Shown piece by piece: positions 1 to 64,000 of a stretch of 64,000 nucleotides of DNA. The stretch is from assembly GCA_905235085.1 (NCBI GenBank), contig CAJOKD010000008.1:50682-114681 (forward strand), read 5' to 3'. Within the stretch, counting starts at the first letter, position 1. Each line of letters opens with the position of its first letter. Both the position numbers and the translations under genes were made by a program. This DNA comes from an uncultured Bacteroidales bacterium. GTDB taxonomy: Bacteria; Bacteroidota; Bacteroidia; Bacteroidales; UBA932. The notes beneath the pieces were generated by a model. It searched no databases. It was not told the DNA's origin and saw only the letters and a list, made by a program, of their open reading frames with translations.

Positions 1-484
1 CGTTGACTGAGAGTTCGCAGCCGCAGTTTCGTGCCGTGGAGAAGAAGCAATTGTAGGCGGGACTCTGGATGATCATCTTGGGAAGCTCACCGTTTGGACC
101 CCGGCCGAGATCCTTCCTCTCCACGACCTCGCCGTTCCCGTCCACCTTGAACCGCGTCAGGGCGGTGACTACGATGGACATTCCCGGCACGATGCCGTCC
201 ACAGGGATGTACCAGTCCTTTTCCGTATGCCAGCCGCGCCTCCGTTCCCACCAGTCTATAGCAGACTCGTAGTAGCTGTCAGGAATATGGGTGTAGCCGA
301 ATACTCCGTGGGCGATTCTCTCCTCGAGCACCTTGCGGATAGGCGGAGCGGCCTTGAAATCCATATCCGCCACCCAGAGAGGAATCACATCTTCGTCTAT
401 CGGCCCTGCCGGACTTTCTGCATCCCACTTGACGCAGTTCGTTCCGCGCCTGTCCAGCATCTCCTCAAAATCGTATTGTCCCAT
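1..484 (-). CDS. MalY/PatB-type pyridoxal-phosphate aminotransferase (cystathionine beta-lyase family), partial, runs off the left edge
   Basis: Reverse-strand translation from ATG at 484: MGQYDFEEMLDRRGTNCVKWDAESPAGPIDEDVIPLWVADMDFKAAPPIRKVLEERIAHGVFGYT...; open to position 1; typical PatB N-terminus (RRGTNSxKWD, PLWVADMDF, HGxFGYT). Not in the ORF track because it has no stop inside the window. Confidence 0.88.
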   Translation of the reverse strand, partial: MGQYDFEEMLDRRGTNCVKWDAESPAGPIDEDVIPLWVADMDFKAAPPIRKVLEERIAHGVFGYTHIPDSYYESAIDWWERRRGWHTEKDWYIPVDGIVPGMSIVVTALTRFKVDGNGEVVERKDLGRGPNGELPKMIIQSPAYNCFFSTARNCGCELSVN

Positions 485-603
485 ATCCTTCTTGAATATT
501 CTTCAAAATGCTAATATAGTGTTTTTTGTCCAAATATGATTATCGCACGAATCTTGCTATATTTGTTACCGGTTACTGATGTATGTATTTAAAAATGATT
601 GAT

Positions 604-1065
604 ATGAAACGATTTCTACTCTTGCCGGCCGTCCTGGTACTGACATTGGCCGGATGCTCGAGTTCCAGGAATGCCGTGTCACGCTCCGGCAATAATACTG
701 TGTACGACGGGTATTCTCACGTCAGTAATGATGCCAATATCCATTCTATCTCTACATTGGATGAAGAGAGGACCAAGAATCGTGTCTATAAATCCATCTA
801 CGATATGCTGGTTGGCGAAGTCGCGGGAGTCCGTGTGGAAATGACCGGCAGCAATTCCGCCAATATCTACATCCGGGGCAAGAACTCCATAGTCGGCAGT
901 TCCCAGCCTCTCTTCGTCGTGGATGGCTCCGAAGTGACAGACATTTCCTACCTGAATCCCAATGATGTGGAAAGGATCGACGTCCTGAAGGATGCTTCCG
1001 CTTCGATGTACGGTGTCCGCGGAGCAAACGGCGTGATCGTGATCACCACGAAGCACGGAAGGTAG
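604..1065 (+). CDS. Small lipoprotein consisting of a TonB-dependent receptor plug domain
   Basis: MKRFLLLPAVLVLTLAGCSS lipobox; C-terminal NIYIRGKNSIVGSSQPLFVVDGSEV...NPNDVERIDVLKDASASMYGVRGANGVIVITTK plug motif; no beta-barrel follows. Confidence 0.8.
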   Translation: MKRFLLLPAVLVLTLAGCSSSRNAVSRSGNNTVYDGYSHVSNDANIHSISTLDEERTKNRVYKSIYDMLVGEVAGVRVEMTGSNSANIYIRGKNSIVGSSQPLFVVDGSEVTDISYLNPNDVERIDVLKDASASMYGVRGANGVIVITTKHGR

Positions 1066-1074
1066 ACCGTAACC

Positions 1075-2973
1075 CTATTTGTAGATCAGCGTCATTACTG
1101 TGATGTCGTCGTTCTGGTCGATATCGCCTGTATAGGCTTTGATCGTATCCAGAAGTGAGCCGGCCAGGTCCTTGGCAGAACAATCCTTTCCGGCAGCTGA
1201 TGCCCAGGCCAGCAGTCTTTCGGAGCCGAAGAGTTCCTTGGCAGAGTTTTCGGCTTCCGTGACTCCGTCTGTGTAGAGGACGATCTTGGTTCCCTTGGCG
1301 ATGTACGTCTCCTGGCTTTCATATCTGAACCCGGACACCAGTCCGGCAGCAAGGTTCGGTTTCTGATCCAGGAACCGTGCTTTTCCGTCAGGCTCGACCA
1401 GGACCACAGGATTGTGTCCGGCATTGCAGTATGTCATCTTTCCGGTCTCTATATCCAGGCAAGCCAGGAAGAGGGTGACGAATATGTCCATCGGATTGTT
1501 GTCCGCGAGGGTATTGTTTATCTTGGCCACTGCGTGGTCGGTTTCTATAAGTCCCGTCACGAAGCGCAGGGCGCTTTTGGCCAACGCCATATGGAGAGCG
1601 GCAGGTATGCCCTTGCCGGAAACGTCTCCCACAGCGAAGTAGACCTTCTTGTCCTTGATGTTGAAGTCGTAGAGATCTCCTCCGACCTGCTTGGCGGGGA
1701 TGATCCTGGCGAAGATGTCCAGATGACCGTTGTCAGGGAAATCGTGTTGGAGCATCGCTTCCTGTATCCTGCTGGCGATGGACAGTTCGTTGGCGTAACG
1801 CTCGTTCGCGGCAGTGGATTCTTTCAGGTTCTCGACATATTCTTTCAGTGATACCTGCATATTGTCGAATGAGTCCTTCAGCTCCAGGATTTCGTCGTTG
1901 TGGGTTACTTCCGGGAGTCTGGTGTCGAAATTGCCTCCAGCTATCTCCTTGGCAGAAGCAGTCAATCTCTTGAGTGGTTTGAGCAATCTCCTTACTATAA
2001 GGCCGCAGAGCAGGCCCATAAGCAATACCGACAGCAAGCTGACAGGGAGCAGGAAATTCCGCATCTTGATCGTGGTCGCCGCGACTTCCTTGAACTTGTA
2101 GAATACGCAGATGGACCACCCGTTGGACAGGGTCCCGTAGCTTACCATAGTCCGCTCGGAGTCGTTCTTACCAAGTATCGTAGTGCCATTCCTGCCTTCC
2201 ACCAGGGATTTTGAGAGTTCCAGGAATCCCTGGTCATTCAACTGGTCGGCTACATCGAAGATAGTTACAAGGTCGGCGTTGCTTCCGGATTCCAGGTCAG
2301 CTGCCACGATAGTGCCGGTCTTTGTCGTGAGGATAGTCTGTGATTCGCTGTCCAGCTGCAGCGAGTCGATGATTTCGCTGAGGAGCTTGATCTCGATGTC
2401 AGCGGTGATCACACCGAGGGCGTTTCCGTCGAAACCAGTGATAGGGTAGCTGAAAGTAGTCATCAGCTTCTCTCCGCCATCGGTATCGTGGTATGGCTCG
2501 CTCCAACTTGGTTCAAGGGTATAGAACGGGCGGAACCAGTCTCTTTCTAAATAGTTGTACTCGTCACTCCCGAGCTGCTTGGAATGGATCCCTGAATCCG
2601 AGCGCCAGGAATACGGGCAGAAATACTTCCTGCCCCTCAGGAGGGTGTCCCCGATAGCTATGGCAGAACCGGTTATCACAGGGGTTTCCTCAACGAACCT
2701 CTTTGTGATCGTATACAGTTTCGCGTCATTCGTTACGCTCTCCCTTGCCACCCAGGCGACGGCTTCAGTCTTGGCTTCCGTGCTCTTGAGTACCTGCTCT
2801 ATCTTTGCGGAAGATATTTCGAGCATATCGGCAGCAGATTCCTTGGCTTGAGCCATCAGCGCCCTGTTGGTGACACGGCCGATATAGGCTGTACTGAGGA
2901 TATAAAGCAGCGCGACTCCTGCGGCTACGTACAAAGCGACCCTGGATGCCAGGGAAAGTTGTCTCCTTTTCAT
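1075..2973 (-). CDS. Membrane sensor PP2C/SpoIIE-family serine phosphatase (Cache-like extracellular domain, HAMP, RsbU-type phosphatase)
   Basis: N-terminal TM, extracellular region, second TM then HAMP (RRLLKPLKRLTASAKEIAGGNFDTRLP), phosphatase motifs AKQVGGDLYDF, VGDVSGKGIPAALHMA, NAGHNP, VLYTDGVTEAEN. Confidence 0.9.
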   Translation of the reverse strand: MKRRQLSLASRVALYVAAGVALLYILSTAYIGRVTNRALMAQAKESAADMLEISSAKIEQVLKSTEAKTEAVAWVARESVTNDAKLYTITKRFVEETPVITGSAIAIGDTLLRGRKYFCPYSWRSDSGIHSKQLGSDEYNYLERDWFRPFYTLEPSWSEPYHDTDGGEKLMTTFSYPITGFDGNALGVITADIEIKLLSEIIDSLQLDSESQTILTTKTGTIVAADLESGSNADLVTIFDVADQLNDQGFLELSKSLVEGRNGTTILGKNDSERTMVSYGTLSNGWSICVFYKFKEVAATTIKMRNFLLPVSLLSVLLMGLLCGLIVRRLLKPLKRLTASAKEIAGGNFDTRLPEVTHNDEILELKDSFDNMQVSLKEYVENLKESTAANERYANELSIASRIQEAMLQHDFPDNGHLDIFARIIPAKQVGGDLYDFNIKDKKVYFAVGDVSGKGIPAALHMALAKSALRFVTGLIETDHAVAKINNTLADNNPMDIFVTLFLACLDIETGKMTYCNAGHNPVVLVEPDGKARFLDQKPNLAAGLVSGFRYESQETYIAKGTKIVLYTDGVTEAENSAKELFGSERLLAWASAAGKDCSAKDLAGSLLDTIKAYTGDIDQNDDITVMTLIYK

Positions 2974-4391
2974 CTTGCCAGCAGGTTTTTACGTATGTAT
3001 TCCATATGATTGTCAGGGATGTCGGCCAGAGTGCTGAAATACACCATATATAAGGCAGCGATGGGTTTCAGGGTATCTTCGACCGATTCGATGCTTTTCG
3101 AGCTGCCGAAATATTCCCTGACGAAAACTTCCCAGAACCGTACTATGTTCTTCTGGCTCGTATGATAGTTCGGCATATTGAACTCTTCGTCGTTGTTCCG
3201 TGCGATGTGGAACAGCATACCGAGGTCGAATACAGGATTGCCGAAACGGAAATCAGCCATATCGATCCAGTAGTCCGACGTTCCGTCAGTTATGATGTTG
3301 CCGAAGTGCAGGTCTCCGTGGAGGCAGGTCTGGGCGGAAGGGACTGACCGGACGAATTCGTGCATCTTTTTCTTCTCCTCGTCCGTGAAGTGCTTGTTGA
3401 TGGAAATCTTCTGGTTGAAGAAATCCTTGACGTTCCCGAATACAGTCGTATTGCAAGGGGTTGAATGAAGCTTCTTTGCAGCTCTTGCGAACCGGACGGC
3501 GAATTCATCGGTCCTCCCGGGCTCGTCGGAGATTGAACGCGCGAACGATTTCTTCGGGCTTATGAGCTGGAACTCTACACCCAGCCTTTTGCCGTCGGTC
3601 ACTATACGGCCGACCCGTGGGGTGTTGACTCCCATAGATACAAGTGTCTTTACGACTCTCTGCTCGCGGAATGGTACTTCTTCGGGGATAAAGTCCTTGT
3701 ACAGCTTCACCATCGTCTTGCCATCCTTGGCGTTATAGCTCTCGGCAGTGTATCCTTCACCGCTGCGCACATAGTCTTCAATGTCGATCGGAGAAGGTTT
3801 CTCAGTAGATACGCCTTTGTAAAAGACTTTGTTGATCAGGAACACGAATTCCTTGTATGCATCGGTGTCGGCCAGAGGGGAGAGGCAGCGGGCGAGGGCG
3901 CAGAACCGCCATTCGTGCTCCGACTTGTCCTTGACGTGGAACAGGTTCCAGATGGTGTCTCCGGAGATGGCATAGTCCTTCGCGATGGCCCTCATATTCG
4001 AGAGTTTGTCGGCAAGTGCGACTATCTTGGCATCATGGGGGGCTGCTCCCAGCCTGTTGATCGAGTCCTGCTTGCGGTCGTGCCAGCTCTCCTCGGCGGA
4101 TTTGCCATTTATGCTTACATCGCTTTCGCATTCTACCAGGGACGCCACTCTTTCTCCGAAATTGTCCTTGATAATCTCAATGGTCACCGGAGTGTCCTCC
4201 ACAGTGTCGTGAAGGATGGCTGCAGCGAGGATTTCCTGGTCATCAGTGATTGTGGCGGCTATCTCGGCAGCCTCCATAGGATGTATGATATACGGGAAGC
4301 CCTTGCCCCTCCTTTCTGTGCCCTGGTGCGCATTGACTGCGAAGATGACTGCCTTGTCGAACAGGCTCGTGTCAAGATGATTGTTGGCCAT
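2970..4391 (-). CDS. HD-domain (SpoT/MESH1-like) fused to aminoglycoside/choline-kinase-like phosphotransferase (APH)
   Basis: N-term AHQGTERRGKGFPYIIHPMEAAEI...ILAAAILHDTVEDTPVT (HD hydrolase motifs); C-term CLHGDLHFGNIITDG..WIDMADFRFGNPVFDLGML (APH motifs). Confidence 0.85.
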   Translation of the reverse strand: MANNHLDTSLFDKAVIFAVNAHQGTERRGKGFPYIIHPMEAAEIAATITDDQEILAAAILHDTVEDTPVTIEIIKDNFGERVASLVECESDVSINGKSAEESWHDRKQDSINRLGAAPHDAKIVALADKLSNMRAIAKDYAISGDTIWNLFHVKDKSEHEWRFCALARCLSPLADTDAYKEFVFLINKVFYKGVSTEKPSPIDIEDYVRSGEGYTAESYNAKDGKTMVKLYKDFIPEEVPFREQRVVKTLVSMGVNTPRVGRIVTDGKRLGVEFQLISPKKSFARSISDEPGRTDEFAVRFARAAKKLHSTPCNTTVFGNVKDFFNQKISINKHFTDEEKKKMHEFVRSVPSAQTCLHGDLHFGNIITDGTSDYWIDMADFRFGNPVFDLGMLFHIARNNDEEFNMPNYHTSQKNIVRFWEVFVREYFGSSKSIESVEDTLKPIAALYMVYFSTLADIPDNHMEYIRKNLLAR

Positions 4392-4393
4392 CG

Positions 4394-5494
4394 TCAGTTG
4401 ATATTGAGTTTCTGAAGCTGTGAAAGGATCCTTTCTGCAGCTATGGTGTTGTTGGATGATTCACCGTAGAGTTCGTCGAGTATCCATTTGATACCCATCA
4501 GTCCGGCACCCTTGGATTTGGCGTGCACCAGGCATAGGTTCTGGACGGCCACGGTGGATGAGATAATGTCCAGGTCCGTTCCACCGATCTGGAATACGGC
4601 CAGCCTGAATGCATTGTCGGAGCATTCCTTCCGGATAGCTTCTACGTCTCCCAGGTTCTTGCATCCGAGGGAGAGGAATACCCTGAGGAAAGGCATCATA
4701 TTGGCCGGCACTATCTCTGCCTGGTTGATGGCCGCTATCCTTTCATTCAGTTTCTTGAACGGTTCCAGGCTGAGGTAGCTCTTGAATGTATCTCCATTGA
4801 GAGGCACTTCGGTGAAGTTCCCGCTGGCGACCAGGCTCTGTACTTTCCGCCGGTAGTCGGTTATGTCTTTCCTGATCAGCGAGATCTCGTCGTCGGCAAG
4901 TTCCAGCAGACCAGCCAGCCTGTTCAGGCTCCTGATGTACTGTTTCGGGATTTCCACTCCTGTCTTGTAGCCCGTATCGTGGTAGAGGTTCGCCCATGCG
5001 TGCTGAAGGATCGACCTCATCTGGACTTCGAAGCGTATCCGGTTCAATTCCGGATGCTCGGGATCGTGATACAGGTTCTCCGGAATCTTGCAGATGTAAT
5101 GGAGGGACATATATCCGAAGCTGTCCAGGTCGTGCATTTTCCGTTTGTCCACGCTGTTGTCCCAGTCGATTTCGAAGAGATTCTCTATGAGGGCGGCAAC
5201 CTTGTCTACTTCGTCGTTGTAGAATGTGATGATACGGGTGCCCAGTATGTCCGTCAGGTCTTCCAGGCAGCTGTACTTGCTGCCTTTAAGCTCCAGTTTT
5301 CCGGCAAGGCTGGATTCGGTCTTGATCCGTGATTCGAAGGCTGCGACCAGGATATTATTGTCCTGGAGGCATTTCCTGATGACGTCGGACACAACTTCCC
5401 TCATCTTTTCATAGACGGGAATCCTCGCGCAGTAGTCTTCGAGGATCAGGGTGCTATGCAGGTCAAGTCTATAGTTAGCAGGAGATTCTGGCAT
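4394..5494 (-). CDS. RelA/SpoT-domain small alarmone synthetase-like protein
   Basis: LEDLTDILGTRIITFYNDEVDKV...FGYMSLHYI...RFEVQMRSILQHAWANLYHDTGYK, synthetase-domain motifs. Confidence 0.87.
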   Translation of the reverse strand: MPESPANYRLDLHSTLILEDYCARIPVYEKMREVVSDVIRKCLQDNNILVAAFESRIKTESSLAGKLELKGSKYSCLEDLTDILGTRIITFYNDEVDKVAALIENLFEIDWDNSVDKRKMHDLDSFGYMSLHYICKIPENLYHDPEHPELNRIRFEVQMRSILQHAWANLYHDTGYKTGVEIPKQYIRSLNRLAGLLELADDEISLIRKDITDYRRKVQSLVASGNFTEVPLNGDTFKSYLSLEPFKKLNERIAAINQAEIVPANMMPFLRVFLSLGCKNLGDVEAIRKECSDNAFRLAVFQIGGTDLDIISSTVAVQNLCLVHAKSKGAGLMGIKWILDELYGESSNNTIAAERILSQLQKLNIN

Positions 5495-5546
5495 ATCGTA
5501 TGCATTAGTTTTACAAAATTACAAATATTTGCTAATTTTGCGACAT

Positions 5547-5951
5547 ATGACCACACGAATAGTTCCTATAGCCGGCAAAACAGCCGAAATAATCGAGACT
5601 GTGATGACCAGTCCCGATGTCCCTCAGGATGAGGGACTTCGTTTCAAGATAAGGCTCTCCGTCGAGGAAATCGCCGAGAACATCGTCACATATGCCTACA
5701 ATAACGGCAACGGGTTCCTGGAGATTTCAACTTCCCTCGACGAGAACGGTGTGCTTACGATTTCGTTCAAGGATGCAGGTGTGCCGTTCAATCCTCTCGA
5801 GAAGGAGGATCCGGACATCACCTTGAGCTTGGATGAGCGCCCTGTGGGCGGATTGGGGATTTACATCTGCAAGAAGATGATGGACTCGGTCAGCTATGTA
5901 TTCGAAGATGGCTGCAACAACTTTACTATGACAATCAAGACAAGGAAATAG
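5547..5951 (+). CDS. RsbW-like anti-sigma-factor serine kinase (HATPase_c)
   Basis: RLSVEEIAENIVTYAYNNG (N box), FKDAGVPFNP, PVGGLGIYICKKMMD (G boxes). Confidence 0.87.
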   Translation: MTTRIVPIAGKTAEIIETVMTSPDVPQDEGLRFKIRLSVEEIAENIVTYAYNNGNGFLEISTSLDENGVLTISFKDAGVPFNPLEKEDPDITLSLDERPVGGLGIYICKKMMDSVSYVFEDGCNNFTMTIKTRK

Positions 5952-5953
5952 CG

Positions 5954-6256
5954 ATGGAAGTAATCATAAACCAAGAGGAAGGCAAGACTTACGTCAAACT
6001 CACAGGCCGTCTTGACACTACGAACACCACAGCATTCCAGGCGGATATCGAGCCGTTGTTCACGATGGAACATCCTGACATCGAGCTGGATTGCACCGAT
6101 ATGGAATATACTTCCAGCCAGGGGCTCAGGGCTTTCCTGATGCTTCAGAAAAGCGTTTCCGCACGCGGAGGCAAGCTGGTAATGACGAATATGAAACCTC
6201 AGGTGAGGGAAGTGTTCGACATCACAGGTTTCTCGACGATCATAAACATCCGTTAG
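5954..6256 (+). CDS. STAS-domain anti-sigma-factor antagonist (RsbV-like)
   Basis: VKLTGRLDTTNTTAFQADIEP...DCTDMEYTSSQGLRAFLMLQK; SSxGLR STAS motif; 2 nt after the RsbW-like gene. Confidence 0.88.
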   Translation: MEVIINQEEGKTYVKLTGRLDTTNTTAFQADIEPLFTMEHPDIELDCTDMEYTSSQGLRAFLMLQKSVSARGGKLVMTNMKPQVREVFDITGFSTIINIR

Positions 6257-6259
6257 CCT

Positions 6260-7270
6260 CTACATCGAAAGCTGGTTCAAGGTATTCTCTTCGATAGCCT
6301 TGGTTTTACCCATTATGCTGGTGAGCATCAGCATATTCGTAGCTACGTCCGCCACTTCGCGGTCGGTCGTGCCGTTGAGTATGTACCAGTTCCGGTCACT
6401 GTCGTCTATGCTCTCAACGAAATCGATGTTGGGATAGCGGCTCTGGATGCTGTCGCGGAATACGCCCGTATATAGCTGGCAGAGATTGCCTACTTCGACG
6501 TCGAGATTCTCCTTGACGCTCTTTTCCTGTTCTTCGCAGTAGGTCTTCTTTATGTCGTTGAAGGCCTTGTCGTGCTTGATGTCGGTCTTTTCACCGTCCA
6601 CCTGGAGTATCTCGCAGCGTTCGATGTCGCCGTGGTCAGGCTCGAGTTCGCTGCTTATGTCGTGCAGCTTGGTGAACTTGACTCCCGAGAACAGGATCTT
6701 CCCTCCGTCGATGCTGTATTTGATCTTCGAGAAGTCGATTCCGATGGCCACTTTGTAGTAGAACTTGTGGATGTACTGGATCTTCTTTTCCCCGCTTTCT
6801 CCTATGAATACGGTCCACCAGTTCAGTTCTGGGATACGGTATTTCTCAGGATCGAGTTTCTCCAGGAAGTCTTCCTTGACGACGTAGCCTTTCTTTGCGA
6901 ACTCCATCTGCTCGAGCTTGAAAGTGTAGTTGATGGCAGTCGGGATGCTATCAGTCTGCTCCTTCGTGTCCAGTTGGGAAGTGAGTTCCTGGTTCTCGAT
7001 CTCGAGTCTGGTGACTTTGGATTCCAGCTCTTTCTGTTCCTCGATCCGGGCGGAGAGCTCTTTCTGCTTCGCTTCGAGTTCGGAATCCATCAGCTTGTTG
7101 ACCGGCCTGAAAGCCAGGACAGTAAGCAGTACCGTGATGACATTCGACAGTACGATGGCCACCGGATGCATAAGTCCCGGGAAAAAGATGAATACGGCTA
7201 TGTTCAATCCTATCAGCAAGGCACATACCGCAACGAGGATGTAATCCTTTATGTGTTCTATCTTTGACAT
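6260..7270 (-). CDS. Membrane-anchored coiled-coil hypothetical protein (DUF4230-like character)
   Basis: Two N-terminal TM segments, coiled coil (ELEAKQKELSARIEEQKELESKVTRLEIENQELTSQ), long C-terminal soluble domain; DUF4230-like only by general architecture. Confidence 0.6.
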   Translation of the reverse strand: MSKIEHIKDYILVAVCALLIGLNIAVFIFFPGLMHPVAIVLSNVITVLLTVLAFRPVNKLMDSELEAKQKELSARIEEQKELESKVTRLEIENQELTSQLDTKEQTDSIPTAINYTFKLEQMEFAKKGYVVKEDFLEKLDPEKYRIPELNWWTVFIGESGEKKIQYIHKFYYKVAIGIDFSKIKYSIDGGKILFSGVKFTKLHDISSELEPDHGDIERCEILQVDGEKTDIKHDKAFNDIKKTYCEEQEKSVKENLDVEVGNLCQLYTGVFRDSIQSRYPNIDFVESIDDSDRNWYILNGTTDREVADVATNMLMLTSIMGKTKAIEENTLNQLSM

Positions 7271-7275
7271 TCCTA

Positions 7276-8385
7276 TTAGTTGTTAAGCTTCAAGTCTCCT
7301 TCTTTGATCCAGCCGATCTTTCTCTCTATCTCTCCGAATATCAGGCAGATAATAGCAGGTAATACAACGCAGACGAGAGCCAGGCCGATCCAGTCCACAG
7401 CGGCAGGAACCATCTTCGAGGCTCCGTTCGCCAGAGCGGCTGCCGAAGGCTCCACCCACCCGGTCCAGACTCCGATAGGACCGCAGAGTCCGCAGGTTCC
7501 CATTCCTGAATTGATGGCTGCTCCGTTCATCTGCAGGTGGAATATGCAGGTTGCCACTGGACCGGTGATGAGACTGGTCAGGATCGGAGCTATCCATATT
7601 TTCGGATTATGGATTATGTTGCCCATCTGCAGCATACTCGTACCGAGTCCCTGGCTGACGATTCCGCCCCAGCGGTTCTCGCGGAAGCTCATCACAGCGA
7701 AGCCTACCATCTGGGCGCAGCATCCTGCCACTGCCGCACCTCCGGCTAGTCCCGTAAGAGCCAGGGCAGCGCATATCGCGGCGGAAGAGATGGGGAGGGT
7801 AAGTGCGATTCCCACGACGGCAGCCACGACCATACCCATGATGAACGGCTGCTGCTCGGTTGCCCACATAATCAATTTTCCGATCCAGGAAGCTGCCGAT
7901 CCTATCGGCGCTGCTATGAGGGAGGCTATGCCTATACCGGCAAGTATCGTTACGATAGGGGTGACCAGGATATCGATCTTGGTTTCCTTGCTGACCATCT
8001 TGCCCGCTTCGGCTGCGATTATCGCAACGAAATAAACGGCCAGCGGACCTCCGGCTCCTCCCAATGCGTTGGTAGCGTAGCCGACCGGAACCAGCGAGAA
8101 CAGTACCATCCCCGGTGCGTGCAGTGCCGTTCCTATCGCGACTGCCATTGCCGGACCTACCATAGCCGATGCAAGACTTCCGATGGTATAGCCTTGGCCT
8201 GCTATCGTTACTACCGATGAAGTGAGGAACCCGATATTGAACTGGGCTCCGAGGGTATTGAGGATAGTCCCGACGAGAAGGGTGCAGAACAACCCCTGCG
8301 CCATCGCGGACATTGCGTCTATACCATATCTCTTGAGAGAGAATACTATGTCCTTCCTCTTCAGGAAATCGCTGAACCTGCTCAT
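7276..8385 (-). CDS. PTS sugar transporter IIC-like membrane protein (PTS_EIIC_2 type)
   Basis: Polytopic; GAQFNIGFLTSSVVTIAGQGYTIGSLASAMVGPAMAVAI...NPKIWIAPILTSLITGPVATCIFHLQMNGAAINSGMGTCGLCGPIG. Confidence 0.78.
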   Translation of the reverse strand: MSRFSDFLKRKDIVFSLKRYGIDAMSAMAQGLFCTLLVGTILNTLGAQFNIGFLTSSVVTIAGQGYTIGSLASAMVGPAMAVAIGTALHAPGMVLFSLVPVGYATNALGGAGGPLAVYFVAIIAAEAGKMVSKETKIDILVTPIVTILAGIGIASLIAAPIGSAASWIGKLIMWATEQQPFIMGMVVAAVVGIALTLPISSAAICAALALTGLAGGAAVAGCCAQMVGFAVMSFRENRWGGIVSQGLGTSMLQMGNIIHNPKIWIAPILTSLITGPVATCIFHLQMNGAAINSGMGTCGLCGPIGVWTGWVEPSAAALANGASKMVPAAVDWIGLALVCVVLPAIICLIFGEIERKIGWIKEGDLKLNN

Positions 8386-8392
8386 CTTGAGT

Positions 8393-9349
8393 CTATTTGA
8401 AGACAGGCATCGAGTGCCCTCTCCACTGCTTTGGGATTGTCAGGCCGAGAGCCTCAGCCAAGGTAGCAGAGAGATCGTATTGCATCATGAAGTCGGTCAG
8501 TTCGCCCTTCCGTGCGACGTTCTTTCCGCAGATGACGAATGGGGTCTCCATCTCTTCGAGGGTGAATCCTCCGTGTCCTTTGCCCTTCCCGCCGTGGTCG
8601 GAGCCGATCACGATGATGCTCTTTTCGTAAATACCCTCATCCTTGAGTGCCTGGATGATCATAGCGATGGCATTGTCGGTCTCTTTCAGGCACTTCTGGT
8701 AATCCTCCGATTCCCAGCCGTATTTGTGACCGGCTTCATCCACGTCGCCGATGTAGAAGGTGAAGAAATGCGGATGCATCTCCTTGATGCATCTGACGGC
8801 TCTTTCGCGGGTATATTTTTCAAGAGTATATCCTCCTCCCTTGTTGTGATATCCGGGATCATACAGGTGAAAGTCCATAGAGAGAGTATCAACGACAGGG
8901 CCTATTCCATCCCAGTTATATATGCAGGCGGATTTCCTGTCGGGCCTCTGGTCGCTCAGAAGGGTATATATCGTCACAGGCATACCGTTCCCGCTGAGCC
9001 CATATGCTTCTATGTCAGGCTTGGATGAGTTCCATTTGTAGTAGCCGTGCATCTCCGTAGGCACTCCCATAAAGATGGTCGCCCAGTTGATGGCAGACGC
9101 CGAAGGCATAGCTGAGCGTTTGTGGAATGTATAGCAGCCGTTCTCCATAAGATACTTGACGGTCGGCATATTGTCGACCTTGTCCTTGAACGATTGCGTA
9201 GCCCAGCCGTCGATGGCTATGAACACTACATATTCAGCCTTCGGCTTGGGCCTTTTGGCTTCGGACTGGAAGGGGAGCACGAGGGCCGCGATGAAGATTG
9301 CAAGGAAAAACCGTTTCATAACAAAGGATATATGAGGTTGATTTCTCAA
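8393..9349 (-). CDS. Secreted alkaline phosphatase superfamily / nucleotide pyrophosphatase-like protein
   Basis: VVFIAIDGWATQSF...MPSASAINWATIFMGVPTEMHGYYKWNS...IIVIGSDHGGKGKGHGG; signal peptide. Confidence 0.83.
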   Translation of the reverse strand: MRNQPHISFVMKRFFLAIFIAALVLPFQSEAKRPKPKAEYVVFIAIDGWATQSFKDKVDNMPTVKYLMENGCYTFHKRSAMPSASAINWATIFMGVPTEMHGYYKWNSSKPDIEAYGLSGNGMPVTIYTLLSDQRPDRKSACIYNWDGIGPVVDTLSMDFHLYDPGYHNKGGGYTLEKYTRERAVRCIKEMHPHFFTFYIGDVDEAGHKYGWESEDYQKCLKETDNAIAMIIQALKDEGIYEKSIIVIGSDHGGKGKGHGGFTLEEMETPFVICGKNVARKGELTDFMMQYDLSATLAEALGLTIPKQWRGHSMPVFK

Positions 9350-9430
9350 ATATACGCAACTTTTCCTTTACTTGAATATTTTGATTAAATTTGCACGATT
9401 GACAAAAATCAAGTTTTATACGAAACAAAT

Positions 9431-10123
9431 ATGATCTACACAAAAGAAGTGCAGCAGATGTGCTGCGTTGCTAAAGGCGCCAATCACGCCAATGCACCTA
9501 TCCCTGAGGAAGGGAAGTGGGTGCACGCAAAAGAAATCAAGGACATCTCCGGCCTGACCCACGGTATCGGCTGGTGTGCTCCTCAGCAGGGTGCCTGCAA
9601 GCTTACCCTGAATGTCAAGGACGGCATCATCGAAGAGGCTCTTGTGGAGACTATCGGTTGCTCCGGTATGACCCATTCTGCAGCTATGGCTTCGGAAATC
9701 CTTCCTGGCAAGACCCTTCTTGAGGCTCTCAACACCGACCTCGTGTGCGACGCCATTAATACGGCAATGCGCGAACTTTTCCTTCAGATCGTGTACGGAC
9801 GTACGCAGTCTGCTTTCTCCGAGGGCGGCCTTGCTATCGGTGGTTCCCTCGAGGACCTTGGCAAGAATCTCCGCAGCCAGATCGGAACTATGTTCGGAAC
9901 GAAGCTCAAGGGTTCCCGTTACCTTGAAATGACGGAAGGCTACTGCACCAGGATGGCCCTCGATGCCGACAATGAAGTGATCGGCTACGAGTTCGTCAAC
10001 CTCGGCAAGCTTATGGATGCTCTCAAGGCCGGCGCAACTGGTCCAGAGGCTATCGAAAAGGCGAAAGGCACCTACGGCCGTTTCGCAGATGCAGTCAAGT
10101 ACATTGATCCACGTAAAGAGTAA
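9431..10123 (+). CDS. NifU-like iron-sulfur scaffold-family partner of GGGtGRT protein
   Basis: CCVAKGANHANAPIPEEGKWVHAKEIKDISGLTHGIGWCAPQQGACKLTLNVKDGIIEEALVETIGCSGMTHSAAMASEIL; immediately upstream of the GGGtGRT gene. Confidence 0.8.
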   Translation: MIYTKEVQQMCCVAKGANHANAPIPEEGKWVHAKEIKDISGLTHGIGWCAPQQGACKLTLNVKDGIIEEALVETIGCSGMTHSAAMASEILPGKTLLEALNTDLVCDAINTAMRELFLQIVYGRTQSAFSEGGLAIGGSLEDLGKNLRSQIGTMFGTKLKGSRYLEMTEGYCTRMALDADNEVIGYEFVNLGKLMDALKAGATGPEAIEKAKGTYGRFADAVKYIDPRKE

Positions 10124-10129
10124 GAGACT

Positions 10130-11125
10130 ATGGCACTGTTTGAAAGTTATGAGCGTCGCATCGATAAGATCGAAGCAACTCTCGCAAAATACGGTATTTC
10201 CAGTATCGATGAGGCCAAGGCCATCTGCGATGAGAAGGGAATCAATCCATACAAGATGTGCGAAGATACGCAGAAGATCTGCTTCGAGAATGCGAAGTGG
10301 GCTTATGTGGTTGGAGCCGCCATTGCTATAAAGAAGGGAGTGAAGACTGCAGCTGAGGCAGCCGAGGCTATCGGCGAAGGCCTTCAGGCTTTCTGTATCC
10401 CTGGTTCAGTGGCCGACGACCGTAAGGTAGGTCTCGGTCACGGAAATCTTGCCGCCCGTCTTCTCAGTGAAGAGACCGAGTGCTTCGCCTTCCTCGCCGG
10501 TCACGAATCCTATGCTGCGGCAGAAGGTGCCATCAAGATTGCCGAGATGGCAAACCGCGTGCGCGTCAAGCCTCTGCGCGTCATCCTCAACGGTCTCGGT
10601 AAGGACGCTGCGAAGATCATCTCCAGGATCAACGGATTCACATATGTCCAGACAGACTTCGATTACGGCACAGGTGATCTCAACATCGTAAGCGAGACCA
10701 AGTATTCAGAGGGTGTCCGCGGTGGCGTCCGCTGCTACGGTGCCAACGATGTCCGCGAAGGTGTGGCCATTATGTGGAAGGAGAACGTGGATATCTCCAT
10801 CACCGGAAACTCCACCAACCCTACCCGTTTCCAGCATCCTGTAGCAGGAACATACAAGAAGGAGCGTGTACTTGCCGGAAAGAAGTATTTCTCAGTCGCT
10901 TCCGGCGGTGGTACCGGTCGTACCCTGCATCCTGACAATATGGCCGCCGGCCCTGCCTCCTACGGTATGACCGACACTCTCGGCCGTATGCATTCCGATG
11001 CTCAGTTCGCAGGATCCTCTTCCGTCCCGGCTCACGTCGAGATGATGGGTTTCCTCGGAATGGGCAACAACCCTATGGTCGGAGCAACCGTCGCTGTCGC
11101 TGTCGCAGTAGCACAGGCTCTCTAA
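10130..11125 (+). CDS. GGGtGRT family protein (conserved, function unknown)
   Basis: Contains the signature SVASGGGTGRTLHPDNMAAGPASYGMTDTLGRMHSDAQFAGSSSVPAHVEMMG. Confidence 0.92.
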   Translation: MALFESYERRIDKIEATLAKYGISSIDEAKAICDEKGINPYKMCEDTQKICFENAKWAYVVGAAIAIKKGVKTAAEAAEAIGEGLQAFCIPGSVADDRKVGLGHGNLAARLLSEETECFAFLAGHESYAAAEGAIKIAEMANRVRVKPLRVILNGLGKDAAKIISRINGFTYVQTDFDYGTGDLNIVSETKYSEGVRGGVRCYGANDVREGVAIMWKENVDISITGNSTNPTRFQHPVAGTYKKERVLAGKKYFSVASGGGTGRTLHPDNMAAGPASYGMTDTLGRMHSDAQFAGSSSVPAHVEMMGFLGMGNNPMVGATVAVAVAVAQAL

Positions 11126-11152
11126 CAGGACGGCCCCTGATACAAGCAAGAA

Positions 11153-11195
11153 GATGGCTGAAAGTCCCAGGACTTGAGGCCATCCTCCTTTTTTT
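11153..11195 (+). terminator. Rho-independent terminator after the GGGtGRT gene
   Basis: gatggctgAAGTCCcaGGACTTgaggccatcctccttttttt: nested GATGGC/GCCATC and AAGTCC/GGACTT stems then a T7 run. Confidence 0.82.
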
Positions 11196-11252
11196 GCATC
11201 TGCGGCGCCTTTACATAGAAAACGTATGGAGGTGACCGATAATCTGGAATGT

Positions 11253-11936
11253 CTATTCTGTCAGCTTGACCTTGACATCCTTGAGTGCGGAGGACATTGA
11301 CATATCGCTGGGATTCGTTCCTTCAATGCCCTGCGGGATCGAGGAGTCGATCAGGGCGAATAGCTGTTGCCAGTAGAGAGGGAATTCTCCGTCGGCACCC
11401 TTGAAATTCATAGGAGCAGATTCGAATACATATGAGCCGTCCTTCCCGATGTAGCTGTCACGGACCAGTTCGCTGCAGTACAGGGAATCGTTGTCCGGTA
11501 GGAAGTGGACGTCATACGGCTGCCCGATGAATCTCTTGGCATTCTCGACGTATGCCGATGCCTCCTTGTCATCCTTGAGCCTCTTGATAATGAATTCGGG
11601 ATAGGACCCGTCCTTCAGAGTGAAATCCGTGAGGAAGGTATCGAGAGGGTGGCGGTCTACGCCGTGCTTTATGGTCGCATCAATGATCCAGGTACCATCC
11701 CCGTCGACTTCGAGGATAGCGACGTGGATAAGGTTCAGCCTGCTGGAATCCCCGGTCGAGGAAACTATGGCTTCGTCCATCGACCCGGATTCGATCGAAT
11801 AATCTTCGGGTATTCCTACGAATACAAGGTCTCCTGTTCGGATCGTTTCAGACTTCCGGTTGGAATTGCAGGACGCGGTCATCACTGCGAAGGAGGCTGC
11901 GGCCAGAGCCGCAAGAATGAGTCTTGATGTCTTCAT
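11253..11936 (-). CDS. YiiX/YebB-like NlpC/P60-family cysteine hydrolase, lipoprotein
   Basis: Lipobox MTASCNSN; TGDLVFVG...NLIHVAILEVDGDGTWIIDAT...KRFIGQPYDVHFLPDNDSLYCSELV. Confidence 0.8.
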   Translation of the reverse strand: MKTSRLILAALAAASFAVMTASCNSNRKSETIRTGDLVFVGIPEDYSIESGSMDEAIVSSTGDSSRLNLIHVAILEVDGDGTWIIDATIKHGVDRHPLDTFLTDFTLKDGSYPEFIIKRLKDDKEASAYVENAKRFIGQPYDVHFLPDNDSLYCSELVRDSYIGKDGSYVFESAPMNFKGADGEFPLYWQQLFALIDSSIPQGIEGTNPSDMSMSSALKDVKVKLTE

Positions 11937-12003
11937 ATGGCAAATATAACCATTTTATTTCCTAAATTTGGAGCCGGAAACCAAATCAAAACAGAATGCT
12001 GAA

Positions 12004-12573
12004 GTGACAGTTGAAAACGCACCTGCCAAGCTGCTGGTGGTCGTCGACGTCCAGAGGGATTTCTACGATCCATCAGGCTCTCTTTACGTAACTGGCAGTG
12101 AAGTGCTTCCAGAAAAGATTGCCGCCCTTGCCGGAGAATACGACGCCGTTGTGTTCACTCTTGACTGGCATCCGGGCAACCACTGCTCGTTCAAGGACGA
12201 AGGCGGTATCTGGCCCAAGCACTGCGTCCAGAACACCATAGGCGCAGGCCTTCCGGATTGCTTCACTCCGATCCTTTCGGATCCAGGCAAGTTCCGCATA
12301 TTCTTGAAGGGGACTCAGCAAGACAAGGAACAGTACGGGGCATTCGAGACTGCCGAAGAGATCGATCCGGTTATCCTTTCCTGGTTCGAAGGCTGCGAGC
12401 AGGTGGACGTATGCGGAATCGCAGGTGACTACTGCGTGAAGGAGAGCACGGCCAACCTTCTCAACTTCGTCCCGGCAGAAAAAGTAACGATGCTGCTGGA
12501 TTGCATCCGCAGCATCGATGATGGATCGACCGTCAAGGCCTTCGTCGAAGAAAAAGGGCTGAAGACTAAATGA
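12004..12573 (+). CDS. Isochorismatase-family hydrolase / nicotinamidase
   Basis: LLVVVDVQRDFYDPSGSLYV, VFTLDWHPGNHCSF, WPKHCVQNTIGAGL, VCGIAGDYCVKEST. The ORF track starts at TTG 11968, which lies inside a TAAATTTG promoter box; in-frame GTG at 12004 is preferred. Confidence 0.85.
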   Translation: MTVENAPAKLLVVVDVQRDFYDPSGSLYVTGSEVLPEKIAALAGEYDAVVFTLDWHPGNHCSFKDEGGIWPKHCVQNTIGAGLPDCFTPILSDPGKFRIFLKGTQQDKEQYGAFETAEEIDPVILSWFEGCEQVDVCGIAGDYCVKESTANLLNFVPAEKVTMLLDCIRSIDDGSTVKAFVEEKGLKTK

Positions 12574-12862
12574 AATAGTCGCAGGCTACCCTTGATTCAC
12601 GGATAAGCTTGCAGTGCTCCGATATCTTGACGTGTTCAGGATGGACCTTGTAAGCTTCCAGGTCTTCAAGACTGTCGAAAGTGGCGACAAGGCAGGCATC
12701 GTAATTGCCTGCCTTTATGTTTATCCCCACTTCGCAACTCCTGAGCTGCGGAACAACACCCATCAGGGACTCCAGATGTTCTTTCATCCATCTGGCGTTT
12801 TCCGCGGCGGAGTGACCCTCCGCCTCGCTCTTGAGTTTCCACATTACTATATGCTTGAGCAT
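12566..12862 (-). CDS. Dabb-family (stress-responsive A/B barrel) protein
   Basis: MLKHIVMWKLKSEAEGHSAAENARWMKEHLESLMGVVPQLRSCEVGINI...YDACLVATFDSLEDLEAYKVHPEHVKI. Confidence 0.85.
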   Translation of the reverse strand: MLKHIVMWKLKSEAEGHSAAENARWMKEHLESLMGVVPQLRSCEVGINIKAGNYDACLVATFDSLEDLEAYKVHPEHVKISEHCKLIRESRVACDYFI

Positions 12863-12864
12863 AG

Positions 12865-14166
12865 CTATCTTCTTTTCTTGGAGTACTTTCCGTGCCTGTT
12901 CTTCTTGTTCCTGCGGGATATGACGATTCCGAGGATAAGGGCTGCCAGTACAGCTGCGATGATGATGTAGGTCATTACACCGGCGTTGTTGCCCTTTACG
13001 CGTGACCACATCGAGATCAGCATCTCGGAATCATCCCCCCAGTCGTGTTCGAGGCCGCAGCGCTCGATGACGCTCTGCTCAGGGTACATTACAGGGTTGA
13101 TCCTGACGGAATCGGCTTCAGCACCGAAGAAGTAGGTCAGGTTGATCGGATCATATGTGCTGTCGCGGAAATATTCGAGGACCTCGGGAGCACCGCAAGC
13201 GCTGACGTATCCTATTTCTTCAGCATTGCGGATCGCGTTCTCCGGCTTGCACATAAAGTTGATGAAGTAGTTGGCAGCCTTGATGTTCTTGGCATATTTA
13301 GGGATCACCCAGCCGTCGAACCATACGGTCGCGCCTTCGTCTGGTACGATGTAGTCGAGGTCGACACCGACGGTCTTCGCTTCGTCGATGGCCCAGCAGG
13401 CATCACCGCTCCAGTTGAGGCTGATCCAGCCTCTTTCCTGAGTCATCTGGTCCTTTCCGAAGTCGGCTTCATAACCGGCCACCTGTTCCTTTGTCTGGAG
13501 CAGATACTGTTCTACCAAGTCCACATTTTCCTGCGAAGGAGTGGCCAGGAGCTCGTCGAGGGTGACGGTTCCGGCAGCAAGCTCGTCTCTCTTGAGATAG
13601 ATGATGATCTGGCTGTAGATGTCCCTCGCAGAGTCTTTCATAAAGATCTTGCCCGCATATTTGTTGTTGCGGAGGACATCCCAGGTGCGGAGGTCTTCAG
13701 GATCGACGTACTTTGTGTTGTAGAGGAAACCGGTGGTGCCCCACATATATCCTACAGCGTAGTCGCTGGCGTCCTTGTCACCTGTCTTCAGTTCCTTGAG
13801 GCAGTCGACGATGTAAGGGGAGAGGCTGCCTTCGATATAGTCCGGAATTTCTCCGAAATTCCTGTCCAGAGGCAGGAGGAGGCCGCTTCTCAACATCCTT
13901 TCGATGATGTAGTCGGAAGGGCATACGACATCGTAGTCCTCCTTGCCTTTCTCGATCTTGGAGAGCATCGTTTCATTGATGTCGAAGACCTGGTAGACGA
14001 TCTTGACGGGTTCGCCGGTCTGTTCTTCGTACCACTGTTCGAACTCGCCGATGAGGGATTCGTCGATGTAATCGCTCCAGTTGTAGACCTTCAGGATGTG
14101 TTCCCTGTCGGAGGAGCAGGCTGCGACCATCAAGGCCGCGGCGAGGAAGCTGATAAGTTTCTTCAT
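12865..14166 (-). CDS. potD: Spermidine/putrescine ABC transporter substrate-binding lipoprotein with extra C-terminal TM anchor
   Basis: MKKLISFLAAALMVAACSS lipobox; LKVYNWSDYIDESLIGEFEQWYEEQTGEPVKIVYQVFD; MWGTTGFLYN; C-term VMTYIIIAAVLAALILGIVISRRNKKN. Confidence 0.9.
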   Translation of the reverse strand: MKKLISFLAAALMVAACSSDREHILKVYNWSDYIDESLIGEFEQWYEEQTGEPVKIVYQVFDINETMLSKIEKGKEDYDVVCPSDYIIERMLRSGLLLPLDRNFGEIPDYIEGSLSPYIVDCLKELKTGDKDASDYAVGYMWGTTGFLYNTKYVDPEDLRTWDVLRNNKYAGKIFMKDSARDIYSQIIIYLKRDELAAGTVTLDELLATPSQENVDLVEQYLLQTKEQVAGYEADFGKDQMTQERGWISLNWSGDACWAIDEAKTVGVDLDYIVPDEGATVWFDGWVIPKYAKNIKAANYFINFMCKPENAIRNAEEIGYVSACGAPEVLEYFRDSTYDPINLTYFFGAEADSVRINPVMYPEQSVIERCGLEHDWGDDSEMLISMWSRVKGNNAGVMTYIIIAAVLAALILGIVISRRNKKNRHGKYSKKRR

Positions 14167-14987
14167 TATTTGACTGGAATAATTGGTTTCTGTCCGTCCT
14201 TTGAACGTCCCTGCCGCACATTGATAACTATGAGCAGGACAAGGATAATCGTGAATATCAATGTCATAAGTGGTCTGAGCTCTGGAGTCAGGCCACCCTT
14301 GCGCGCATCTGCGTAGATGTAGGTCGAGAGTGTTTCAAGACCTATCGTACCCCTTGTGAAGAAGGTGACCGCGAAGTCGTCCAGCGACATCGTGAAAGCC
14401 AGGATGAAGCCGGAAACCATTCCTGGCCGCAGCTGGGGAACCAACACCTTTCTCAGAGCCTGGACCGGAGTAGCTCCGAGATCCAGCGCCGCTTCGTAGA
14501 TATTCGGGTTCATCTGTCCGAGCTTCGGCATAACGCTGAGCACCACATACGGCGTGCAGAACGTGATGTGGGCCAGGAGCACCGTCAGGTAGCCCTGCGA
14601 GAAATGCAGGAATACGAACAGCAGGAACAGCGATACACCGGTGATGACGTCAGGATTGATCATCGGGATGTTGTTCAGGAACTGGATGGTGTTCTTCTTC
14701 CGGCCACGGAGATTGAATATTCCGATGGCTGAAACTGTCCCGAGTATGGTCGAAACGGCGGCAGCGATGACGGCTATGACCAAGGTATTATTGATCGCGG
14801 CCATCAGGCTGGTACCGCCACCGACGCTGCCGGTCAAGATATTCTTGTACAGTTCCATCGAGAAGCCTGTCCAGTTGCCCAGAGTCTTGGCCTCCGTGAA
14901 GGAGAACACTCCGATGAATATTATCGGAACATAGAGCAGGACCAGCAGGATCCAAATGTATGTCCTTGCAAGCAGTTTCTTCATCAT
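14166..14987 (-). CDS. potC: Spermidine/putrescine ABC transporter permease
   Basis: EAALDLGATPVQALRKVLVPQLRPGMVSGFILAFTMSLDDFAVTFF; polytopic. Confidence 0.9.
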   Translation of the reverse strand: MMKKLLARTYIWILLVLLYVPIIFIGVFSFTEAKTLGNWTGFSMELYKNILTGSVGGGTSLMAAINNTLVIAVIAAAVSTILGTVSAIGIFNLRGRKKNTIQFLNNIPMINPDVITGVSLFLLFVFLHFSQGYLTVLLAHITFCTPYVVLSVMPKLGQMNPNIYEAALDLGATPVQALRKVLVPQLRPGMVSGFILAFTMSLDDFAVTFFTRGTIGLETLSTYIYADARKGGLTPELRPLMTLIFTIILVLLIVINVRQGRSKDGQKPIIPVK

Positions 14988-15744
14988 ACGGTCCCTCCTT
15001 CAACTGCATTTTCCTTGTCACCTCCGAGCAGGATGGTGGTGAGTCCGATGATCAGAAGCATAATGAGCGACAGGGCCGCTCCGTAGTTCCACATCGATGA
15101 ATTGATGTTCTCCTGGATGATAGTTCCGAAGAGCTTGATCTTGTTGTTGGTCAGGAATTCGGATATGGCGAAGGTACTGACCGTAGGCATAAAGACCATC
15201 AGGATGCCGCTCGAAATGCCCGGCATAGACAGGGGAAGGGTCACCTTTCCGAATACCTGGACAGGAGTTGCTCCAAGGTCTGCGGCAGCTTCAGCGTACG
15301 AATTGTCCATCTTCAGGAGCACGTTGTAGATCGGATAGATCATAAACGGCAGGTAGTCGTATACGAGACCGAAGAGGAGCGTGCCCTTTCCGAGGGAGAA
15401 TCCCAGCACGTTGAAGAGCTCAGCCGTTGCCAGGGTACGCATAAGCGCGTTGATCCACATCGGGAGGATGAAGAGGATAACCGTCACTGCCGACTTATTA
15501 AGGTCCTTGTTCGCAAGTATATATGCGGCGGGATAGCCGAGCAGCAGGCAGATCAGGGTGTTCTCTATCGCACGGCAAAGGTATTGAGGGCATCCCCGTC
15601 CGTGAAGAACTTGGTGATGTTCTCGAACGTGAATCCACCGTTCTGTCCCTGGAATGCATAGACCACGATCAGGATCAGCGGCAGGGCCACGAAGATGACC
15701 AGGAATATGAGATAGGGTATCGCCCAGTTACTTCGCTTGCTCAT
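14984..15744 (-). pseudogene. potB: Spermidine/putrescine ABC transporter permease, frameshifted
   Basis: [37 protein letters not shown]...DALNTFAV reads to TAG at about 15565; homology resumes in another frame as IENTLICLLLGYPAAYILANKDLNKSAVTVILFILPMWINALMRT.... The shift is at about 15569-15573 (gccgtg-cg-atagag). Confidence 0.82.
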
Positions 15745-17152
15745 CTCCTTCAGTTACCGTTATGTCTTCAGGGAGGATCCTGATACCGACAAGGTCGCCC
15801 TTGTCCCAGATATCCTGTGTGTCAACATATAGATACTCTCCGCTCTCGGTCTTCACCGTAAGGTGGTAGTGGTCGCCCTTGTATAGGATGAACCAGACTT
15901 CTCCGGAAGCGGTTCCTTCTTCTTCGTGGTCCATCAGGTCTATCTTGGAGAAACTTATGTGTGCCTTGGCAGATGACCCCGGAGCTATTCCGGAAACAGG
16001 CTTGCACTCGAATTCCTCTCCCAGCATCTCGATATGGGTCTCGTCCACCAACGTACAGTCGACAGTATTCTCCACGCGCTCCTTGCGCATTACCTGGATG
16101 TCGTCCGGGCGGATTACGAGGCCTACCGTGGATCCTGTCTCAAACGCGTTGTAATCCTGTATCTGGAGTTCATTGCCTGAATCCGTATCGACGTACATCT
16201 CGTAATGTACTCCCTTGAAGGTGCAGGACTTCACGGTGCCGGTGAACTGGGCGCCTTCGGTCTTGTTCATAATGTAGATATCCTCGGGACGGATTACTAC
16301 GTCCACAGGAACGTTCTCGCCGAAGCCTTCGTCCACGCAGTCGAAATCGTAGCCTATGAACCTGACCTTCCTGTCCTCTATCATCGTGCCGTTCAGGATG
16401 TTGCTTTCCCCGATGAAGTCGGCTACGAAGGAGTTGACAGGTTCGTTGTAGATGTCGGTAGGCGTACCGATCTGCTGGATCTTGCCCTCGTTCATCACCA
16501 CTATCGTATCGCTGAGGGTCAGAGCCTCGGCCTGGTCGTGGGTGACGTAGATGAAGGTGATTCCGAGTTTCTGGTGCATTTCCTTGAGCTCGATCTGCAT
16601 ATCCTGCCTCATCTTGAGGTCGAGTGCGGCAAGCGGCTCATCGAGGAGAAGCACCTTCGGGCGGTTCACTATGGAACGTGCGATAGCTACCCTCTGCTGC
16701 TGTCCGCCGGACAGGGAATTGACGTCGCGGTCTTCATAGTCGCTCATACTCACAAGCTTGAGGACCTTGCGCACGCGCACGTCGATTTCATCCTTGGGAA
16801 CTCCCTTGAGCTTCAGGCCGAAGGCGATGTTGTCGTAAACATCCAGGTGAGGGAAGAGAGCATAGCGCTGGAATACAGTGTTCAGAGGCCTCTCGTGCGG
16901 CGGAATCTTGGCTACATCCAGGAACTCGGTCTTGCCGCCCTTGCTGTCCCACTCCATCATAATCTTGCCTTCGTCAGGCTGCAGGAAACCGGCGATCATC
17001 CTAAGTAGCGTCGTCTTGCCGCATCCGGAAGGTCCGAGAAGCGTGACGAATTCACCCTTGCGGATATATAGGGAAATGTCTTTGAGAACCTGCTGATCGC
17101 CGAACGACTTCGAGAGATGCTCGATGTCGATGATGATGTTGTTATCTCTCAT
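15728..17152 (-). CDS. potA: Spermidine/putrescine ABC transporter ATP-binding protein with extended C-terminal TOBE region
   Basis: Walker [44 protein letters not shown]; two TOBE-like repeats (IRPEDI, IRPDDI, ILPEDI). Confidence 0.92.
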
Positions 17153-18183
17153 TATTTCTTAGGGAAACTGAGGTAATAAATAGCTCCCAGCGTGAGGGAG
17201 ACCATATCCAGGCTTGTATTGTAGGCGGCCGCTGCGTGCAGCCTGAGATCCTTGCTGTCCCGGAGCGGGAACCAGTGGGCTGCACCTCCGAACGAATAGC
17301 TGTCGTATGCCGGGGAGTTGAAGAATACGATGTCTCCGCTCTTTTCTATGATGTCGCTTGTAGCGCGGTCCATTCCGCCCTTGAGAAGGAATTCCCATTT
17401 GTCGGAAGGAGTGTACATAGCCTTCGCATAGGCGCAGATACCGTTCCTCAATATAGCAAATTCATCAGATACCTTGTTGGAGACGTCGACACCAAAGGTG
17501 AAATCGCCGGCTTCGAGCTGATTGCCGAGGCTGAACACCCAGTCATAGCCATCACCGTTACCAATCAGATTGGTGCTGTATATGAGGCTCAGGGGGCCGA
17601 ATGCACCTCTGTATTGGAGGGAATATGACAGCAGTCCTCCTTCGAACGGGCGCACGCTGTAAGGGGAGCTCATAAGCTGGAAAGAAAGCCCTTGTGTCTC
17701 GTCTTCGTTCAAGAACCCGACCTTGCCGCCCCATTGGTAGCAGACGAAATTGTTCCAAAGTGAGGAACTCAGGTCAGGGTGTACGTCGAAGTCGTAGTCC
17801 TCGAATTCAAATCCACCGATGGACAGAATATCCTTGCCCGCGGTGATGAAGAAATTGCCGAATGAATATGTGAGGTTGGCCCAGTCGCACCAGGTAAAGT
17901 CGTCGGAATGCCAGGTGTTCTGATATAGAGGCTTCGGATCGTCGCTGAGCCAGTGGTTGCAGACACTGAAAGAAAGATTGTCCGTGATATCACCCTCGAA
18001 AAGGGTATAAAGTGAAGAATTGCCGAGAGTAACCTCTCTTTTCGTTCCACCATAAAACTTGGGGTTGAAGTCAACCCGTGGAACGATGGTAATCCCGGCA
18101 CTGGTGCCGGAATCACTGCCACCTTGCGCCTGGGCAAGGGTGCAGAGCAGGATCAAACCCGCAAAAACAACCAGTTTCTTCAT
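17152..18183 (-). CDS. Outer-membrane beta-barrel porin-like protein, overlaps potA start
   Basis: [20 protein letters not shown] signal peptide; alternating aromatic beta-barrel pattern; stop overlaps potA ATG (taatg). Confidence 0.68.
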
Positions 18184-18296
18184 TTGAACGCATAAAAAAG
18201 TGTTTGGTTCAACTTTAACGCTGCAAAAATAAAACAAAAATGCGGACTTTTTCCAAGTACGCATCAAATAATTAAAATAAATAAATATAAGATAAA

Positions 18297-18800
18297 TCAA
18301 TCTGATTCCAGATGCCTGGCGATTATGACGGCTGCGTTACGGATTATCTCGGGGCAGGGCCGTTTCGCATAATATCCGGGAGTCCGGTCGGACGGTACCG
18401 GGCTTTCCGGCTTCCTCTCCTTCAGCCCAAGGAGTTCTCCACACACTATGCTTCCTCCATTGAGAGACTTGAATTCTTCAGCCATCTTCTGGACCAGGGC
18501 ATAATTGGCCGTCCTCCTTTCTTTCGCCGTGTCTTCTGCAGGACAGATGAGTCCGGCCATTATGACACAGGCGCTGAAACTGCCACAGACTTCCCTCATC
18601 CTGGCCATACCTCCTCCGAAACCGGAACCGATTACGGCCAGCGTCTTGCAGTCGCAAAGTCCATTGGCTTCCAGGATGTCGGAAAAAGAGAGCAGTACCG
18701 CCTGGCAGCAATTGTAACCCTGGAGGAATAAAGCCTTTGCTCTTTCGCCCCTCTCCTCCGGGGAGAACCCTTCCGGAAGTATGATCTTGCTCATAGGCAT
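18297..18800 (-). CDS. C-GCAxxG-C-C family (putative redox) protein
   Basis: GYNCCQAVLLSF...GSGFGGGMARMREVCGSFSACVIMAGL. Confidence 0.87.
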   Translation of the reverse strand: MPMSKIILPEGFSPEERGERAKALFLQGYNCCQAVLLSFSDILEANGLCDCKTLAVIGSGFGGGMARMREVCGSFSACVIMAGLICPAEDTAKERRTANYALVQKMAEEFKSLNGGSIVCGELLGLKERKPESPVPSDRTPGYYAKRPCPEIIRNAAVIIARHLESD

Positions 18801-18811
18801 ATACCTGTATT

Positions 18812-19267
18812 TCAGCTGTTTCCGAGTATCTGTGAGGAATGCTCCTTGACCTTGATTTGTTTCGGGGTGAATATCTTCCGGACCACGCCGCCCTCATCTG
18901 CTATGAATGTGGTTCGGAATGTCCCTACAGTCTTCTTGCCGTACATCAGCTTCTCCCCGTAGACGCCCAACTCTGTCACCAGACTCTTTTCTGTGTCGGC
19001 GATAAGCGGGAAGGGGAGGGAATACTTTTCTATGAATTTCCTGTGGGATTCCGCACTCTGTATGCTGACTCCGATCACGGCATAACCGAGGCTCAGGAAG
19101 CGTTCGTAATTGTCCCGCAAGTCGCAGGCTTCAGAGGTGCAGCCTGGAGTACTGTCCTTCGGATATACATAAAGGACCAGCTTCTTGCCGGCGAAATCGG
19201 AAAGCTTCCATTCCTTTCCATCCTGGTCCTTTCCGAGGACCTCAGGGAGTCTCTGTCCTATTTCCAT
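18812..19267 (-). CDS. bcp: Peroxiredoxin (thioredoxin-dependent thiol peroxidase, BCP type)
   Basis: LSDFAGKKLVLYVYPKDSTPGCTSEACDLRDNYERFLSLGYAVIGVS. Confidence 0.92.
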   Translation of the reverse strand: MEIGQRLPEVLGKDQDGKEWKLSDFAGKKLVLYVYPKDSTPGCTSEACDLRDNYERFLSLGYAVIGVSIQSAESHRKFIEKYSLPFPLIADTEKSLVTELGVYGEKLMYGKKTVGTFRTTFIADEGGVVRKIFTPKQIKVKEHSSQILGNS

Positions 19268-19329
19268 TTTCCGTATTTTTTTTCAAAGATACACATTTTA
19301 TCGCTTCTTGTTGATTATCTTTGTCATCT

Positions 19330-20517
19330 ATGGAAGAAAAGAAGGATACTAATACTCCCGTCAGGGAAGCGTGGGTGGACTGGCTGAGAGTGACAGCCTG
19401 TTTTATGGTGATGGTCGTGCACAGCACGGAACCTTTCTATCTGGGTGGAGACGGATCCCTTGTCCTGACTAAGGCAGACGCTTTCTGGTCAGCCGTGATA
19501 GACTCACTGGTCCGCAGCTGCGTCCCGCTCTTCGTCATAGCGTCCAGCTACCTTCAGTTCCCGCTCCGCCGCAATACTCCTGATTTCTTCCGGCGCAGGG
19601 CCGTCCGGGTCCTTGTCCCGCTTCTTGTCTGGACAGTCGTATATGCCTTTGCTTACGGCAGCCCCGTGAATAACTTCAAGGACCTCCTTCTCAATTTTAA
19701 TTACTCTGCCGGACATCTGTGGTTCGTGTATATGCTTTTCGGCGTATACCTGTTGATTCCTCTTCTTTCACCGTGGGCGGAAAAGGTCAGCCGCAAGGAA
19801 ATGCTTGTCTATCTTTGCATATGGCTGTTCACTTCCTTGATACCATTCTTCCGCAGCTGGGCTACAGGGGATACTGCTCCCGTCATATACGGACCATCCG
19901 GGATTCCTATGCCTGCCTTCTATCCTGTATGGGGGGAGGCAAGCTGGAATGTCTACGGGACATTCTACTATGTGAGCGGCTTCATCGGATACCTTCTCCT
20001 GGGACTGTACTTCCGCCGGTTCCATAAGGAAATGTCCTGGGGAAAGACTCTTGCGGTCGCACTGCCTATGTTCCTTGCCGGATTCGCGGTTACAGCCGGC
20101 GGTTTCTACAGGCGGGTGATGCGTTCATCGGGTGGCCTTTTCCCTTCAGGCGGAGATGTCAGCCTTGCCGTAGGATGGGAAACTACTTGGGGCTACGACA
20201 CGCTCGGGGTTATCCTTATGGCTATTGCCATCATACTGTGTTTCAAGAAGATAGGCTCAGAAGTGAAGTCGTGCTCCCCACGTCTGCAACAAGTCTCCGA
20301 AGCCAGTTACGGGATGTATCTGATCCATATGCTCCTCCTGCCTGTCTTCTCCGGCCTTCTGCGTGGCTGGCTTGGTTTCGGTCCTGACGGAGTCTTGGGT
20401 TTCTGGACTACTCCTGTGGAGATACTGCTGACGGCCGCAGCAACCTTTGTCACCACGGCCGTCATTGCAGTCCAAGTCCGACGTATCCCGAAGGTCGGAA
20501 AGATCCTTATGGGCTGA
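19330..20517 (+). CDS. Membrane acyltransferase family (acyltransferase 3)
   Basis: VDWLRVTACFMVMVVHSTEPF; polytopic; SYGMYLIHMLLLPVF. Confidence 0.85.
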   Translation: MEEKKDTNTPVREAWVDWLRVTACFMVMVVHSTEPFYLGGDGSLVLTKADAFWSAVIDSLVRSCVPLFVIASSYLQFPLRRNTPDFFRRRAVRVLVPLLVWTVVYAFAYGSPVNNFKDLLLNFNYSAGHLWFVYMLFGVYLLIPLLSPWAEKVSRKEMLVYLCIWLFTSLIPFFRSWATGDTAPVIYGPSGIPMPAFYPVWGEASWNVYGTFYYVSGFIGYLLLGLYFRRFHKEMSWGKTLAVALPMFLAGFAVTAGGFYRRVMRSSGGLFPSGGDVSLAVGWETTWGYDTLGVILMAIAIILCFKKIGSEVKSCSPRLQQVSEASYGMYLIHMLLLPVFSGLLRGWLGFGPDGVLGFWTTPVEILLTAAATFVTTAVIAVQVRRIPKVGKILMG

Positions 20518-22494
20518 TCAACGCCCCCAGTGGTCTGTCCTGAAGGAACCGACCGGAAGCATCGTCTCACCGCACAGGTTGCAGTCAGGGTTGGCGCCCC
20601 AGGCATAGCGTACCGCAAGCGGGAACCTGACTTCCGGGCACGAGACTACCACGCTGGTGCCTTCTATCCTGGCCTGAGCGAAATGGAACTTGCGGTCGGA
20701 ACCTGCAATAGCGAATCCCTTGACCGTGCTGCTGCCGTCGAGCGTCTTCAGGGACGCGGCGTTCTTGAACCTGATCCTGATGGAATCTCCCTCAAGTGAA
20801 TATGACTCCATTTTCGGAGAGTCGGCGATGATATCCTGGCCGTATGTGTACTTGAGCGCCAGCAGGGCGAGCCTCCTGCCGACTTCCTGCTTGTTCTTCG
20901 GGTGGATGTCGCCGGCATCTCCGATGTCGATTGTCACGCACATATGGGCGTCTTTCACTGCGTCTGCCGCAAGAGACTGGGCTTCACGTAGTTCCGCCCA
21001 TTCGGAAACAATGTCCGGATACTCCTGCCGGGCCTTGTAGTTGCAAAGCTGGACGATATAGAACGGGAAATCGCTGCCCCAGAGCCTCCTCCAGTCCGCT
21101 ATCATTATAGGAAGTGTCTCCGCGTATTGAGCTGCATCGGATGAATTCGATTCGCCTTGATACCAGATCGCTCCTTTGATGTCGAACGGGATGAGCGGAT
21201 GGATCATCGTATTGTAGAGGTTGGACGGATAGTCAGGCCTGGTGATGTCATCCTGCGGCATTACATCGATGTCGCTCTGGGAAGAGCCGATGCAGAATTT
21301 CCATTCGCCGCTGACATTGATCGACTCGTCTCCGCAAGAGACGGTGAAGCGATCCTTTTCACCAAGCAGTCCGCAGTTGAGATGGTTGTCAAGCACCCTG
21401 ACGGCTATCACGTTCCTGCCGGCCTTTACGAGTTTCCCGGGGACAGTGTAACGGCGGAAGATGTTGAAGCCGACAGTGTGGCCGATTAGTTTGCCGTTCC
21501 AGTAAGTCCAGTCATCGTCATCGATGCTTTGGATATTGAAGGTAAGGTCTTTGCCTTCCCAAGATTCAGGAATATCAGTCTCGTAGCGGAACCATATCAC
21601 TCCGTCCCAGCTTCCCAGGCCGACCGTTTCGATATTCCCGGGGACGTGCATCGTCTTCCAGGAGGAGTCATCCATTTGCGGTTGCGCCCAGGTGGCCGTC
21701 GTCCCTGTCATACCCCTGTCGGCCTTGGCGATGTCTTCGCGCCACTTGGTCTTCAGGGAATCAGCGTTCCTTCCCTGGGTCTCTCCTTTGGAACGCTTTG
21801 CGATTAGTTCCTTCTGGCTCGGCATCGTGCCGAGAGCCTCCAGGGTGGTCCATCCTTCGATCATTGTGCCGCCGTATGACGAGTTGATCAGTCCGACAGG
21901 AACTCCTGTGGATTTCTGTATCTCCCTGCCGAAGAAATAACCGCAGGCTGAGAATTGCTCGATGGCTTCATAGGAACTGACCTCCCATCCACTGTTCCCT
22001 ACAACCTTGAAATCCTCGGAAGGATCGAATGCCGATGTCCTTACCAGGTTGAGCACTCTCAGGTCGGGGTAATTGGCAGCATCATCCAACTCTTTCTCAT
22101 AATCGTTTACCCGGCCCCAGCCCTTCACCGGCATTTCCATATTGGACTGTCCAGAGCAAAGCCAGACGTCACCGGACATCACGTTGTGCAGTACCGTCGT
22201 GCGCTTTTCCCCCTTACCGTTGGAAAGTGTGATCTCGAACGGCCCGCCTGCAGGTGGGGTGTTTACCTTTACCGACCATTTCCCGTCAGCTCCGGTGATA
22301 CATTCGTAAGTCGCTCCATCCCAGGATGTCAGCACCTTGACAATGGATCCCGCCTTTGCCTTGCCCCATACGGGGACTTCGCTGTTCTGCTGCAGGACCA
22401 TATTGTCCGAAAACAAAGGGGAGAGCGTTACCTGTGCCTCCAAAGAATATCCGGCCATCAGCAAGGCGGCCAGGAGAGTGATGATTCTGTTCAT
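20518..22494 (-). CDS. Sialate O-acetylesterase / SGNH esterase
   Basis: LSPLFSDNMVLQQNSEVPVWGKA, WLCSGQSNMEMPV, IKGAIWYQGESNSSDA. Confidence 0.9.
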   Translation of the reverse strand: MNRIITLLAALLMAGYSLEAQVTLSPLFSDNMVLQQNSEVPVWGKAKAGSIVKVLTSWDGATYECITGADGKWSVKVNTPPAGGPFEITLSNGKGEKRTTVLHNVMSGDVWLCSGQSNMEMPVKGWGRVNDYEKELDDAANYPDLRVLNLVRTSAFDPSEDFKVVGNSGWEVSSYEAIEQFSACGYFFGREIQKSTGVPVGLINSSYGGTMIEGWTTLEALGTMPSQKELIAKRSKGETQGRNADSLKTKWREDIAKADRGMTGTTATWAQPQMDDSSWKTMHVPGNIETVGLGSWDGVIWFRYETDIPESWEGKDLTFNIQSIDDDDWTYWNGKLIGHTVGFNIFRRYTVPGKLVKAGRNVIAVRVLDNHLNCGLLGEKDRFTVSCGDESINVSGEWKFCIGSSQSDIDVMPQDDITRPDYPSNLYNTMIHPLIPFDIKGAIWYQGESNSSDAAQYAETLPIMIADWRRLWGSDFPFYIVQLCNYKARQEYPDIVSEWAELREAQSLAADAVKDAHMCVTIDIGDAGDIHPKNKQEVGRRLALLALKYTYGQDIIADSPKMESYSLEGDSIRIRFKNAASLKTLDGSSTVKGFAIAGSDRKFHFAQARIEGTSVVVSCPEVRFPLAVRYAWGANPDCNLCGETMLPVGSFRTDHWGR

Positions 22495-22558
22495 TGGCGT
22501 ATCATTTAGTGCAAGGACGAAGTTACTCAAAAACTTTCGTTTTATTTATATTTGCATT

Positions 22559-23878
22559 ATGAAAGATATCAAGAGACTGATAGTGTTGCCGGTCATCCTG
22601 ATGGTGGCCGGAATAGCCTTCGGGCAGACAATCAACGACCACATAACCCTTTCCATCGACGAGGCTGACGGAAGGTATGCGAAAGGGGAGTCCGTCAAGG
22701 TGTATGCCCAGTCGGACAGCACTTCCACATACAGGCTGAAACTCTATGTCAATGGACTTTATAAATCGGAATCAACGGTAGAGATAGGTCCTGATAGATC
22801 TGTGATATTCAACGAGTCATACGATAAGGCCATAGCGCTGATGTTCGAAGTGGCAGGAATCTGCGAGTCTTCGAATGGGAATGCTATGATAGGTGCGATC
22901 GTCGCTCCGGAGGAGTTCGAACCGGGGTTCGATGAGCCTCGTGACTTGAGGAAATTCTGGAGAAAGCAGTTCCGCCGGATGCGCAGGTCCGAGCCTGTCG
23001 TCATCCTCACGCCGGTTCCGGTCAGCAATCCGGAATATGCCTCCAGCACCGATTGTTTCGACCTTGAGATCAGTATGCCGGAGGGGCGTCCAGTACGTGG
23101 CTACATCGCCTTCCCGAAGGATGCGGGGAAGCGGACCCTTCCGATAGTGATATTCGCACACGCAGCTGGAAAGATCCATAACAAATGGACGCTCAGCGAT
23201 CCGGAAGTGACTGCTGCCCTTGCACACAGGGGAGGAGGGGCGATTGCGATGGATATCAATGCCCACGGTCTACTCAACGGCCAGCCTGAGAGCTACTACA
23301 AGGGATTCGAGGACGGCGAGTTGCATGATTACAGCGGGCGCAATGTAACAAGCCACGAGGAGTTCTATTTCCGTACAATGTTCCTGAGGCTTGAAAGGGC
23401 GCTTGACTATGCCTGCACGAGTCCGTACTGGGACCGCAAGAGAGTCCTGGTATTCGGTGAGAGCCAGGGAGGTGCCCAGTCCGCCTTCCTTGCCGGGGTT
23501 GACAAGCGCGTGGGAGCGGCAGTAATGACCGTTCCTGCGATGATGGATATGGGAGGTGCATTGAAAGGCAGGCTGAGCGCGTGGGTGAAGCCTCTTGAAA
23601 GGGACGGCATCGATTCTCCGGCGAAAGACATAGCTCCATATTACGACGGCGCCCTGCTCCTCAAGGGATGCAAGGCGCGTCTGTTTATCGAGGCAGGTCT
23701 CATAGACGTAACCTGCCCTCCTGCCGGGGTATTCTCGGGATATAACAACGCCAAGGGGCAAAAGAGGATATACACCTACCCTTATCGGCCGCATCACGAG
23801 CCGAATGCCAAGTACCACGACGGGTGGATGTACATCTACGAGGCCCGCAACGCGTTCATAGACGAGTATCTCGAATAA
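22559..23878 (+). CDS. Acetylxylan esterase family protein
   Basis: Signal peptide; MPEGRPVRGYIAFPKDAGKRTLPIVIFAHAAG; VLVFGESQGGAQSAFLAGVDKRV; YRPHHEP. Confidence 0.85.
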   Translation: MKDIKRLIVLPVILMVAGIAFGQTINDHITLSIDEADGRYAKGESVKVYAQSDSTSTYRLKLYVNGLYKSESTVEIGPDRSVIFNESYDKAIALMFEVAGICESSNGNAMIGAIVAPEEFEPGFDEPRDLRKFWRKQFRRMRRSEPVVILTPVPVSNPEYASSTDCFDLEISMPEGRPVRGYIAFPKDAGKRTLPIVIFAHAAGKIHNKWTLSDPEVTAALAHRGGGAIAMDINAHGLLNGQPESYYKGFEDGELHDYSGRNVTSHEEFYFRTMFLRLERALDYACTSPYWDRKRVLVFGESQGGAQSAFLAGVDKRVGAAVMTVPAMMDMGGALKGRLSAWVKPLERDGIDSPAKDIAPYYDGALLLKGCKARLFIEAGLIDVTCPPAGVFSGYNNAKGQKRIYTYPYRPHHEPNAKYHDGWMYIYEARNAFIDEYLE

Positions 23879-23887
23879 GGTTCTCTT

Positions 23888-24049
23888 TTATCCTTCGGGA
23901 GAGAAGTCTTCCTTGCCGACTCCGCAGAGAGGGCATACCCAATCCTCAGGCAGATCTTCAAAAGCGGTCCCAGGAGCTATTCCTCCTTCCGGATCGCCGA
24001 CTGCAGGGTCGTATTCGTACCCGCAGACGTTGCAAACATACTTTTTCAT
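23888..24049 (-). CDS. Rubredoxin (53 aa)
   Basis: Reverse-strand translation [53 protein letters not shown]; two CxxCG knuckles. Below the ORF-track length cutoff. Confidence 0.95.
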
Positions 24050-24216
24050 CTCGTTATTACGGTTTATCGCAAATATAGCGAATTATCAATTGAACAGCAT
24101 AAGTTGGTGGTCACCTTGAAGCTTTTTGCCTTGATAGGAGCGAAAGGCATCGTGGTCCCTGTTCCGTCTTCTTTTTGTTCTACAATATACGATTAAATTT
24201 CTTAAATTTGTAGAAC

Positions 24217-25434
24217 TTGGAAGTAAACCATCCCACAAAACCATTCCAAAGAGTGAGAAGGGCATTCTTCATAAAGGTGCTGGCCGTCTTGTTGCTGTCA
24301 GGCGCTCCGGCTGCCAATCCTGCTTCAGCGCAGGGTCTGGATGATGCCGTGTTGTGGCTTTGGGATTTCTTCAGTTCGCCCAGCAGGAAGCTCGACCCAT
24401 CCTATGTTTTCCAACCGGGCAACTGTTTCAGCGTGTCTACGGATTATTCAGTCGCCAGCAACAGAGTCGTGATAGATTCCAACGAAGAGGTCTATACCGG
24501 GCCGCTGCATCTGAACTTCGGAGTGGACCTCAAGACCGAGCCTCGGGTGACGCATAAAATCGGATTCAGTGCCGGATACGGGCCTCTCAAGCTGGGGTTC
24601 TCCCACGAAGTGTGGCGGAAATCACGCGTTGCCAAGGATTATTCGCTGAGGTGGTTCAAGAATACATTCGCTATCGATGCACGTTATGACAGGTATTATT
24701 CAAAGCCGGGCGGTACGATGTCGGGCGAATTCCTGGAACCATCTGATCCGATGTATATGGAGCAGAACGGCACGGCCCCTCTGGTCGCGACCGGGGCTGC
24801 AAAGGTTATGGATATCCTGCTGAGCGGCCTCTATGCCTTCAACCAAGACAAGTTTTCCTACCGTGCCGCATACGACGGGGGAGTCGTCCAGCGTCGCTCT
24901 GCAGGTTCAATGCTCGCTGCAGCCAAATATGCCAGGGGAGACATTTCCCTGGATCCTAATGAAGCGGTCCTTATGAATATGATAATGGGAATGGGGAGCT
25001 TCAGCTCACGCCAGTTCTCCCTTGGAGTGGGCTATTCGTACAACTGGGTTCCTTTCCATAGGGATGCCGCCAGGAAAAGAGACCTGGACGGACTGCGCAA
25101 TGTCACTCTGAACATCACTGCCGTCCCTATGCTGGCAGTCCTCAACAAGGTCATTACCACCGAATATTCCGCCTCCGGTATATTCGGTTATACCAATGAA
25201 GCGGAGGAGACTTTCCAGATGCGCGGGCGTGTCCATCCAAGTTTTACGGCCAAGGCGGGCCTGAGCTATACCAGCGGCCATTTCTACCTGACTTCCTGGG
25301 TTGATTTTTCGCACTTCGCCTTCAATAACGGCTCCCGCGAGTATCCCGGTAAGACCGGCGACTATTCCATCCTCTCCCAAAAGGGGAGTTTTTCCAGCTG
25401 GACCGGACTATTCCAGCTTAACTATCGTTTCTGA
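24217..25434 (+). CDS. Outer-membrane beta-barrel protein of unknown function (TTG or downstream GTG start)
   Basis: Signal peptide FIKVLAVLLLSGAPAANPASA; beta-barrel pattern ending ..LNYRF; TAAATTTG promoter box directly upstream. Confidence 0.65.
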   Translation: MEVNHPTKPFQRVRRAFFIKVLAVLLLSGAPAANPASAQGLDDAVLWLWDFFSSPSRKLDPSYVFQPGNCFSVSTDYSVASNRVVIDSNEEVYTGPLHLNFGVDLKTEPRVTHKIGFSAGYGPLKLGFSHEVWRKSRVAKDYSLRWFKNTFAIDARYDRYYSKPGGTMSGEFLEPSDPMYMEQNGTAPLVATGAAKVMDILLSGLYAFNQDKFSYRAAYDGGVVQRRSAGSMLAAAKYARGDISLDPNEAVLMNMIMGMGSFSSRQFSLGVGYSYNWVPFHRDAARKRDLDGLRNVTLNITAVPMLAVLNKVITTEYSASGIFGYTNEAEETFQMRGRVHPSFTAKAGLSYTSGHFYLTSWVDFSHFAFNNGSREYPGKTGDYSILSQKGSFSSWTGLFQLNYRF

Positions 25435-25462
25435 CTTGAATCACCAACCATAATCTCACGAT

Positions 25463-26521
25463 ATGAAAAGGATACTATTCATTTTGCTCGCGAGCGTTGC
25501 AGCGCTTACGCTCTCTGCACAGTCCAAGAAGACACAGCAGAACCCGTTTTCCATTCCCGGACATCGCTATGCCACTGAGTATTGGGGACTTCCCGACCAG
25601 TACCTTGAGCATCAGGCCTGGTATATGCTGGACCTTGCCGACAAGGCTTTCAATGCCAATCCTCCTTCCACGAAAGTTTCACTTGAGAGGGAGATGGCTC
25701 TCCTTATGCTCGATGTAGTAGCCCACGAACCGGACCCTGCACACAATCCGGCCGTGCTGGATTATCTAGCCAAGCGTACCAAGCTCGTCGCAGAGGACCT
25801 TGAGAAACCACTTAAGGGAAAGACCCTGAGGATCTACAAAATCTACAACTGCGGACTGATATTCAGGACCCGAGACGTCACCGTCGCCGTAGACCTGAAC
25901 GGCAGGAACGGGATGTTGATCCCTGATGACATTATGTCCCGTATCGTAGACAAGACGGATATCCTGTTCTATACGCATAATCACGGCGACCACGTCGACT
26001 CACACGTTGCAGCCCTGGCTCTGAAACGGGAGATTCCTGTCTATGCCACTGAAGAGATATTCAAGCAGGACGGCAAGGTACGCCATATCCATCCGGACAA
26101 CCTCTGGGCATTCGAAGTCGCACTGCCTTCCACCAAGCTGCAGGTGCACGTTCTGCCCGGTCATCAGGATGCCGTCAAGAACAACATCTGGGTGATTACC
26201 CTTCCTGACGGGAAGGTAGTTTGCGCTACGGGGGACCAGTGGCTTTCCAACGGAAAGGACCTTGTCTGGATAAAGGATGCGGTCACGAAGATTCCTAAGA
26301 TCGATGTCCTTGCTATGGATTGCTGGATCCACGACTTCGACCAGCATCTGGCTGCATTTGCTCCGCGCCTGCTGGTATCCCAGCACGAAGACGAGATCGG
26401 CGGCCACGGGATCGACCATAGGGAAGCGTTCTGGATGTCGATTTACAAGTACGAGAACATCTACCGGATCGGTATTCCTTACGTGCTGCTGAGCTGGGGA
26501 GAGTGGTACGACTACAAATAG
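25463..26521 (+). CDS. MBL-fold metallo-hydrolase (UlaG-like), secreted
   Basis: Signal peptide; DILFYTHNHGDHVDSHVA, VHVLPGHQDA, VCATGDQWLS. Confidence 0.85.
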   Translation: MKRILFILLASVAALTLSAQSKKTQQNPFSIPGHRYATEYWGLPDQYLEHQAWYMLDLADKAFNANPPSTKVSLEREMALLMLDVVAHEPDPAHNPAVLDYLAKRTKLVAEDLEKPLKGKTLRIYKIYNCGLIFRTRDVTVAVDLNGRNGMLIPDDIMSRIVDKTDILFYTHNHGDHVDSHVAALALKREIPVYATEEIFKQDGKVRHIHPDNLWAFEVALPSTKLQVHVLPGHQDAVKNNIWVITLPDGKVVCATGDQWLSNGKDLVWIKDAVTKIPKIDVLAMDCWIHDFDQHLAAFAPRLLVSQHEDEIGGHGIDHREAFWMSIYKYENIYRIGIPYVLLSWGEWYDYK

Positions 26522-26526
26522 GCTGA

Positions 26527-27291
26527 TCAGCCCAGCACCACGTCGAGCACCATCATCAGCGCGAAGCCTAGCGCGAATCCTACCGTGCCGATATTCGAGT
26601 GATTGCCTTGTGAGTATTCCGGGACCAGTTCTTCGATCACTACATAGAGCATCGCTCCTGCCGCGAAGGCTAGCATATAAGGCATAATACCCAGGACAGA
26701 GGTGGCCAGGAGGAGTACTATAGCTCCTCCTGCCGGCTCTACGGCACCGCTGAGGGTTCCGATGCCGAATGCTTTCCACCGGCTGTTCCCGGCAGCCCTG
26801 AGCGGCATCGAGATAATCGCTCCTTCAGGGACGTTTTGGATGGCGATACCGAGCGAAAGTGCTACTGCGCCGGCCATATTGAAGTCCGCTGCGAGTGCTC
26901 CGGCAATTGCGACTCCCACAGCCATTCCTTCAGGGAAATTGTGGATGGTGACGGCAAGCGCGAGTTTCGTCGTACGGGAAAACTTGCTCTCCGGACCTTC
27001 AGGCCCTCCTGCCGGATGGATATGTGGAGTTATATAATCTATCAGGAGGAGGAATGCGAAACCTCCAAGGAGGCCTATGACCGGAGGAATGACTGAAGCA
27101 GACCCTTCTCCCATTTCCAGGGAAGGAATCAGCAGCGACCAGACCGATGCTGCCACCATTACTCCGGAGGCGAAGCCAAGCAGGATTTTCTGGACCAGGC
27201 CGGGCATCTCTTTCTTCATAAAGAAAACGAATGCAGAGCCCAGGGCCGTCCCCAGGAGCGGAATAATCAATGCGACGAATACTGGAACCAT
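26527..27291 (-). CDS. ZIP-family metal transporter
   Basis: LAVTIHNFPEGMAVGVAIA, SLGIAIQNVPEGAIISMPLR, GAMLYVVIEELVPE. Confidence 0.9.
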   Translation of the reverse strand: MVPVFVALIIPLLGTALGSAFVFFMKKEMPGLVQKILLGFASGVMVAASVWSLLIPSLEMGEGSASVIPPVIGLLGGFAFLLLIDYITPHIHPAGGPEGPESKFSRTTKLALAVTIHNFPEGMAVGVAIAGALAADFNMAGAVALSLGIAIQNVPEGAIISMPLRAAGNSRWKAFGIGTLSGAVEPAGGAIVLLLATSVLGIMPYMLAFAAGAMLYVVIEELVPEYSQGNHSNIGTVGFALGFALMMVLDVVLG

Positions 27292-27387
27292 ATCTTTTAC
27301 AAATATAACGATTCGGATTGAAAGCAAAGTCTCTTTCTTTTCTTATATTTGTATAAATGGAAAGACACTGGAAAAATCACTTTTGAC

Positions 27388-28137
27388 ATGGATATCAGAC
27401 TTGAAAGACCGGAGGATTATGCAGAAGTGGAAAAACTCACCCGAGATGCATTCTGGAATGTATTCAGGCCAGGTTGCCTAGAACATTATGTCCTGCATCG
27501 TTTCCGTACGGATCCGGACTTTATCCCTGAACTGGATTTCGTGATGGAGGAAGACGGGCGCATAATCGGTCACGTTATGTTCTCAAAGGCTGTCCTAGTC
27601 CTTGATGACGGAACCGAGAAGCCATCCTGGACATTCGGCCCGATCAGCATTCATCCGAATTTCAAACGACGTGGATACGGACTGAAGCTCCTGGAATATT
27701 CTCTCGACAAAGCCCGTGAGATGGGTGTCGGCTTCCTCTGTATGGAAGGGAACATAGATTTCTACAAGCACGCAGGATTCCGTCCTGCCAGTGAGTTCGG
27801 CATCCATTACCATTCGGAGCCGAGGGATGCCGTGGTCCCGTATTTCCTTGCCAATGAGCTTATTCCTGGCTGGCTGGGAGGCATTGAGGCCACTTACACT
27901 CCGCCTCGTGGGTATTTCGTGGCAGATGCAGAACCGGATGCTTTCGAGGAAAAAGGGTTCGCGGCGCTATGGGGGGATTATTTCCCGGATAATCCCGCAT
28001 CAGGAAGGGTTATGGAGAAATGCGGCTTCGTAGATACGGGCCGAGAGGTAATGTGCCCGAATCTGATTGTCGGATCCGACCGTCCGGTGCATGTGATGCG
28101 ACTTGACAGGAAAGAGGATGGTCGGCACTCTGCATAA
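27388..28137 (+). CDS. GNAT N-acetyltransferase
   Basis: MDIRLERPEDYAEVEKLTRDAF...GPISIHPNFKRRGYGLKLLEYSLDKAREMG. Confidence 0.88.
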   Translation: MDIRLERPEDYAEVEKLTRDAFWNVFRPGCLEHYVLHRFRTDPDFIPELDFVMEEDGRIIGHVMFSKAVLVLDDGTEKPSWTFGPISIHPNFKRRGYGLKLLEYSLDKAREMGVGFLCMEGNIDFYKHAGFRPASEFGIHYHSEPRDAVVPYFLANELIPGWLGGIEATYTPPRGYFVADAEPDAFEEKGFAALWGDYFPDNPASGRVMEKCGFVDTGREVMCPNLIVGSDRPVHVMRLDRKEDGRHSA

Positions 28138-28166
28138 TACTGATTCGAAGATATAGGTTTAGAGTT

Positions 28167-29426
28167 ATGACAGGTAAGGAAAGAATTAGGACCGTATTGG
28201 AGCATCGTGAAGCTGACAGGATCGCCGTTGATTTCGGAACGACACCCGTGACCGGTATACACTGCAAGGTAGTGGAAGCCTTGCGGCGGCATTATGGACT
28301 GGATGACCATCCGGTATACGTACACGAACCAGGCCAAATGCTTGGATACATAGAAGACGACCTGGCTGAAGCGCTGGGCACCGATACGGCGGGCTGTTTC
28401 GCTCCCAAGAACTCCATAGGCGTCCTGAACAAGGACTGGAAGGAGTACAGGATGCCCTGGGGCCAAGTCGTTATGCTGCCGGCAAAGATGGTTGATTCCT
28501 TCACCCCGAAGGACGGAGGACTCTATACTTATCCTGAGGGAGACAATACATTGCCGCCTTCCGGGTATATGCCCGAGCGGTGTTATTTCTTCGATTCCAT
28601 CGAGCGGCAGCAAGGCGAGATCGATGATGACAACCTCAATGTGGAAGACAATCTCCAGGAATATAGCGAAATAGACGATGAGACCCTCCTTTACTGGAAG
28701 ACCGTCACCGACCGTGCGGCACAGACCGGGAGAGCTGTCGTGGCAGGATTCGGTGGAATGGCACTGGGAGATGTAGCACGCATCATATCGATGGCTATCC
28801 GTGAGCCGAGGGGCATCCGCAGCGTGGCCGAATGGTATATGTCCACGGTCTGCCGTCCAGATTATGTCAAGGAACTCTTCGACCGCATTTCAGCTCTGGC
28901 CGTCAGGAACCTTGAAAAGATCCACTCTGTCGTAGGTGAGAACGTGGATGTCGTTTATGTCTGCGGCGCCGATTTCGGTACTCAGACAAGCCAGTTCCTT
29001 TCCGTAGAGACTCTTGACGAACTGTATGTCCCATACTACAAGAGGATGAATGACTGGATACATCAGAATACCACCTGGAAGACCTTCAAGCACTGCTGCG
29101 GCGCAATATATCCATTGCTTGACAGTTTGATCGGTGCCGGATTCGATATAATCAATCCGGTGCAGATCGCAGCCAAGGATATGGATCCTCAGAGACTCAA
29201 GGATGAATTCGGAGACCGGGTTACATTCTGGGGAGGAGGCGTTGATACCCAGAAGACGCTTCCTTTCGGGACTCCCGCCCAGGTCAGGGAAGAAGTGTTG
29301 AAACTGTGCGATATTTTCTCAAAGGGAGGAGGATTCGTCTACAATACGGTGCACAATATCCAGGCTAACGTGCCGGTGGAGAATGTAGTTGCGCTTATGG
29401 ATACTTTGAAAGAAATACGATCTTGA
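28167..29426 (+). CDS. Uroporphyrinogen-decarboxylase-family corrinoid methyltransferase (MtaA/CmuA-like)
   Basis: MTGKERIRTVLEHREADRIAVDFGTTPVTGIH...TFKHCCGAIYPLLDSLIGAGFDIINPVQIAAKDMDPQRLKDEFGDRVTFWGGGVDTQ. Confidence 0.85.
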   Translation: MTGKERIRTVLEHREADRIAVDFGTTPVTGIHCKVVEALRRHYGLDDHPVYVHEPGQMLGYIEDDLAEALGTDTAGCFAPKNSIGVLNKDWKEYRMPWGQVVMLPAKMVDSFTPKDGGLYTYPEGDNTLPPSGYMPERCYFFDSIERQQGEIDDDNLNVEDNLQEYSEIDDETLLYWKTVTDRAAQTGRAVVAGFGGMALGDVARIISMAIREPRGIRSVAEWYMSTVCRPDYVKELFDRISALAVRNLEKIHSVVGENVDVVYVCGADFGTQTSQFLSVETLDELYVPYYKRMNDWIHQNTTWKTFKHCCGAIYPLLDSLIGAGFDIINPVQIAAKDMDPQRLKDEFGDRVTFWGGGVDTQKTLPFGTPAQVREEVLKLCDIFSKGGGFVYNTVHNIQANVPVENVVALMDTLKEIRS

Positions 29427-29427
29427 T

Positions 29428-30048
29428 ATGGACAATCTCTACAATGCAATCTTCAAGGGTCTTGCTCCAGTTGCAAAGACTTCGGTCCAGGAAGCCTTGG
29501 ACTCAGGTAAAACACCTCAGGAAATCATCGATGCCTCAATGATACCTGCTATGGAGGCCATCGGCAGGGAATTCGAGGCCGGCCGCGTATTCGTTCCAAA
29601 CCTCCTTCTCAGTGCGAGGGCTATGAAAGGAGCCTTGGATATCCTCAAGCCCTTGATGATGGCCGGCCAGACCACTACTCTCGGGACTGTGGTGATAGGC
29701 ACCGTCAAAGGCGACCTCCACGATATCGGCAAGAACCTAGTAGCTTCTATGCTAGAGGGACGCGGCTTCAAGGTAATCAACCTGGGTACAGATGTTTCCA
29801 AGGAGCGTTTCATCGAGGCTGCCAGGGAGAATGAAGCAGACATAATCTGCCTTTCGGCCCTGCTTACCACTACGATGGATTATATGAAGGACATCGTGGA
29901 TGCAGTCAGGGAGTCCGGACTGGATGTGAAGATAATGGTAGGTGGTGCGCCTCTTACTCCTGATTTCGCGTCCGGAATCGGTGCTGATGGCTACAGTTCC
30001 AACGCCAATGAAGCTGTAGCCGTGGCGAAACAGCTCGTAGCGGTATGA
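29428..30048 (+). CDS. Cobalamin-binding corrinoid protein (MtaC/MtbC-like)
   Basis: GTVKGDLHDIGKNLVASMLEGRGFKVINLGTDVSKERFIEAA (DxHxxG B12 motif); helical cap domain N-terminal. Confidence 0.93.
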   Translation: MDNLYNAIFKGLAPVAKTSVQEALDSGKTPQEIIDASMIPAMEAIGREFEAGRVFVPNLLLSARAMKGALDILKPLMMAGQTTTLGTVVIGTVKGDLHDIGKNLVASMLEGRGFKVINLGTDVSKERFIEAARENEADIICLSALLTTTMDYMKDIVDAVRESGLDVKIMVGGAPLTPDFASGIGADGYSSNANEAVAVAKQLVAV

Positions 30049-30719
30049 TACAGAAGTCTTTCCAGATCAGTCCGGAAGAACTGCCTGAAAAAGAGGTCTG
30101 GTTCGCGATGGGATACCGGGACTCTGTCCCCGAAGCCCGGATACGGGACTATGTGCTCGCCCTGCGAGACCGGCTCGTTCCCCAGGCTACCCTCCGTTAT
30201 ATGTACCAGGTTGTCGAGGCCGAGAAGCTTTCCTCCAGGAAAGTTCGTATGGGAGGGGAGACCTTCACTCCGGAAGGGATCATCTGTTCCTATCTGGAAG
30301 GTATGACTCACGCCTTGCTCTTCGTCGGTACTGCAGGATGGGAATACGACCGGGCGAAGGAAGAACTTAAGAGCGATGGAGATATAGTATCCGATTTCAT
30401 TGCGGATGCGATCGGTACAGTCCTGGCGGAAACTACTGTAGCCAGGATTGAAAGCGATTATGACGATCTCCGCACACTTTCGATGCCGTACAGTCCTGGA
30501 TACTGCAACTGGGACATCCGAGAGCAGCATATCCTCTTCTCCCTTTTCCCGGAGAAGCCTTGCGGGATCATTCTCTCCGATACTTCTCTTATGGCTCCGG
30601 AGAAGTCCGTCAGCGGCTTCTTCGCTATGGGGAAGGACCTTCAGCGCCAGCCCTATCATTGTCAAATATGCAAGAACACAAAATGTTACAAAAGAAGAAA
30701 CGCTTGGCTATCCCCATAA
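30045..30719 (+). CDS. Standalone vitamin-B12-dependent methionine synthase activation-domain protein
   Basis: YSPGYCNWDIREQHILFSLFPEKPCGIILSDTSLMAPEKSVSGFFAMG...CQICKNTKCYKRR. Confidence 0.87.
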   Translation: MIQKSFQISPEELPEKEVWFAMGYRDSVPEARIRDYVLALRDRLVPQATLRYMYQVVEAEKLSSRKVRMGGETFTPEGIICSYLEGMTHALLFVGTAGWEYDRAKEELKSDGDIVSDFIADAIGTVLAETTVARIESDYDDLRTLSMPYSPGYCNWDIREQHILFSLFPEKPCGIILSDTSLMAPEKSVSGFFAMGKDLQRQPYHCQICKNTKCYKRRNAWLSP

Positions 30720-31660
30720 TGACCCACCCGGGGATAGAGTTATGCGGCAGTACTGTCCTGAAAGCAGTGACTGACGGTCAGGTACACGCAGATGCCATAT
30801 GCGCACTTGAAGCTGAATTCCCGGCGGATGCGGTCACTGCCATTATGGACCTCACTGTCGAAGCGGAGGCCTTCGGAGCAGAGGTACGTTTCAGCGAAAA
30901 CGCTATACCGAACATCGTAGGCCGCCTGGTCACCGATGCCGATTCAGTTGCAGCTCTGGCTGTACCTTCTCTTGATGCAGGCAGGGTCAAAGAGTATCTG
31001 AAAGCGAACCGTATCGTCGCATCCCGCATCAAGGACAAGAAGGTTTTTGGGGGATGCATCGGTCCGTTTTCCCTTGCCGGCAGGCTGTTCGACCTGTCCG
31101 AACTTATGATGGCTATGTACATCGAGCCTGAAACGGTGACTATGCTCCTTGAAAAGTGTACGGCTTTCATTACTAGTTACATACAGGCGATGAAGGAAAC
31201 GGGTATCGATGGTGTCGTCCTTGCCGAACCTGCTGCCGGACTCGTATCCAATGACGATTGCTATTCATATTCGTCAGTTTATGTGCGCAGGATAGTCGAT
31301 GCGGTTCAGGATGAGAGCTTCTCCGTCATCCTGCATAATTGCGGTAATACCGGTCATTGCACGGACGCTATGATACGTTCAGGCGCCGCAGCCTTGCATT
31401 TCGGCAACCGGGCCGATATGGTCGAAGCCTTGCGCGTATGTCCTCCTGACCTTCCTGTCCTGGGCAATATCGATCCCGTCGGTATACTCCAGCAATCTTC
31501 TCCTGAAACAGTCTATTCCGCCGTCAGCGAGTTGCTTGACAAGACTTCCGGATACGCCAATTTCATTCTTTCGTCAGGATGCGATGTACCGCCCCGCACT
31601 CCTTTCGAGAACATAAAGGCATTCTATAAGGCTCTTGCCGAATACAATGAAAAGGATTGA
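30668..31660 (+). CDS. Second uroporphyrinogen-decarboxylase-family methyltransferase (MtbA-like)
   Basis: Starts MQEHKMLQKKKRLAIPIMTHPGIELCG; Zn-type motif ILHNCGNTGHC...FILSSGCDVPPRTPFENI. Confidence 0.87.
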   Translation: MQEHKMLQKKKRLAIPIMTHPGIELCGSTVLKAVTDGQVHADAICALEAEFPADAVTAIMDLTVEAEAFGAEVRFSENAIPNIVGRLVTDADSVAALAVPSLDAGRVKEYLKANRIVASRIKDKKVFGGCIGPFSLAGRLFDLSELMMAMYIEPETVTMLLEKCTAFITSYIQAMKETGIDGVVLAEPAAGLVSNDDCYSYSSVYVRRIVDAVQDESFSVILHNCGNTGHCTDAMIRSGAAALHFGNRADMVEALRVCPPDLPVLGNIDPVGILQQSSPETVYSAVSELLDKTSGYANFILSSGCDVPPRTPFENIKAFYKALAEYNEKD

Positions 31661-33110
31661 TTATGCATCTTCGATGACCTCCTTCAGGTGGTGGATGTGT
31701 GCGCTGCTCTTCTTTGCGACCACCATAAACTATCTGGACCGGCAGGTCCTCTCCCTGACTTACGAGGAGTTCATCAAGCCGGAATTCCACTGGACTGATG
31801 CAGAATATGGTACGGTGACAGGATTTTTCTCCCTCTTCTACGCGGTATGCTGCCTGTTCGCAGGCAAGTTCATAGATTGGATAGGAGTCAAGAGGGGATA
31901 TCTGATTTCGATCCTGGTATGGTCGACCGGCGCCTGCCTCCACGCTGCTACGGGATGGATGACAGTGTCCCTCACCGGGCTTGAGTCCGCCTCTGCTCTC
32001 AAGGCAGTCGAGGCCGGAAGCAATATCGCCCTTGCCGTCTCGGTGACATCGGTATATCTGTTTATGTTCTGCCGTGGAGTCCTGGCTCTTGGTGAAGCCG
32101 GCAATTTCCCATCGGCCATCAAGGTCACTGCGGAGTACTTCCCGAAGAAAGACCGAGCCTTCGCCACTACCATATTCAATGCAGGAGCTTCCGTGGGAGC
32201 CCTTGCTGCTCCTCTCTGTATTCCCGCCCTGGCAAAGTCCTATGGCTGGGAAATGGCCTTTATCATCATAGGTGCCATAGGTTTCATCTGGGTATTCTTC
32301 TGGATATTCCTCTATGACAAGCCTGAGGAAAGCAAGTATGTAAATGCAGGAGAACTCGAGTATATCCATCAGGATGATGCCGGAGATGAGGCAGGGGAGG
32401 CGGTCTCGGAAGCCGTCAAACCGATCCCTCTGCGTCAGTGCCTGCGCTACCGCCAGGCCTGGTGTGTCATACTCGGGAAATTCATCTCCGACTGCGTGTG
32501 GTGGTTCTTCCTGTTCTGGGCTCCATCGTATTTTGACACCCAGTTCGGCGCCAAAGCCAGTTCCACGATGGGGAAGCTGCTTCTGATCACGCTCTATGCC
32601 ATCTGCTCGATCCTTTCGATATTCGGAGGATATGTTCCTAAGTATTTCGTGGAGAAGAAAGGAATGCATCATTATGATGCCAGGATGAGGGCGATGTTCA
32701 TATTCGCGCTGTTCCCGTTGTTCTCATTGCTTGCTCAGCCTCTTGGAGCAAGCTTCAATTCGCCGTGGTGGCCTGCTGTCCTGATCGGTCTGGCAGCTGC
32801 GGGACACTCCGCCTGGGCGGCCAACCAGTACAGCGTAATCTCCGACTTGTTTCCTAAGAGTACCATCGCTACAATGACAGGACTCAGTTCGCTTGCCGGG
32901 GGAATATCCACGATGGCTCTTCAGAAAATAGCGGGAAACCTATTCACTTATGCAGAAGGAGCCGGAAGTGCGTTCCGTTTCCTCGGATTCGAAGGCAAAC
33001 CGGCAGGTTATTTCGTAATCTTCTGTTACTGTGGGCTCGCATACCTCCTGTCCTGGGTGGTTATGAAGTCCCTTGTCCCGAAATACAATCCTGTCGTTTA
33101 CACGGAATAA
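31647..33110 (+). CDS. MFS transporter, anion:cation symporter (hexuronate/ExuT-like) family
   Basis: WWMCALLFFATTINYLDRQVLSLTYEEFIKPEFHWTDAEYGTVTGFFSLFYAVCCLFAGKFIDWIGVKRGY; about 12 TM. Confidence 0.86.
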   Translation: MKRIDYASSMTSFRWWMCALLFFATTINYLDRQVLSLTYEEFIKPEFHWTDAEYGTVTGFFSLFYAVCCLFAGKFIDWIGVKRGYLISILVWSTGACLHAATGWMTVSLTGLESASALKAVEAGSNIALAVSVTSVYLFMFCRGVLALGEAGNFPSAIKVTAEYFPKKDRAFATTIFNAGASVGALAAPLCIPALAKSYGWEMAFIIIGAIGFIWVFFWIFLYDKPEESKYVNAGELEYIHQDDAGDEAGEAVSEAVKPIPLRQCLRYRQAWCVILGKFISDCVWWFFLFWAPSYFDTQFGAKASSTMGKLLLITLYAICSILSIFGGYVPKYFVEKKGMHHYDARMRAMFIFALFPLFSLLAQPLGASFNSPWWPAVLIGLAAAGHSAWAANQYSVISDLFPKSTIATMTGLSSLAGGISTMALQKIAGNLFTYAEGAGSAFRFLGFEGKPAGYFVIFCYCGLAYLLSWVVMKSLVPKYNPVVYTE

Positions 33111-33112
33111 GG

Positions 33113-33757
33113 TCATACGAGCTCGAGGAGTTCCGAGATGTCGTCTATGATTTTATCCGCTCCTGCTTCTGCCAGGGCTTCGCGGAAAGAATTGCCGTAG
33201 GTTACTCCGACGGTAGAGGTCCCTGCCCTGCGTCCCATTATTATATCCACAGGCATATCTCCTACGACAAGACTCTCTTCCGGAGGAATGCCCAGCTCGC
33301 GCATTGTCTTCAGGACAGGTTCCGGATCCGGTTTTGCCTTCTCCACGCTGTCAGCGCCCAGAACGTATGAAATGCAATCCTCGACCGACATATCGTGCAG
33401 GAATCCTCGCAAAGACACCGACTGGCGTGATGAAGCGACGGAGAGGATATAACCTCTTTCCTTCAGCAGGTTCAATGTCTCCTTCACATTCGGGAACAAC
33501 TTGGGTACCATCTTCTTGCGGTTCCGCTCGAAAAGAACCCTGTACACGTCGGCGCATCGGAGTATGTCTCTTTCAGTCAGTCCCGGGAATAGTTCCCTGA
33601 ATCCGTCTTCAAGGGTGATGCCGATTGTCGCAGTTATCGCTTCTTCTCCGGCAACGGGATAACCGAGGACACGCATCGTCTCCTGCATTGTCGTGATTAT
33701 ATTGGCACGCGTGTCGCCTAGTGTGCCGTCGAAGTCGAATATGATCAGTTTTATCAT
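33113..33757 (-). CDS. HAD-family hydrolase (phosphoglycolate-phosphatase-like)
   Basis: IIFDFDGTLGDTRANI...LSVASSRQS...KPDPEPVLKTM...VVGDMPVDIIMGRRAG. Confidence 0.9.
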   Translation of the reverse strand: MIKLIIFDFDGTLGDTRANIITTMQETMRVLGYPVAGEEAITATIGITLEDGFRELFPGLTERDILRCADVYRVLFERNRKKMVPKLFPNVKETLNLLKERGYILSVASSRQSVSLRGFLHDMSVEDCISYVLGADSVEKAKPDPEPVLKTMRELGIPPEESLVVGDMPVDIIMGRRAGTSTVGVTYGNSFREALAEAGADKIIDDISELLELV

Positions 33758-34299
33758 TGTATTTCAGTCAGTTCGCCGGTTACCGAATCGATTATGAAGC
33801 CGCGCACGGTGACATCTTCCGGAACAAGCGGATGATCTTTTATCGACTTGACCGTCTTCCTTACGGAGGCAACCGTATCGTGGAATCCCTCCAGCCAGCT
33901 TCCGATGCCCCTGGCCTCCCATTCTACCAGTGTCTCCAGGGATATTCCCCTTTCCAGCATATGTGGCTTGAATTCTTCATAACTCATATGGCACGCACCG
34001 CAGGTCGAGTGATGTATGACCATCACATCTTGCACGCCGAGTTCGTAAATCGCGACCAGAAGGGATCGTATCGCCGAGTCTGTTTCTGACAGTATGAGTC
34101 CGCCGGCATTCTTTATGACCTTGGCGTCGCCGTTGCGGAGCCCCAAGGCCTTCATAAGAAGCTCGGTGAGGCGGGTGTCCATACAGGTGAGGATGGCCAG
34201 CCTCTTGGCCGGGAACTTGTCAGTGACGTAGGGTTCGTATGCCTTTGAGGCCACGAAGCGCTTGTTGTATTCCAGGATTTCTTCAACCATATCAAACAA
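33754..34299 (-). CDS. Beta-class carbonic anhydrase
   Basis: LAILTCMDTRLTELLMKALGLRNGDAKVIKNAGG...VMVIHHSTCGACHMSYEEF. Confidence 0.92.
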   Translation of the reverse strand: MFDMVEEILEYNKRFVASKAYEPYVTDKFPAKRLAILTCMDTRLTELLMKALGLRNGDAKVIKNAGGLILSETDSAIRSLLVAIYELGVQDVMVIHHSTCGACHMSYEEFKPHMLERGISLETLVEWEARGIGSWLEGFHDTVASVRKTVKSIKDHPLVPEDVTVRGFIIDSVTGELTEIQ

Positions 34300-34322
34300 A
34301 TGTCAACTCTTTCGTATTGTTA

Positions 34323-35033
34323 TCATCTGGCCATATAGCGTTTCCGTTCATTTTCGGGAAACTTTTCGATGGCGTACCTCAGCATAGTCCGTGGCATTTT
34401 GCGGCAGCGGGGCTCCAGCCAGGCAACGAGAGCGGTCTTGTCACGCTTCCCGGCTTCCCTGAGCAGCCAGCCTACGGCCTTATGGATCAAGTCGTGAGGG
34501 TGGTTCAGAAAGATATCGGCGATTGCGAACGTATCTGCTGTCTGTCCCTTCCGAATGAAGGCCATCGTGCTCACTATCCCTATCCTTTGTTCCCAGATTG
34601 TCTTCCCATTGCTGGCGAGTTCATACAGGATGGACCTGTCCTTATCCATGAGCCATTCCCCGAGCAGGGAATAGCAGGACAGGTCGACCAGGTCCCAGTT
34701 GTTGATCGCTTGGGTATGTGAGAGATAGAAATCGATGCAATCCTTCCTGGACACCCCGGTCTTTGCCGAATGTTTGAATATCTCCACCAAGGTGAGCAGG
34801 GCGGCAAGGCGGACTTCGTGATATTCGCTGGAGAGGCATTCCTCCAGTTCGGGGAAGCCGGCAGAGCGCCAGCAATCTTTCACGACGGACCTTGTCACCG
34901 GGACCTTGATTCCAAGGAACTTGTCACCTTCTCCGTATTGGCCTTTGCCGGTTTTGAAGAAGCGTGAAAGGCCTTCCACCTGAGAGGGGTCGGCCGAGTC
35001 TAGCATATGTTTCAGAAGTATATTGTCGTTCAC
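34323..35033 (-). CDS. DNA alkylation repair protein (AlkD-like HEAT repeat)
   Basis: GVSRKDCIDFYLSHTQAINNWDLVDLSCYSLLGEWL...WEQRIGIVSTMAFIRKG...LIHKAVGWLLREAGKRD. Confidence 0.92.
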   Translation of the reverse strand: MNDNILLKHMLDSADPSQVEGLSRFFKTGKGQYGEGDKFLGIKVPVTRSVVKDCWRSAGFPELEECLSSEYHEVRLAALLTLVEIFKHSAKTGVSRKDCIDFYLSHTQAINNWDLVDLSCYSLLGEWLMDKDRSILYELASNGKTIWEQRIGIVSTMAFIRKGQTADTFAIADIFLNHPHDLIHKAVGWLLREAGKRDKTALVAWLEPRCRKMPRTMLRYAIEKFPENERKRYMAR

Positions 35034-35103
35034 GTTGCTAAGTTAGTGAAATTATCTGGCATTATCTTGGTATAAGTCCTGTCGGACCATAAGACTGATC
35101 AAG

Positions 35104-35439
35104 ATGAAACGGATGAATGGATTATCGTTCGCACTGGCCGTAGCTGCGGTTGCCCTGTGCGCTTCCACCTGCGAGAAAATGGAACCGGGCGACTATCGCG
35201 ACCATCTCGGCAACAAGATAAACCTGCTGGGAGGCTGGATCCTTTCGGAGGTACAGTACAAGACCGCCGGGATAATTGAATCCCGCGGGGTCGACGCCCA
35301 GTCTGTAATGGAGTTTGCAGGCGATGGACTCGGGTACACGAAGAGCTTCTCCGGGGCTGTCGAAGGAGTCGTCTCCGTCGAACGGGACCGGATATACCAT
35401 CTGATAGACCCGGTCAAGCCTCGGCTCGAAGTAAAGTGA
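35104..35439 (+). CDS. Small secreted/lipoprotein of unknown function
   Basis: MKRMNGLSFALAVAAVALCASTCEKMEPG signal; no family recognised. Confidence 0.5.
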   Translation: MKRMNGLSFALAVAAVALCASTCEKMEPGDYRDHLGNKINLLGGWILSEVQYKTAGIIESRGVDAQSVMEFAGDGLGYTKSFSGAVEGVVSVERDRIYHLIDPVKPRLEVK

Positions 35440-35486
35440 TTGTCGCTGCCATTATTCCCTTGCATGTATGGCCCATTGCAGTGACG

Positions 35487-36692
35487 CTATAGTTTATTCC
35501 TGTATAGGTAATATTCGTGTACCAGGCTGCGGTAGCCAAGGGATTTCAAGTCCTTGTACCGCAGCCGGTAATTTGCTTTATTATGCCTGCCCGTCGAAAG
35601 GAACCGTATATATTGCTGCAGGTACCGGTCTATTTCTCTTAGGCCTTCTGTCCTGTTGATGACGGGGAAGAACCACCTGGACCAGCTCAGCGAATCGGGA
35701 TCCTCGCTTTCGAACAGTTTTCCGTTGAACTTCCTTATCAATGCTCCGGCGGCCTTGCCGGTATCGATGCCCTTGATGCTGCTCCAACGGTGGAGAGAGC
35801 GTGCAGCACGCCGGATCTTGCCCTTCATCTTGCTCCGCACCGCCGTCGATATGTCAATTGCCTCTCCCAGGCACCTGAAGCCCAGGAATTCAAAGGGTTC
35901 GTCCGGAGGGTAAATCCTTTCCTTGTCGGGATTGACCTCCAATCCGTATTCCTTCAGATAACCGAGCAAGGCGGCCTTGTGGACTTCCAGTTCTTCCTTG
36001 TCGGGAGCGAATAGGATGATGTCGTCCGAATATCTGGCATATACTACTCCGGCTTCCTCGAAATGCCGGTCCACCTCCATCAAGTACACATCGGCCAGGA
36101 ACGGGGATGTCGGCGTACCCGCCATCACACCTCTGTTTTCCTGGATTATCTTTCCGTCGGAAAGTGCCCTACCATCGGTCAGTATCCTCTCGAAGAAAGC
36201 ATAGAGAGGCGGGTCGTCCGCCAGCATTTCCTTGAGTATTGGGAGAAGTTTGGGGATTGAAATGGAATTGAAGTAATCGTGGATGTCGAGTTTGTAGGCC
36301 CACATATTCCTGCCGCGCAGTTCTTTACGCAGACGGAATATAGCATCGCTGGCCTTGATCCCGCGGCGGAAAGAATAGCAGTTGGGGGAAAACCGGTCAT
36401 CGTAGCGATAAAGGAGGAAAGCCATCAGCTTGAGGACTTTTGTCTCGTCGGGAGGGAAGCAGTATATCGTCCGTTTCTTTCCCGTCCCCATCTTGTTTAT
36501 CTGCTTCTTTTCCGGGATGCCCAGACCTTCGCCGCTCAAGATGTCACGTACGGCAGGGATATATCTCTCATTACCGACCCAGTCGTCCGCATCACTGAAC
36601 ATAGGCCAGTTGAAACGACCTTTAACCAGGCGGTGAGCGAGGAATTCCTCCCAAACCGCCTGGCTGTCGAGCTGAAAGATAATGCTTTGCAT
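35487..36692 (-). CDS. Standalone reverse transcriptase (RNA-directed DNA polymerase), group not resolved
   Basis: AYKLDIHDYFNSI (RT3), GVMAGTPTSPFLADVYLMEVD (RT4), VYARYSDDIILFA (RT5 YSDD), EVNPDKERIYPPDEPFEFLGFR (RT6/7), C-terminal thumb-like region. Confidence 0.92.
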   Translation of the reverse strand: MQSIIFQLDSQAVWEEFLAHRLVKGRFNWPMFSDADDWVGNERYIPAVRDILSGEGLGIPEKKQINKMGTGKKRTIYCFPPDETKVLKLMAFLLYRYDDRFSPNCYSFRRGIKASDAIFRLRKELRGRNMWAYKLDIHDYFNSISIPKLLPILKEMLADDPPLYAFFERILTDGRALSDGKIIQENRGVMAGTPTSPFLADVYLMEVDRHFEEAGVVYARYSDDIILFAPDKEELEVHKAALLGYLKEYGLEVNPDKERIYPPDEPFEFLGFRCLGEAIDISTAVRSKMKGKIRRAARSLHRWSSIKGIDTGKAAGALIRKFNGKLFESEDPDSLSWSRWFFPVINRTEGLREIDRYLQQYIRFLSTGRHNKANYRLRYKDLKSLGYRSLVHEYYLYRNKL

Positions 36693-36701
36693 AAAGAAAA
36701 G

Positions 36702-36831
36702 AAAAAGGGGAATGATTTTGAATCAGCAAAATTGCTGATCACCGGACGGGGACATCATCCTGCCGCCTGCAAGGCATTGTTATGGTGATGCTGCGTCCTT
36801 CGCAGGCGCAACTGTGTTGCATCCCCTTTTT
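36702..36831 (-). ncRNA. Candidate structured non-coding RNA upstream of the reverse transcriptase
   Basis: Ends form an inverted repeat (aaaaaggggaatg 36702-36714 / catccccttttt 36820-36831); internal hairpins at 36723-36738, 36791-36805 and 36808-36820; lies in the 146-bp gap between two co-directional genes. Confidence 0.5.
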
Positions 36832-36838
36832 CAGATTG

Positions 36839-37351
36839 CTATCCCAGAAACCTGTGGATGCGGCTTGCTACATATCCGCGTTCGTTCGGCATCTGAGTGT
36901 AGAAGTTGATGTAAGGAATGCCGATCTTCTTGGCATACATCCTGGCTATCAGGTACTTCACATTCGCATCGTGGCTGTGACCGCTTCCCAGCATCACGAC
37001 TCCCTTGGGTGATTCACCCTGGAACAGGACGAAGGAATATGGCTCTCCCCATTCTGCCTTGTAAACCTGGAGCGGACGGGATCTGTAGAGTTTGGCCTCA
37101 TCGGCGGCGTTGCCGGCGAGTTCGGTTACTGGCACATTCTCGCGTACCTCATATCCGGGGCACTCCGACTGGATGATGCCGCGGAAATAGTCGCGCCACT
37201 CCACGGCGGTTTTCTCCTGGACAGGAGCCGAATCGTAGGAAGGGGAGTACGAAGGCTTAGGCTTGGCCTCGGACTCTTGCTTGGTGGCCAGCTCCTGGGC
37301 AACGGATGCTACTTTGCCGGCAATCTCGAACAAATTCTTTAATAGGCTCAT
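36839..37351 (-). CDS. Conserved hypothetical protein
   Basis: Soluble 170 aa; KAEWGEPYSFVLFQGESPKGVVMLGSGHSHDANVKYLIARMYAKKIGIPYINFYTQMPNERGYVASRIHRFL; family not recognised with certainty. Confidence 0.6.
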   Translation of the reverse strand: MSLLKNLFEIAGKVASVAQELATKQESEAKPKPSYSPSYDSAPVQEKTAVEWRDYFRGIIQSECPGYEVRENVPVTELAGNAADEAKLYRSRPLQVYKAEWGEPYSFVLFQGESPKGVVMLGSGHSHDANVKYLIARMYAKKIGIPYINFYTQMPNERGYVASRIHRFLG

Positions 37352-37407
37352 AGTGCATTGTTATTCAATGCTATAAAAATACGAATAGTTTTCTCAAATG
37401 CAAGCGT

Positions 37408-37833
37408 CTACAGCGATTTCCCGAAAAAGAAAAACCACGCCGCTCGCTTGGCGGGAACCCCGTCTACGTGGCCGATTGTCCTGTAAGACGCATCCTGAAT
37501 TGTTCCGCCGGACTTCACATAGCCTATCGTCCTGTATCCTGAATCCTGTACGGTGCCATTGCCCTTTATGTATCCCAGGGTGCGGTATGACGCATCCTGT
37601 ACGGTTCCGTCGCCCTTGAGGTATCCGATGGTCCGGTAAGACGAGTCCTGTATCCTTCCGTCAGCATTGAAATAACCCACGGTCCTGTAAGAGCCGTCTT
37701 GAATTGTGCCGTCCGACTTGATATATCCGACAGTCCTGTATCCCGAGTCCGTGATACGCTGGGCGTGGATCGCGGTTCCTGCAACGAGGAAACAGAGCAC
37801 GAAGAATATGCCCGATATGAACTTATTCATCAC
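37408..37833 (-). CDS. Secreted repeat protein with six 17-aa repeats
   Basis: Signal peptide then repeats (TIQDGSYRTVGYFNADG, RIQDSSYRTIGYLKGDG, TVQDASYRTLGYIKGNG, TVQDSGYRTIGYVKSGG, ...). Confidence 0.8.
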   Translation of the reverse strand: MMNKFISGIFFVLCFLVAGTAIHAQRITDSGYRTVGYIKSDGTIQDGSYRTVGYFNADGRIQDSSYRTIGYLKGDGTVQDASYRTLGYIKGNGTVQDSGYRTIGYVKSGGTIQDASYRTIGHVDGVPAKRAAWFFFFGKSL

Positions 37834-37844
37834 AATGAAGATTT

Positions 37845-38948
37845 TCAGGCACTTCTATCAATTTTCATACCCAGTACAGCCCACCTGATGAATGGAATGC
37901 GCCGGAGTATTTCGTATATGAGCGGTGACAGAGTGAATACGGCAACCGTAAGGATAGCATACATTGCAAACGGAGGAAGCTGTGTGTATGTCTTCATCAT
38001 ATACCCTATGCTTGCAATTACAAGATAATGAACTATATAAAGCCCATAACTTGAACGTGTCATATAGCCTGCGAAGGTTCCTGTCCGGTCGAACTTTGCC
38101 TGGAACAGGCCTATCAAACCAAGGCAGGCAAGCCATCCGTACAGGGAGTTGAGCGGACTGCCAAGATAGCTTGGGGAAGTGTTGTCCTGCCCGAAAGTCG
38201 TGCCGATGAGAATGCCTCCGGAAACTATCGCGCAGGCAAGGAGAGGAATCCAGGCTTCCTTCAGCTTTTCCTGAACCCGGTCGTGCGAAAAGACAAAGTA
38301 ACCGAGCAGGAAAGGAACCAGATAGAAAAGCGGCTTGTACAGATTCAGGAGTCCGTCCAGGCTATCGGGTCTGGGATTCTTGATAAGCGTCTGTTCTCCC
38401 GCCCATAATAGGTTCCCCAGCAGGATCAGGACGACGATTCCGGCGTTCCCGCACCAATCCCGGAACCTGTCATTGCGGTCCAGTGCGCGCACGATCAGCA
38501 GAACGATACAAAGCAGCCACAGCAGTTGTATGAACCAGAGAGGCCCCGTTCCGCTGACCGCACACATAAGATATCTTCCTACTCCTGTAACATTGTCAAA
38601 AGCTCCCTCCCTGGCTGCGACGACAGTATTGAAATAGCCTGTCATCCAATGGTATACGAGTAGACCGACCGTTCCGGGTACGAGGAGCTTGCGTGTACGT
38701 GCCCTGAACCATTCCCTGGCCGAGCGCTTCTCGAGTGCATAGCGTGCGCTTATTCCGGCGAGGAGGAAAAGCAGGGGCATAAACCACGGGTAGAGGATAT
38801 ACATTACCACATCCTGGTATTGCGGGCCGTCTCCGAACCCTCCTATGCCGCCGAATACTCCTTTGTTGTTGAAGAAATAGATGACGTGGTAGAACAGAAC
38901 CAGGAGTACGGTCACCCAGCGTAGGTTGTCAATCCAGTGTTTCCTCAT
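37845..38948 (-). CDS. Acyltransferase-3 family membrane protein
   Basis: MRKHWIDNLRWVTVLLVLFYHVIYFFNNKGVFGGIG...; YGLYIVHYLVIASIGY; polytopic. Confidence 0.87.
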   Translation of the reverse strand: MRKHWIDNLRWVTVLLVLFYHVIYFFNNKGVFGGIGGFGDGPQYQDVVMYILYPWFMPLLFLLAGISARYALEKRSAREWFRARTRKLLVPGTVGLLVYHWMTGYFNTVVAAREGAFDNVTGVGRYLMCAVSGTGPLWFIQLLWLLCIVLLIVRALDRNDRFRDWCGNAGIVVLILLGNLLWAGEQTLIKNPRPDSLDGLLNLYKPLFYLVPFLLGYFVFSHDRVQEKLKEAWIPLLACAIVSGGILIGTTFGQDNTSPSYLGSPLNSLYGWLACLGLIGLFQAKFDRTGTFAGYMTRSSYGLYIVHYLVIASIGYMMKTYTQLPPFAMYAILTVAVFTLSPLIYEILRRIPFIRWAVLGMKIDRSA

Positions 38949-39154
38949 TTTGTCAGGCCCTCCATAGCCTGGTCGACCGCACTTTGGAATATCTCTGTCT
39001 TCAGCATCGCCATACCGCGTTGGTCACCCAGTACGATCAGTGCGTCGCCCGGCTTGATGTCATATACCTTGCGGGCATCGCGGGGAATGACGATCTGCCC
39101 TTTTTCTCCGACTTTCACAACGCCGAAGATGTACTTTCCCTCCTGTTCGTGCAT
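38945..39154 (-). CDS. AbrB/SpoVT-family DNA-binding protein
   Basis: FGVVKVGEKGQIVIPRDARKVYDIKPGDALIVLGDQRGMAMLKTEIF; overlaps the acyltransferase start by 4 nt. Confidence 0.9.
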   Translation of the reverse strand: MHEQEGKYIFGVVKVGEKGQIVIPRDARKVYDIKPGDALIVLGDQRGMAMLKTEIFQSAVDQAMEGLTK

Positions 39155-39234
39155 TTTCGTATAACTTGTAAGAAATTTCCTACTAATATAACATTATTTG
39201 TTGCATATTTGCAAATGATATTGCCGTTCGAACG

Positions 39235-39795
39235 ATGGAAGTTACCAATCTGCTTGATATACATACCAGGAAAGACCTTTACGATTGGTTCCTGGCGAAT
39301 CACGACAAGGTGAGTGATTTCTGGATACGTGTGAACCGCGCCGAGGCTGATTATCCAGGAGTTATCCGATATGCGGATGCAGTGGAAGTCGCGCTTTGCT
39401 TCGGCTGGATCGACAGTACGATGAAACGCATAGATGATGGCAAAGCCATCCAGCACTTCACTCTGCGCAGGAAGGGAAGCAACTGGTGCGAGCAGAATCT
39501 GGTGCGCTGTCGGCGCCTGGTAGCATCGGGAGATATGACCCCGGCCGGGCTGAAAGTGATTCCGGACTTGGATCCGGCTCACTTCGTCTTCGAGGATTGG
39601 GTGCTGGATGCCATCAGGGCTGATGACACCGCTTGGAAGCATTTCCTTTCATTTCCGGAGAATTACCGGCGCATAAAAGTAGACCGCATACAACACTATC
39701 AGCACACCGGCCGTCCTGAATATGCGGCTAAAGCATTGCAGAAGTTCATACGCGACTGCCACGAAGGCAGGATGCAGAACGGATGGAGCGATTGA
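39235..39795 (+). CDS. YdeI/OmpD-associated family protein
   Basis: LYDWFLANHDKVSDFWIRVNRA...AVEVALCFGWIDSTMKRIDDGKAIQHFTLRRKGSNWCEQNLVRC. Confidence 0.87.
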   Translation: MEVTNLLDIHTRKDLYDWFLANHDKVSDFWIRVNRAEADYPGVIRYADAVEVALCFGWIDSTMKRIDDGKAIQHFTLRRKGSNWCEQNLVRCRRLVASGDMTPAGLKVIPDLDPAHFVFEDWVLDAIRADDTAWKHFLSFPENYRRIKVDRIQHYQHTGRPEYAAKALQKFIRDCHEGRMQNGWSD

Positions 39796-39800
39796 ATGAC

Positions 39801-40433
39801 TTACCTGTTGTCTATTATCTTCGCACTCGGGAACTCGGCGGCGTCGAACGTGACGCTGGACTCAGGTACCCCAAGGGTGTAGTTCTCGATCCTGACTGAG
39901 ATGACCGAACGCTTGGAACTGATGCAGATAGGGAGGTAGGTGGCCTTTGAAACTATCAGTTCCATCTTCTTCGGATCGTCCTTATCCTTGTTGTCCCTTG
40001 CCTTCTTGCACACTATGTACCAAGCATCCGGAGTTTCCTTGATGAGCTTGAGCTTGTAGCCCTTCACAATGCCGTCAGGTATTCCATAATCGGTATCATT
40101 GTTTTCCGTGGTAGGCGACTCCTTGGCCGTAATGGTAACCTCTTCGGTCGAGCTGTCGTATTCCCATTTGGTCGTAGGATCGCTCCAGTTGATCGTAGTC
40201 TTGTCCATGCCGACAATGGTGCTCCTCATCTTTTTCTCATTGATCAGGTTGTGGGCGGTGACGGTCCCGATGATAGGCATCTTGATGCTCAGGTCCATAG
40301 CGAAACCTTCAGTATCGCCTTTCTGCATTTCGGTCGACATCTTCTGTACGATTTCTTCAGGAGTCTGGGCGGATAGGATTGTCCCGGCGATAAGGCTGGC
40401 TGCTAAAGCCATCACGACGTGCTTTACGTTCAT
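39801..40433 (-). CDS. LolA-like outer-membrane lipoprotein carrier family protein
   Basis: Signal peptide; KKMRSTIVGMDKTTINWSDPTTKWEYDSSTEEVTI; C-term ...VTFDAAEFPSAKIIDNR. Confidence 0.65.
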   Translation of the reverse strand: MNVKHVVMALAASLIAGTILSAQTPEEIVQKMSTEMQKGDTEGFAMDLSIKMPIIGTVTAHNLINEKKMRSTIVGMDKTTINWSDPTTKWEYDSSTEEVTITAKESPTTENNDTDYGIPDGIVKGYKLKLIKETPDAWYIVCKKARDNKDKDDPKKMELIVSKATYLPICISSKRSVISVRIENYTLGVPESSVTFDAAEFPSAKIIDNR

Positions 40434-40455
40434 AGTGAATTGATAATGATGAGGG

Positions 40456-41085
40456 TTATTGTATTATTAATGGTTTCAGTTCAGCTTCGAATATGTCCTT
40501 GGCGACTATCCTGTAATGAGGATGGTATGCGGCCCTGAAAGCACTGCTGTGGTGAATGATCGGAGTGCCTGCGACAATCAGCGAGTCAAGTATCCTGAGG
40601 TCTTCTTCAGCTCCGGGAATATCCCCGAAGTCCTTGCGGATGACTCTTGAAACGCTTTTCCACTTGGCGGCCCATTCGTCCAGGCTGACTTTCCTCCCCG
40701 TATTTGCACTCCTGATGAAAGCATCCAGAAGGACGTCATCGCCGACCAGTCCGTCCAGGACAGTCGAAAGATCTACGCGGACATAGTTCCCTTTGTCTCC
40801 TACGGGATAGAACGATCTTCCGGGCGCCTCATACCTCAGGCTGTCCAGATCCTCGCGGTAGGTCGAAAGCTCCGATTCGAGGTAGTTTCTGGCCGATTCT
40901 GGATCCTGTATGAGATGCTCGGGGCCGAGATTGTCCTGGCAGAAGCTTTTGTAGATGTCCTGCACCGTAGATTCAGGATAGTCCGCAAGCTGCTGCCTGA
41001 TGGCTTTCTCGGCAGCGTTGTCCCGGCAGCCGAAGAGGATGAGCAATGGAAATATGAGGATGCTGAATATCGAGGATTTCTTCAT
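40456..41085 (-). CDS. Conserved hypothetical lipoprotein
   Basis: Lipobox LILFGCRD; LADYPESTVQDIYKSFCQDNLGPEHLIQDPESARNYLESEL. Confidence 0.65.
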   Translation of the reverse strand: MKKSSIFSILIFPLLILFGCRDNAAEKAIRQQLADYPESTVQDIYKSFCQDNLGPEHLIQDPESARNYLESELSTYREDLDSLRYEAPGRSFYPVGDKGNYVRVDLSTVLDGLVGDDVLLDAFIRSANTGRKVSLDEWAAKWKSVSRVIRKDFGDIPGAEEDLRILDSLIVAGTPIIHHSSAFRAAYHPHYRIVAKDIFEAELKPLIIQ

Positions 41086-41179
41086 AGGGATCGGTCATTA
41101 TGCATTCCAGTGAACAAATTTACTGATTTTGTCCTTTACTTGCAATTGATGAAGCAGATGGTCTCAGAGTGAATATGGC

Positions 41180-41542
41180 TTGGATTATTCTGAAATATTG
41201 ATTAAAAATGAATCCAACATACCAGAATGCCAGGAACAAAATACCTTGGGAGATTATCGCCAGAAGTCATTGTGGGGGAACAACCTCATTTTCTGCTGCC
41301 TGGCAGGCGTGCTGTGGTACAGCCAATTCTTCGGGCTCAGCCTCGGAAAGGGGTTCCTCACCAATTATCCTGTCCTCATCACATTCAGCTGGTGCATACT
41401 GATGTCACTGAATGTGGTATTTTCCAATGTCTGGGGAATTATCCTGAAGGAGTGGAAGGGAGTCTCCCGGAAAACCATCACGGTTTTGTTGATCGGTATA
41501 GCAGTACTGATAATCAGCACTTTCCTTCCGCAGCTAATATGA
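41180..41542 (+). pseudogene. C-terminal remnant of an L-rhamnose/H+ symporter (RhaT-like)
   Basis: NNLIFCCLAGVLWYSQFFGLSLGKGFLTN...VVFSNVWGIILKEWKGVSRKTITVLLIGIAVLIIST matches the expected RhaT C-terminus; N-terminal about two thirds absent. Confidence 0.7.
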
Positions 41543-41560
41543 GATCAGCCGTCGTCGTCC

Positions 41561-42007
41561 TTATTGTTTTTCGCTTAAAGTCTTGATGATATCGTCCAGC
41601 ATCCGGAACAGGTCCTGGGCATTGTCACGTGTCACGCTGTCGCATATGACAGCACTGCCGACGGTAGAAGGGACATCCGCGAGTTTCTTGCGAAGACCGG
41701 CTCCCTTTTTCGTCAGCGAGACGATCATCTGGCGAGCATCGGTTTCTCCCTTCTTCCGCGTCAGGATACCTTCTTTTTCCATCCGCTGGAGGAGGGGAGT
41801 GACCGTGTTGGTTTCCAGATGCAACCGCTTGGCAATGTCATTTACCGGCTGGGCATCCTTCTCCCACAGGACCAGCAATACCAGGTATTGCGGGTAAGTT
41901 ATTCCTTGCTCGGAAAGCAGGGGATGATAAGCCTGTGTGAGAAGGCGCGAAGCGGTATAGAGCCTGAAACAAAGCTGGTTGTCCAGTTTGAATTCGTCAG
42001 GGATCAT
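41561..42007 (-). CDS. MarR-family transcriptional regulator (OhrR-like)
   Basis: LSEQGITYPQYLVLLVLWEKDAQPVNDIAKRLHLETNTVTPLLQRMEKEGILTRKKGETDARQMIVSLTKKG. Confidence 0.92.
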   Translation of the reverse strand: MIPDEFKLDNQLCFRLYTASRLLTQAYHPLLSEQGITYPQYLVLLVLWEKDAQPVNDIAKRLHLETNTVTPLLQRMEKEGILTRKKGETDARQMIVSLTKKGAGLRKKLADVPSTVGSAVICDSVTRDNAQDLFRMLDDIIKTLSEKQ

Positions 42008-42546
42008 ATCATTTCCTTGATCGCCGGTTCGATGTCTTCCGGTGTTGTAGTCGGAGCAAAGCGCTTGACGACAGATCCATCGCGGTTGATGAGGAACTTG
42101 GTGAAGTTCCAGAGGATATCGCTGTCTTTTTCGACGCTCTTGCTGATGCCTTTGAGCAGTTTCCTCGTAGCCTTGGCCTTCAGACCGGAGTATTCCTCGT
42201 CAGGTGCCTGCGACTTCAAGTATTCGAAAACAGGTTCCGCATTTGGACCGTTGACGTCTGTCTTCGCCATAAGCGGGAAAGTGACTCCGTGGTTGATGCG
42301 GCAGAACTCTTCGATCTCCTCATTGGAACCCGGTTCCTGTCCGGCGAACTGGTCGCACGGGAAACCGACAATCACGAGTCCGTTGTCCTTATATTTCTGA
42401 TACAGGGCCTCCAGGCCGTCGTACTGAGGGGTGAACCCACATTTGGAAGCGGTGTTCACGACCATCAGGACCTTGCCTTCGAACTGTGCGAAGTCGACGG
42501 TTGCGCCCTTGTTGCTCAGCGTTTTAAAATCGTATATCTTAGCCAT
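42004..42546 (-). CDS. Glutathione peroxidase family protein
   Basis: VLMVVNTASKCGFTPQYDGLEALYQKYKDNGLVIVGFPCDQFAGQEPGSNEEI. Confidence 0.94.
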   Translation of the reverse strand: MAKIYDFKTLSNKGATVDFAQFEGKVLMVVNTASKCGFTPQYDGLEALYQKYKDNGLVIVGFPCDQFAGQEPGSNEEIEEFCRINHGVTFPLMAKTDVNGPNAEPVFEYLKSQAPDEEYSGLKAKATRKLLKGISKSVEKDSDILWNFTKFLINRDGSVVKRFAPTTTPEDIEPAIKEMI

Positions 42547-42558
42547 AGTAGATCGATA

Positions 42559-43014
42559 TTAAAGCTGTTTGGTAAGCCAGAGCTGAAGACCTATCTTCTC
42601 GATGAGATCCAGCTGAGTCTCGCTCCAAAGCATATCTTCTTCCTCGTCAAGTGCATATGCCTTGAGAATATCGTAAGTCTTGAAGTCATCCTGGAGAGAG
42701 AGAACCAGCTGCTGGAGGATCGGAACCTGCTCGTGGGATACAGCAAGGTCGGCCTTGATATATTTGACTGGATCTGTAGTGACTGGCATAGCCGGTGCGG
42801 TTTCAACCTTTGGAGTTCCACCGAGATCCAGGATACGCTCGATGAACTTGTCGACCCAACCCATCTCTTCTGCAGCGTGCTCTTCATATTTGCTGCCGAG
42901 AGCAGTGAAGCCCTGGTCTGCAAAAATCTTACCTTCTACCTTGTGCTGGAGTGACTGAGCGGCGAGGCCGGTTGCATATGCCTGAAGGGCCGCGATTGAT
43001 TTCTGTTTGTCCAT
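42559..43014 (-). CDS. Ferritin-like / bacterioferritin-like protein
   Basis: LQAYATGLAAQSLQHKVEGKIFADQGFTALGSKYEEHAAEEMGWVDKFIERILDLGGTPKVE. Confidence 0.85.
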   Translation of the reverse strand: MDKQKSIAALQAYATGLAAQSLQHKVEGKIFADQGFTALGSKYEEHAAEEMGWVDKFIERILDLGGTPKVETAPAMPVTTDPVKYIKADLAVSHEQVPILQQLVLSLQDDFKTYDILKAYALDEEEDMLWSETQLDLIEKIGLQLWLTKQL

Positions 43015-43042
43015 AATAATTGTTGTTTTATCGTTTATTTAT

Positions 43043-43092
43043 ATCGTTCACGATGCAAATATACGACTAAAAATTAATATCGCAAGCGATAT
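43043..43092 (-). promoter_or_regulatory. Promoter and candidate MarR-type operators of the ferritin-like/GPx/MarR operon
   Basis: Minus strand: palindrome atatcgcTTGcgatat overlaps TTG -33, 19-nt spacer, TATATTTG -7 box, then palindrome ATCGTgaACGAT. Confidence 0.6.
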
Positions 43093-43138
43093 ATCGAAAA
43101 AATTTTGAAAAAATTAGCAAATAGTCTGATACAGGCGA

Positions 43139-43690
43139 TTACTTCAGGCTTTCCACCCACTCTTGGATATCTTCCTGAGAGGCACTGTTGAGAGTTTTTC
43201 CAGCCTTCCAGTCGATATCCGGATATGCTTCCTTGAATTCGGCATTGGCTTTCTCTATACTGCTTCCCCCGGAAGTAGCAAAGAATATGACTGTCTTCCC
43301 ACTAAATCCGTAAGCCTCTATGAAAGTATTGATGATCGTCGGTGCAGTATACCACCACACAGGGAAGCCGATATAGATGACGTCGTAGCCGTCAGCCTCG
43401 TCGAGGTCCTTGACGATTGCAGGACGGGAACTGCGGTCCTGCATCTCGACGCTGCTGCGTGAGGTCTTTAAGGTCCAGTCCAGATCTTCGGAAGTGTATT
43501 TGACTTCCGGCTTGATTTCATACAATGTCCCGCTGGTAACGGCAGCCAGGTCCTTTGCTACCGCCTCAGTGGTGCCGGTAGCTGAAAAATACGCTACAAG
43601 TGTTTTCATATCTTCCGTGCTTTTGTTCTTTTGCCCGCAGGCAGTCAATGTCGATGCCAGGATGGCAATCGCGAGAAGGAAACGTTTCAT
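43139..43690 (-). CDS. Secreted/lipoprotein flavodoxin
   Basis: TLVAYFSATGTTEAVAKDLAAVTSGTLYEIKP...YDVIYIGFPVWWYTAPTIINTFIEAYGFSGKTVIFFATSGGSS. Confidence 0.9.
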   Translation of the reverse strand: MKRFLLAIAILASTLTACGQKNKSTEDMKTLVAYFSATGTTEAVAKDLAAVTSGTLYEIKPEVKYTSEDLDWTLKTSRSSVEMQDRSSRPAIVKDLDEADGYDVIYIGFPVWWYTAPTIINTFIEAYGFSGKTVIFFATSGGSSIEKANAEFKEAYPDIDWKAGKTLNSASQEDIQEWVESLK

Positions 43691-43733
43691 GATACCGACA
43701 ATTGATAATTATAATAATATATTGGTTTCACAG

Positions 43734-44627
43734 CTATTTTTCGAGGAATTCCGAAGGAGTGAGGCCGGTCATCTTCTTGAAGAGCCGGCTGAAATGATGC
43801 GGATATTCGAAGCCCAGCATATGCGCGGCCTCGTTGATGTTCTGACCGTTCATCAGCAGGTTCTTCCCGCGTTCGACTACGAAGGAGTGGATGTAGGCTA
43901 TGGCCGTGCTCCCGGTCGCCCTGTGGATTACATCTCCGAGATAACGGGGGGAATAAGCCATCTGGGCTGCGCAGTACTTGACAGACGGAACGCCGAGTTC
44001 GAGCTGTCGTCCATCCAGATAGTATTCCCGAAGCAGATTGTGGAAACGCTTGAGGAGGTCCGGTGAATCCGTATCATCTTTAGAAAGTTGCCTGAGGTAG
44101 ATCCGGTAACAATACTCGAGGATCAGGCGGATGTATCCGAGGATGACGGAACGCAGGGAAGGGGAATCTGTGTTTTCCTGCATTTCGTGACGCAGCTGCG
44201 ACAGCAGTTGGGTGATCCTGCTCCATTCGGAAGGCTCCATCTTCAAGGTTTCGGTTGAAAAGTACGAGAAGAACCGGTACTCCTTCATCCGGGCTTCCAG
44301 GTCGGTGCCGTGAAGCAATTCCGGAGAAAACAGCAAGGCCCAGCCGCTGATGTGGATTTCTTCTCCATCATCTTCTCTCCCTCCGATCTGGCCCGGTTCT
44401 ACGGCGATTATGGAGCCGTCAGCCGCATCGAACATCTTCATCCCATAGGTGAGGTTCTTTGGAAAATTCTTCTGGATGAAAAGACCATATACGCCGTAGC
44501 GGTTCAGGCTGGAGTGTATAGGTGACACTTCATCATAATGGATGATGCTCACCAGCGGATGTAGCACAGGGGCATTCAGGAAGCGGGCATAGACATTTGG
44601 ATCCGAAAGTTTCAGGATGTTCTTCAT
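43734..44627 (-). CDS. AraC-family transcriptional regulator
   Basis: C-terminal HTH CAAQMAYSPRYLGDVIHRATGSTAIAYIHSFVVERGKNLLMNGQNINEAAHMLGFEYPHHFSRLFKKMTGLTPSEF. Confidence 0.92.
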   Translation of the reverse strand: MKNILKLSDPNVYARFLNAPVLHPLVSIIHYDEVSPIHSSLNRYGVYGLFIQKNFPKNLTYGMKMFDAADGSIIAVEPGQIGGREDDGEEIHISGWALLFSPELLHGTDLEARMKEYRFFSYFSTETLKMEPSEWSRITQLLSQLRHEMQENTDSPSLRSVILGYIRLILEYCYRIYLRQLSKDDTDSPDLLKRFHNLLREYYLDGRQLELGVPSVKYCAAQMAYSPRYLGDVIHRATGSTAIAYIHSFVVERGKNLLMNGQNINEAAHMLGFEYPHHFSRLFKKMTGLTPSEFLEK

Positions 44628-44752
44628 TTCGCTAGTAAAGGTATATAATTAGCGTCAAAATACAAAATATATGCGTTATTGGTAGATAATCAGCGAAAAT
44701 CGGTTATATTCTGAGCGGCGAATCACTTAATTTTGCAAAAAAGATTGGAACA

Positions 44753-45799
44753 ATGAAACGCATCTTCTCCATACTTATCGCCGCACAGCTTGTCTTATCG
44801 TGCGAAACAAATACAAACAAGGATATGAAATCACTGAACATTACCCAGGAGTGGGACAAGACCTTCCCGAAATCCGAACTGGTCGATCACTCCAAAGTCA
44901 CTTTCCACAACCGCTACGGTATAGAACTGGCAGCGGATATGTATATTCCGAAGAATGCAGAAGGAAAGCTTCCGGCAATAGCTGTCAGCGGTCCTTTCGG
45001 CGCAGTAAAGGAGCAGTCCAGCGGCCTCTATGCGCAGCATATGGCTGAGCGCGGTTTCCTGACAATAGCCTTCGACCCGTCCTACACCGGAGAATCAGGC
45101 GGAGAACCACGCAGGATGGCTTCCCCGGACATCAACACGGAGGACTTTCTCGCTGCGGTAGATTTCCTTTCCACTTATGACCTGGTAGATCCTGAGCGCA
45201 TCGGTATAATCGGCATCTGCGGTTTCGGCGGAATGGCCGTCAATGCCGCAGCCCTCGATCCCCGCATCAAGGCTACCGTTGCATCCACGATGTACGATAT
45301 GAGCAAGGTGAATGTCGAAGGGTATTTCGCCAGCGAAGACACTCCCGCACAGAGGATGGAGAAACGCCGTGCCCTGGCCGCGCAGCGCACTGAGGACTAC
45401 AAATCAGGCACTTACAAGCGCGCGGGTGGCGTAGTCGATCCTCTGCCTGAGGACGCTCCCTGGTTCGTGAAGGATTATTACGCATATTACAAGACACCTC
45501 GCGGGTATCACAAGCGCAGCGGCAACTCCAATGATGGCTGGAATGTCATAGGCTGCCAGAGTTTCCTGAACCAGCCGTTGCTGGCCTGGGCCGGTGAGAT
45601 AGAGAATCCGGTATTGCTTATCCATGGTGAAAAGGCGCACAGCCGCTATTTCAGCGAATATGCATATAGCCTTATGAGCGGGGACAACAAGGAATTGATG
45701 ATAATCCCGGGCGCTTCACACGTGGACCTCTACGACGACGAAGCCGGTGTGATCCCTTACGACAAGATCGAGTCATTCTTCAAAACGAACCTGAAATGA
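44753..45799 (+). CDS. Alpha/beta hydrolase (dienelactone-hydrolase-like), lipoprotein
   Basis: Lipobox LVLSCET; GFLTIAFDPSYTGESGGEPR; IGIIGICGFGGMAVNAAALDPRIKATV; LLIHGEKAHSRYF. Confidence 0.87.
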   Translation: MKRIFSILIAAQLVLSCETNTNKDMKSLNITQEWDKTFPKSELVDHSKVTFHNRYGIELAADMYIPKNAEGKLPAIAVSGPFGAVKEQSSGLYAQHMAERGFLTIAFDPSYTGESGGEPRRMASPDINTEDFLAAVDFLSTYDLVDPERIGIIGICGFGGMAVNAAALDPRIKATVASTMYDMSKVNVEGYFASEDTPAQRMEKRRALAAQRTEDYKSGTYKRAGGVVDPLPEDAPWFVKDYYAYYKTPRGYHKRSGNSNDGWNVIGCQSFLNQPLLAWAGEIENPVLLIHGEKAHSRYFSEYAYSLMSGDNKELMIIPGASHVDLYDDEAGVIPYDKIESFFKTNLK

Positions 45800-46824
45800 A
45801 GACATTGAATTCCGTTGCCGCGAGTCTTTTGGTTTTCATCTCCCTGACTTTCCTGCCGCTGGCATCCTGTTCGGCTGATCCTATCCCGGTCGATCCGGAA
45901 GAGAAGGAAGAGCAGGAGCAGGAACAAGAGAAGAAGGAAGAACCGGAAAAGACAGGGAGCAAGACCCTGCTCGTGTGGTATAGTTTTACAAACAATTCTA
46001 CAGCAATCGCCGCGGCACTCCGTTCTCACATCACGGCTGACGCTCTCGAAATCAAACCTGCTGCCGAAGGTCTCGACTATGCTGCAAACAATTATGCCAT
46101 AGGCAGTTCGCTTATAGATGCAATCCGTAGGAATCCTTCAGCAGCTTCTTCCTACCCTGAAATCAAGAAGGTGGAGGTGGAATTCGGCGAATATGACACC
46201 ATCATAATAGTGACCCCTCTATGGTGGAGCCAAATGGCGGCGCCTATGCAGAGCTTCCTCTTCAGATACGGCGGGAATATGGCTGGCAAGACCATCGGTC
46301 TGATAGTTACCAGCGCCAGCAGCGGCATATCGGGAGTCGTGCAGGATGCTAAGCGACTCATACCGCAAGGGAATTTCCTTGCCGAAAGCCTCTGGATACG
46401 CTCCGCCGAAGTCGGCAATGCACCCGAGCTCACATCTGCCTGGTACGACAGGCTGTTCAAGACCAATAATCAAAATACTTCTATGAAAGTGACCATTACA
46501 GCAGGCGGCAAAGCATTTACAGCAGATATCGATGATTCGGAGACAGGCAGGGCCTTTCTCGAAAAACTGCCGCTGACCCTTGATATGTCGGAACTGAACG
46601 GGAACGAGAAGTACTGCTACGGCTTGTCTCTGCCAAATAAAGACAGCCGCTTCGACAGTCTGGAAGCCGGAGACCTTATGCTCTACAGCGGCAATTGCAT
46701 AGTATTGTTCTATGGTGCGGCAGGTGGCTACAGCTACACCCGTATAGGCAAGATTGCCGATACATCCGGGCTTGCAAGTTCCTTGGGCAGTGGAAGTGTT
46801 TCTGTAAAGTTTGAAAGGCAATGA
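45796..46824 (+). CDS. Flavodoxin fused to cyclophilin-like domain, lipoprotein
   Basis: Lipobox LASCSAD; TLLVWYSFTNNSTAIAAAL...IIIVTPLWWSQMAAPMQSFLF; C-term VTITAGGKAFTADIDDSETGRAFLEKLPLTLDMSELNGNEKYCYG. Confidence 0.85.
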   Translation: MKTLNSVAASLLVFISLTFLPLASCSADPIPVDPEEKEEQEQEQEKKEEPEKTGSKTLLVWYSFTNNSTAIAAALRSHITADALEIKPAAEGLDYAANNYAIGSSLIDAIRRNPSAASSYPEIKKVEVEFGEYDTIIIVTPLWWSQMAAPMQSFLFRYGGNMAGKTIGLIVTSASSGISGVVQDAKRLIPQGNFLAESLWIRSAEVGNAPELTSAWYDRLFKTNNQNTSMKVTITAGGKAFTADIDDSETGRAFLEKLPLTLDMSELNGNEKYCYGLSLPNKDSRFDSLEAGDLMLYSGNCIVLFYGAAGGYSYTRIGKIADTSGLASSLGSGSVSVKFERQ

Positions 46825-49034
46825 GGAAAGTTATTGTATTCTTTACTATGGCATTGATATCCCAACTGGCCGGAGCCCAGCTCGTAATCAACATCCGCTA
46901 TTCAGGCGAGAACGGCAGTACCCGGAAATATGTAGAGGAAATGGAAAGCAACGGGATCGCGGCCAAGATCCGCGCCATAGAAGGCTGTATCCGTTACGAC
47001 TATTTCTTCCCTGCAGATGATCCCGAAGGCCTGCTCCTTATCGATGAATGGGAGAGCCAGGAAGCTCTTGACCGTTACCACAGCTCGCCTGTGATGAAGG
47101 AGGCTGCCGCGCTCAGGGAAAAATACAAGCTTGGCGGAAGGCAGATCCGTATGTTCAACCCGGCCGTTGCCCCTGCCGCTCCCGCGAGCCAGGGCGACAA
47201 GACTGTTGCCGGGCAGATCGATATTCACAGCCATATGATTCCGGAATCCTATATGCGTGTCTTGAAAGTGCATGGGATGGAGATGGACGAAAAGTTTCCG
47301 ATTCCATCCTGGAGCGCAGAATCGCATCTCCAGTTTATGGACGAGGCAGGTATCCGGACCGCTGTCCTTACGATGCCTGCGCCTCAGCCGTACTTTGGAA
47401 ATTCAGCTGAATCAGCTGTTATCTGCCGCAAGTTCAATGAAGAAGCGGCAGCGCTCAAAAAGCACAACCCCGGACGCTTCCTCTTCTGTGCCGCCCTTCC
47501 ATTGCCGGACGTGGATGTTGCAATGATGGAGGCGAAGTACGCATTGGAAGTCTTGAAGGCAGATGGAGTCAAGCTCGCCACCAATAGCTACGGACAATAC
47601 CTGGGTGATGTGGAACTTGAACCTCTGATGGCTTATCTGAACAGCCGCAAGGCCGTGATCATCATCCATCCTCATAAGCCTTCCGAAGTAAACGACAAGC
47701 TCATCTCGGAAGTACCGCTTGCCTCTTATGAATATCTGGCCGGTACCACCACGGAAGAGACCATCAAATCACTTCTCACCATCACGGAACCTTCGCACAT
47801 CCTCTATGGCTCGGATTATCCCTATGTGGCAGCGCCTGCGCTAGTCGGAGCAAATAAGGGTCTGGAACAGCGTCTGGGGGCCCTTGGACTGGATCTCGAC
47901 TCAGTCCTTTCCGGCAATGCAGCCAGGCTTTTCGGGATCAATCCGCCAGTGCCGAGTGAAGATAACCTTCCAGCAGGAAAGACAACGAAACCTCAAATTA
48001 TGAATGATAACCTTACCCCCAGGCGGCAGGGCCTTGCCGTCATTGCAGCTCTTGAAGCTAAAGGAGATATAAACGGCTTGGAAACAGCTATTTCCAATGC
48101 GCTTGACAATGGCCTGACGGTCAGCGAAGCAAAGGAGGCGCTGTCGCAGCTGTATGCCTATACGGGATTCCCGCGGTCATTGAATGCGCTCGGAGCATTG
48201 CAACGTATCCTTGAACTACGCAAGGCGGGAGGGATCAACGATGATCCCGGCAAAGATGCCGAGCCACTTCCTGAAGGCTACGATGCACTGAAAAAAGGAG
48301 CGGAGGTCCAGACCCGTTTGACTGGTAAACCTTTCAGCTATGGTTTTGCTCCTGCAACGGACTACTACCTGAAAGCCCACCTCTTCGGAGACATATTCGC
48401 CAGGAACAATCTTTCTTTTGCCGACAGGGAGATTGTCACTGTCAGTGCAATATCTGCGCTGCCAGGATGTGGGCCGCAACTTATCGCCCACGTTTCAGGG
48501 GCACTCAATATGGGTGTATCCTATGAAGAACTCCATGCCCTTCCGGGATTGCTTGAGGAAAAGGTCGGTGCCGCTGAAGCAGAGCGTCTCCGCAGTGCGT
48601 TGGCGGTCGTTTTCGGCGAGAAGCATAACTCCGTCAATACAGTCGATTTCTCAGTGTGGCCGAAGGGTGAACCCAATACCGCATATGCCAAGTATTTCAC
48701 AGGCAACAGTTATCTCGCCCCTTTGGATGGCGGCATTGCAAATGTAACATTCGAGCCGGGCTGCCGGAATAATTGGCATATCCACCATAAGCAAGTACAG
48801 GTCCTGATATGCGTCGCTGGCCGCGGCTGGTATCAGGAATGGGGCAAGGAGGCCGTGGAGATGACTCCGGGTGACATCATCGCGATTCCGGCGGAGGTCA
48901 AGCATTGGCACGGGGCAGCTAAAGATTCCTGGTTCCAGCATCTTACATATCACAAAGACGTCCTGGAAGGCGCTTCCAATGAATGGCTTGAGCCTGTCAC
49001 CGGGGAGTTTTACGACAGATTGGATCAGCGGTAA
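46821..49034 (+). CDS. Secreted four-part fusion: ABM monooxygenase-like, amidohydrolase-like (internally shortened), carboxymuconolactone-decarboxylase, cupin
   Basis: ABM: GCIRYDYFFPADDPEGLLLIDEWESQEALDRYHSSPV; amidohydrolase: IDIHSHMIPES...ILYGSDYPYV; CMD: LSFADREIVTVSAISALPGCGPQLIAHVSGALNMGVSYEEL; cupin: WHIHHKQVQVLICVAGRGWYQEWGKEAVEMTPGDIIAIPAEVKHWHGA. Confidence 0.87.
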   Translation: MRKVIVFFTMALISQLAGAQLVINIRYSGENGSTRKYVEEMESNGIAAKIRAIEGCIRYDYFFPADDPEGLLLIDEWESQEALDRYHSSPVMKEAAALREKYKLGGRQIRMFNPAVAPAAPASQGDKTVAGQIDIHSHMIPESYMRVLKVHGMEMDEKFPIPSWSAESHLQFMDEAGIRTAVLTMPAPQPYFGNSAESAVICRKFNEEAAALKKHNPGRFLFCAALPLPDVDVAMMEAKYALEVLKADGVKLATNSYGQYLGDVELEPLMAYLNSRKAVIIIHPHKPSEVNDKLISEVPLASYEYLAGTTTEETIKSLLTITEPSHILYGSDYPYVAAPALVGANKGLEQRLGALGLDLDSVLSGNAARLFGINPPVPSEDNLPAGKTTKPQIMNDNLTPRRQGLAVIAALEAKGDINGLETAISNALDNGLTVSEAKEALSQLYAYTGFPRSLNALGALQRILELRKAGGINDDPGKDAEPLPEGYDALKKGAEVQTRLTGKPFSYGFAPATDYYLKAHLFGDIFARNNLSFADREIVTVSAISALPGCGPQLIAHVSGALNMGVSYEELHALPGLLEEKVGAAEAERLRSALAVVFGEKHNSVNTVDFSVWPKGEPNTAYAKYFTGNSYLAPLDGGIANVTFEPGCRNNWHIHHKQVQVLICVAGRGWYQEWGKEAVEMTPGDIIAIPAEVKHWHGAAKDSWFQHLTYHKDVLEGASNEWLEPVTGEFYDRLDQR

Positions 49035-49042
49035 GGATCATT

Positions 49043-50494
49043 CTACAGGCGGGATGAGGCGGAACGCAGCAGATACAGCGCCGGGAATATCTCTAGACGG
49101 CCTATGAGCATTTCAATCAGGCTCGTGAACTTGAGGATACCCGGGAATGCTGCATAATTGGACATCGTACCTACGTCTCCGAAACCAGGGCCGACATTGC
49201 CGATGCAGGCAATTGAAGCCGTTACACCTGTAGTGAAGTCCAGTCCGAGAGCGAAGTTGACTGCCGCGAAAAAGAACATAATCAGCAGATAGCAGAAGAT
49301 ATACCCGTATGCGTCACTGACTTGTGCATCTGTCTTGACCTTCCCGTCTACGCGCACCAGCGAGACTGCCTTCGGAGAAACCGCCAGTTTCACTTTGCGG
49401 CTGATCCCTTTCATTGCGAGGATCGCACGGTCCATCTTGATACCTCCTGAAGTCGAACCTGAGCAGCCGCAGACAAAGGAACACAGTATCAGGATCGCGA
49501 TACACAGATGTGGCCATAATGTCGTGTCCCGCGTAGCGAATCCCGTAGTAGTCGATATCGAGGCCACCTGGAACGAAGCATCGCGAAGAACGGTCCAGAA
49601 TGAAGTGTAGTGACCTTCAGCCATCAGGTCTATGGTGATTATGATGATGGCGATCGATACCATCGATAGGAAGACCTTGATGATTTCAGATTTCCGGATA
49701 TAACTGAGTTTTCCTCTGATAAATGCGAGGAACAAGATTCCGAAGTGCACACCGGCAGCGAGCATCGCCACGACAAGGACCCATTCGGCAGCAGGGTTGT
49801 CGTAGAAACCGATACTGGTATTACGTGTGCAGAATCCGCAGGTACTGCAGGCGGACATAGCGTTCGTGAGCGCATCGAACCACTGCATCCCGGTCAGCTT
49901 CAGCGAGATGAAGGTGATGCTTGTCAGTGATATGTAAGCAGTCAGCATCCTGCCGGCAAAACTGCCGCTCCTTTCCCTTGCGAGACTGTCCAAGGCCATA
50001 TTGGATATTTCTGAAAGGGAGAGTGTGGATTTGTCTGCCCCCGATGCCAACATCGAGAATAGAGTGACTATACCTATACCCCCGACCCAAGCTGTCGAGA
50101 TACGCCAGAACTGAAGACTGCGGGGAAGTGCTTCTATATTATCCAATATGGATGCTCCGGTGGTAGTAAAACCGGATACGCTTTCGAACAGGGCATTGAT
50201 AGGAGTAAACTCCCGTCCGAAAAACAGGTAGGGGAGCATACCGAACAAGCAGGCAAGTGTCCACGCTACCACTACTATGCAGTTCCCCTCGCGGAATGTA
50301 AGACTGTGATTTCCTCTTTTGACGAATATAAGTGGATAGAAGCCGATCATTCCGACGAGGAAGGCAGACAGGAACAATGCTGTCCGGCTCTCATCTCCGG
50401 GGGTGCACCAGGCTATCAAACCAGAAACTGCCATAAGCGTTGCCAGAAGAAGCAGCGAAACTCCGGTGTACCAAGTGATTATCTTCCAATCCAT
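49043..50494 (-). CDS. trkH: Trk potassium uptake system membrane component
   Basis: INALFESVSGFTTTGASIL, ALTNAMSACSTCGFCTRNTSIGFYDNP, ASISTTTGFATRDTTLWP, selectivity-filter repeats. Confidence 0.93.
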   Translation of the reverse strand: MDWKIITWYTGVSLLLLATLMAVSGLIAWCTPGDESRTALFLSAFLVGMIGFYPLIFVKRGNHSLTFREGNCIVVVAWTLACLFGMLPYLFFGREFTPINALFESVSGFTTTGASILDNIEALPRSLQFWRISTAWVGGIGIVTLFSMLASGADKSTLSLSEISNMALDSLARERSGSFAGRMLTAYISLTSITFISLKLTGMQWFDALTNAMSACSTCGFCTRNTSIGFYDNPAAEWVLVVAMLAAGVHFGILFLAFIRGKLSYIRKSEIIKVFLSMVSIAIIIITIDLMAEGHYTSFWTVLRDASFQVASISTTTGFATRDTTLWPHLCIAILILCSFVCGCSGSTSGGIKMDRAILAMKGISRKVKLAVSPKAVSLVRVDGKVKTDAQVSDAYGYIFCYLLIMFFFAAVNFALGLDFTTGVTASIACIGNVGPGFGDVGTMSNYAAFPGILKFTSLIEMLIGRLEIFPALYLLRSASSRL

Positions 50495-50591
50495 ATCTTG
50501 AAATTTGCCGCTGCAAAATTATCGCGCGGTTTTTCATTAATCAATACAATTATTTTTATCTTTGCATTGATAGAATCAATTGGAATATAAG

Positions 50592-51515
50592 ATGACACTT
50601 CAACAACTGCGATATATCATTGCCATAGACCAATACCGGCATTTCGGGAAAGCAGCCGAAGCCTTCGGTCTTACACAATCTACTTTGAGCCTGATGGTCA
50701 AGAAGTTAGAGGAAGAGTTGGACGTATTGATATTCGACAGGGATACACATCCCGTCGCCCCCACCGAAGCCGGCCGTAAGGTAATCGACCAGGCAAAGGT
50801 GGTTTTATATAATGTCGAACAGATCACGCAGATTACCCAATCTGAAAAGGAATCTCTCAGCGGCCAGCTTAAAATAGCACTGATTTCTACTGTCGCCCCT
50901 GTCCTGATTCCTGGATTATTCAAACATATTGGACAGACTTGTCCGGCCATATCCCTCCAGACTGAGGAAATGCTGACGGATACGATCAAAGCCAAGCTCA
51001 GGAAGGCGGAAGTGGATATGGGTGTTGTTGCCGTACCTGTCAGCGAACCGGATCTCCTGGAGATTCCGATGTACCACGAGTGTTTCCTGGCTTATGTATC
51101 TCCGAAGAACGTAGCCTATGCGCAGGAGCAAATCAAATCAGAGTCTCTGCCTAGGCGGGGTGTATGGATTATCCGCAACGGCCTGAGACAATTGGACCCA
51201 TCTGACCTCCATGGAGAACGTTTCTCATATGAACAATATTTCGAAGGAGGACGTGTGGGAACCCTGATACAGGTAGTTAATGACAATGGTGGAATTACGA
51301 TCATCCCGGAAACGCACCGGAACTTGATTATGTACAGCCAGCAGGAGTGCCTTCGTCCCATCGTCGATCCAGTGCCGATGCGTACCGTTTCACTTGTCAT
51401 AAGGAAAGACTACATCCACGAAGCCAAACTCAACGCCGTCGTGGATGCGGTCAAGCATATTGTTCCGGGGACTCTTCTGGACGGCCAGATAAGGAAGGAA
51501 CATATAAGGATATGA
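50592..51515 (+). CDS. oxyR: OxyR-type LysR-family regulator
   Basis: MTLQQLRYIIAIDQYRHFGKAAEAFGLTQSTLSLMVKKLEEELDVLIFDRDTHPVAPTEAG; OxyR-like effector domain. Confidence 0.83.
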   Translation: MTLQQLRYIIAIDQYRHFGKAAEAFGLTQSTLSLMVKKLEEELDVLIFDRDTHPVAPTEAGRKVIDQAKVVLYNVEQITQITQSEKESLSGQLKIALISTVAPVLIPGLFKHIGQTCPAISLQTEEMLTDTIKAKLRKAEVDMGVVAVPVSEPDLLEIPMYHECFLAYVSPKNVAYAQEQIKSESLPRRGVWIIRNGLRQLDPSDLHGERFSYEQYFEGGRVGTLIQVVNDNGGITIIPETHRNLIMYSQQECLRPIVDPVPMRTVSLVIRKDYIHEAKLNAVVDAVKHIVPGTLLDGQIRKEHIRI

Positions 51516-51521
51516 GACAAG

Positions 51522-52223
51522 TCAGCCAAGCAGTTTGAGGAAGGTTTTCTCAGGTAGGCAACCGCAGGCTGCAGCGACTATATCCTTCAGATAATCAAGC
51601 GATTCGGATGGAGTCAGTGCAGATTTCATAGAGCGCGGTACATATCCCGGAAAAGGGAAGTCCAGCTCCTCGAACAAGGCTTCCGGAGAACAGAAACTGC
51701 TCCGCTGCCAGCCGGAATACTTCAGGTCAGGTCCCCTGTAGACGCGGGTGATATCGCCTGTGATGATCCGTGTCTGCATCTGGATTTTCGCCAGTATGGC
51801 ATCGGCTGCCGACTTGCTGACACCGAGCAATTTGCGTACTTCAGGAACGGATATGGAGCCTTTTTCCTGAATATAGTCCAGGATACGCTGCTGGACCTCG
51901 GATGGTTGATACTTCGGCAGCGAGCGTCTCCAGTTCATAAGTTCCCTGTAGACATCCACCGTTGCGAAAGCAGCCTTACCGCCCCATAGGAACTTGCCAT
52001 AGGCTATATCGCCGCTATGCACACATTCGATCTTCCAGTCCCAGGGACCCAGGTTATCCTCGGTGAACCAAAGCTCAGGCGGGGTATGCTCCTCGATGGA
52101 ATATCCTGTGACGGGATTCTCGAAAAACGGCACAAGCCGGTACTCATGTATGAGCGCCAGCATCGACTCCGGTCCGTTTACGACCGGAGTCCTGATTTCT
52201 CCATTTATTCTGATGATAGACAT
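51522..52223 (-). CDS. Winged-helix protein, AlkZ-related
   Basis: ILDYIQEKGSISVPEVRKLLGVSKSAADAILAKIQMQTRII; remainder resembles conserved Bacteroidales AlkZ-related proteins. Confidence 0.55.
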   Translation of the reverse strand: MSIIRINGEIRTPVVNGPESMLALIHEYRLVPFFENPVTGYSIEEHTPPELWFTEDNLGPWDWKIECVHSGDIAYGKFLWGGKAAFATVDVYRELMNWRRSLPKYQPSEVQQRILDYIQEKGSISVPEVRKLLGVSKSAADAILAKIQMQTRIITGDITRVYRGPDLKYSGWQRSSFCSPEALFEELDFPFPGYVPRSMKSALTPSESLDYLKDIVAAACGCLPEKTFLKLLG

Positions 52224-54523
52224 TATTCCTTTAGCAGAACGCGGTTTACCTGCATCTCAGAGCCAGCAATCTCTGCTGTTGCCGTGCAGCGGATATCGCG
52301 TGAAGAGGCTCCGAAGAGGAAGCTGTAGGTTCCTTCATCCACCACCCAGGCAGACGCTTCCTCGTCGAACGATGCAAGTCCGGAAACCGGGAAGCAGAGC
52401 GTAAGCTCCTGGCTTTCACCTGGTTTCAAGGAAGCAGTCTTGGCATATGCCTTCAGTTCCTTTACAGGTTTGTCCAACTTGCCGGCCGGAGCGCTTGCAT
52501 ACAGCTGGACACTTTCTTTGCCTTCGAAGGAACCGATATTCTTCACGGTAACCTTGGCGGTGACAGTGCTGCCGTCATTCTGCACAGATGGATGGCTGTA
52601 TTCGAAACTGGTGTAGCTGAGGCCGTAACCGAAAGGATATGAAACGGCGAGGTCCTGCTTGTCAAACCAGCGATAACCCACATAAATACCTTCGGCATAA
52701 TCGGTCTGGTCAACGTCTTTCTGGCCGATATCCTTGCGGCGGTCGAGGAAATATACTCCTGCATCGGCATCGATTGGGAAGTTGGCTGAAGAGGCGGCAT
52801 CCATAAGGTTCACAGGGAAGGTCATCGGCAGTTTTCCGGAAGGACTTTCTATACCGGAGAGGATGTCGGTGACGGAATTGCCACCTTCCTGGCCGGCCTG
52901 CCAGGCCAGCAGGACAGCGTCCGGAATGCTTTTCCAGGAAGCTGTTTCGATGACTCCGCCGATATTCAGGACCACGACAACCTTCTTGCCTTGGGTGTGG
53001 AAGGCAGCAGCGACTTTGTCCAGGAGTTCGCGTTCCTTTGCAGAAAGCTCGAAGTCTGCGGCGCTGCGGTCGAAGAATTCACCAGAATTGCGTCCGAACG
53101 TGATGATGGCCACATCGTTCGCCTTGGCAGATGCCGCAAGCTGGACTGGCGAAGGAATGAATTCTGATGGACGCGGGGCAGGGAAGAACACGGCAAAAGA
53201 ATCGTTGCCAAGGCTGGCTCTGAACGCGGCTTCCTTATCTGCGATATGCTTGAGGACAGCCCCTTTCTGGCTATCGTCCACGTTGAACCCGGCATTCTTG
53301 AGGCCGTCCAGCAGTGACACTGTATAGGCACGGTTTACATTGCCCGAACCTGTGCCGCCGGCGATGAAATCATAGCTGGTACATCCGAATACGGCGACGT
53401 TCTTGACCTCTTTCAGTGGGAGTACGCCATTGTTCTCCAGCAAGACCATCCCTTCCAGGGCGCTCTTGCGAGTAACGGCGGCGTGCCCTTCCAGGTCAGG
53501 CTTGTTGCTGTAAGCATATCCCTTCACATTCGGGCTGCGCTTTACAAGTTCCAGCACGCGTTTAACGCATACGTCCAGCTGTGCTTCGGTCAGGGATCCG
53601 TCCTTGAGGGCCTCCATAATCTGCTCGTACTGCTTATCGGTACCGGGCTGGAGCATATCATTGCCGGCTGCAATCTGCTGGGCGCCGTCGTCTCCGCCGA
53701 ACCAATCGGTCATCACCAGGCCTTTGAAGCCCCATTCGTCGCGAAGAACGGTGGTAAGCAGGTCGTAGCTCTGCGAGGTATAGGTTCCGTTGATTTTGTT
53801 ATATGAGCTCATAATGGTCCAGGGATCAGCCTCCTTTACCGTGATTTCAAATCCCTTGAGGTAGATCTCACGCTGGGCGCGGGGACTGATTATGGCATTG
53901 TTGCCGGTACGGTTGGTCTCCTGGTTGTTGTAGGCGAAATGCTTGACTGAAGTGCCTACATCGTTCTTCTGGACACCGCGCACGTATGCGGCTGCTGTCT
54001 TGCCGGCCAGGACGGGGTCCTCGGAATAGTATTCGAAGTTGCGGCCGTTCAGAGGATGGCGGTGGATATTCAGTGCCGGAGCCAGATAGACATCGGCGCC
54101 GTATTCGTGGACCTCTTCGCCCATCGCCTGGCCTACGCTTTCCACCAGCTCTTGGTTCCAGGTACTGGCCAGCAGGGTACCGATCGGGAAGTGGGTGCAG
54201 TAATATGTGTTCTCATCACCCTCACGTGTAGGATCGATACGGAGGCCAGCAGGACCGTCTGCCAGGACTATGCTTGGTATGCCCAGGCGCTCTATGGGGT
54301 AGGTGGTGCCGGCTGCCCCTGGGACAATGCTCTTGGTGGCACCGACGGCGGCATTGTCCCCGCTGAAACCGGCCATTCCGGTTCCGATAACGAGGTGGAC
54401 CTTTTCTTCCAGGGTCATTGCTTTGAGGACTCTGTCCACAGAAGCCGTCTTGAGCTTCGGCTCGCCGCACCCGTAGGCGGTAATCGCCAGTGCAGCAAGG
54501 GAGATAAAGAGGATGTGTTTCAT
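52223..54523 (-). CDS. Glycoside hydrolase family 3 beta-glucosidase, lipoprotein
   Basis: LADGPAGLRIDP, ALNIHRHPLNGRNFEYYSEDPVLAGKTAAAYV, VKHFAYNNQETNR, LVMTDWFGGDD, FPFGYGLSYTSFEYS, fibronectin-III-like C-term. Confidence 0.95.
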   Translation of the reverse strand: MKHILFISLAALAITAYGCGEPKLKTASVDRVLKAMTLEEKVHLVIGTGMAGFSGDNAAVGATKSIVPGAAGTTYPIERLGIPSIVLADGPAGLRIDPTREGDENTYYCTHFPIGTLLASTWNQELVESVGQAMGEEVHEYGADVYLAPALNIHRHPLNGRNFEYYSEDPVLAGKTAAAYVRGVQKNDVGTSVKHFAYNNQETNRTGNNAIISPRAQREIYLKGFEITVKEADPWTIMSSYNKINGTYTSQSYDLLTTVLRDEWGFKGLVMTDWFGGDDGAQQIAAGNDMLQPGTDKQYEQIMEALKDGSLTEAQLDVCVKRVLELVKRSPNVKGYAYSNKPDLEGHAAVTRKSALEGMVLLENNGVLPLKEVKNVAVFGCTSYDFIAGGTGSGNVNRAYTVSLLDGLKNAGFNVDDSQKGAVLKHIADKEAAFRASLGNDSFAVFFPAPRPSEFIPSPVQLAASAKANDVAIITFGRNSGEFFDRSAADFELSAKERELLDKVAAAFHTQGKKVVVVLNIGGVIETASWKSIPDAVLLAWQAGQEGGNSVTDILSGIESPSGKLPMTFPVNLMDAASSANFPIDADAGVYFLDRRKDIGQKDVDQTDYAEGIYVGYRWFDKQDLAVSYPFGYGLSYTSFEYSHPSVQNDGSTVTAKVTVKNIGSFEGKESVQLYASAPAGKLDKPVKELKAYAKTASLKPGESQELTLCFPVSGLASFDEEASAWVVDEGTYSFLFGASSRDIRCTATAEIAGSEMQVNRVLLKE

Positions 54524-54626
54524 CGTGTCATTCGCTTATTATACAAATATATGATTATTTTTCGGTCATTCCTTGTCTGGTGCGGCATATGTTGGTTTGT
54601 ATACATTTTTCGTATCTTTGTGGAGG

Positions 54627-55064
54627 ATGAGACGATTCGTGTCCATAACGATGTTGTTTACGGCAAGTATTTTAATACTCGTCCATATTCTGGTGCCGCA
54701 TCATCATCAGCCTCTGTCACCTGAGGCGTTGGTTCATTCGCACTGCGACTTGGGAATTGTCCACGGTGAAACTCCCGCCCATACCCATCATAACGGCAGT
54801 CCTGATGAGACTTGCCTGATAAGCGAAGCTATAGAAGGTATCGTGCTGCGGATGCTGGACGACGATCCATCCATAGAAGTGCAGATGTGCCTCTCTGGGA
54901 ATCTGCATTCCATATTCTCATCTGCTATTGCAGTTTCTTTACTCCCGGATGTCGAGCCGGGAAACGACATCAGCCTTCCATTCCGACGACGTCCGTATCT
55001 ATCTGTCAATTATACTGATGCCGTGGTCCGCACCAGCGGGCTGCGGGCTCCTCCTGTTTGCTGA
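54627..55064 (+). CDS. His-rich small membrane/periplasmic protein (DUF6769-like)
   Basis: MRRFVSITMLFTASILILVHILVPHHHQPLSPEALVHSHCDLGIVHGETPAHTHHNGSPDETCLIS. Confidence 0.65.
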   Translation: MRRFVSITMLFTASILILVHILVPHHHQPLSPEALVHSHCDLGIVHGETPAHTHHNGSPDETCLISEAIEGIVLRMLDDDPSIEVQMCLSGNLHSIFSSAIAVSLLPDVEPGNDISLPFRRRPYLSVNYTDAVVRTSGLRAPPVC

Positions 55065-55130
55065 TTTTCTGTCGTAAGCCACGTCCGACCCAGTTTGAAA
55101 TGACGTGGCAAGTATCAGATTATCAGCATA

Positions 55131-56633
55131 ATGAAAGCAAATCATATATTATCGGTTGCTGTGGCCATCGCGTTGGTTGCCTATACCGGGTGCCGTCACC
55201 ATTCAGACCATAGCGGGCACGAACACGATGAGAAAATCCAGCTCGCAGCATATAATGAAGACTTTGAACTCTTTGCCGAAGTGGAGCCGCTTGCCGTCGG
55301 AAACGAGAGTTCCGTAGCGGCGCATTTCACCAAGTTGGACACCTTCAAACCTTTTTCCGGAGGGCGAGTGACTTTGACGCTTACCATAGATGGGAAGTCT
55401 CTGTCCTGGACACAGGAAGCACCTGTCCGAGAAGGAATATACAAGTTTGACATCACACCGGAAAATCACGGCGATGGAGATATCCGTTTCGACATAGAGA
55501 CGGCAGACAGCATATCGTCACTGACTGCAAAGGTAATTGTATTTGATGACTTGCACGAAGCCGAACACGCTGCAGAAGATGCCCAGGTTACCAGTGCCAA
55601 TGGTGTGGAATTCACCAAGGAAATGAGCTGGGAAGTCGATTTCTCCACGGCTCCGGTGCTCTGCGAGCCTTTCGGCCAGGTTATCCGTGCGATGGCACAG
55701 GTGCAACCGACGGAAGGAGATGAGCAGATACTCAGCGCCAAAGGCTCCGGAATCGTCCGCATTCCGGGTGGAACACTTCCGGAGGGGAAGCCCGTCAGTG
55801 CAGGGCAGACGCTCCTCGTCCTGGAAAGTGGAACGGTAGGAAGCAACGACCTTTCAGTACAATATGCCCGCGCAGAGTCGGAATATCTCATGGCTCAAGC
55901 TGAATATGAGCGTAAGCAAACGCTCGCCTCCGACAAGATTGTCTCCGAAGCCGAACTTCAGAAAGCCAAGTCAGATTATGAGCAGGCGAAAGCCATCTAC
56001 GATAACCTTCGCCGGCATACATATTCAGGCAACCAATCTATAAAGGCTTCATCCGGCGGGTATATCGGTCACTTGCTAGTCAGGAGCGGCCAGTTCGTAG
56101 AGGCGGGAGCGCCTTTGGTCACTATTGTCCGGAACCGGGAAATCATCCTTAAGGCTGAAGTCCAGCCGCGTTATTACCCCCTGCTGGGAGAAGTTGCAAG
56201 CTCTTCCGTGCGCCTTCCCGGAAGCTACGAGGCCGTAGCGCTGGAGAGTCTGGGAGGCAAGATGCTCTCCTATGGTCACTCAGTCGATGCCGACCATCCG
56301 CTTATCCCTGTCACTTTCTCGGTCAACCGCGACGGGCGGCTCGTTCCGGGCACCTTCGTCGAGATGTTCCTCCGCACGCATTCGGAAACACCCGTGCTGA
56401 CCGTACCCAAGGAGTCCTTGCTGGAAGAAATGGGAAATTACTTCGTATATACGCAGCTCACGCCGGAATATTTTGAGAAGAGGGAAGTGCAGGTCGGCAG
56501 GACTGATGGTATCCGCACGGAAATCGTGTCCGGTCTTTCCGAAGGTGAACGCGTGGTTGCCAAAGGGGCAGTCCTCGTGAAAGTGATGCAGGCTGCAGGC
56601 GGCTTGGATGCCGAATCCGGCCATCATCATTAA
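55131..56633 (+). CDS. RND efflux periplasmic adaptor (CusB/CzcB-like) with His-rich termini
   Basis: GCRHHSDHSGHEHDEK N-term; ASGGYIGHLLVRSGQFVEAGAPLVTIVRN; SEGERVVAKGAVLVKVMQAAGGLDAESGHHH. Confidence 0.92.
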   Translation: MKANHILSVAVAIALVAYTGCRHHSDHSGHEHDEKIQLAAYNEDFELFAEVEPLAVGNESSVAAHFTKLDTFKPFSGGRVTLTLTIDGKSLSWTQEAPVREGIYKFDITPENHGDGDIRFDIETADSISSLTAKVIVFDDLHEAEHAAEDAQVTSANGVEFTKEMSWEVDFSTAPVLCEPFGQVIRAMAQVQPTEGDEQILSAKGSGIVRIPGGTLPEGKPVSAGQTLLVLESGTVGSNDLSVQYARAESEYLMAQAEYERKQTLASDKIVSEAELQKAKSDYEQAKAIYDNLRRHTYSGNQSIKASSGGYIGHLLVRSGQFVEAGAPLVTIVRNREIILKAEVQPRYYPLLGEVASSSVRLPGSYEAVALESLGGKMLSYGHSVDADHPLIPVTFSVNRDGRLVPGTFVEMFLRTHSETPVLTVPKESLLEEMGNYFVYTQLTPEYFEKREVQVGRTDGIRTEIVSGLSEGERVVAKGAVLVKVMQAAGGLDAESGHHH

Positions 56634-56646
56634 TGGAGGATCTGTT

Positions 56647-59600
56647 ATGGAAATCATCAACGGTATAATCCGGTTCTCACTGAAGAACCGCCTAATAGTC
56701 TTGCTTGGAGCGGCGCTTGTCATCATCGGAGGAATTCTCGCCGCCCGGAAGATGGACATCGATGTATTCCCTGACCTGACTGCACCGACAGTCGTCGTTA
56801 TGACTGACGCCCACGGGATGGCCGCAGAGGAAGTTGAACGATTGGTCAGTTTTCCCATTGAGACGGCTGTGAACGGCGCTACGGATGTGCGTCGCGTGCG
56901 CTCTACGTCTGTATTCGGGTTTTCCTTCGTATGGGCCGAGTTCGGCTGGGGAACGGATGTTTTCAAGGCCCGGCAGATTGTGAGCGAGAAGATGGTGGCT
57001 CTCTCCGGGACCCTTCCCGATGGCATAACACCGCAACTGGCCCCGCAATCCAGCGTTATGGGAGAAATCCTTTTCATAGGAATGCAAGCCGACACCACCT
57101 CCCAGATGCAACTCAGGGAACTGGCTGACTGGGTCATAAAACCCGCAATCCTTTCGACAGGCGGTGTTTCCCAAGTGACTATCATCGGAGGCGAATACAA
57201 GGAGTACCAAATCCTGGCCGACCCGGTGAAGATGGGAGCCTATGGTGTATCGATGGCCGATCTCGAAGCGGTCGGGAAGACATTCAGCAACAATTCCGAG
57301 GGAGGTGTCCTCCGTGACTTCGGCAACGAGTTCGCACTTAGAGGAATAGCTCGCACGGCAGATTTGGAGGAACTGGGCGCGACCCTTATCAAGCGGAAAG
57401 AAGGCTCTCCCGTACGTCTTGAGGATGTCGCCTGTGTGCAGATCGGGAGTGCAGTGAAGATGGGAACCGCTTCCCAGAATGCTTCGCCGGCCGTCATCCT
57501 TTCTGTCTCCAAACAGCCGAATATCAACACCTTGAGGGTGACGGAGAATATCGAATCCAACCTGGAGGATATCCGCAAGTCCCTTCCTGCCGATGTCCGT
57601 CTGGATACTCATATCTTCCGTCAGGCGGATTTTATCCAGACATCGGTGAACAACGTGGGACGTGCCCTCCTGGAAGGAGCTCTGTTCGTCATCTTGATTC
57701 TCGTCCTGTTCCTTGGGAGCTTGCGCACCACGCTCATATCCGTTCTCGCCATTCCCATCTCTCTGCTAGGCTCGGTGATAGTCCTGTACCTGATGGGCTT
57801 GGACATCAATACGATGACGCTCGGAGGTATGTGCATCGCTATCGGTTCTCTGGTGGACGATGCCATCATCGACGTGGAAAATGTCTATAAGCGACTGCGT
57901 CAGAACCATATTTTGCCCCCTGAGCAGCGTAAGGACGCATTTTCGGTAGTGTTCGAGGCATCCAAGGAAATACGTTCTTCCATCATCAATGCTACCTTTA
58001 TCGTAATGGTTTCTTTCGTCCCGCTGTTTTTCCTGTCCGGTATGGAAGGAAGGTTGCTGAAACCGCTGGGCATCGCATACTTGGTTGCGTTGGCGATGTC
58101 GCTGCTTGTAGCGATGACCCTGACGCCGCTCCTATGCAAGATGATGCTATCTGACGAAGAGTATCTGTCGAACAACGAGAAGGACAGTTTCCTGAGCCGT
58201 AAGCTGCTGGGATGGTACCGGAACTCGCTTGAATGGGTATTGAAGCATTGGAAGACGGTACTAGGAACAACTGGTGCACTGCTGGTCGGAGCAGTGGTGG
58301 TGTTCTTCCTTATGGGACGGAGCTTCCTGCCGGACTTTAACGAAGGATCGGCGGTCATAACTGCCGTTACTGCTCATGGCGTGTCGCTGGATGTAAGCGA
58401 TGCCTTGGGAAACCTTATGGAAAAGGAACTGATGGAGATTCCGGAAGTTACCGGTACGGGTCGACGGACCGGGCGTGGTGAGTTGGACGAACACTCACAA
58501 AGCGTCAACGGTACGGAAATCGATGTTCGGTTCACCCTGAAAGACCGCAGCCGGGAGGAAGTTTTCAATGATATCCGGCAGAGACTTGCCGGAATTCCAG
58601 GTATTGCAGTTACCGTAGGCCAGCCTCTCGGACACCGGATCGACCATATGCTTTCCGGAACACAGGCGAACCTGGCCATCAAACTCTTCGGGACAGACCT
58701 GGGCAGGATGCAGATGATCGGGAATCAGATCAAGAGTACCATTGAAGGCATCGAGGGACTTGTGGACGTGACGCTGGAGCAGCAGGCTCAGACTCCCCAG
58801 ATCCAGATCAGGGCCAAACGAGAAGCGCTTGCGTCATATGGAATCACGGTGGAAGATTTCAACCGGTTCGTGACATTGGCTTTTAGCGGCGAAAAGATTT
58901 CCGACATCTATGAGGGGCAGCGGAGTTTCCCGCTTACGGTCAGGCTGGACGGCTACTATACAGGCTCGATGGAAGGACTCCGGGATGCTCTGATCGATAC
59001 GCCGGACGGCGGAAAGGTTCCGCTGGAGGCTGTGGCGGAGATCGTTTCAACGTCAGGTCCAGGAGGTATCTCACGCGAGAACGTTCAGCGCAAGTTGGTA
59101 GTATCTGCCAATGTATCAGGCCGGGACATCGGGTCGGTAGTGGAGGATGTGCAAAAGGAAATAGACCGGAATATTGTACTGCCCGAAGGCTACCGGGTGG
59201 AATACGGCGGACAGTTCGAAAGCGCACGTAGCGCGTCCAGGACTCTTGTCGTTGCCACCATCCTGGCAATATTGGCAATATTCATCCTGCTCTATGGAGA
59301 GTTCAAGGACGTGGGTCTTTCCGGCATAGTGCTGGTAAGTTTGCCGCTGTCGCTTATCGGTGGTGTGGGAGCTGTATGGATTTCTTCCGGAGTGGTGAGC
59401 ATTCCGTCCATTATCGGCTTCATTACTTTGTTTGGCATAGCAACGCGAAACGGCATCCTGCTTATCTCACGCTATCAGCATTTGTCCGAGGAGGGATTGC
59501 CGCTGGAACAGTTGGTCCGTGAAGGATCGGCAGACAGACTCAATCCTATCCTTATGACGGCGCTCACATCAGCATTGGCCCTGATTCCGCTTGTGCTGGG

Positions 59601-59736
59601 GGCAGACAAGCCCGGCAACGAAATCCAGAGTCCGATGGCTATGGTCGTACTGGGCGGCCTTCTTACATCTACGCTGCTGAACATCTACGTGATTCCTGTT
59701 GTTTATTCGTGGTTCGCAAAAAGGAGAACGAAATGA
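56647..59736 (+). CDS. Heavy-metal efflux RND transporter (CusA/CzcA-like)
   Basis: MDIDVFPDLTAPTVVVMTDAHGMAAEEVERLVSFPIETAVNGA; GGMCIAIGSLVDDAIIDVENVYKRL; FITLFGIATRNGILLISRY. Confidence 0.95.
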   Translation: MEIINGIIRFSLKNRLIVLLGAALVIIGGILAARKMDIDVFPDLTAPTVVVMTDAHGMAAEEVERLVSFPIETAVNGATDVRRVRSTSVFGFSFVWAEFGWGTDVFKARQIVSEKMVALSGTLPDGITPQLAPQSSVMGEILFIGMQADTTSQMQLRELADWVIKPAILSTGGVSQVTIIGGEYKEYQILADPVKMGAYGVSMADLEAVGKTFSNNSEGGVLRDFGNEFALRGIARTADLEELGATLIKRKEGSPVRLEDVACVQIGSAVKMGTASQNASPAVILSVSKQPNINTLRVTENIESNLEDIRKSLPADVRLDTHIFRQADFIQTSVNNVGRALLEGALFVILILVLFLGSLRTTLISVLAIPISLLGSVIVLYLMGLDINTMTLGGMCIAIGSLVDDAIIDVENVYKRLRQNHILPPEQRKDAFSVVFEASKEIRSSIINATFIVMVSFVPLFFLSGMEGRLLKPLGIAYLVALAMSLLVAMTLTPLLCKMMLSDEEYLSNNEKDSFLSRKLLGWYRNSLEWVLKHWKTVLGTTGALLVGAVVVFFLMGRSFLPDFNEGSAVITAVTAHGVSLDVSDALGNLMEKELMEIPEVTGTGRRTGRGELDEHSQSVNGTEIDVRFTLKDRSREEVFNDIRQRLAGIPGIAVTVGQPLGHRIDHMLSGTQANLAIKLFGTDLGRMQMIGNQIKSTIEGIEGLVDVTLEQQAQTPQIQIRAKREALASYGITVEDFNRFVTLAFSGEKISDIYEGQRSFPLTVRLDGYYTGSMEGLRDALIDTPDGGKVPLEAVAEIVSTSGPGGISRENVQRKLVVSANVSGRDIGSVVEDVQKEIDRNIVLPEGYRVEYGGQFESARSASRTLVVATILAILAIFILLYGEFKDVGLSGIVLVSLPLSLIGGVGAVWISSGVVSIPSIIGFITLFGIATRNGILLISRYQHLSEEGLPLEQLVREGSADRLNPILMTALTSALALIPLVLGADKPGNEIQSPMAMVVLGGLLTSTLLNIYVIPVVYSWFAKRRTK

Positions 59737-60914
59737 AAAATCTATATCTGATCTTGTCAATTGCCGTCCTGCCCATAGTTACGGTGAAGGCGCAAGACAT
59801 CTACGCACCTGTATTGCAGCAAGTGGAAGAGGGGAGTACCCGCTTGGCCGCCTTGCGGGATGTAATGGAAGCAGAAAAACTCTCCAGCAAGACGGGACTG
59901 GCTCCTTCCGACCCCGTGGTAGATGGTGGATATCTGTTTGGTTCGCCATCGACCATCGGTGTACGTAAGGATCTCAGCATCCGGCAGGAGCTGGATTTCC
60001 CGACCGTGTATTCCCAGAGGAGCAAATTGGCTGAATTGAAGAGTGCAGGAGCCGGATACCAGTATGCCCAGGAGCGGATGGAACTGATGCTGGATGCCAA
60101 GAGGCTTTGTATAGAGATAATATACCACAATGCGCTGGGCCGCCAATACGATGCCCGGCTGGAACGAGCTGAACGCATCAACGAGACATTCCGTCGGAAA
60201 CTGGAGTCAGGCGAAGCCAATCAGCTTGAGTTCAACAAAGCGTCGCTGAATCTCTCTCAAGTCCGCCAGAAGCGTTCCCGGTTGATAGCCGAACGGGAAG
60301 CACTTCTCGCAGAGCTTCGCAGGCTGACCGGGAATCCAACGCTGGACTTCACGGCCGATACATACCCTGCAGTTTTGCTCCCAGCCGATTTTGAGACTTG
60401 GCTCGAAGAAGCTTCCAGCAAGTATCCAGTCCTTCAATATCTTAGAAATGAGGTGGAAGCCGCATCGCGGGAAGTGTCTCTCGCCAAAGCGTCTTCCTTG
60501 CCAAAGCTTTCTGTGGGATATATGGGTGAGTACGTAGTAGGGCAGACTTTCCAGGGCGTGACCTTCGGCATATCCATCCCGCTGTGGGAAAACCGTAGAA
60601 GAGTGCGGCACGCCGATGCGGTCCGTTCAGCCACGGAACGTGTGGTCGACGATGCCACACAAGCCTATACATCACGGTTACGGGTGCTTTTCTCCCAGGT
60701 AGGAGCAGTGCAGGCCGCACTTGCCGAATTTGAGAATTCGCTGGCGGAAAGCCGGAGCAATGACCTTCTGTACAAGGCATTTGAAAAGGGAGAGATTCCA
60801 CTGTTGGATTACCTGCTGGAACAAGAGTTTTGGCAGGAAGCCTATGAAGAAAAGTTGCAGGAGGAACGGGATCTGCACCTGCTTCTCGCTGAGCTGGAGG
60901 CTTGTAAGCTATAG
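59733..60914 (+). CDS. TolC-family outer-membrane efflux protein (CzcC-like)
   Basis: ELDFPTVYSQRSKLAELKSAGAGYQYAQERMELMLDAKRLCIEIIYHNAL...; FGISIPLWENRRRVRHADAV. Confidence 0.92.
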   Translation: MKNLYLILSIAVLPIVTVKAQDIYAPVLQQVEEGSTRLAALRDVMEAEKLSSKTGLAPSDPVVDGGYLFGSPSTIGVRKDLSIRQELDFPTVYSQRSKLAELKSAGAGYQYAQERMELMLDAKRLCIEIIYHNALGRQYDARLERAERINETFRRKLESGEANQLEFNKASLNLSQVRQKRSRLIAEREALLAELRRLTGNPTLDFTADTYPAVLLPADFETWLEEASSKYPVLQYLRNEVEAASREVSLAKASSLPKLSVGYMGEYVVGQTFQGVTFGISIPLWENRRRVRHADAVRSATERVVDDATQAYTSRLRVLFSQVGAVQAALAEFENSLAESRSNDLLYKAFEKGEIPLLDYLLEQEFWQEAYEEKLQEERDLHLLLAELEACKL

Positions 60915-61036
60915 TATCAGGTAGACTTAGTGGTCTTTTTGGAAATACGTTGATTACTAGCGTGTTATACTATTTGACACGGTGGGTGATCCGAGAGGAA
61001 GCGAACAAACAATGATGTTTAACAATCTAATTCCTC

Positions 61037-61743
61037 TTGGGTACGAAAAGAATGGTTATCCTAGTGATCGTTGCTCTTATGAGCATCTCAATGGTAAACG
61101 CAAAGACACTCCGCGGCTATGTCTCGGACAAGGACGGGAACCCTGTCGCTGGTATGAAGATGGTCGCGGTGAATGCTGACAATCCTTCCAAAAAGAGCAT
61201 TGCAGTAACTGATGAAGATGGATATTTCTCGATGCGGGTTCCTGATGAAATCGCTACTTCGGATCTTGTCGAAGTCGCAGCAAGCGACGGGGCAAGTATC
61301 ATCGGATATCCTCTGAGGAGAGACACCCGATCAGAGTCGGGTATGACGGGTCAAGTCATCCCCGGCCAGGTCGGGGATCCGATGTTCTGGTGCAGTTTTA
61401 GCTCTATGGCTGCCATCCGCAAGACCGTCAAGAAGATTGCTCCCACAGATGCCACCGTCCTGATTTCCGGCGAAAACGGTACCGGCAAGGACGTGCTGGC
61501 ACGTGAAATCCACGCCCACAGCCTCCGTAGCGAGAAGCCTATGGTTGCAGTCGATGCCGGAGCGATCACCGAAACGCTGTTCGAGAGCGAACTCTTCGGC
61601 CACGTCAAGGGCGCATTCACAGATGCGCATACAGACCATATGGGTAAATTCGAGCAGGCCGACGGGGGTACACTTTTCCTGGACGAAATCGTGAATATCC
61701 CGCTTCATCTTCAGGCCAAGCTGCTGCGCGCTATCCAGAGCCG
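61037..61743 (+). pseudogene. Chimeric remnant: CarboxypepD_reg-like N-terminus joined to a fragment of a sigma-54-dependent AAA+ response regulator
   Basis: KTLRGYVSDKDGNPVAGMKMVAVNADNP...TDEDGYFSMRVP, then repeat-like SESGMTGQVIPGQVGDP, then VLISGENGTGKDVLAREIHAHSLRSEKPMVAVDAGAITETLFESELFGHVKGAFTDA...GGTLFLDEIVNIPLHLQAKLLRAIQ. Confidence 0.78.
61319..61385. repeat. REP-like intergenic palindromes inside the chimeric ORF
   Basis: cccgatcagagtcggg (61327-61342) and atccccggccaggtcggggat (61359-61379), both hairpin-forming with tcatccccg core. Confidence 0.5.
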
Positions 61744-61745
61744 GA

Positions 61746-61919
61746 GCTTGCGTCATCGCTGCGGTTGTCGTGGCGGTGATCGCTACGTTAAGGACCAGAC
61801 GCAAGGACATCAAGAAAGTAGCCTATATGATGGATGCGCTGGAGGACGGAGAACTCAATTTCCGTTTCCAGGAAAAGAACAAGTTCAACCGCACCCTGAA
61901 ATCGCTACGCTCGGAATGA
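61746..61919 (+). pseudogene. Histidine-kinase N-terminal fragment in a different frame
   Basis: ACVIAAVVVAVIATLRTRRKDIKKVAYMMDALEDGELNFRFQEKNKFNRTLKSLRSE*, TM plus post-TM linker typical of the kinase partner of sigma-54 regulators in Bacteroidota. Confidence 0.65.
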
Positions 61920-61943
61920 CAAGAGAATGCTCAGGATGACAGA

Positions 61944-62273
61944 TTATCGTATCGAAGCGAAATGGTCCAAATACCGGTTGGCGGCGGCAAGTTCGGGGAG
62001 ATTGTGCTCTTCGAAGGCAGCGCAGTACAACTCCCGGAAGCGACAGAGTTCTTCCCACATGGCGCTACGAGCGGATGCCGTCTGCCCCGCACGTCCATAT
62101 CTGATGGTAAGGTCGATAAGTTCCTGGAAACGGGCGAAGGCACTCTGTGCACGGTTTTCTTTCCCGTCCTCCAGCGCCTTTAGGACTCGGGAAGTCTCGC
62201 TGCCGATGTTGGCCATCTGCTGCGGAAAAGAGAGTTCGGCCCAGCGGCCGTTTTCCAGGGAAGCGTGTTGCAT
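61944..62273 (-). CDS. Conserved hypothetical protein, partner of DUF5674-like gene
   Basis: MQHASLENGRWAELSFPQQMANIGSETSRVLKALEDGKENRAQSAFARFQELIDLTIRYGR; starts adjacent to the DUF5674-like stop. Confidence 0.68.
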   Translation of the reverse strand: MQHASLENGRWAELSFPQQMANIGSETSRVLKALEDGKENRAQSAFARFQELIDLTIRYGRAGQTASARSAMWEELCRFRELYCAAFEEHNLPELAAANRYLDHFASIR

Positions 62274-62615
62274 CTATGCTGTAATGAATTTATCGACAAT
62301 GGATTTGATGGCTTTCCGAACCTCTGGATCTTCCACATCCCTAGAAGGATTGCCCTGCCAGGACCGGATGTTGATGAGCGAATCGTATTCAATGAAATCC
62401 TCGCCTTCTTCCTCCACCCAAAGGTTGAATCCCCAGAGGCTTTCCTGCGCAGATCCGTCTTCCAGAAGAAGACGCTCCAAGTCTGCGTGCAAATCGGCAT
62501 CGATGGCCAGGAGGCCTTTCTGGACATCCGCTACGCATTTAATCATGTCACCGAATGTGTTTTGTGCCAACTCTTTGAGTTTCGTGATGGGGATGGGCTT
62601 CTGAAGAATCTGCAT
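62274..62615 (-). CDS. DUF5674-like family protein
   Basis: MQILQKPIPITKLKELAQNTFGDMIKCVADVQKGLLAIDADLHADLERLLLEDGSAQESLWGFNLWVEEEGEDFIEYDSLINIRSWQGNPSRDVEDPEVRKAI. Confidence 0.75.
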   Translation of the reverse strand: MQILQKPIPITKLKELAQNTFGDMIKCVADVQKGLLAIDADLHADLERLLLEDGSAQESLWGFNLWVEEEGEDFIEYDSLINIRSWQGNPSRDVEDPEVRKAIKSIVDKFITA

Positions 62616-62648
62616 AAAAAAGTGTTTCGACAAAGATACAAATAAAAG

Positions 62649-63110
62649 ATGAAAAGCTACCTGAAATTCCTATCCCGGAACAAGTTATACACCGCCATCG
62701 AGGCGGTGGGGCTGGCCGTGAGCCTGGCGTTCGTGATTTTGATTGGCTCCTATGTGGTACAGCAATAAGAAGTGGCACACGAGTCGCCTCAGTGGGAGCG
62801 AACGTTTGTGTTGGGAACCAAGGAGTTCCTGGGGTTGACTTACTGGGACAAGGAGGAATTGGAGATGAATATCCCTGATGTGGAGGCAGCGACCAGAGCC
62901 GCTATGCTGTGGCAGCCGTTCATCCGCAAAGATGACCAGCTGCTCCAGTGCGCAGGTATGGAAACCGATGCCGACTTCTTCAAGGTATTCCCTGAATACC
63001 ATCTGGTAGAATGAAGTATTGATGATTTTGTAGGGAAGGACGATGTTCTCATTAGTGAATCTTTGGCCAGAAAGATTGCCGATCAGGTCGGTAATGACGC
63101 GTCCGTTATA
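62649..63110 (+). pseudogene. FtsX/MacB-like ABC transporter permease, N-terminal part with two in-frame stops
   Basis: MKSYLKFLSRNKLYTAIEAVGLAVSLAFVILIGSYVVQQ*EVAHESPQWERTFVLGTKEFLGLTYWDKEELEMNIPDVEAATRAAMLWQPFIRKDD...FPEYHLVE*SIDDFVGKDDVLISESLARKIADQVG; one continuous frame interrupted at 62766 and 63012. Confidence 0.8.
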
Positions 63111-63288
63111 CCGTTTGCTTGCAAAACGAGAAGAACCAGTATGCCCACAACAACTAATATGTTCAACAATTTGTGCACGAGCCATTTAACTGCAAAAATT
63201 ACACCAACTCCCAATTGGTTAGGGTCTTTCCCCGATACCGAATATGACTTACGGAATTCATCGAAGTGTTTTCCGCGAAAAGAATGGG

Positions 63289-63795
63289 CTATACATATGG
63301 CTGTAAACTGGAGCGGTATTCGGTAGGCGTCATCCCAAGGTGTTTTTTACAATATCGGCTGAAGTAGGACAATGAAGCGAAATTCATCCTGTTAGCTATC
63401 TGCGTGAGCGAATAGCGCGGATTGTCCAGGTATTCCTTAAGGATAGGAATGGTGTGTCTGTCGATATAAGAAATGACAGAATGTCCGGTCAGGCGTTTTA
63501 CCGTGGATGAGAGATATTTATCCGATACATTCAATTGAGCGGCATACCAGCCTACGGTTCGCGCCATGCGCGAATTTCCTTCGGCCAGAAGCCGCATAAG
63601 TTCGTTTACGATGAACCCCGCCCGCTCCGTGGATGCGTTTCCGCCGTCCCGCTGGCTGTGGAAGGAGAAGGTCCGATTATTTTGCTGCAAAAAAGACCTT
63701 GGGGGACAAAAAATCAAAGGAGTGACCCCGATACTATAAAGCCAGTTTCTGTTCAGTTCAATCCTAACTAATACCATTTGAAAAATAAGCATCAA
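63289..63795 (-). pseudogene. AraC-family regulator, apparently N-terminally truncated
   Basis: C-terminal HTH YAAQLNVSDKYLSSTVKRLTGHSVISYIDRHTIPILKEYLDNPRYSLTQIANRMNFASLSYFSRYCKKHLGMTPTEYR; only 168 aa. Confidence 0.65.
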
Positions 63796-63905
63796 AATGA
63801 ACTTTATCGTGCTAAATATTCGAGATAAAGTACAAAAAGGTCACACTTTTTGTTGCTTGGAAAAATATTATTGCTAAATTTGCACGTAAACTAATATGAT
63901 TAAAA

Positions 63906-64000
63906 ATGAATAATGCGAAGATAATTGCCCGGGAGAAGGAAATGGCCGAGCTAAGGAGATGCTATGAGTCCGACCGATCTGAATTTGTTATAGTGTACGG
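63906..64000 (+). CDS. AAA ATPase (DUF234-associated/archaeal-type), partial at right edge
   Basis: MNNAKIIAREKEMAELRRCYESDRSEFVIVYG, typical N-terminus before RRRVGKT; TAAATTTG promoter just upstream. Confidence 0.75.
   Translation, partial: MNNAKIIAREKEMAELRRCYESDRSEFVIVY

What the first reader, a model, noticed from the sequence alone, without database searches (positions are those of the whole stretch)
35487..36840. Standalone reverse transcriptase with a compact, highly structured leader RNA
Seen: a 401-aa RT with intact catalytic motifs (YSDD) has a 146-bp non-coding gap directly upstream. That gap is closed by a 12-13 nt inverted repeat (aaaaaggggaatg / catccccttttt, one bulge) and contains perfect hairpins TCAGCAAaaTTGCTGA, CTGCGtccttCGCAG and GCAACtgtGTTGC. 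Known: retrons and several DRT anti-phage systems pair an RT with a neighbouring structured ncRNA template. The RT lacks the retron NAxxH and VTG motifs, the DGR [LIV]GxxxSQ motif, and group II maturase/endonuclease extensions. Inference: a candidate RT-ncRNA element, possibly defensive or regulatory, of a class I cannot assign.
Basis: partly seen in the sequence, partly recalled or inferred. Interest (0 to 1): 0.8.

Follow-up and report, generated by a model that had tools for sequence, protein, structure and literature searches.

The report
UG26 reverse transcriptase with RT-5 RNA
A rumen Bacteroidales genome carries a small cassette in which a reverse transcriptase of a known but unstudied group sits beside its own conserved folded RNA and a second conserved protein; it most likely works as an anti-phage system, and both the enzyme group and the RNA family were already catalogued.

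Summary
In detail: a 401-aa YSDD reverse transcriptase (RT) lies directly downstream of a 146-nt structured, non-coding gap on the - strand. Both parts are already catalogued. The leader is a full-length match to Rfam RF03026, "RT-5 RNA" (90.1 bits, cut-off 45.7). The RT is PADLOC group UG26 (520 bits; next group UG17, now DRT10, 99.6).

New here: in 399 genomes of the host's family, RT-5 RNA occurs in 26 of the 27 genomes with UG26, always just upstream of the RT, and nowhere else; the 27th RT is cut by a contig end. A third gene (36839-37351, degenerate PD-(D/E)XK/COG2852-like) precedes the RNA in nearly all loci. A relative shows an empty site. The only unpaired run invariant in all 54 RNAs is UCAAA, placed where the DRT9 and DRT10 templates lie.

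Most likely: an uncharacterised class-2-like DRT operon (partner, ncRNA, RT) in which the RNA binds the RT and templates short repetitive cDNA. Templating, repeats and defence are inferred; my repeat test was weak. A new member of a known kind.

The parts
36839..37351 (-). Partner protein, 170 aa; degenerate PD-(D/E)XK / COG2852-like domain; first gene of the cassette
   Evidence: HMM of the family hits 103 of 106 upstream stretches, stop codon mostly 5-12 nt before the RNA. PADLOC RTasCOG2852 weak match in 56 of 62 members. AlphaFold core pLDDT about 97; Foldseek best TnsA, E 0.03, prob 0.92. No conserved D...ExK.
36701..36832 (-). RT-associated ncRNA, from 5' to 3' strand of closing stem P1 (about 132 nt)
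   Evidence: Covariation over 54 relatives.
36709..36811 (-). Rfam RF03026 RT-5 RNA core match, model 1-104 of 104
   Evidence: cmscan 90.1 bits, gathering 45.7, E 1.3e-16.
36822..36832 (-). P1 closing stem, 5' strand (GAAAAAGGGGA)
   Evidence: 96.1% of cells paired; above all 300 phylogeny-aware simulations.
36701..36711 (-). P1 closing stem, 3' strand (UCCCCUUUUUC)
36808..36820 (-). P2 hairpin GCAAC-ACA-GUUGC
   Evidence: Compensatory changes; pair 19-27 significant after correction for all pairs.
36802..36807 (-). Pseudoknot, 5' strand (GCCUGC)
   Evidence: Pairs with 36765-36770; 99.7% of cells paired, 4 of 6 pairs with double changes; above all 300 simulations.
36765..36770 (-). Pseudoknot, 3' strand (GCAGGC) in the loop of P3
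36744..36798 (-). P3 compound stem-loop (P3a, P3b, P3c) carrying the pseudoknot loop
   Evidence: Pairs 42-90, 48-83, 50-81 and 64-73 significant after correction.
36722..36739 (-). P4 hairpin AUCAGCA-AUUU-UGCUGAU
   Evidence: Pair 101-112 significant; helix above all 300 simulations.
36712..36721 (-). Candidate template loop UCAAAAUCAU between P4 and the 3' strand of P1
   Evidence: UCAAA is the only unpaired run of 3 or more invariant in 54/54 sequences. Same relative place as the DRT10 template, downstream of a stem-loop (PMC12632851). Template role is inferred; repeat test weak.
35487..36692 (-). UG26 reverse transcriptase, 401 aa, catalytic YSDD
   Evidence: PADLOC RT_UG26 520 bits, E 8.4e-157; Pfam RVT_1; AlphaFold pLDDT 92.1.

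Best explanation
This is a three-part cassette transcribed on the - strand: partner protein, RT-5 ncRNA, UG26 reverse transcriptase. The RNA is probably made from the partner-RT transcript, folds into a closing stem holding two hairpins and a pseudoknotted stem-loop, and binds the RT as its dedicated cofactor (co-occurrence and structure shown; binding inferred). The RT probably copies a short single-stranded segment of this RNA, most likely UCAAAAUC between P4 and the closing stem, again and again into short-repeat cDNA, in the manner of DRT9 and DRT10 (inferred). The cDNA and the partner, which looks like a catalytically dead nuclease fold, would act together in anti-phage defence (inferred from family and patchy cassette-like distribution).
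For: RNA is RF03026; RT is UG26 and its next-best groups are UG17/DRT10, UG27, UG4 and Drt9. RNA and RT occur together in 26 of 27 genomes, adjacent every time, with no solo RNA. Partner conserved upstream in 103 of 106 stretches. All seven helices covary beyond a tree-based null. RT model aligns with group II RT, G2L4, DRT9 and DRT2 structures. [quoted passage not shown] Empty site in relative G997. RT, partner and RNA distances correlate, r 0.67-0.76.
Against: A-B-A' repeat test in the loop is weak: p 0.03 for 2-nt and 0.22 for 3-nt matches. No defence genes recognised among eight neighbouring genes. No expression, RNA-binding or cDNA data. Linked inheritance of three adjacent parts is also expected for any operon.
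Confidence: 0.6

Rival explanations
1. The RNA is a cis-acting leader of the RT mRNA: it controls RT translation or transcription, perhaps by RT binding, and is not copied.
For: P1 ends 9-20 nt before the RT start in most loci, so its 3' strand and U-run could hide the start site or act as a terminator. Pseudoknot and an alternative hairpin share a strand, as in switches.
Against: About ten loci carry 80-174 nt between RNA and RT yet keep the RNA. Related UG RTs (UG2, UG3, UG17, UG28) use a neighbouring ncRNA as template (PMC12483538, PMC12632851, PMC13174585).
Confidence: 0.15
2. It is a retron-like element making one branched or linear RNA-linked msDNA from the leader.
For: Closing inverted repeat around a structured RNA next to an RT resembles retron a1/a2 (sequence).
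Against: RT lacks NAxxH and VTG; best retron model scores 64 bits against a 235-bit cut-off; Rfam names RT-5, not a retron.
Confidence: 0.06
3. The cassette is a domesticated RT with a non-defence role, for example regulation or DNA repair in rumen Bacteroidales.
For: No recognised defence neighbours; a DNA alkylation repair gene lies next to it; range confined to one family in our sampling.
Against: Patchy presence, 27 of 399 genomes; no shared neighbours beyond the partner across loci; empty site; every close RT group is a DRT group in PADLOC.
Confidence: 0.15
4. Remnant of a group II intron with its RT.
For: Best fold match is a group II intron RT, TM 0.75; TIGR04416 hit.
Against: TIGR04416 115.9 bits against a cut-off of 300; no group II intron RNA in Rfam scan; the RNA is a different covarying structure.
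Confidence: 0.01

Closest known systems
UG26 group of UG/Abi reverse transcriptases (PADLOC RT_UG26)
   Same: Full-length match, 520 bits; all 54 relatives match.
   Different: No difference found in the RT. I found no paper in the held library that characterises UG26; Mestre 2022 could not be read.
Rfam RF03026 RT-5 RNA
   Same: Full-length match at 90.1 bits.
   Different: The conserved unit is longer (P1 and P2 added on both sides) and has a pseudoknot that the Rfam structure line leaves unpaired.
DRT10 (UG17 + SLATT + ncRNA)
   Same: Three-part layout, next-closest RT group, single-stranded loop downstream of a stem-loop inside a closing stem (PMC12632851).
   Different: Different RT group, no SLATT gene, partner is a degenerate nuclease fold, RNA sits between partner and RT rather than upstream of both, clear A-B-A' pattern not established.
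DRT9 (UG28 + ncRNA)
   Same: ncRNA next to RT; universally conserved short loop (PMC12483538); RT fold TM about 0.6.
   Different: Loop is UCAAA, not poly-U; a third gene is present; RT is another group.

Membership tests
UG26 RT | Best and full-length match to the UG26 profile | tested here: met
   520 bits over 3-399; second group 99.6 bits.
RT-5 RNA (RF03026) | Covariance-model score over the gathering cut-off | tested here: met
   90.1 against 45.7 bits, model 1-104.
Class 2 DRT system | UG-type RT with a conserved ncRNA encoded in cis | tested here: met
   Class of UG26 itself inferred from its nearest profiles, not from a tree.
Class 2 DRT system | ncRNA templates tandem-repeat cDNA | not testable with these tools
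   Only a sequence hint: UCA-AAA-UCA in the loop; shuffle test weak.
Class 2 DRT system | RT-dependent phage defence | not testable with these tools
   Needs a phage challenge.
DRT10 | UG17 RT | tested here: not met
   UG26 beats UG17 by 420 bits.
DRT10 | Adjacent SLATT-domain gene | tested here: not met
   Partner has no Pfam match in 62 members; its model is a nuclease-like fold.
DRT10 | A-B-A' pattern in the template loop | tested here: inconclusive
   35 of 37 loop variants have a 2-nt repeat against 31.0 expected, p 0.03.
Retron | NAxxH and VTG motifs in the RT | tested here: not met
   Neither present.
Diversity-generating retroelement | [LIV]GxxxSQ motif | tested here: not met
   Absent. 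Template/variable repeats were not searched for.
Group II intron | Intron RNA domains next to the RT | tested here: not met
   Rfam scan of the window finds RT-5 only.
Active PD-(D/E)XK / COG2852 nuclease (partner) | Conserved D...ExK catalytic residues | tested here: not met
   No such conserved acidic and lysine set in 62 members. The fold assignment itself is weak.

The most novel reading that the evidence does not exclude
UG26 is a distinct DRT type: a pseudoknotted RNA with a conserved UCAAAAUC loop templates telomere-like short T-rich repeats (for this locus (TTTTGA)n), and a dead-nuclease partner reads or stores that DNA for phage defence.
Probability: 0.3. Interest if true: 0.7.

Novelty: new member of a known kind. 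Interest (0 to 1): 0.45.

Why it matters
UG26 has no mechanism in any paper I could reach. Tying it to one Rfam RNA, a fixed third gene and one invariant loop turns a vague RT-RNA candidate into a defined three-part system with a named loop to mutate. If it makes repeat DNA, it adds a further case to the recently proposed link between antiviral RTs and telomerase (PMC12632851), with an RNA pseudoknot to compare.

Tried and rejected
Mobile-record searches: no close relative in plasmids or phages at E 1e-30, nor in IMG/VR by peptide pattern; a looser plasmid search gave mostly group II intron RTs. The A-B-A' template pattern looked good by eye but only weakly beat shuffles, because the loop is short and A/U-rich; I do not use it as proof. 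Individually significant covariation after correction for all pairs was 6 of 46, plus one pair outside the structure; the pseudoknot and P1 reach significance only as whole helices. Group II intron, retron and DGR readings rejected as in the membership table. The neighbouring lipoprotein, beta-flower, acyltransferase and alkylation genes were rejected as system parts because they are not shared by other loci. Sources for RT-5 (Weinberg 2017) and UG26 (Mestre 2022) are not held. No RT phylogeny was built across UG groups; family assignment rests on profile scores. One search was an idle look-up.

Full report
What is there. On the - strand, window 35487-36692 encodes a 401-aa reverse transcriptase with YSDD, and the 146 nt upstream of it are non-coding. 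The gap folds far better than shuffled sequence, z = -4.3.

What the parts are. The gap is a full-length hit to Rfam RF03026, RT-5 RNA, 90.1 bits against a cut-off of 45.7, and it is the only Rfam hit in 64 kb. The RT is PADLOC RT_UG26 at 520 bits; the next groups are UG17 (the DRT10 RT), UG27, UG4 and Drt9 at 93-100 bits, and all 54 aligned relatives match UG26. The RT is therefore in a known group and the RNA in a known family.

The RNA goes with the RT. In 399 genomes of the same taxonomic family, UG26 is in 27. RF03026 is in 26 of those 27 and in no other, each time a few tens of bases upstream of the RT. The exception, G956, has its RT cut by a contig end, so the upstream stretch is missing. 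In phylum- and class-wide samples only the window genome rang. A scan of 85,462 species genomes gave 197 relatives, of which 80 were kept, nearly all ruminant-gut Bacteroidales assemblies. Every one of these loci with enough upstream sequence shows the RNA. L005, L053 and L054 escaped my extraction: L053 and L054 lie at contig ends with part of the RNA visible, and L005 is divergent but is found by Rfam (G781, 75 bits). Loci from the two sources overlap; there are 86 distinct RNA sequences, window included.

A third part. The gene at 36839-37351 (-) is conserved: a profile of its family hits 103 of 106 upstream stretches (three of these entries are the window locus itself), its stop mostly 5-12 nt before the RNA. 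The three without it are two contig ends and L005. The distant L020 and L022 have a longer protein that matches weakly at its C-terminal end. PADLOC's RTasCOG2852 matches 56 of 62 members weakly, and Pfam none. The AlphaFold core is confident. Foldseek's best match is the nuclease TnsA at E 0.03, so the fold call is tentative. No D...ExK set is conserved, so I read it as a nuclease-like fold without nuclease chemistry. With so little space between partner, RNA and RT, the RNA is probably cut from, or is part of, one operon transcript (inference).

RNA structure. On 54 distinct relatives, my 46-pair structure has 94.8% standard pairs and 32 pairs with compensatory changes. Its covariation score is 0.365, against 0.155 in shuffles and at most 0.10 when slid. 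A tree-based null written for this work puts every helix above all 300 simulations on the G statistic: P1, P2, pseudoknot, P3a-c and P4. Tested singly against all column pairs, 6 of 46 pairs are significant, none of them in P1 or the pseudoknot, whose columns vary little. The pseudoknot (GCCUGC with GCAGGC) changes in step in other clades, for example CCCGU with ACGGG in L007 and CCCGC with GCGGG in L012. Rfam's structure line leaves these bases unpaired. Since the original paper was not readable, I cannot say whether its authors saw the pseudoknot.

How it may work. Class 2 DRT enzymes studied so far copy a short segment of a cis-encoded ncRNA into repeated cDNA (PMC13174585). [quoted passage not shown] In RT-5 RNA the only unpaired run of three or more bases invariant in all 54 sequences is UCAAA, between P4 and the closing stem. 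In the window this loop reads UCA-AAA-UCA, which would give (TTTTGA)n by the DRT10 mechanism. The general pattern test was weak, so this is a prediction only. Conserved C-terminal Y379 (54/54), Y387 and S389 (52/54 each) are candidate priming residues by analogy with the C-terminal priming of DRT10 (PMC12632851).

Setting. Neighbouring genes differ between loci apart from the partner. The relative G997 has the acyltransferase and DNA-alkylation genes side by side, where the window has about 2.8 kb more. That extra stretch also holds a lipoprotein gene and a beta-flower gene that other loci do not share, so the exact cassette ends are not fixed. PADLOC recognises no defence gene among eight neighbours (one generic hydrolase hit only).

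Verdict. Defence, RNA binding and templating remain inferences.

Noticed in passing
L051:3874-4001, L056:2265-2410, L063:3107-3196, L064:2962-3051, L066:3877-4001, L067:3902-4004: Inserts of about 90-145 bp between RNA and RT, with a shared motif (ATGTCTTTGACGCGGGACAC and variants), that seem to add N-terminal codons to the RT reading frame.
   Followed up: partly
window 35040-37850: Empty-site comparison with G997 (L123): a 2.8-kb stretch with a lipoprotein gene, the RT cassette and a beta-flower gene is absent there.
   Followed up: yes
window 37408-37833 (-): Gene for a repetitive 5-fold beta-flower protein (Pfam PF21785) next to the cassette; not shared by other UG26 loci.
   Followed up: no
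window 28167-31660 (+): From the translations only, this looks like a corrinoid methyltransferase gene set (MtaA/MtbA-like and corrinoid-protein-like ORFs), followed at 31635-33110 by an MFS transporter-like gene.
   Followed up: no
L020, L022 upstream of RNA: In the most distant relatives the partner domain appears as the C-terminal part of a protein of about 450 aa; L005 has an unrelated-looking 206-aa gene there.
   Followed up: partly
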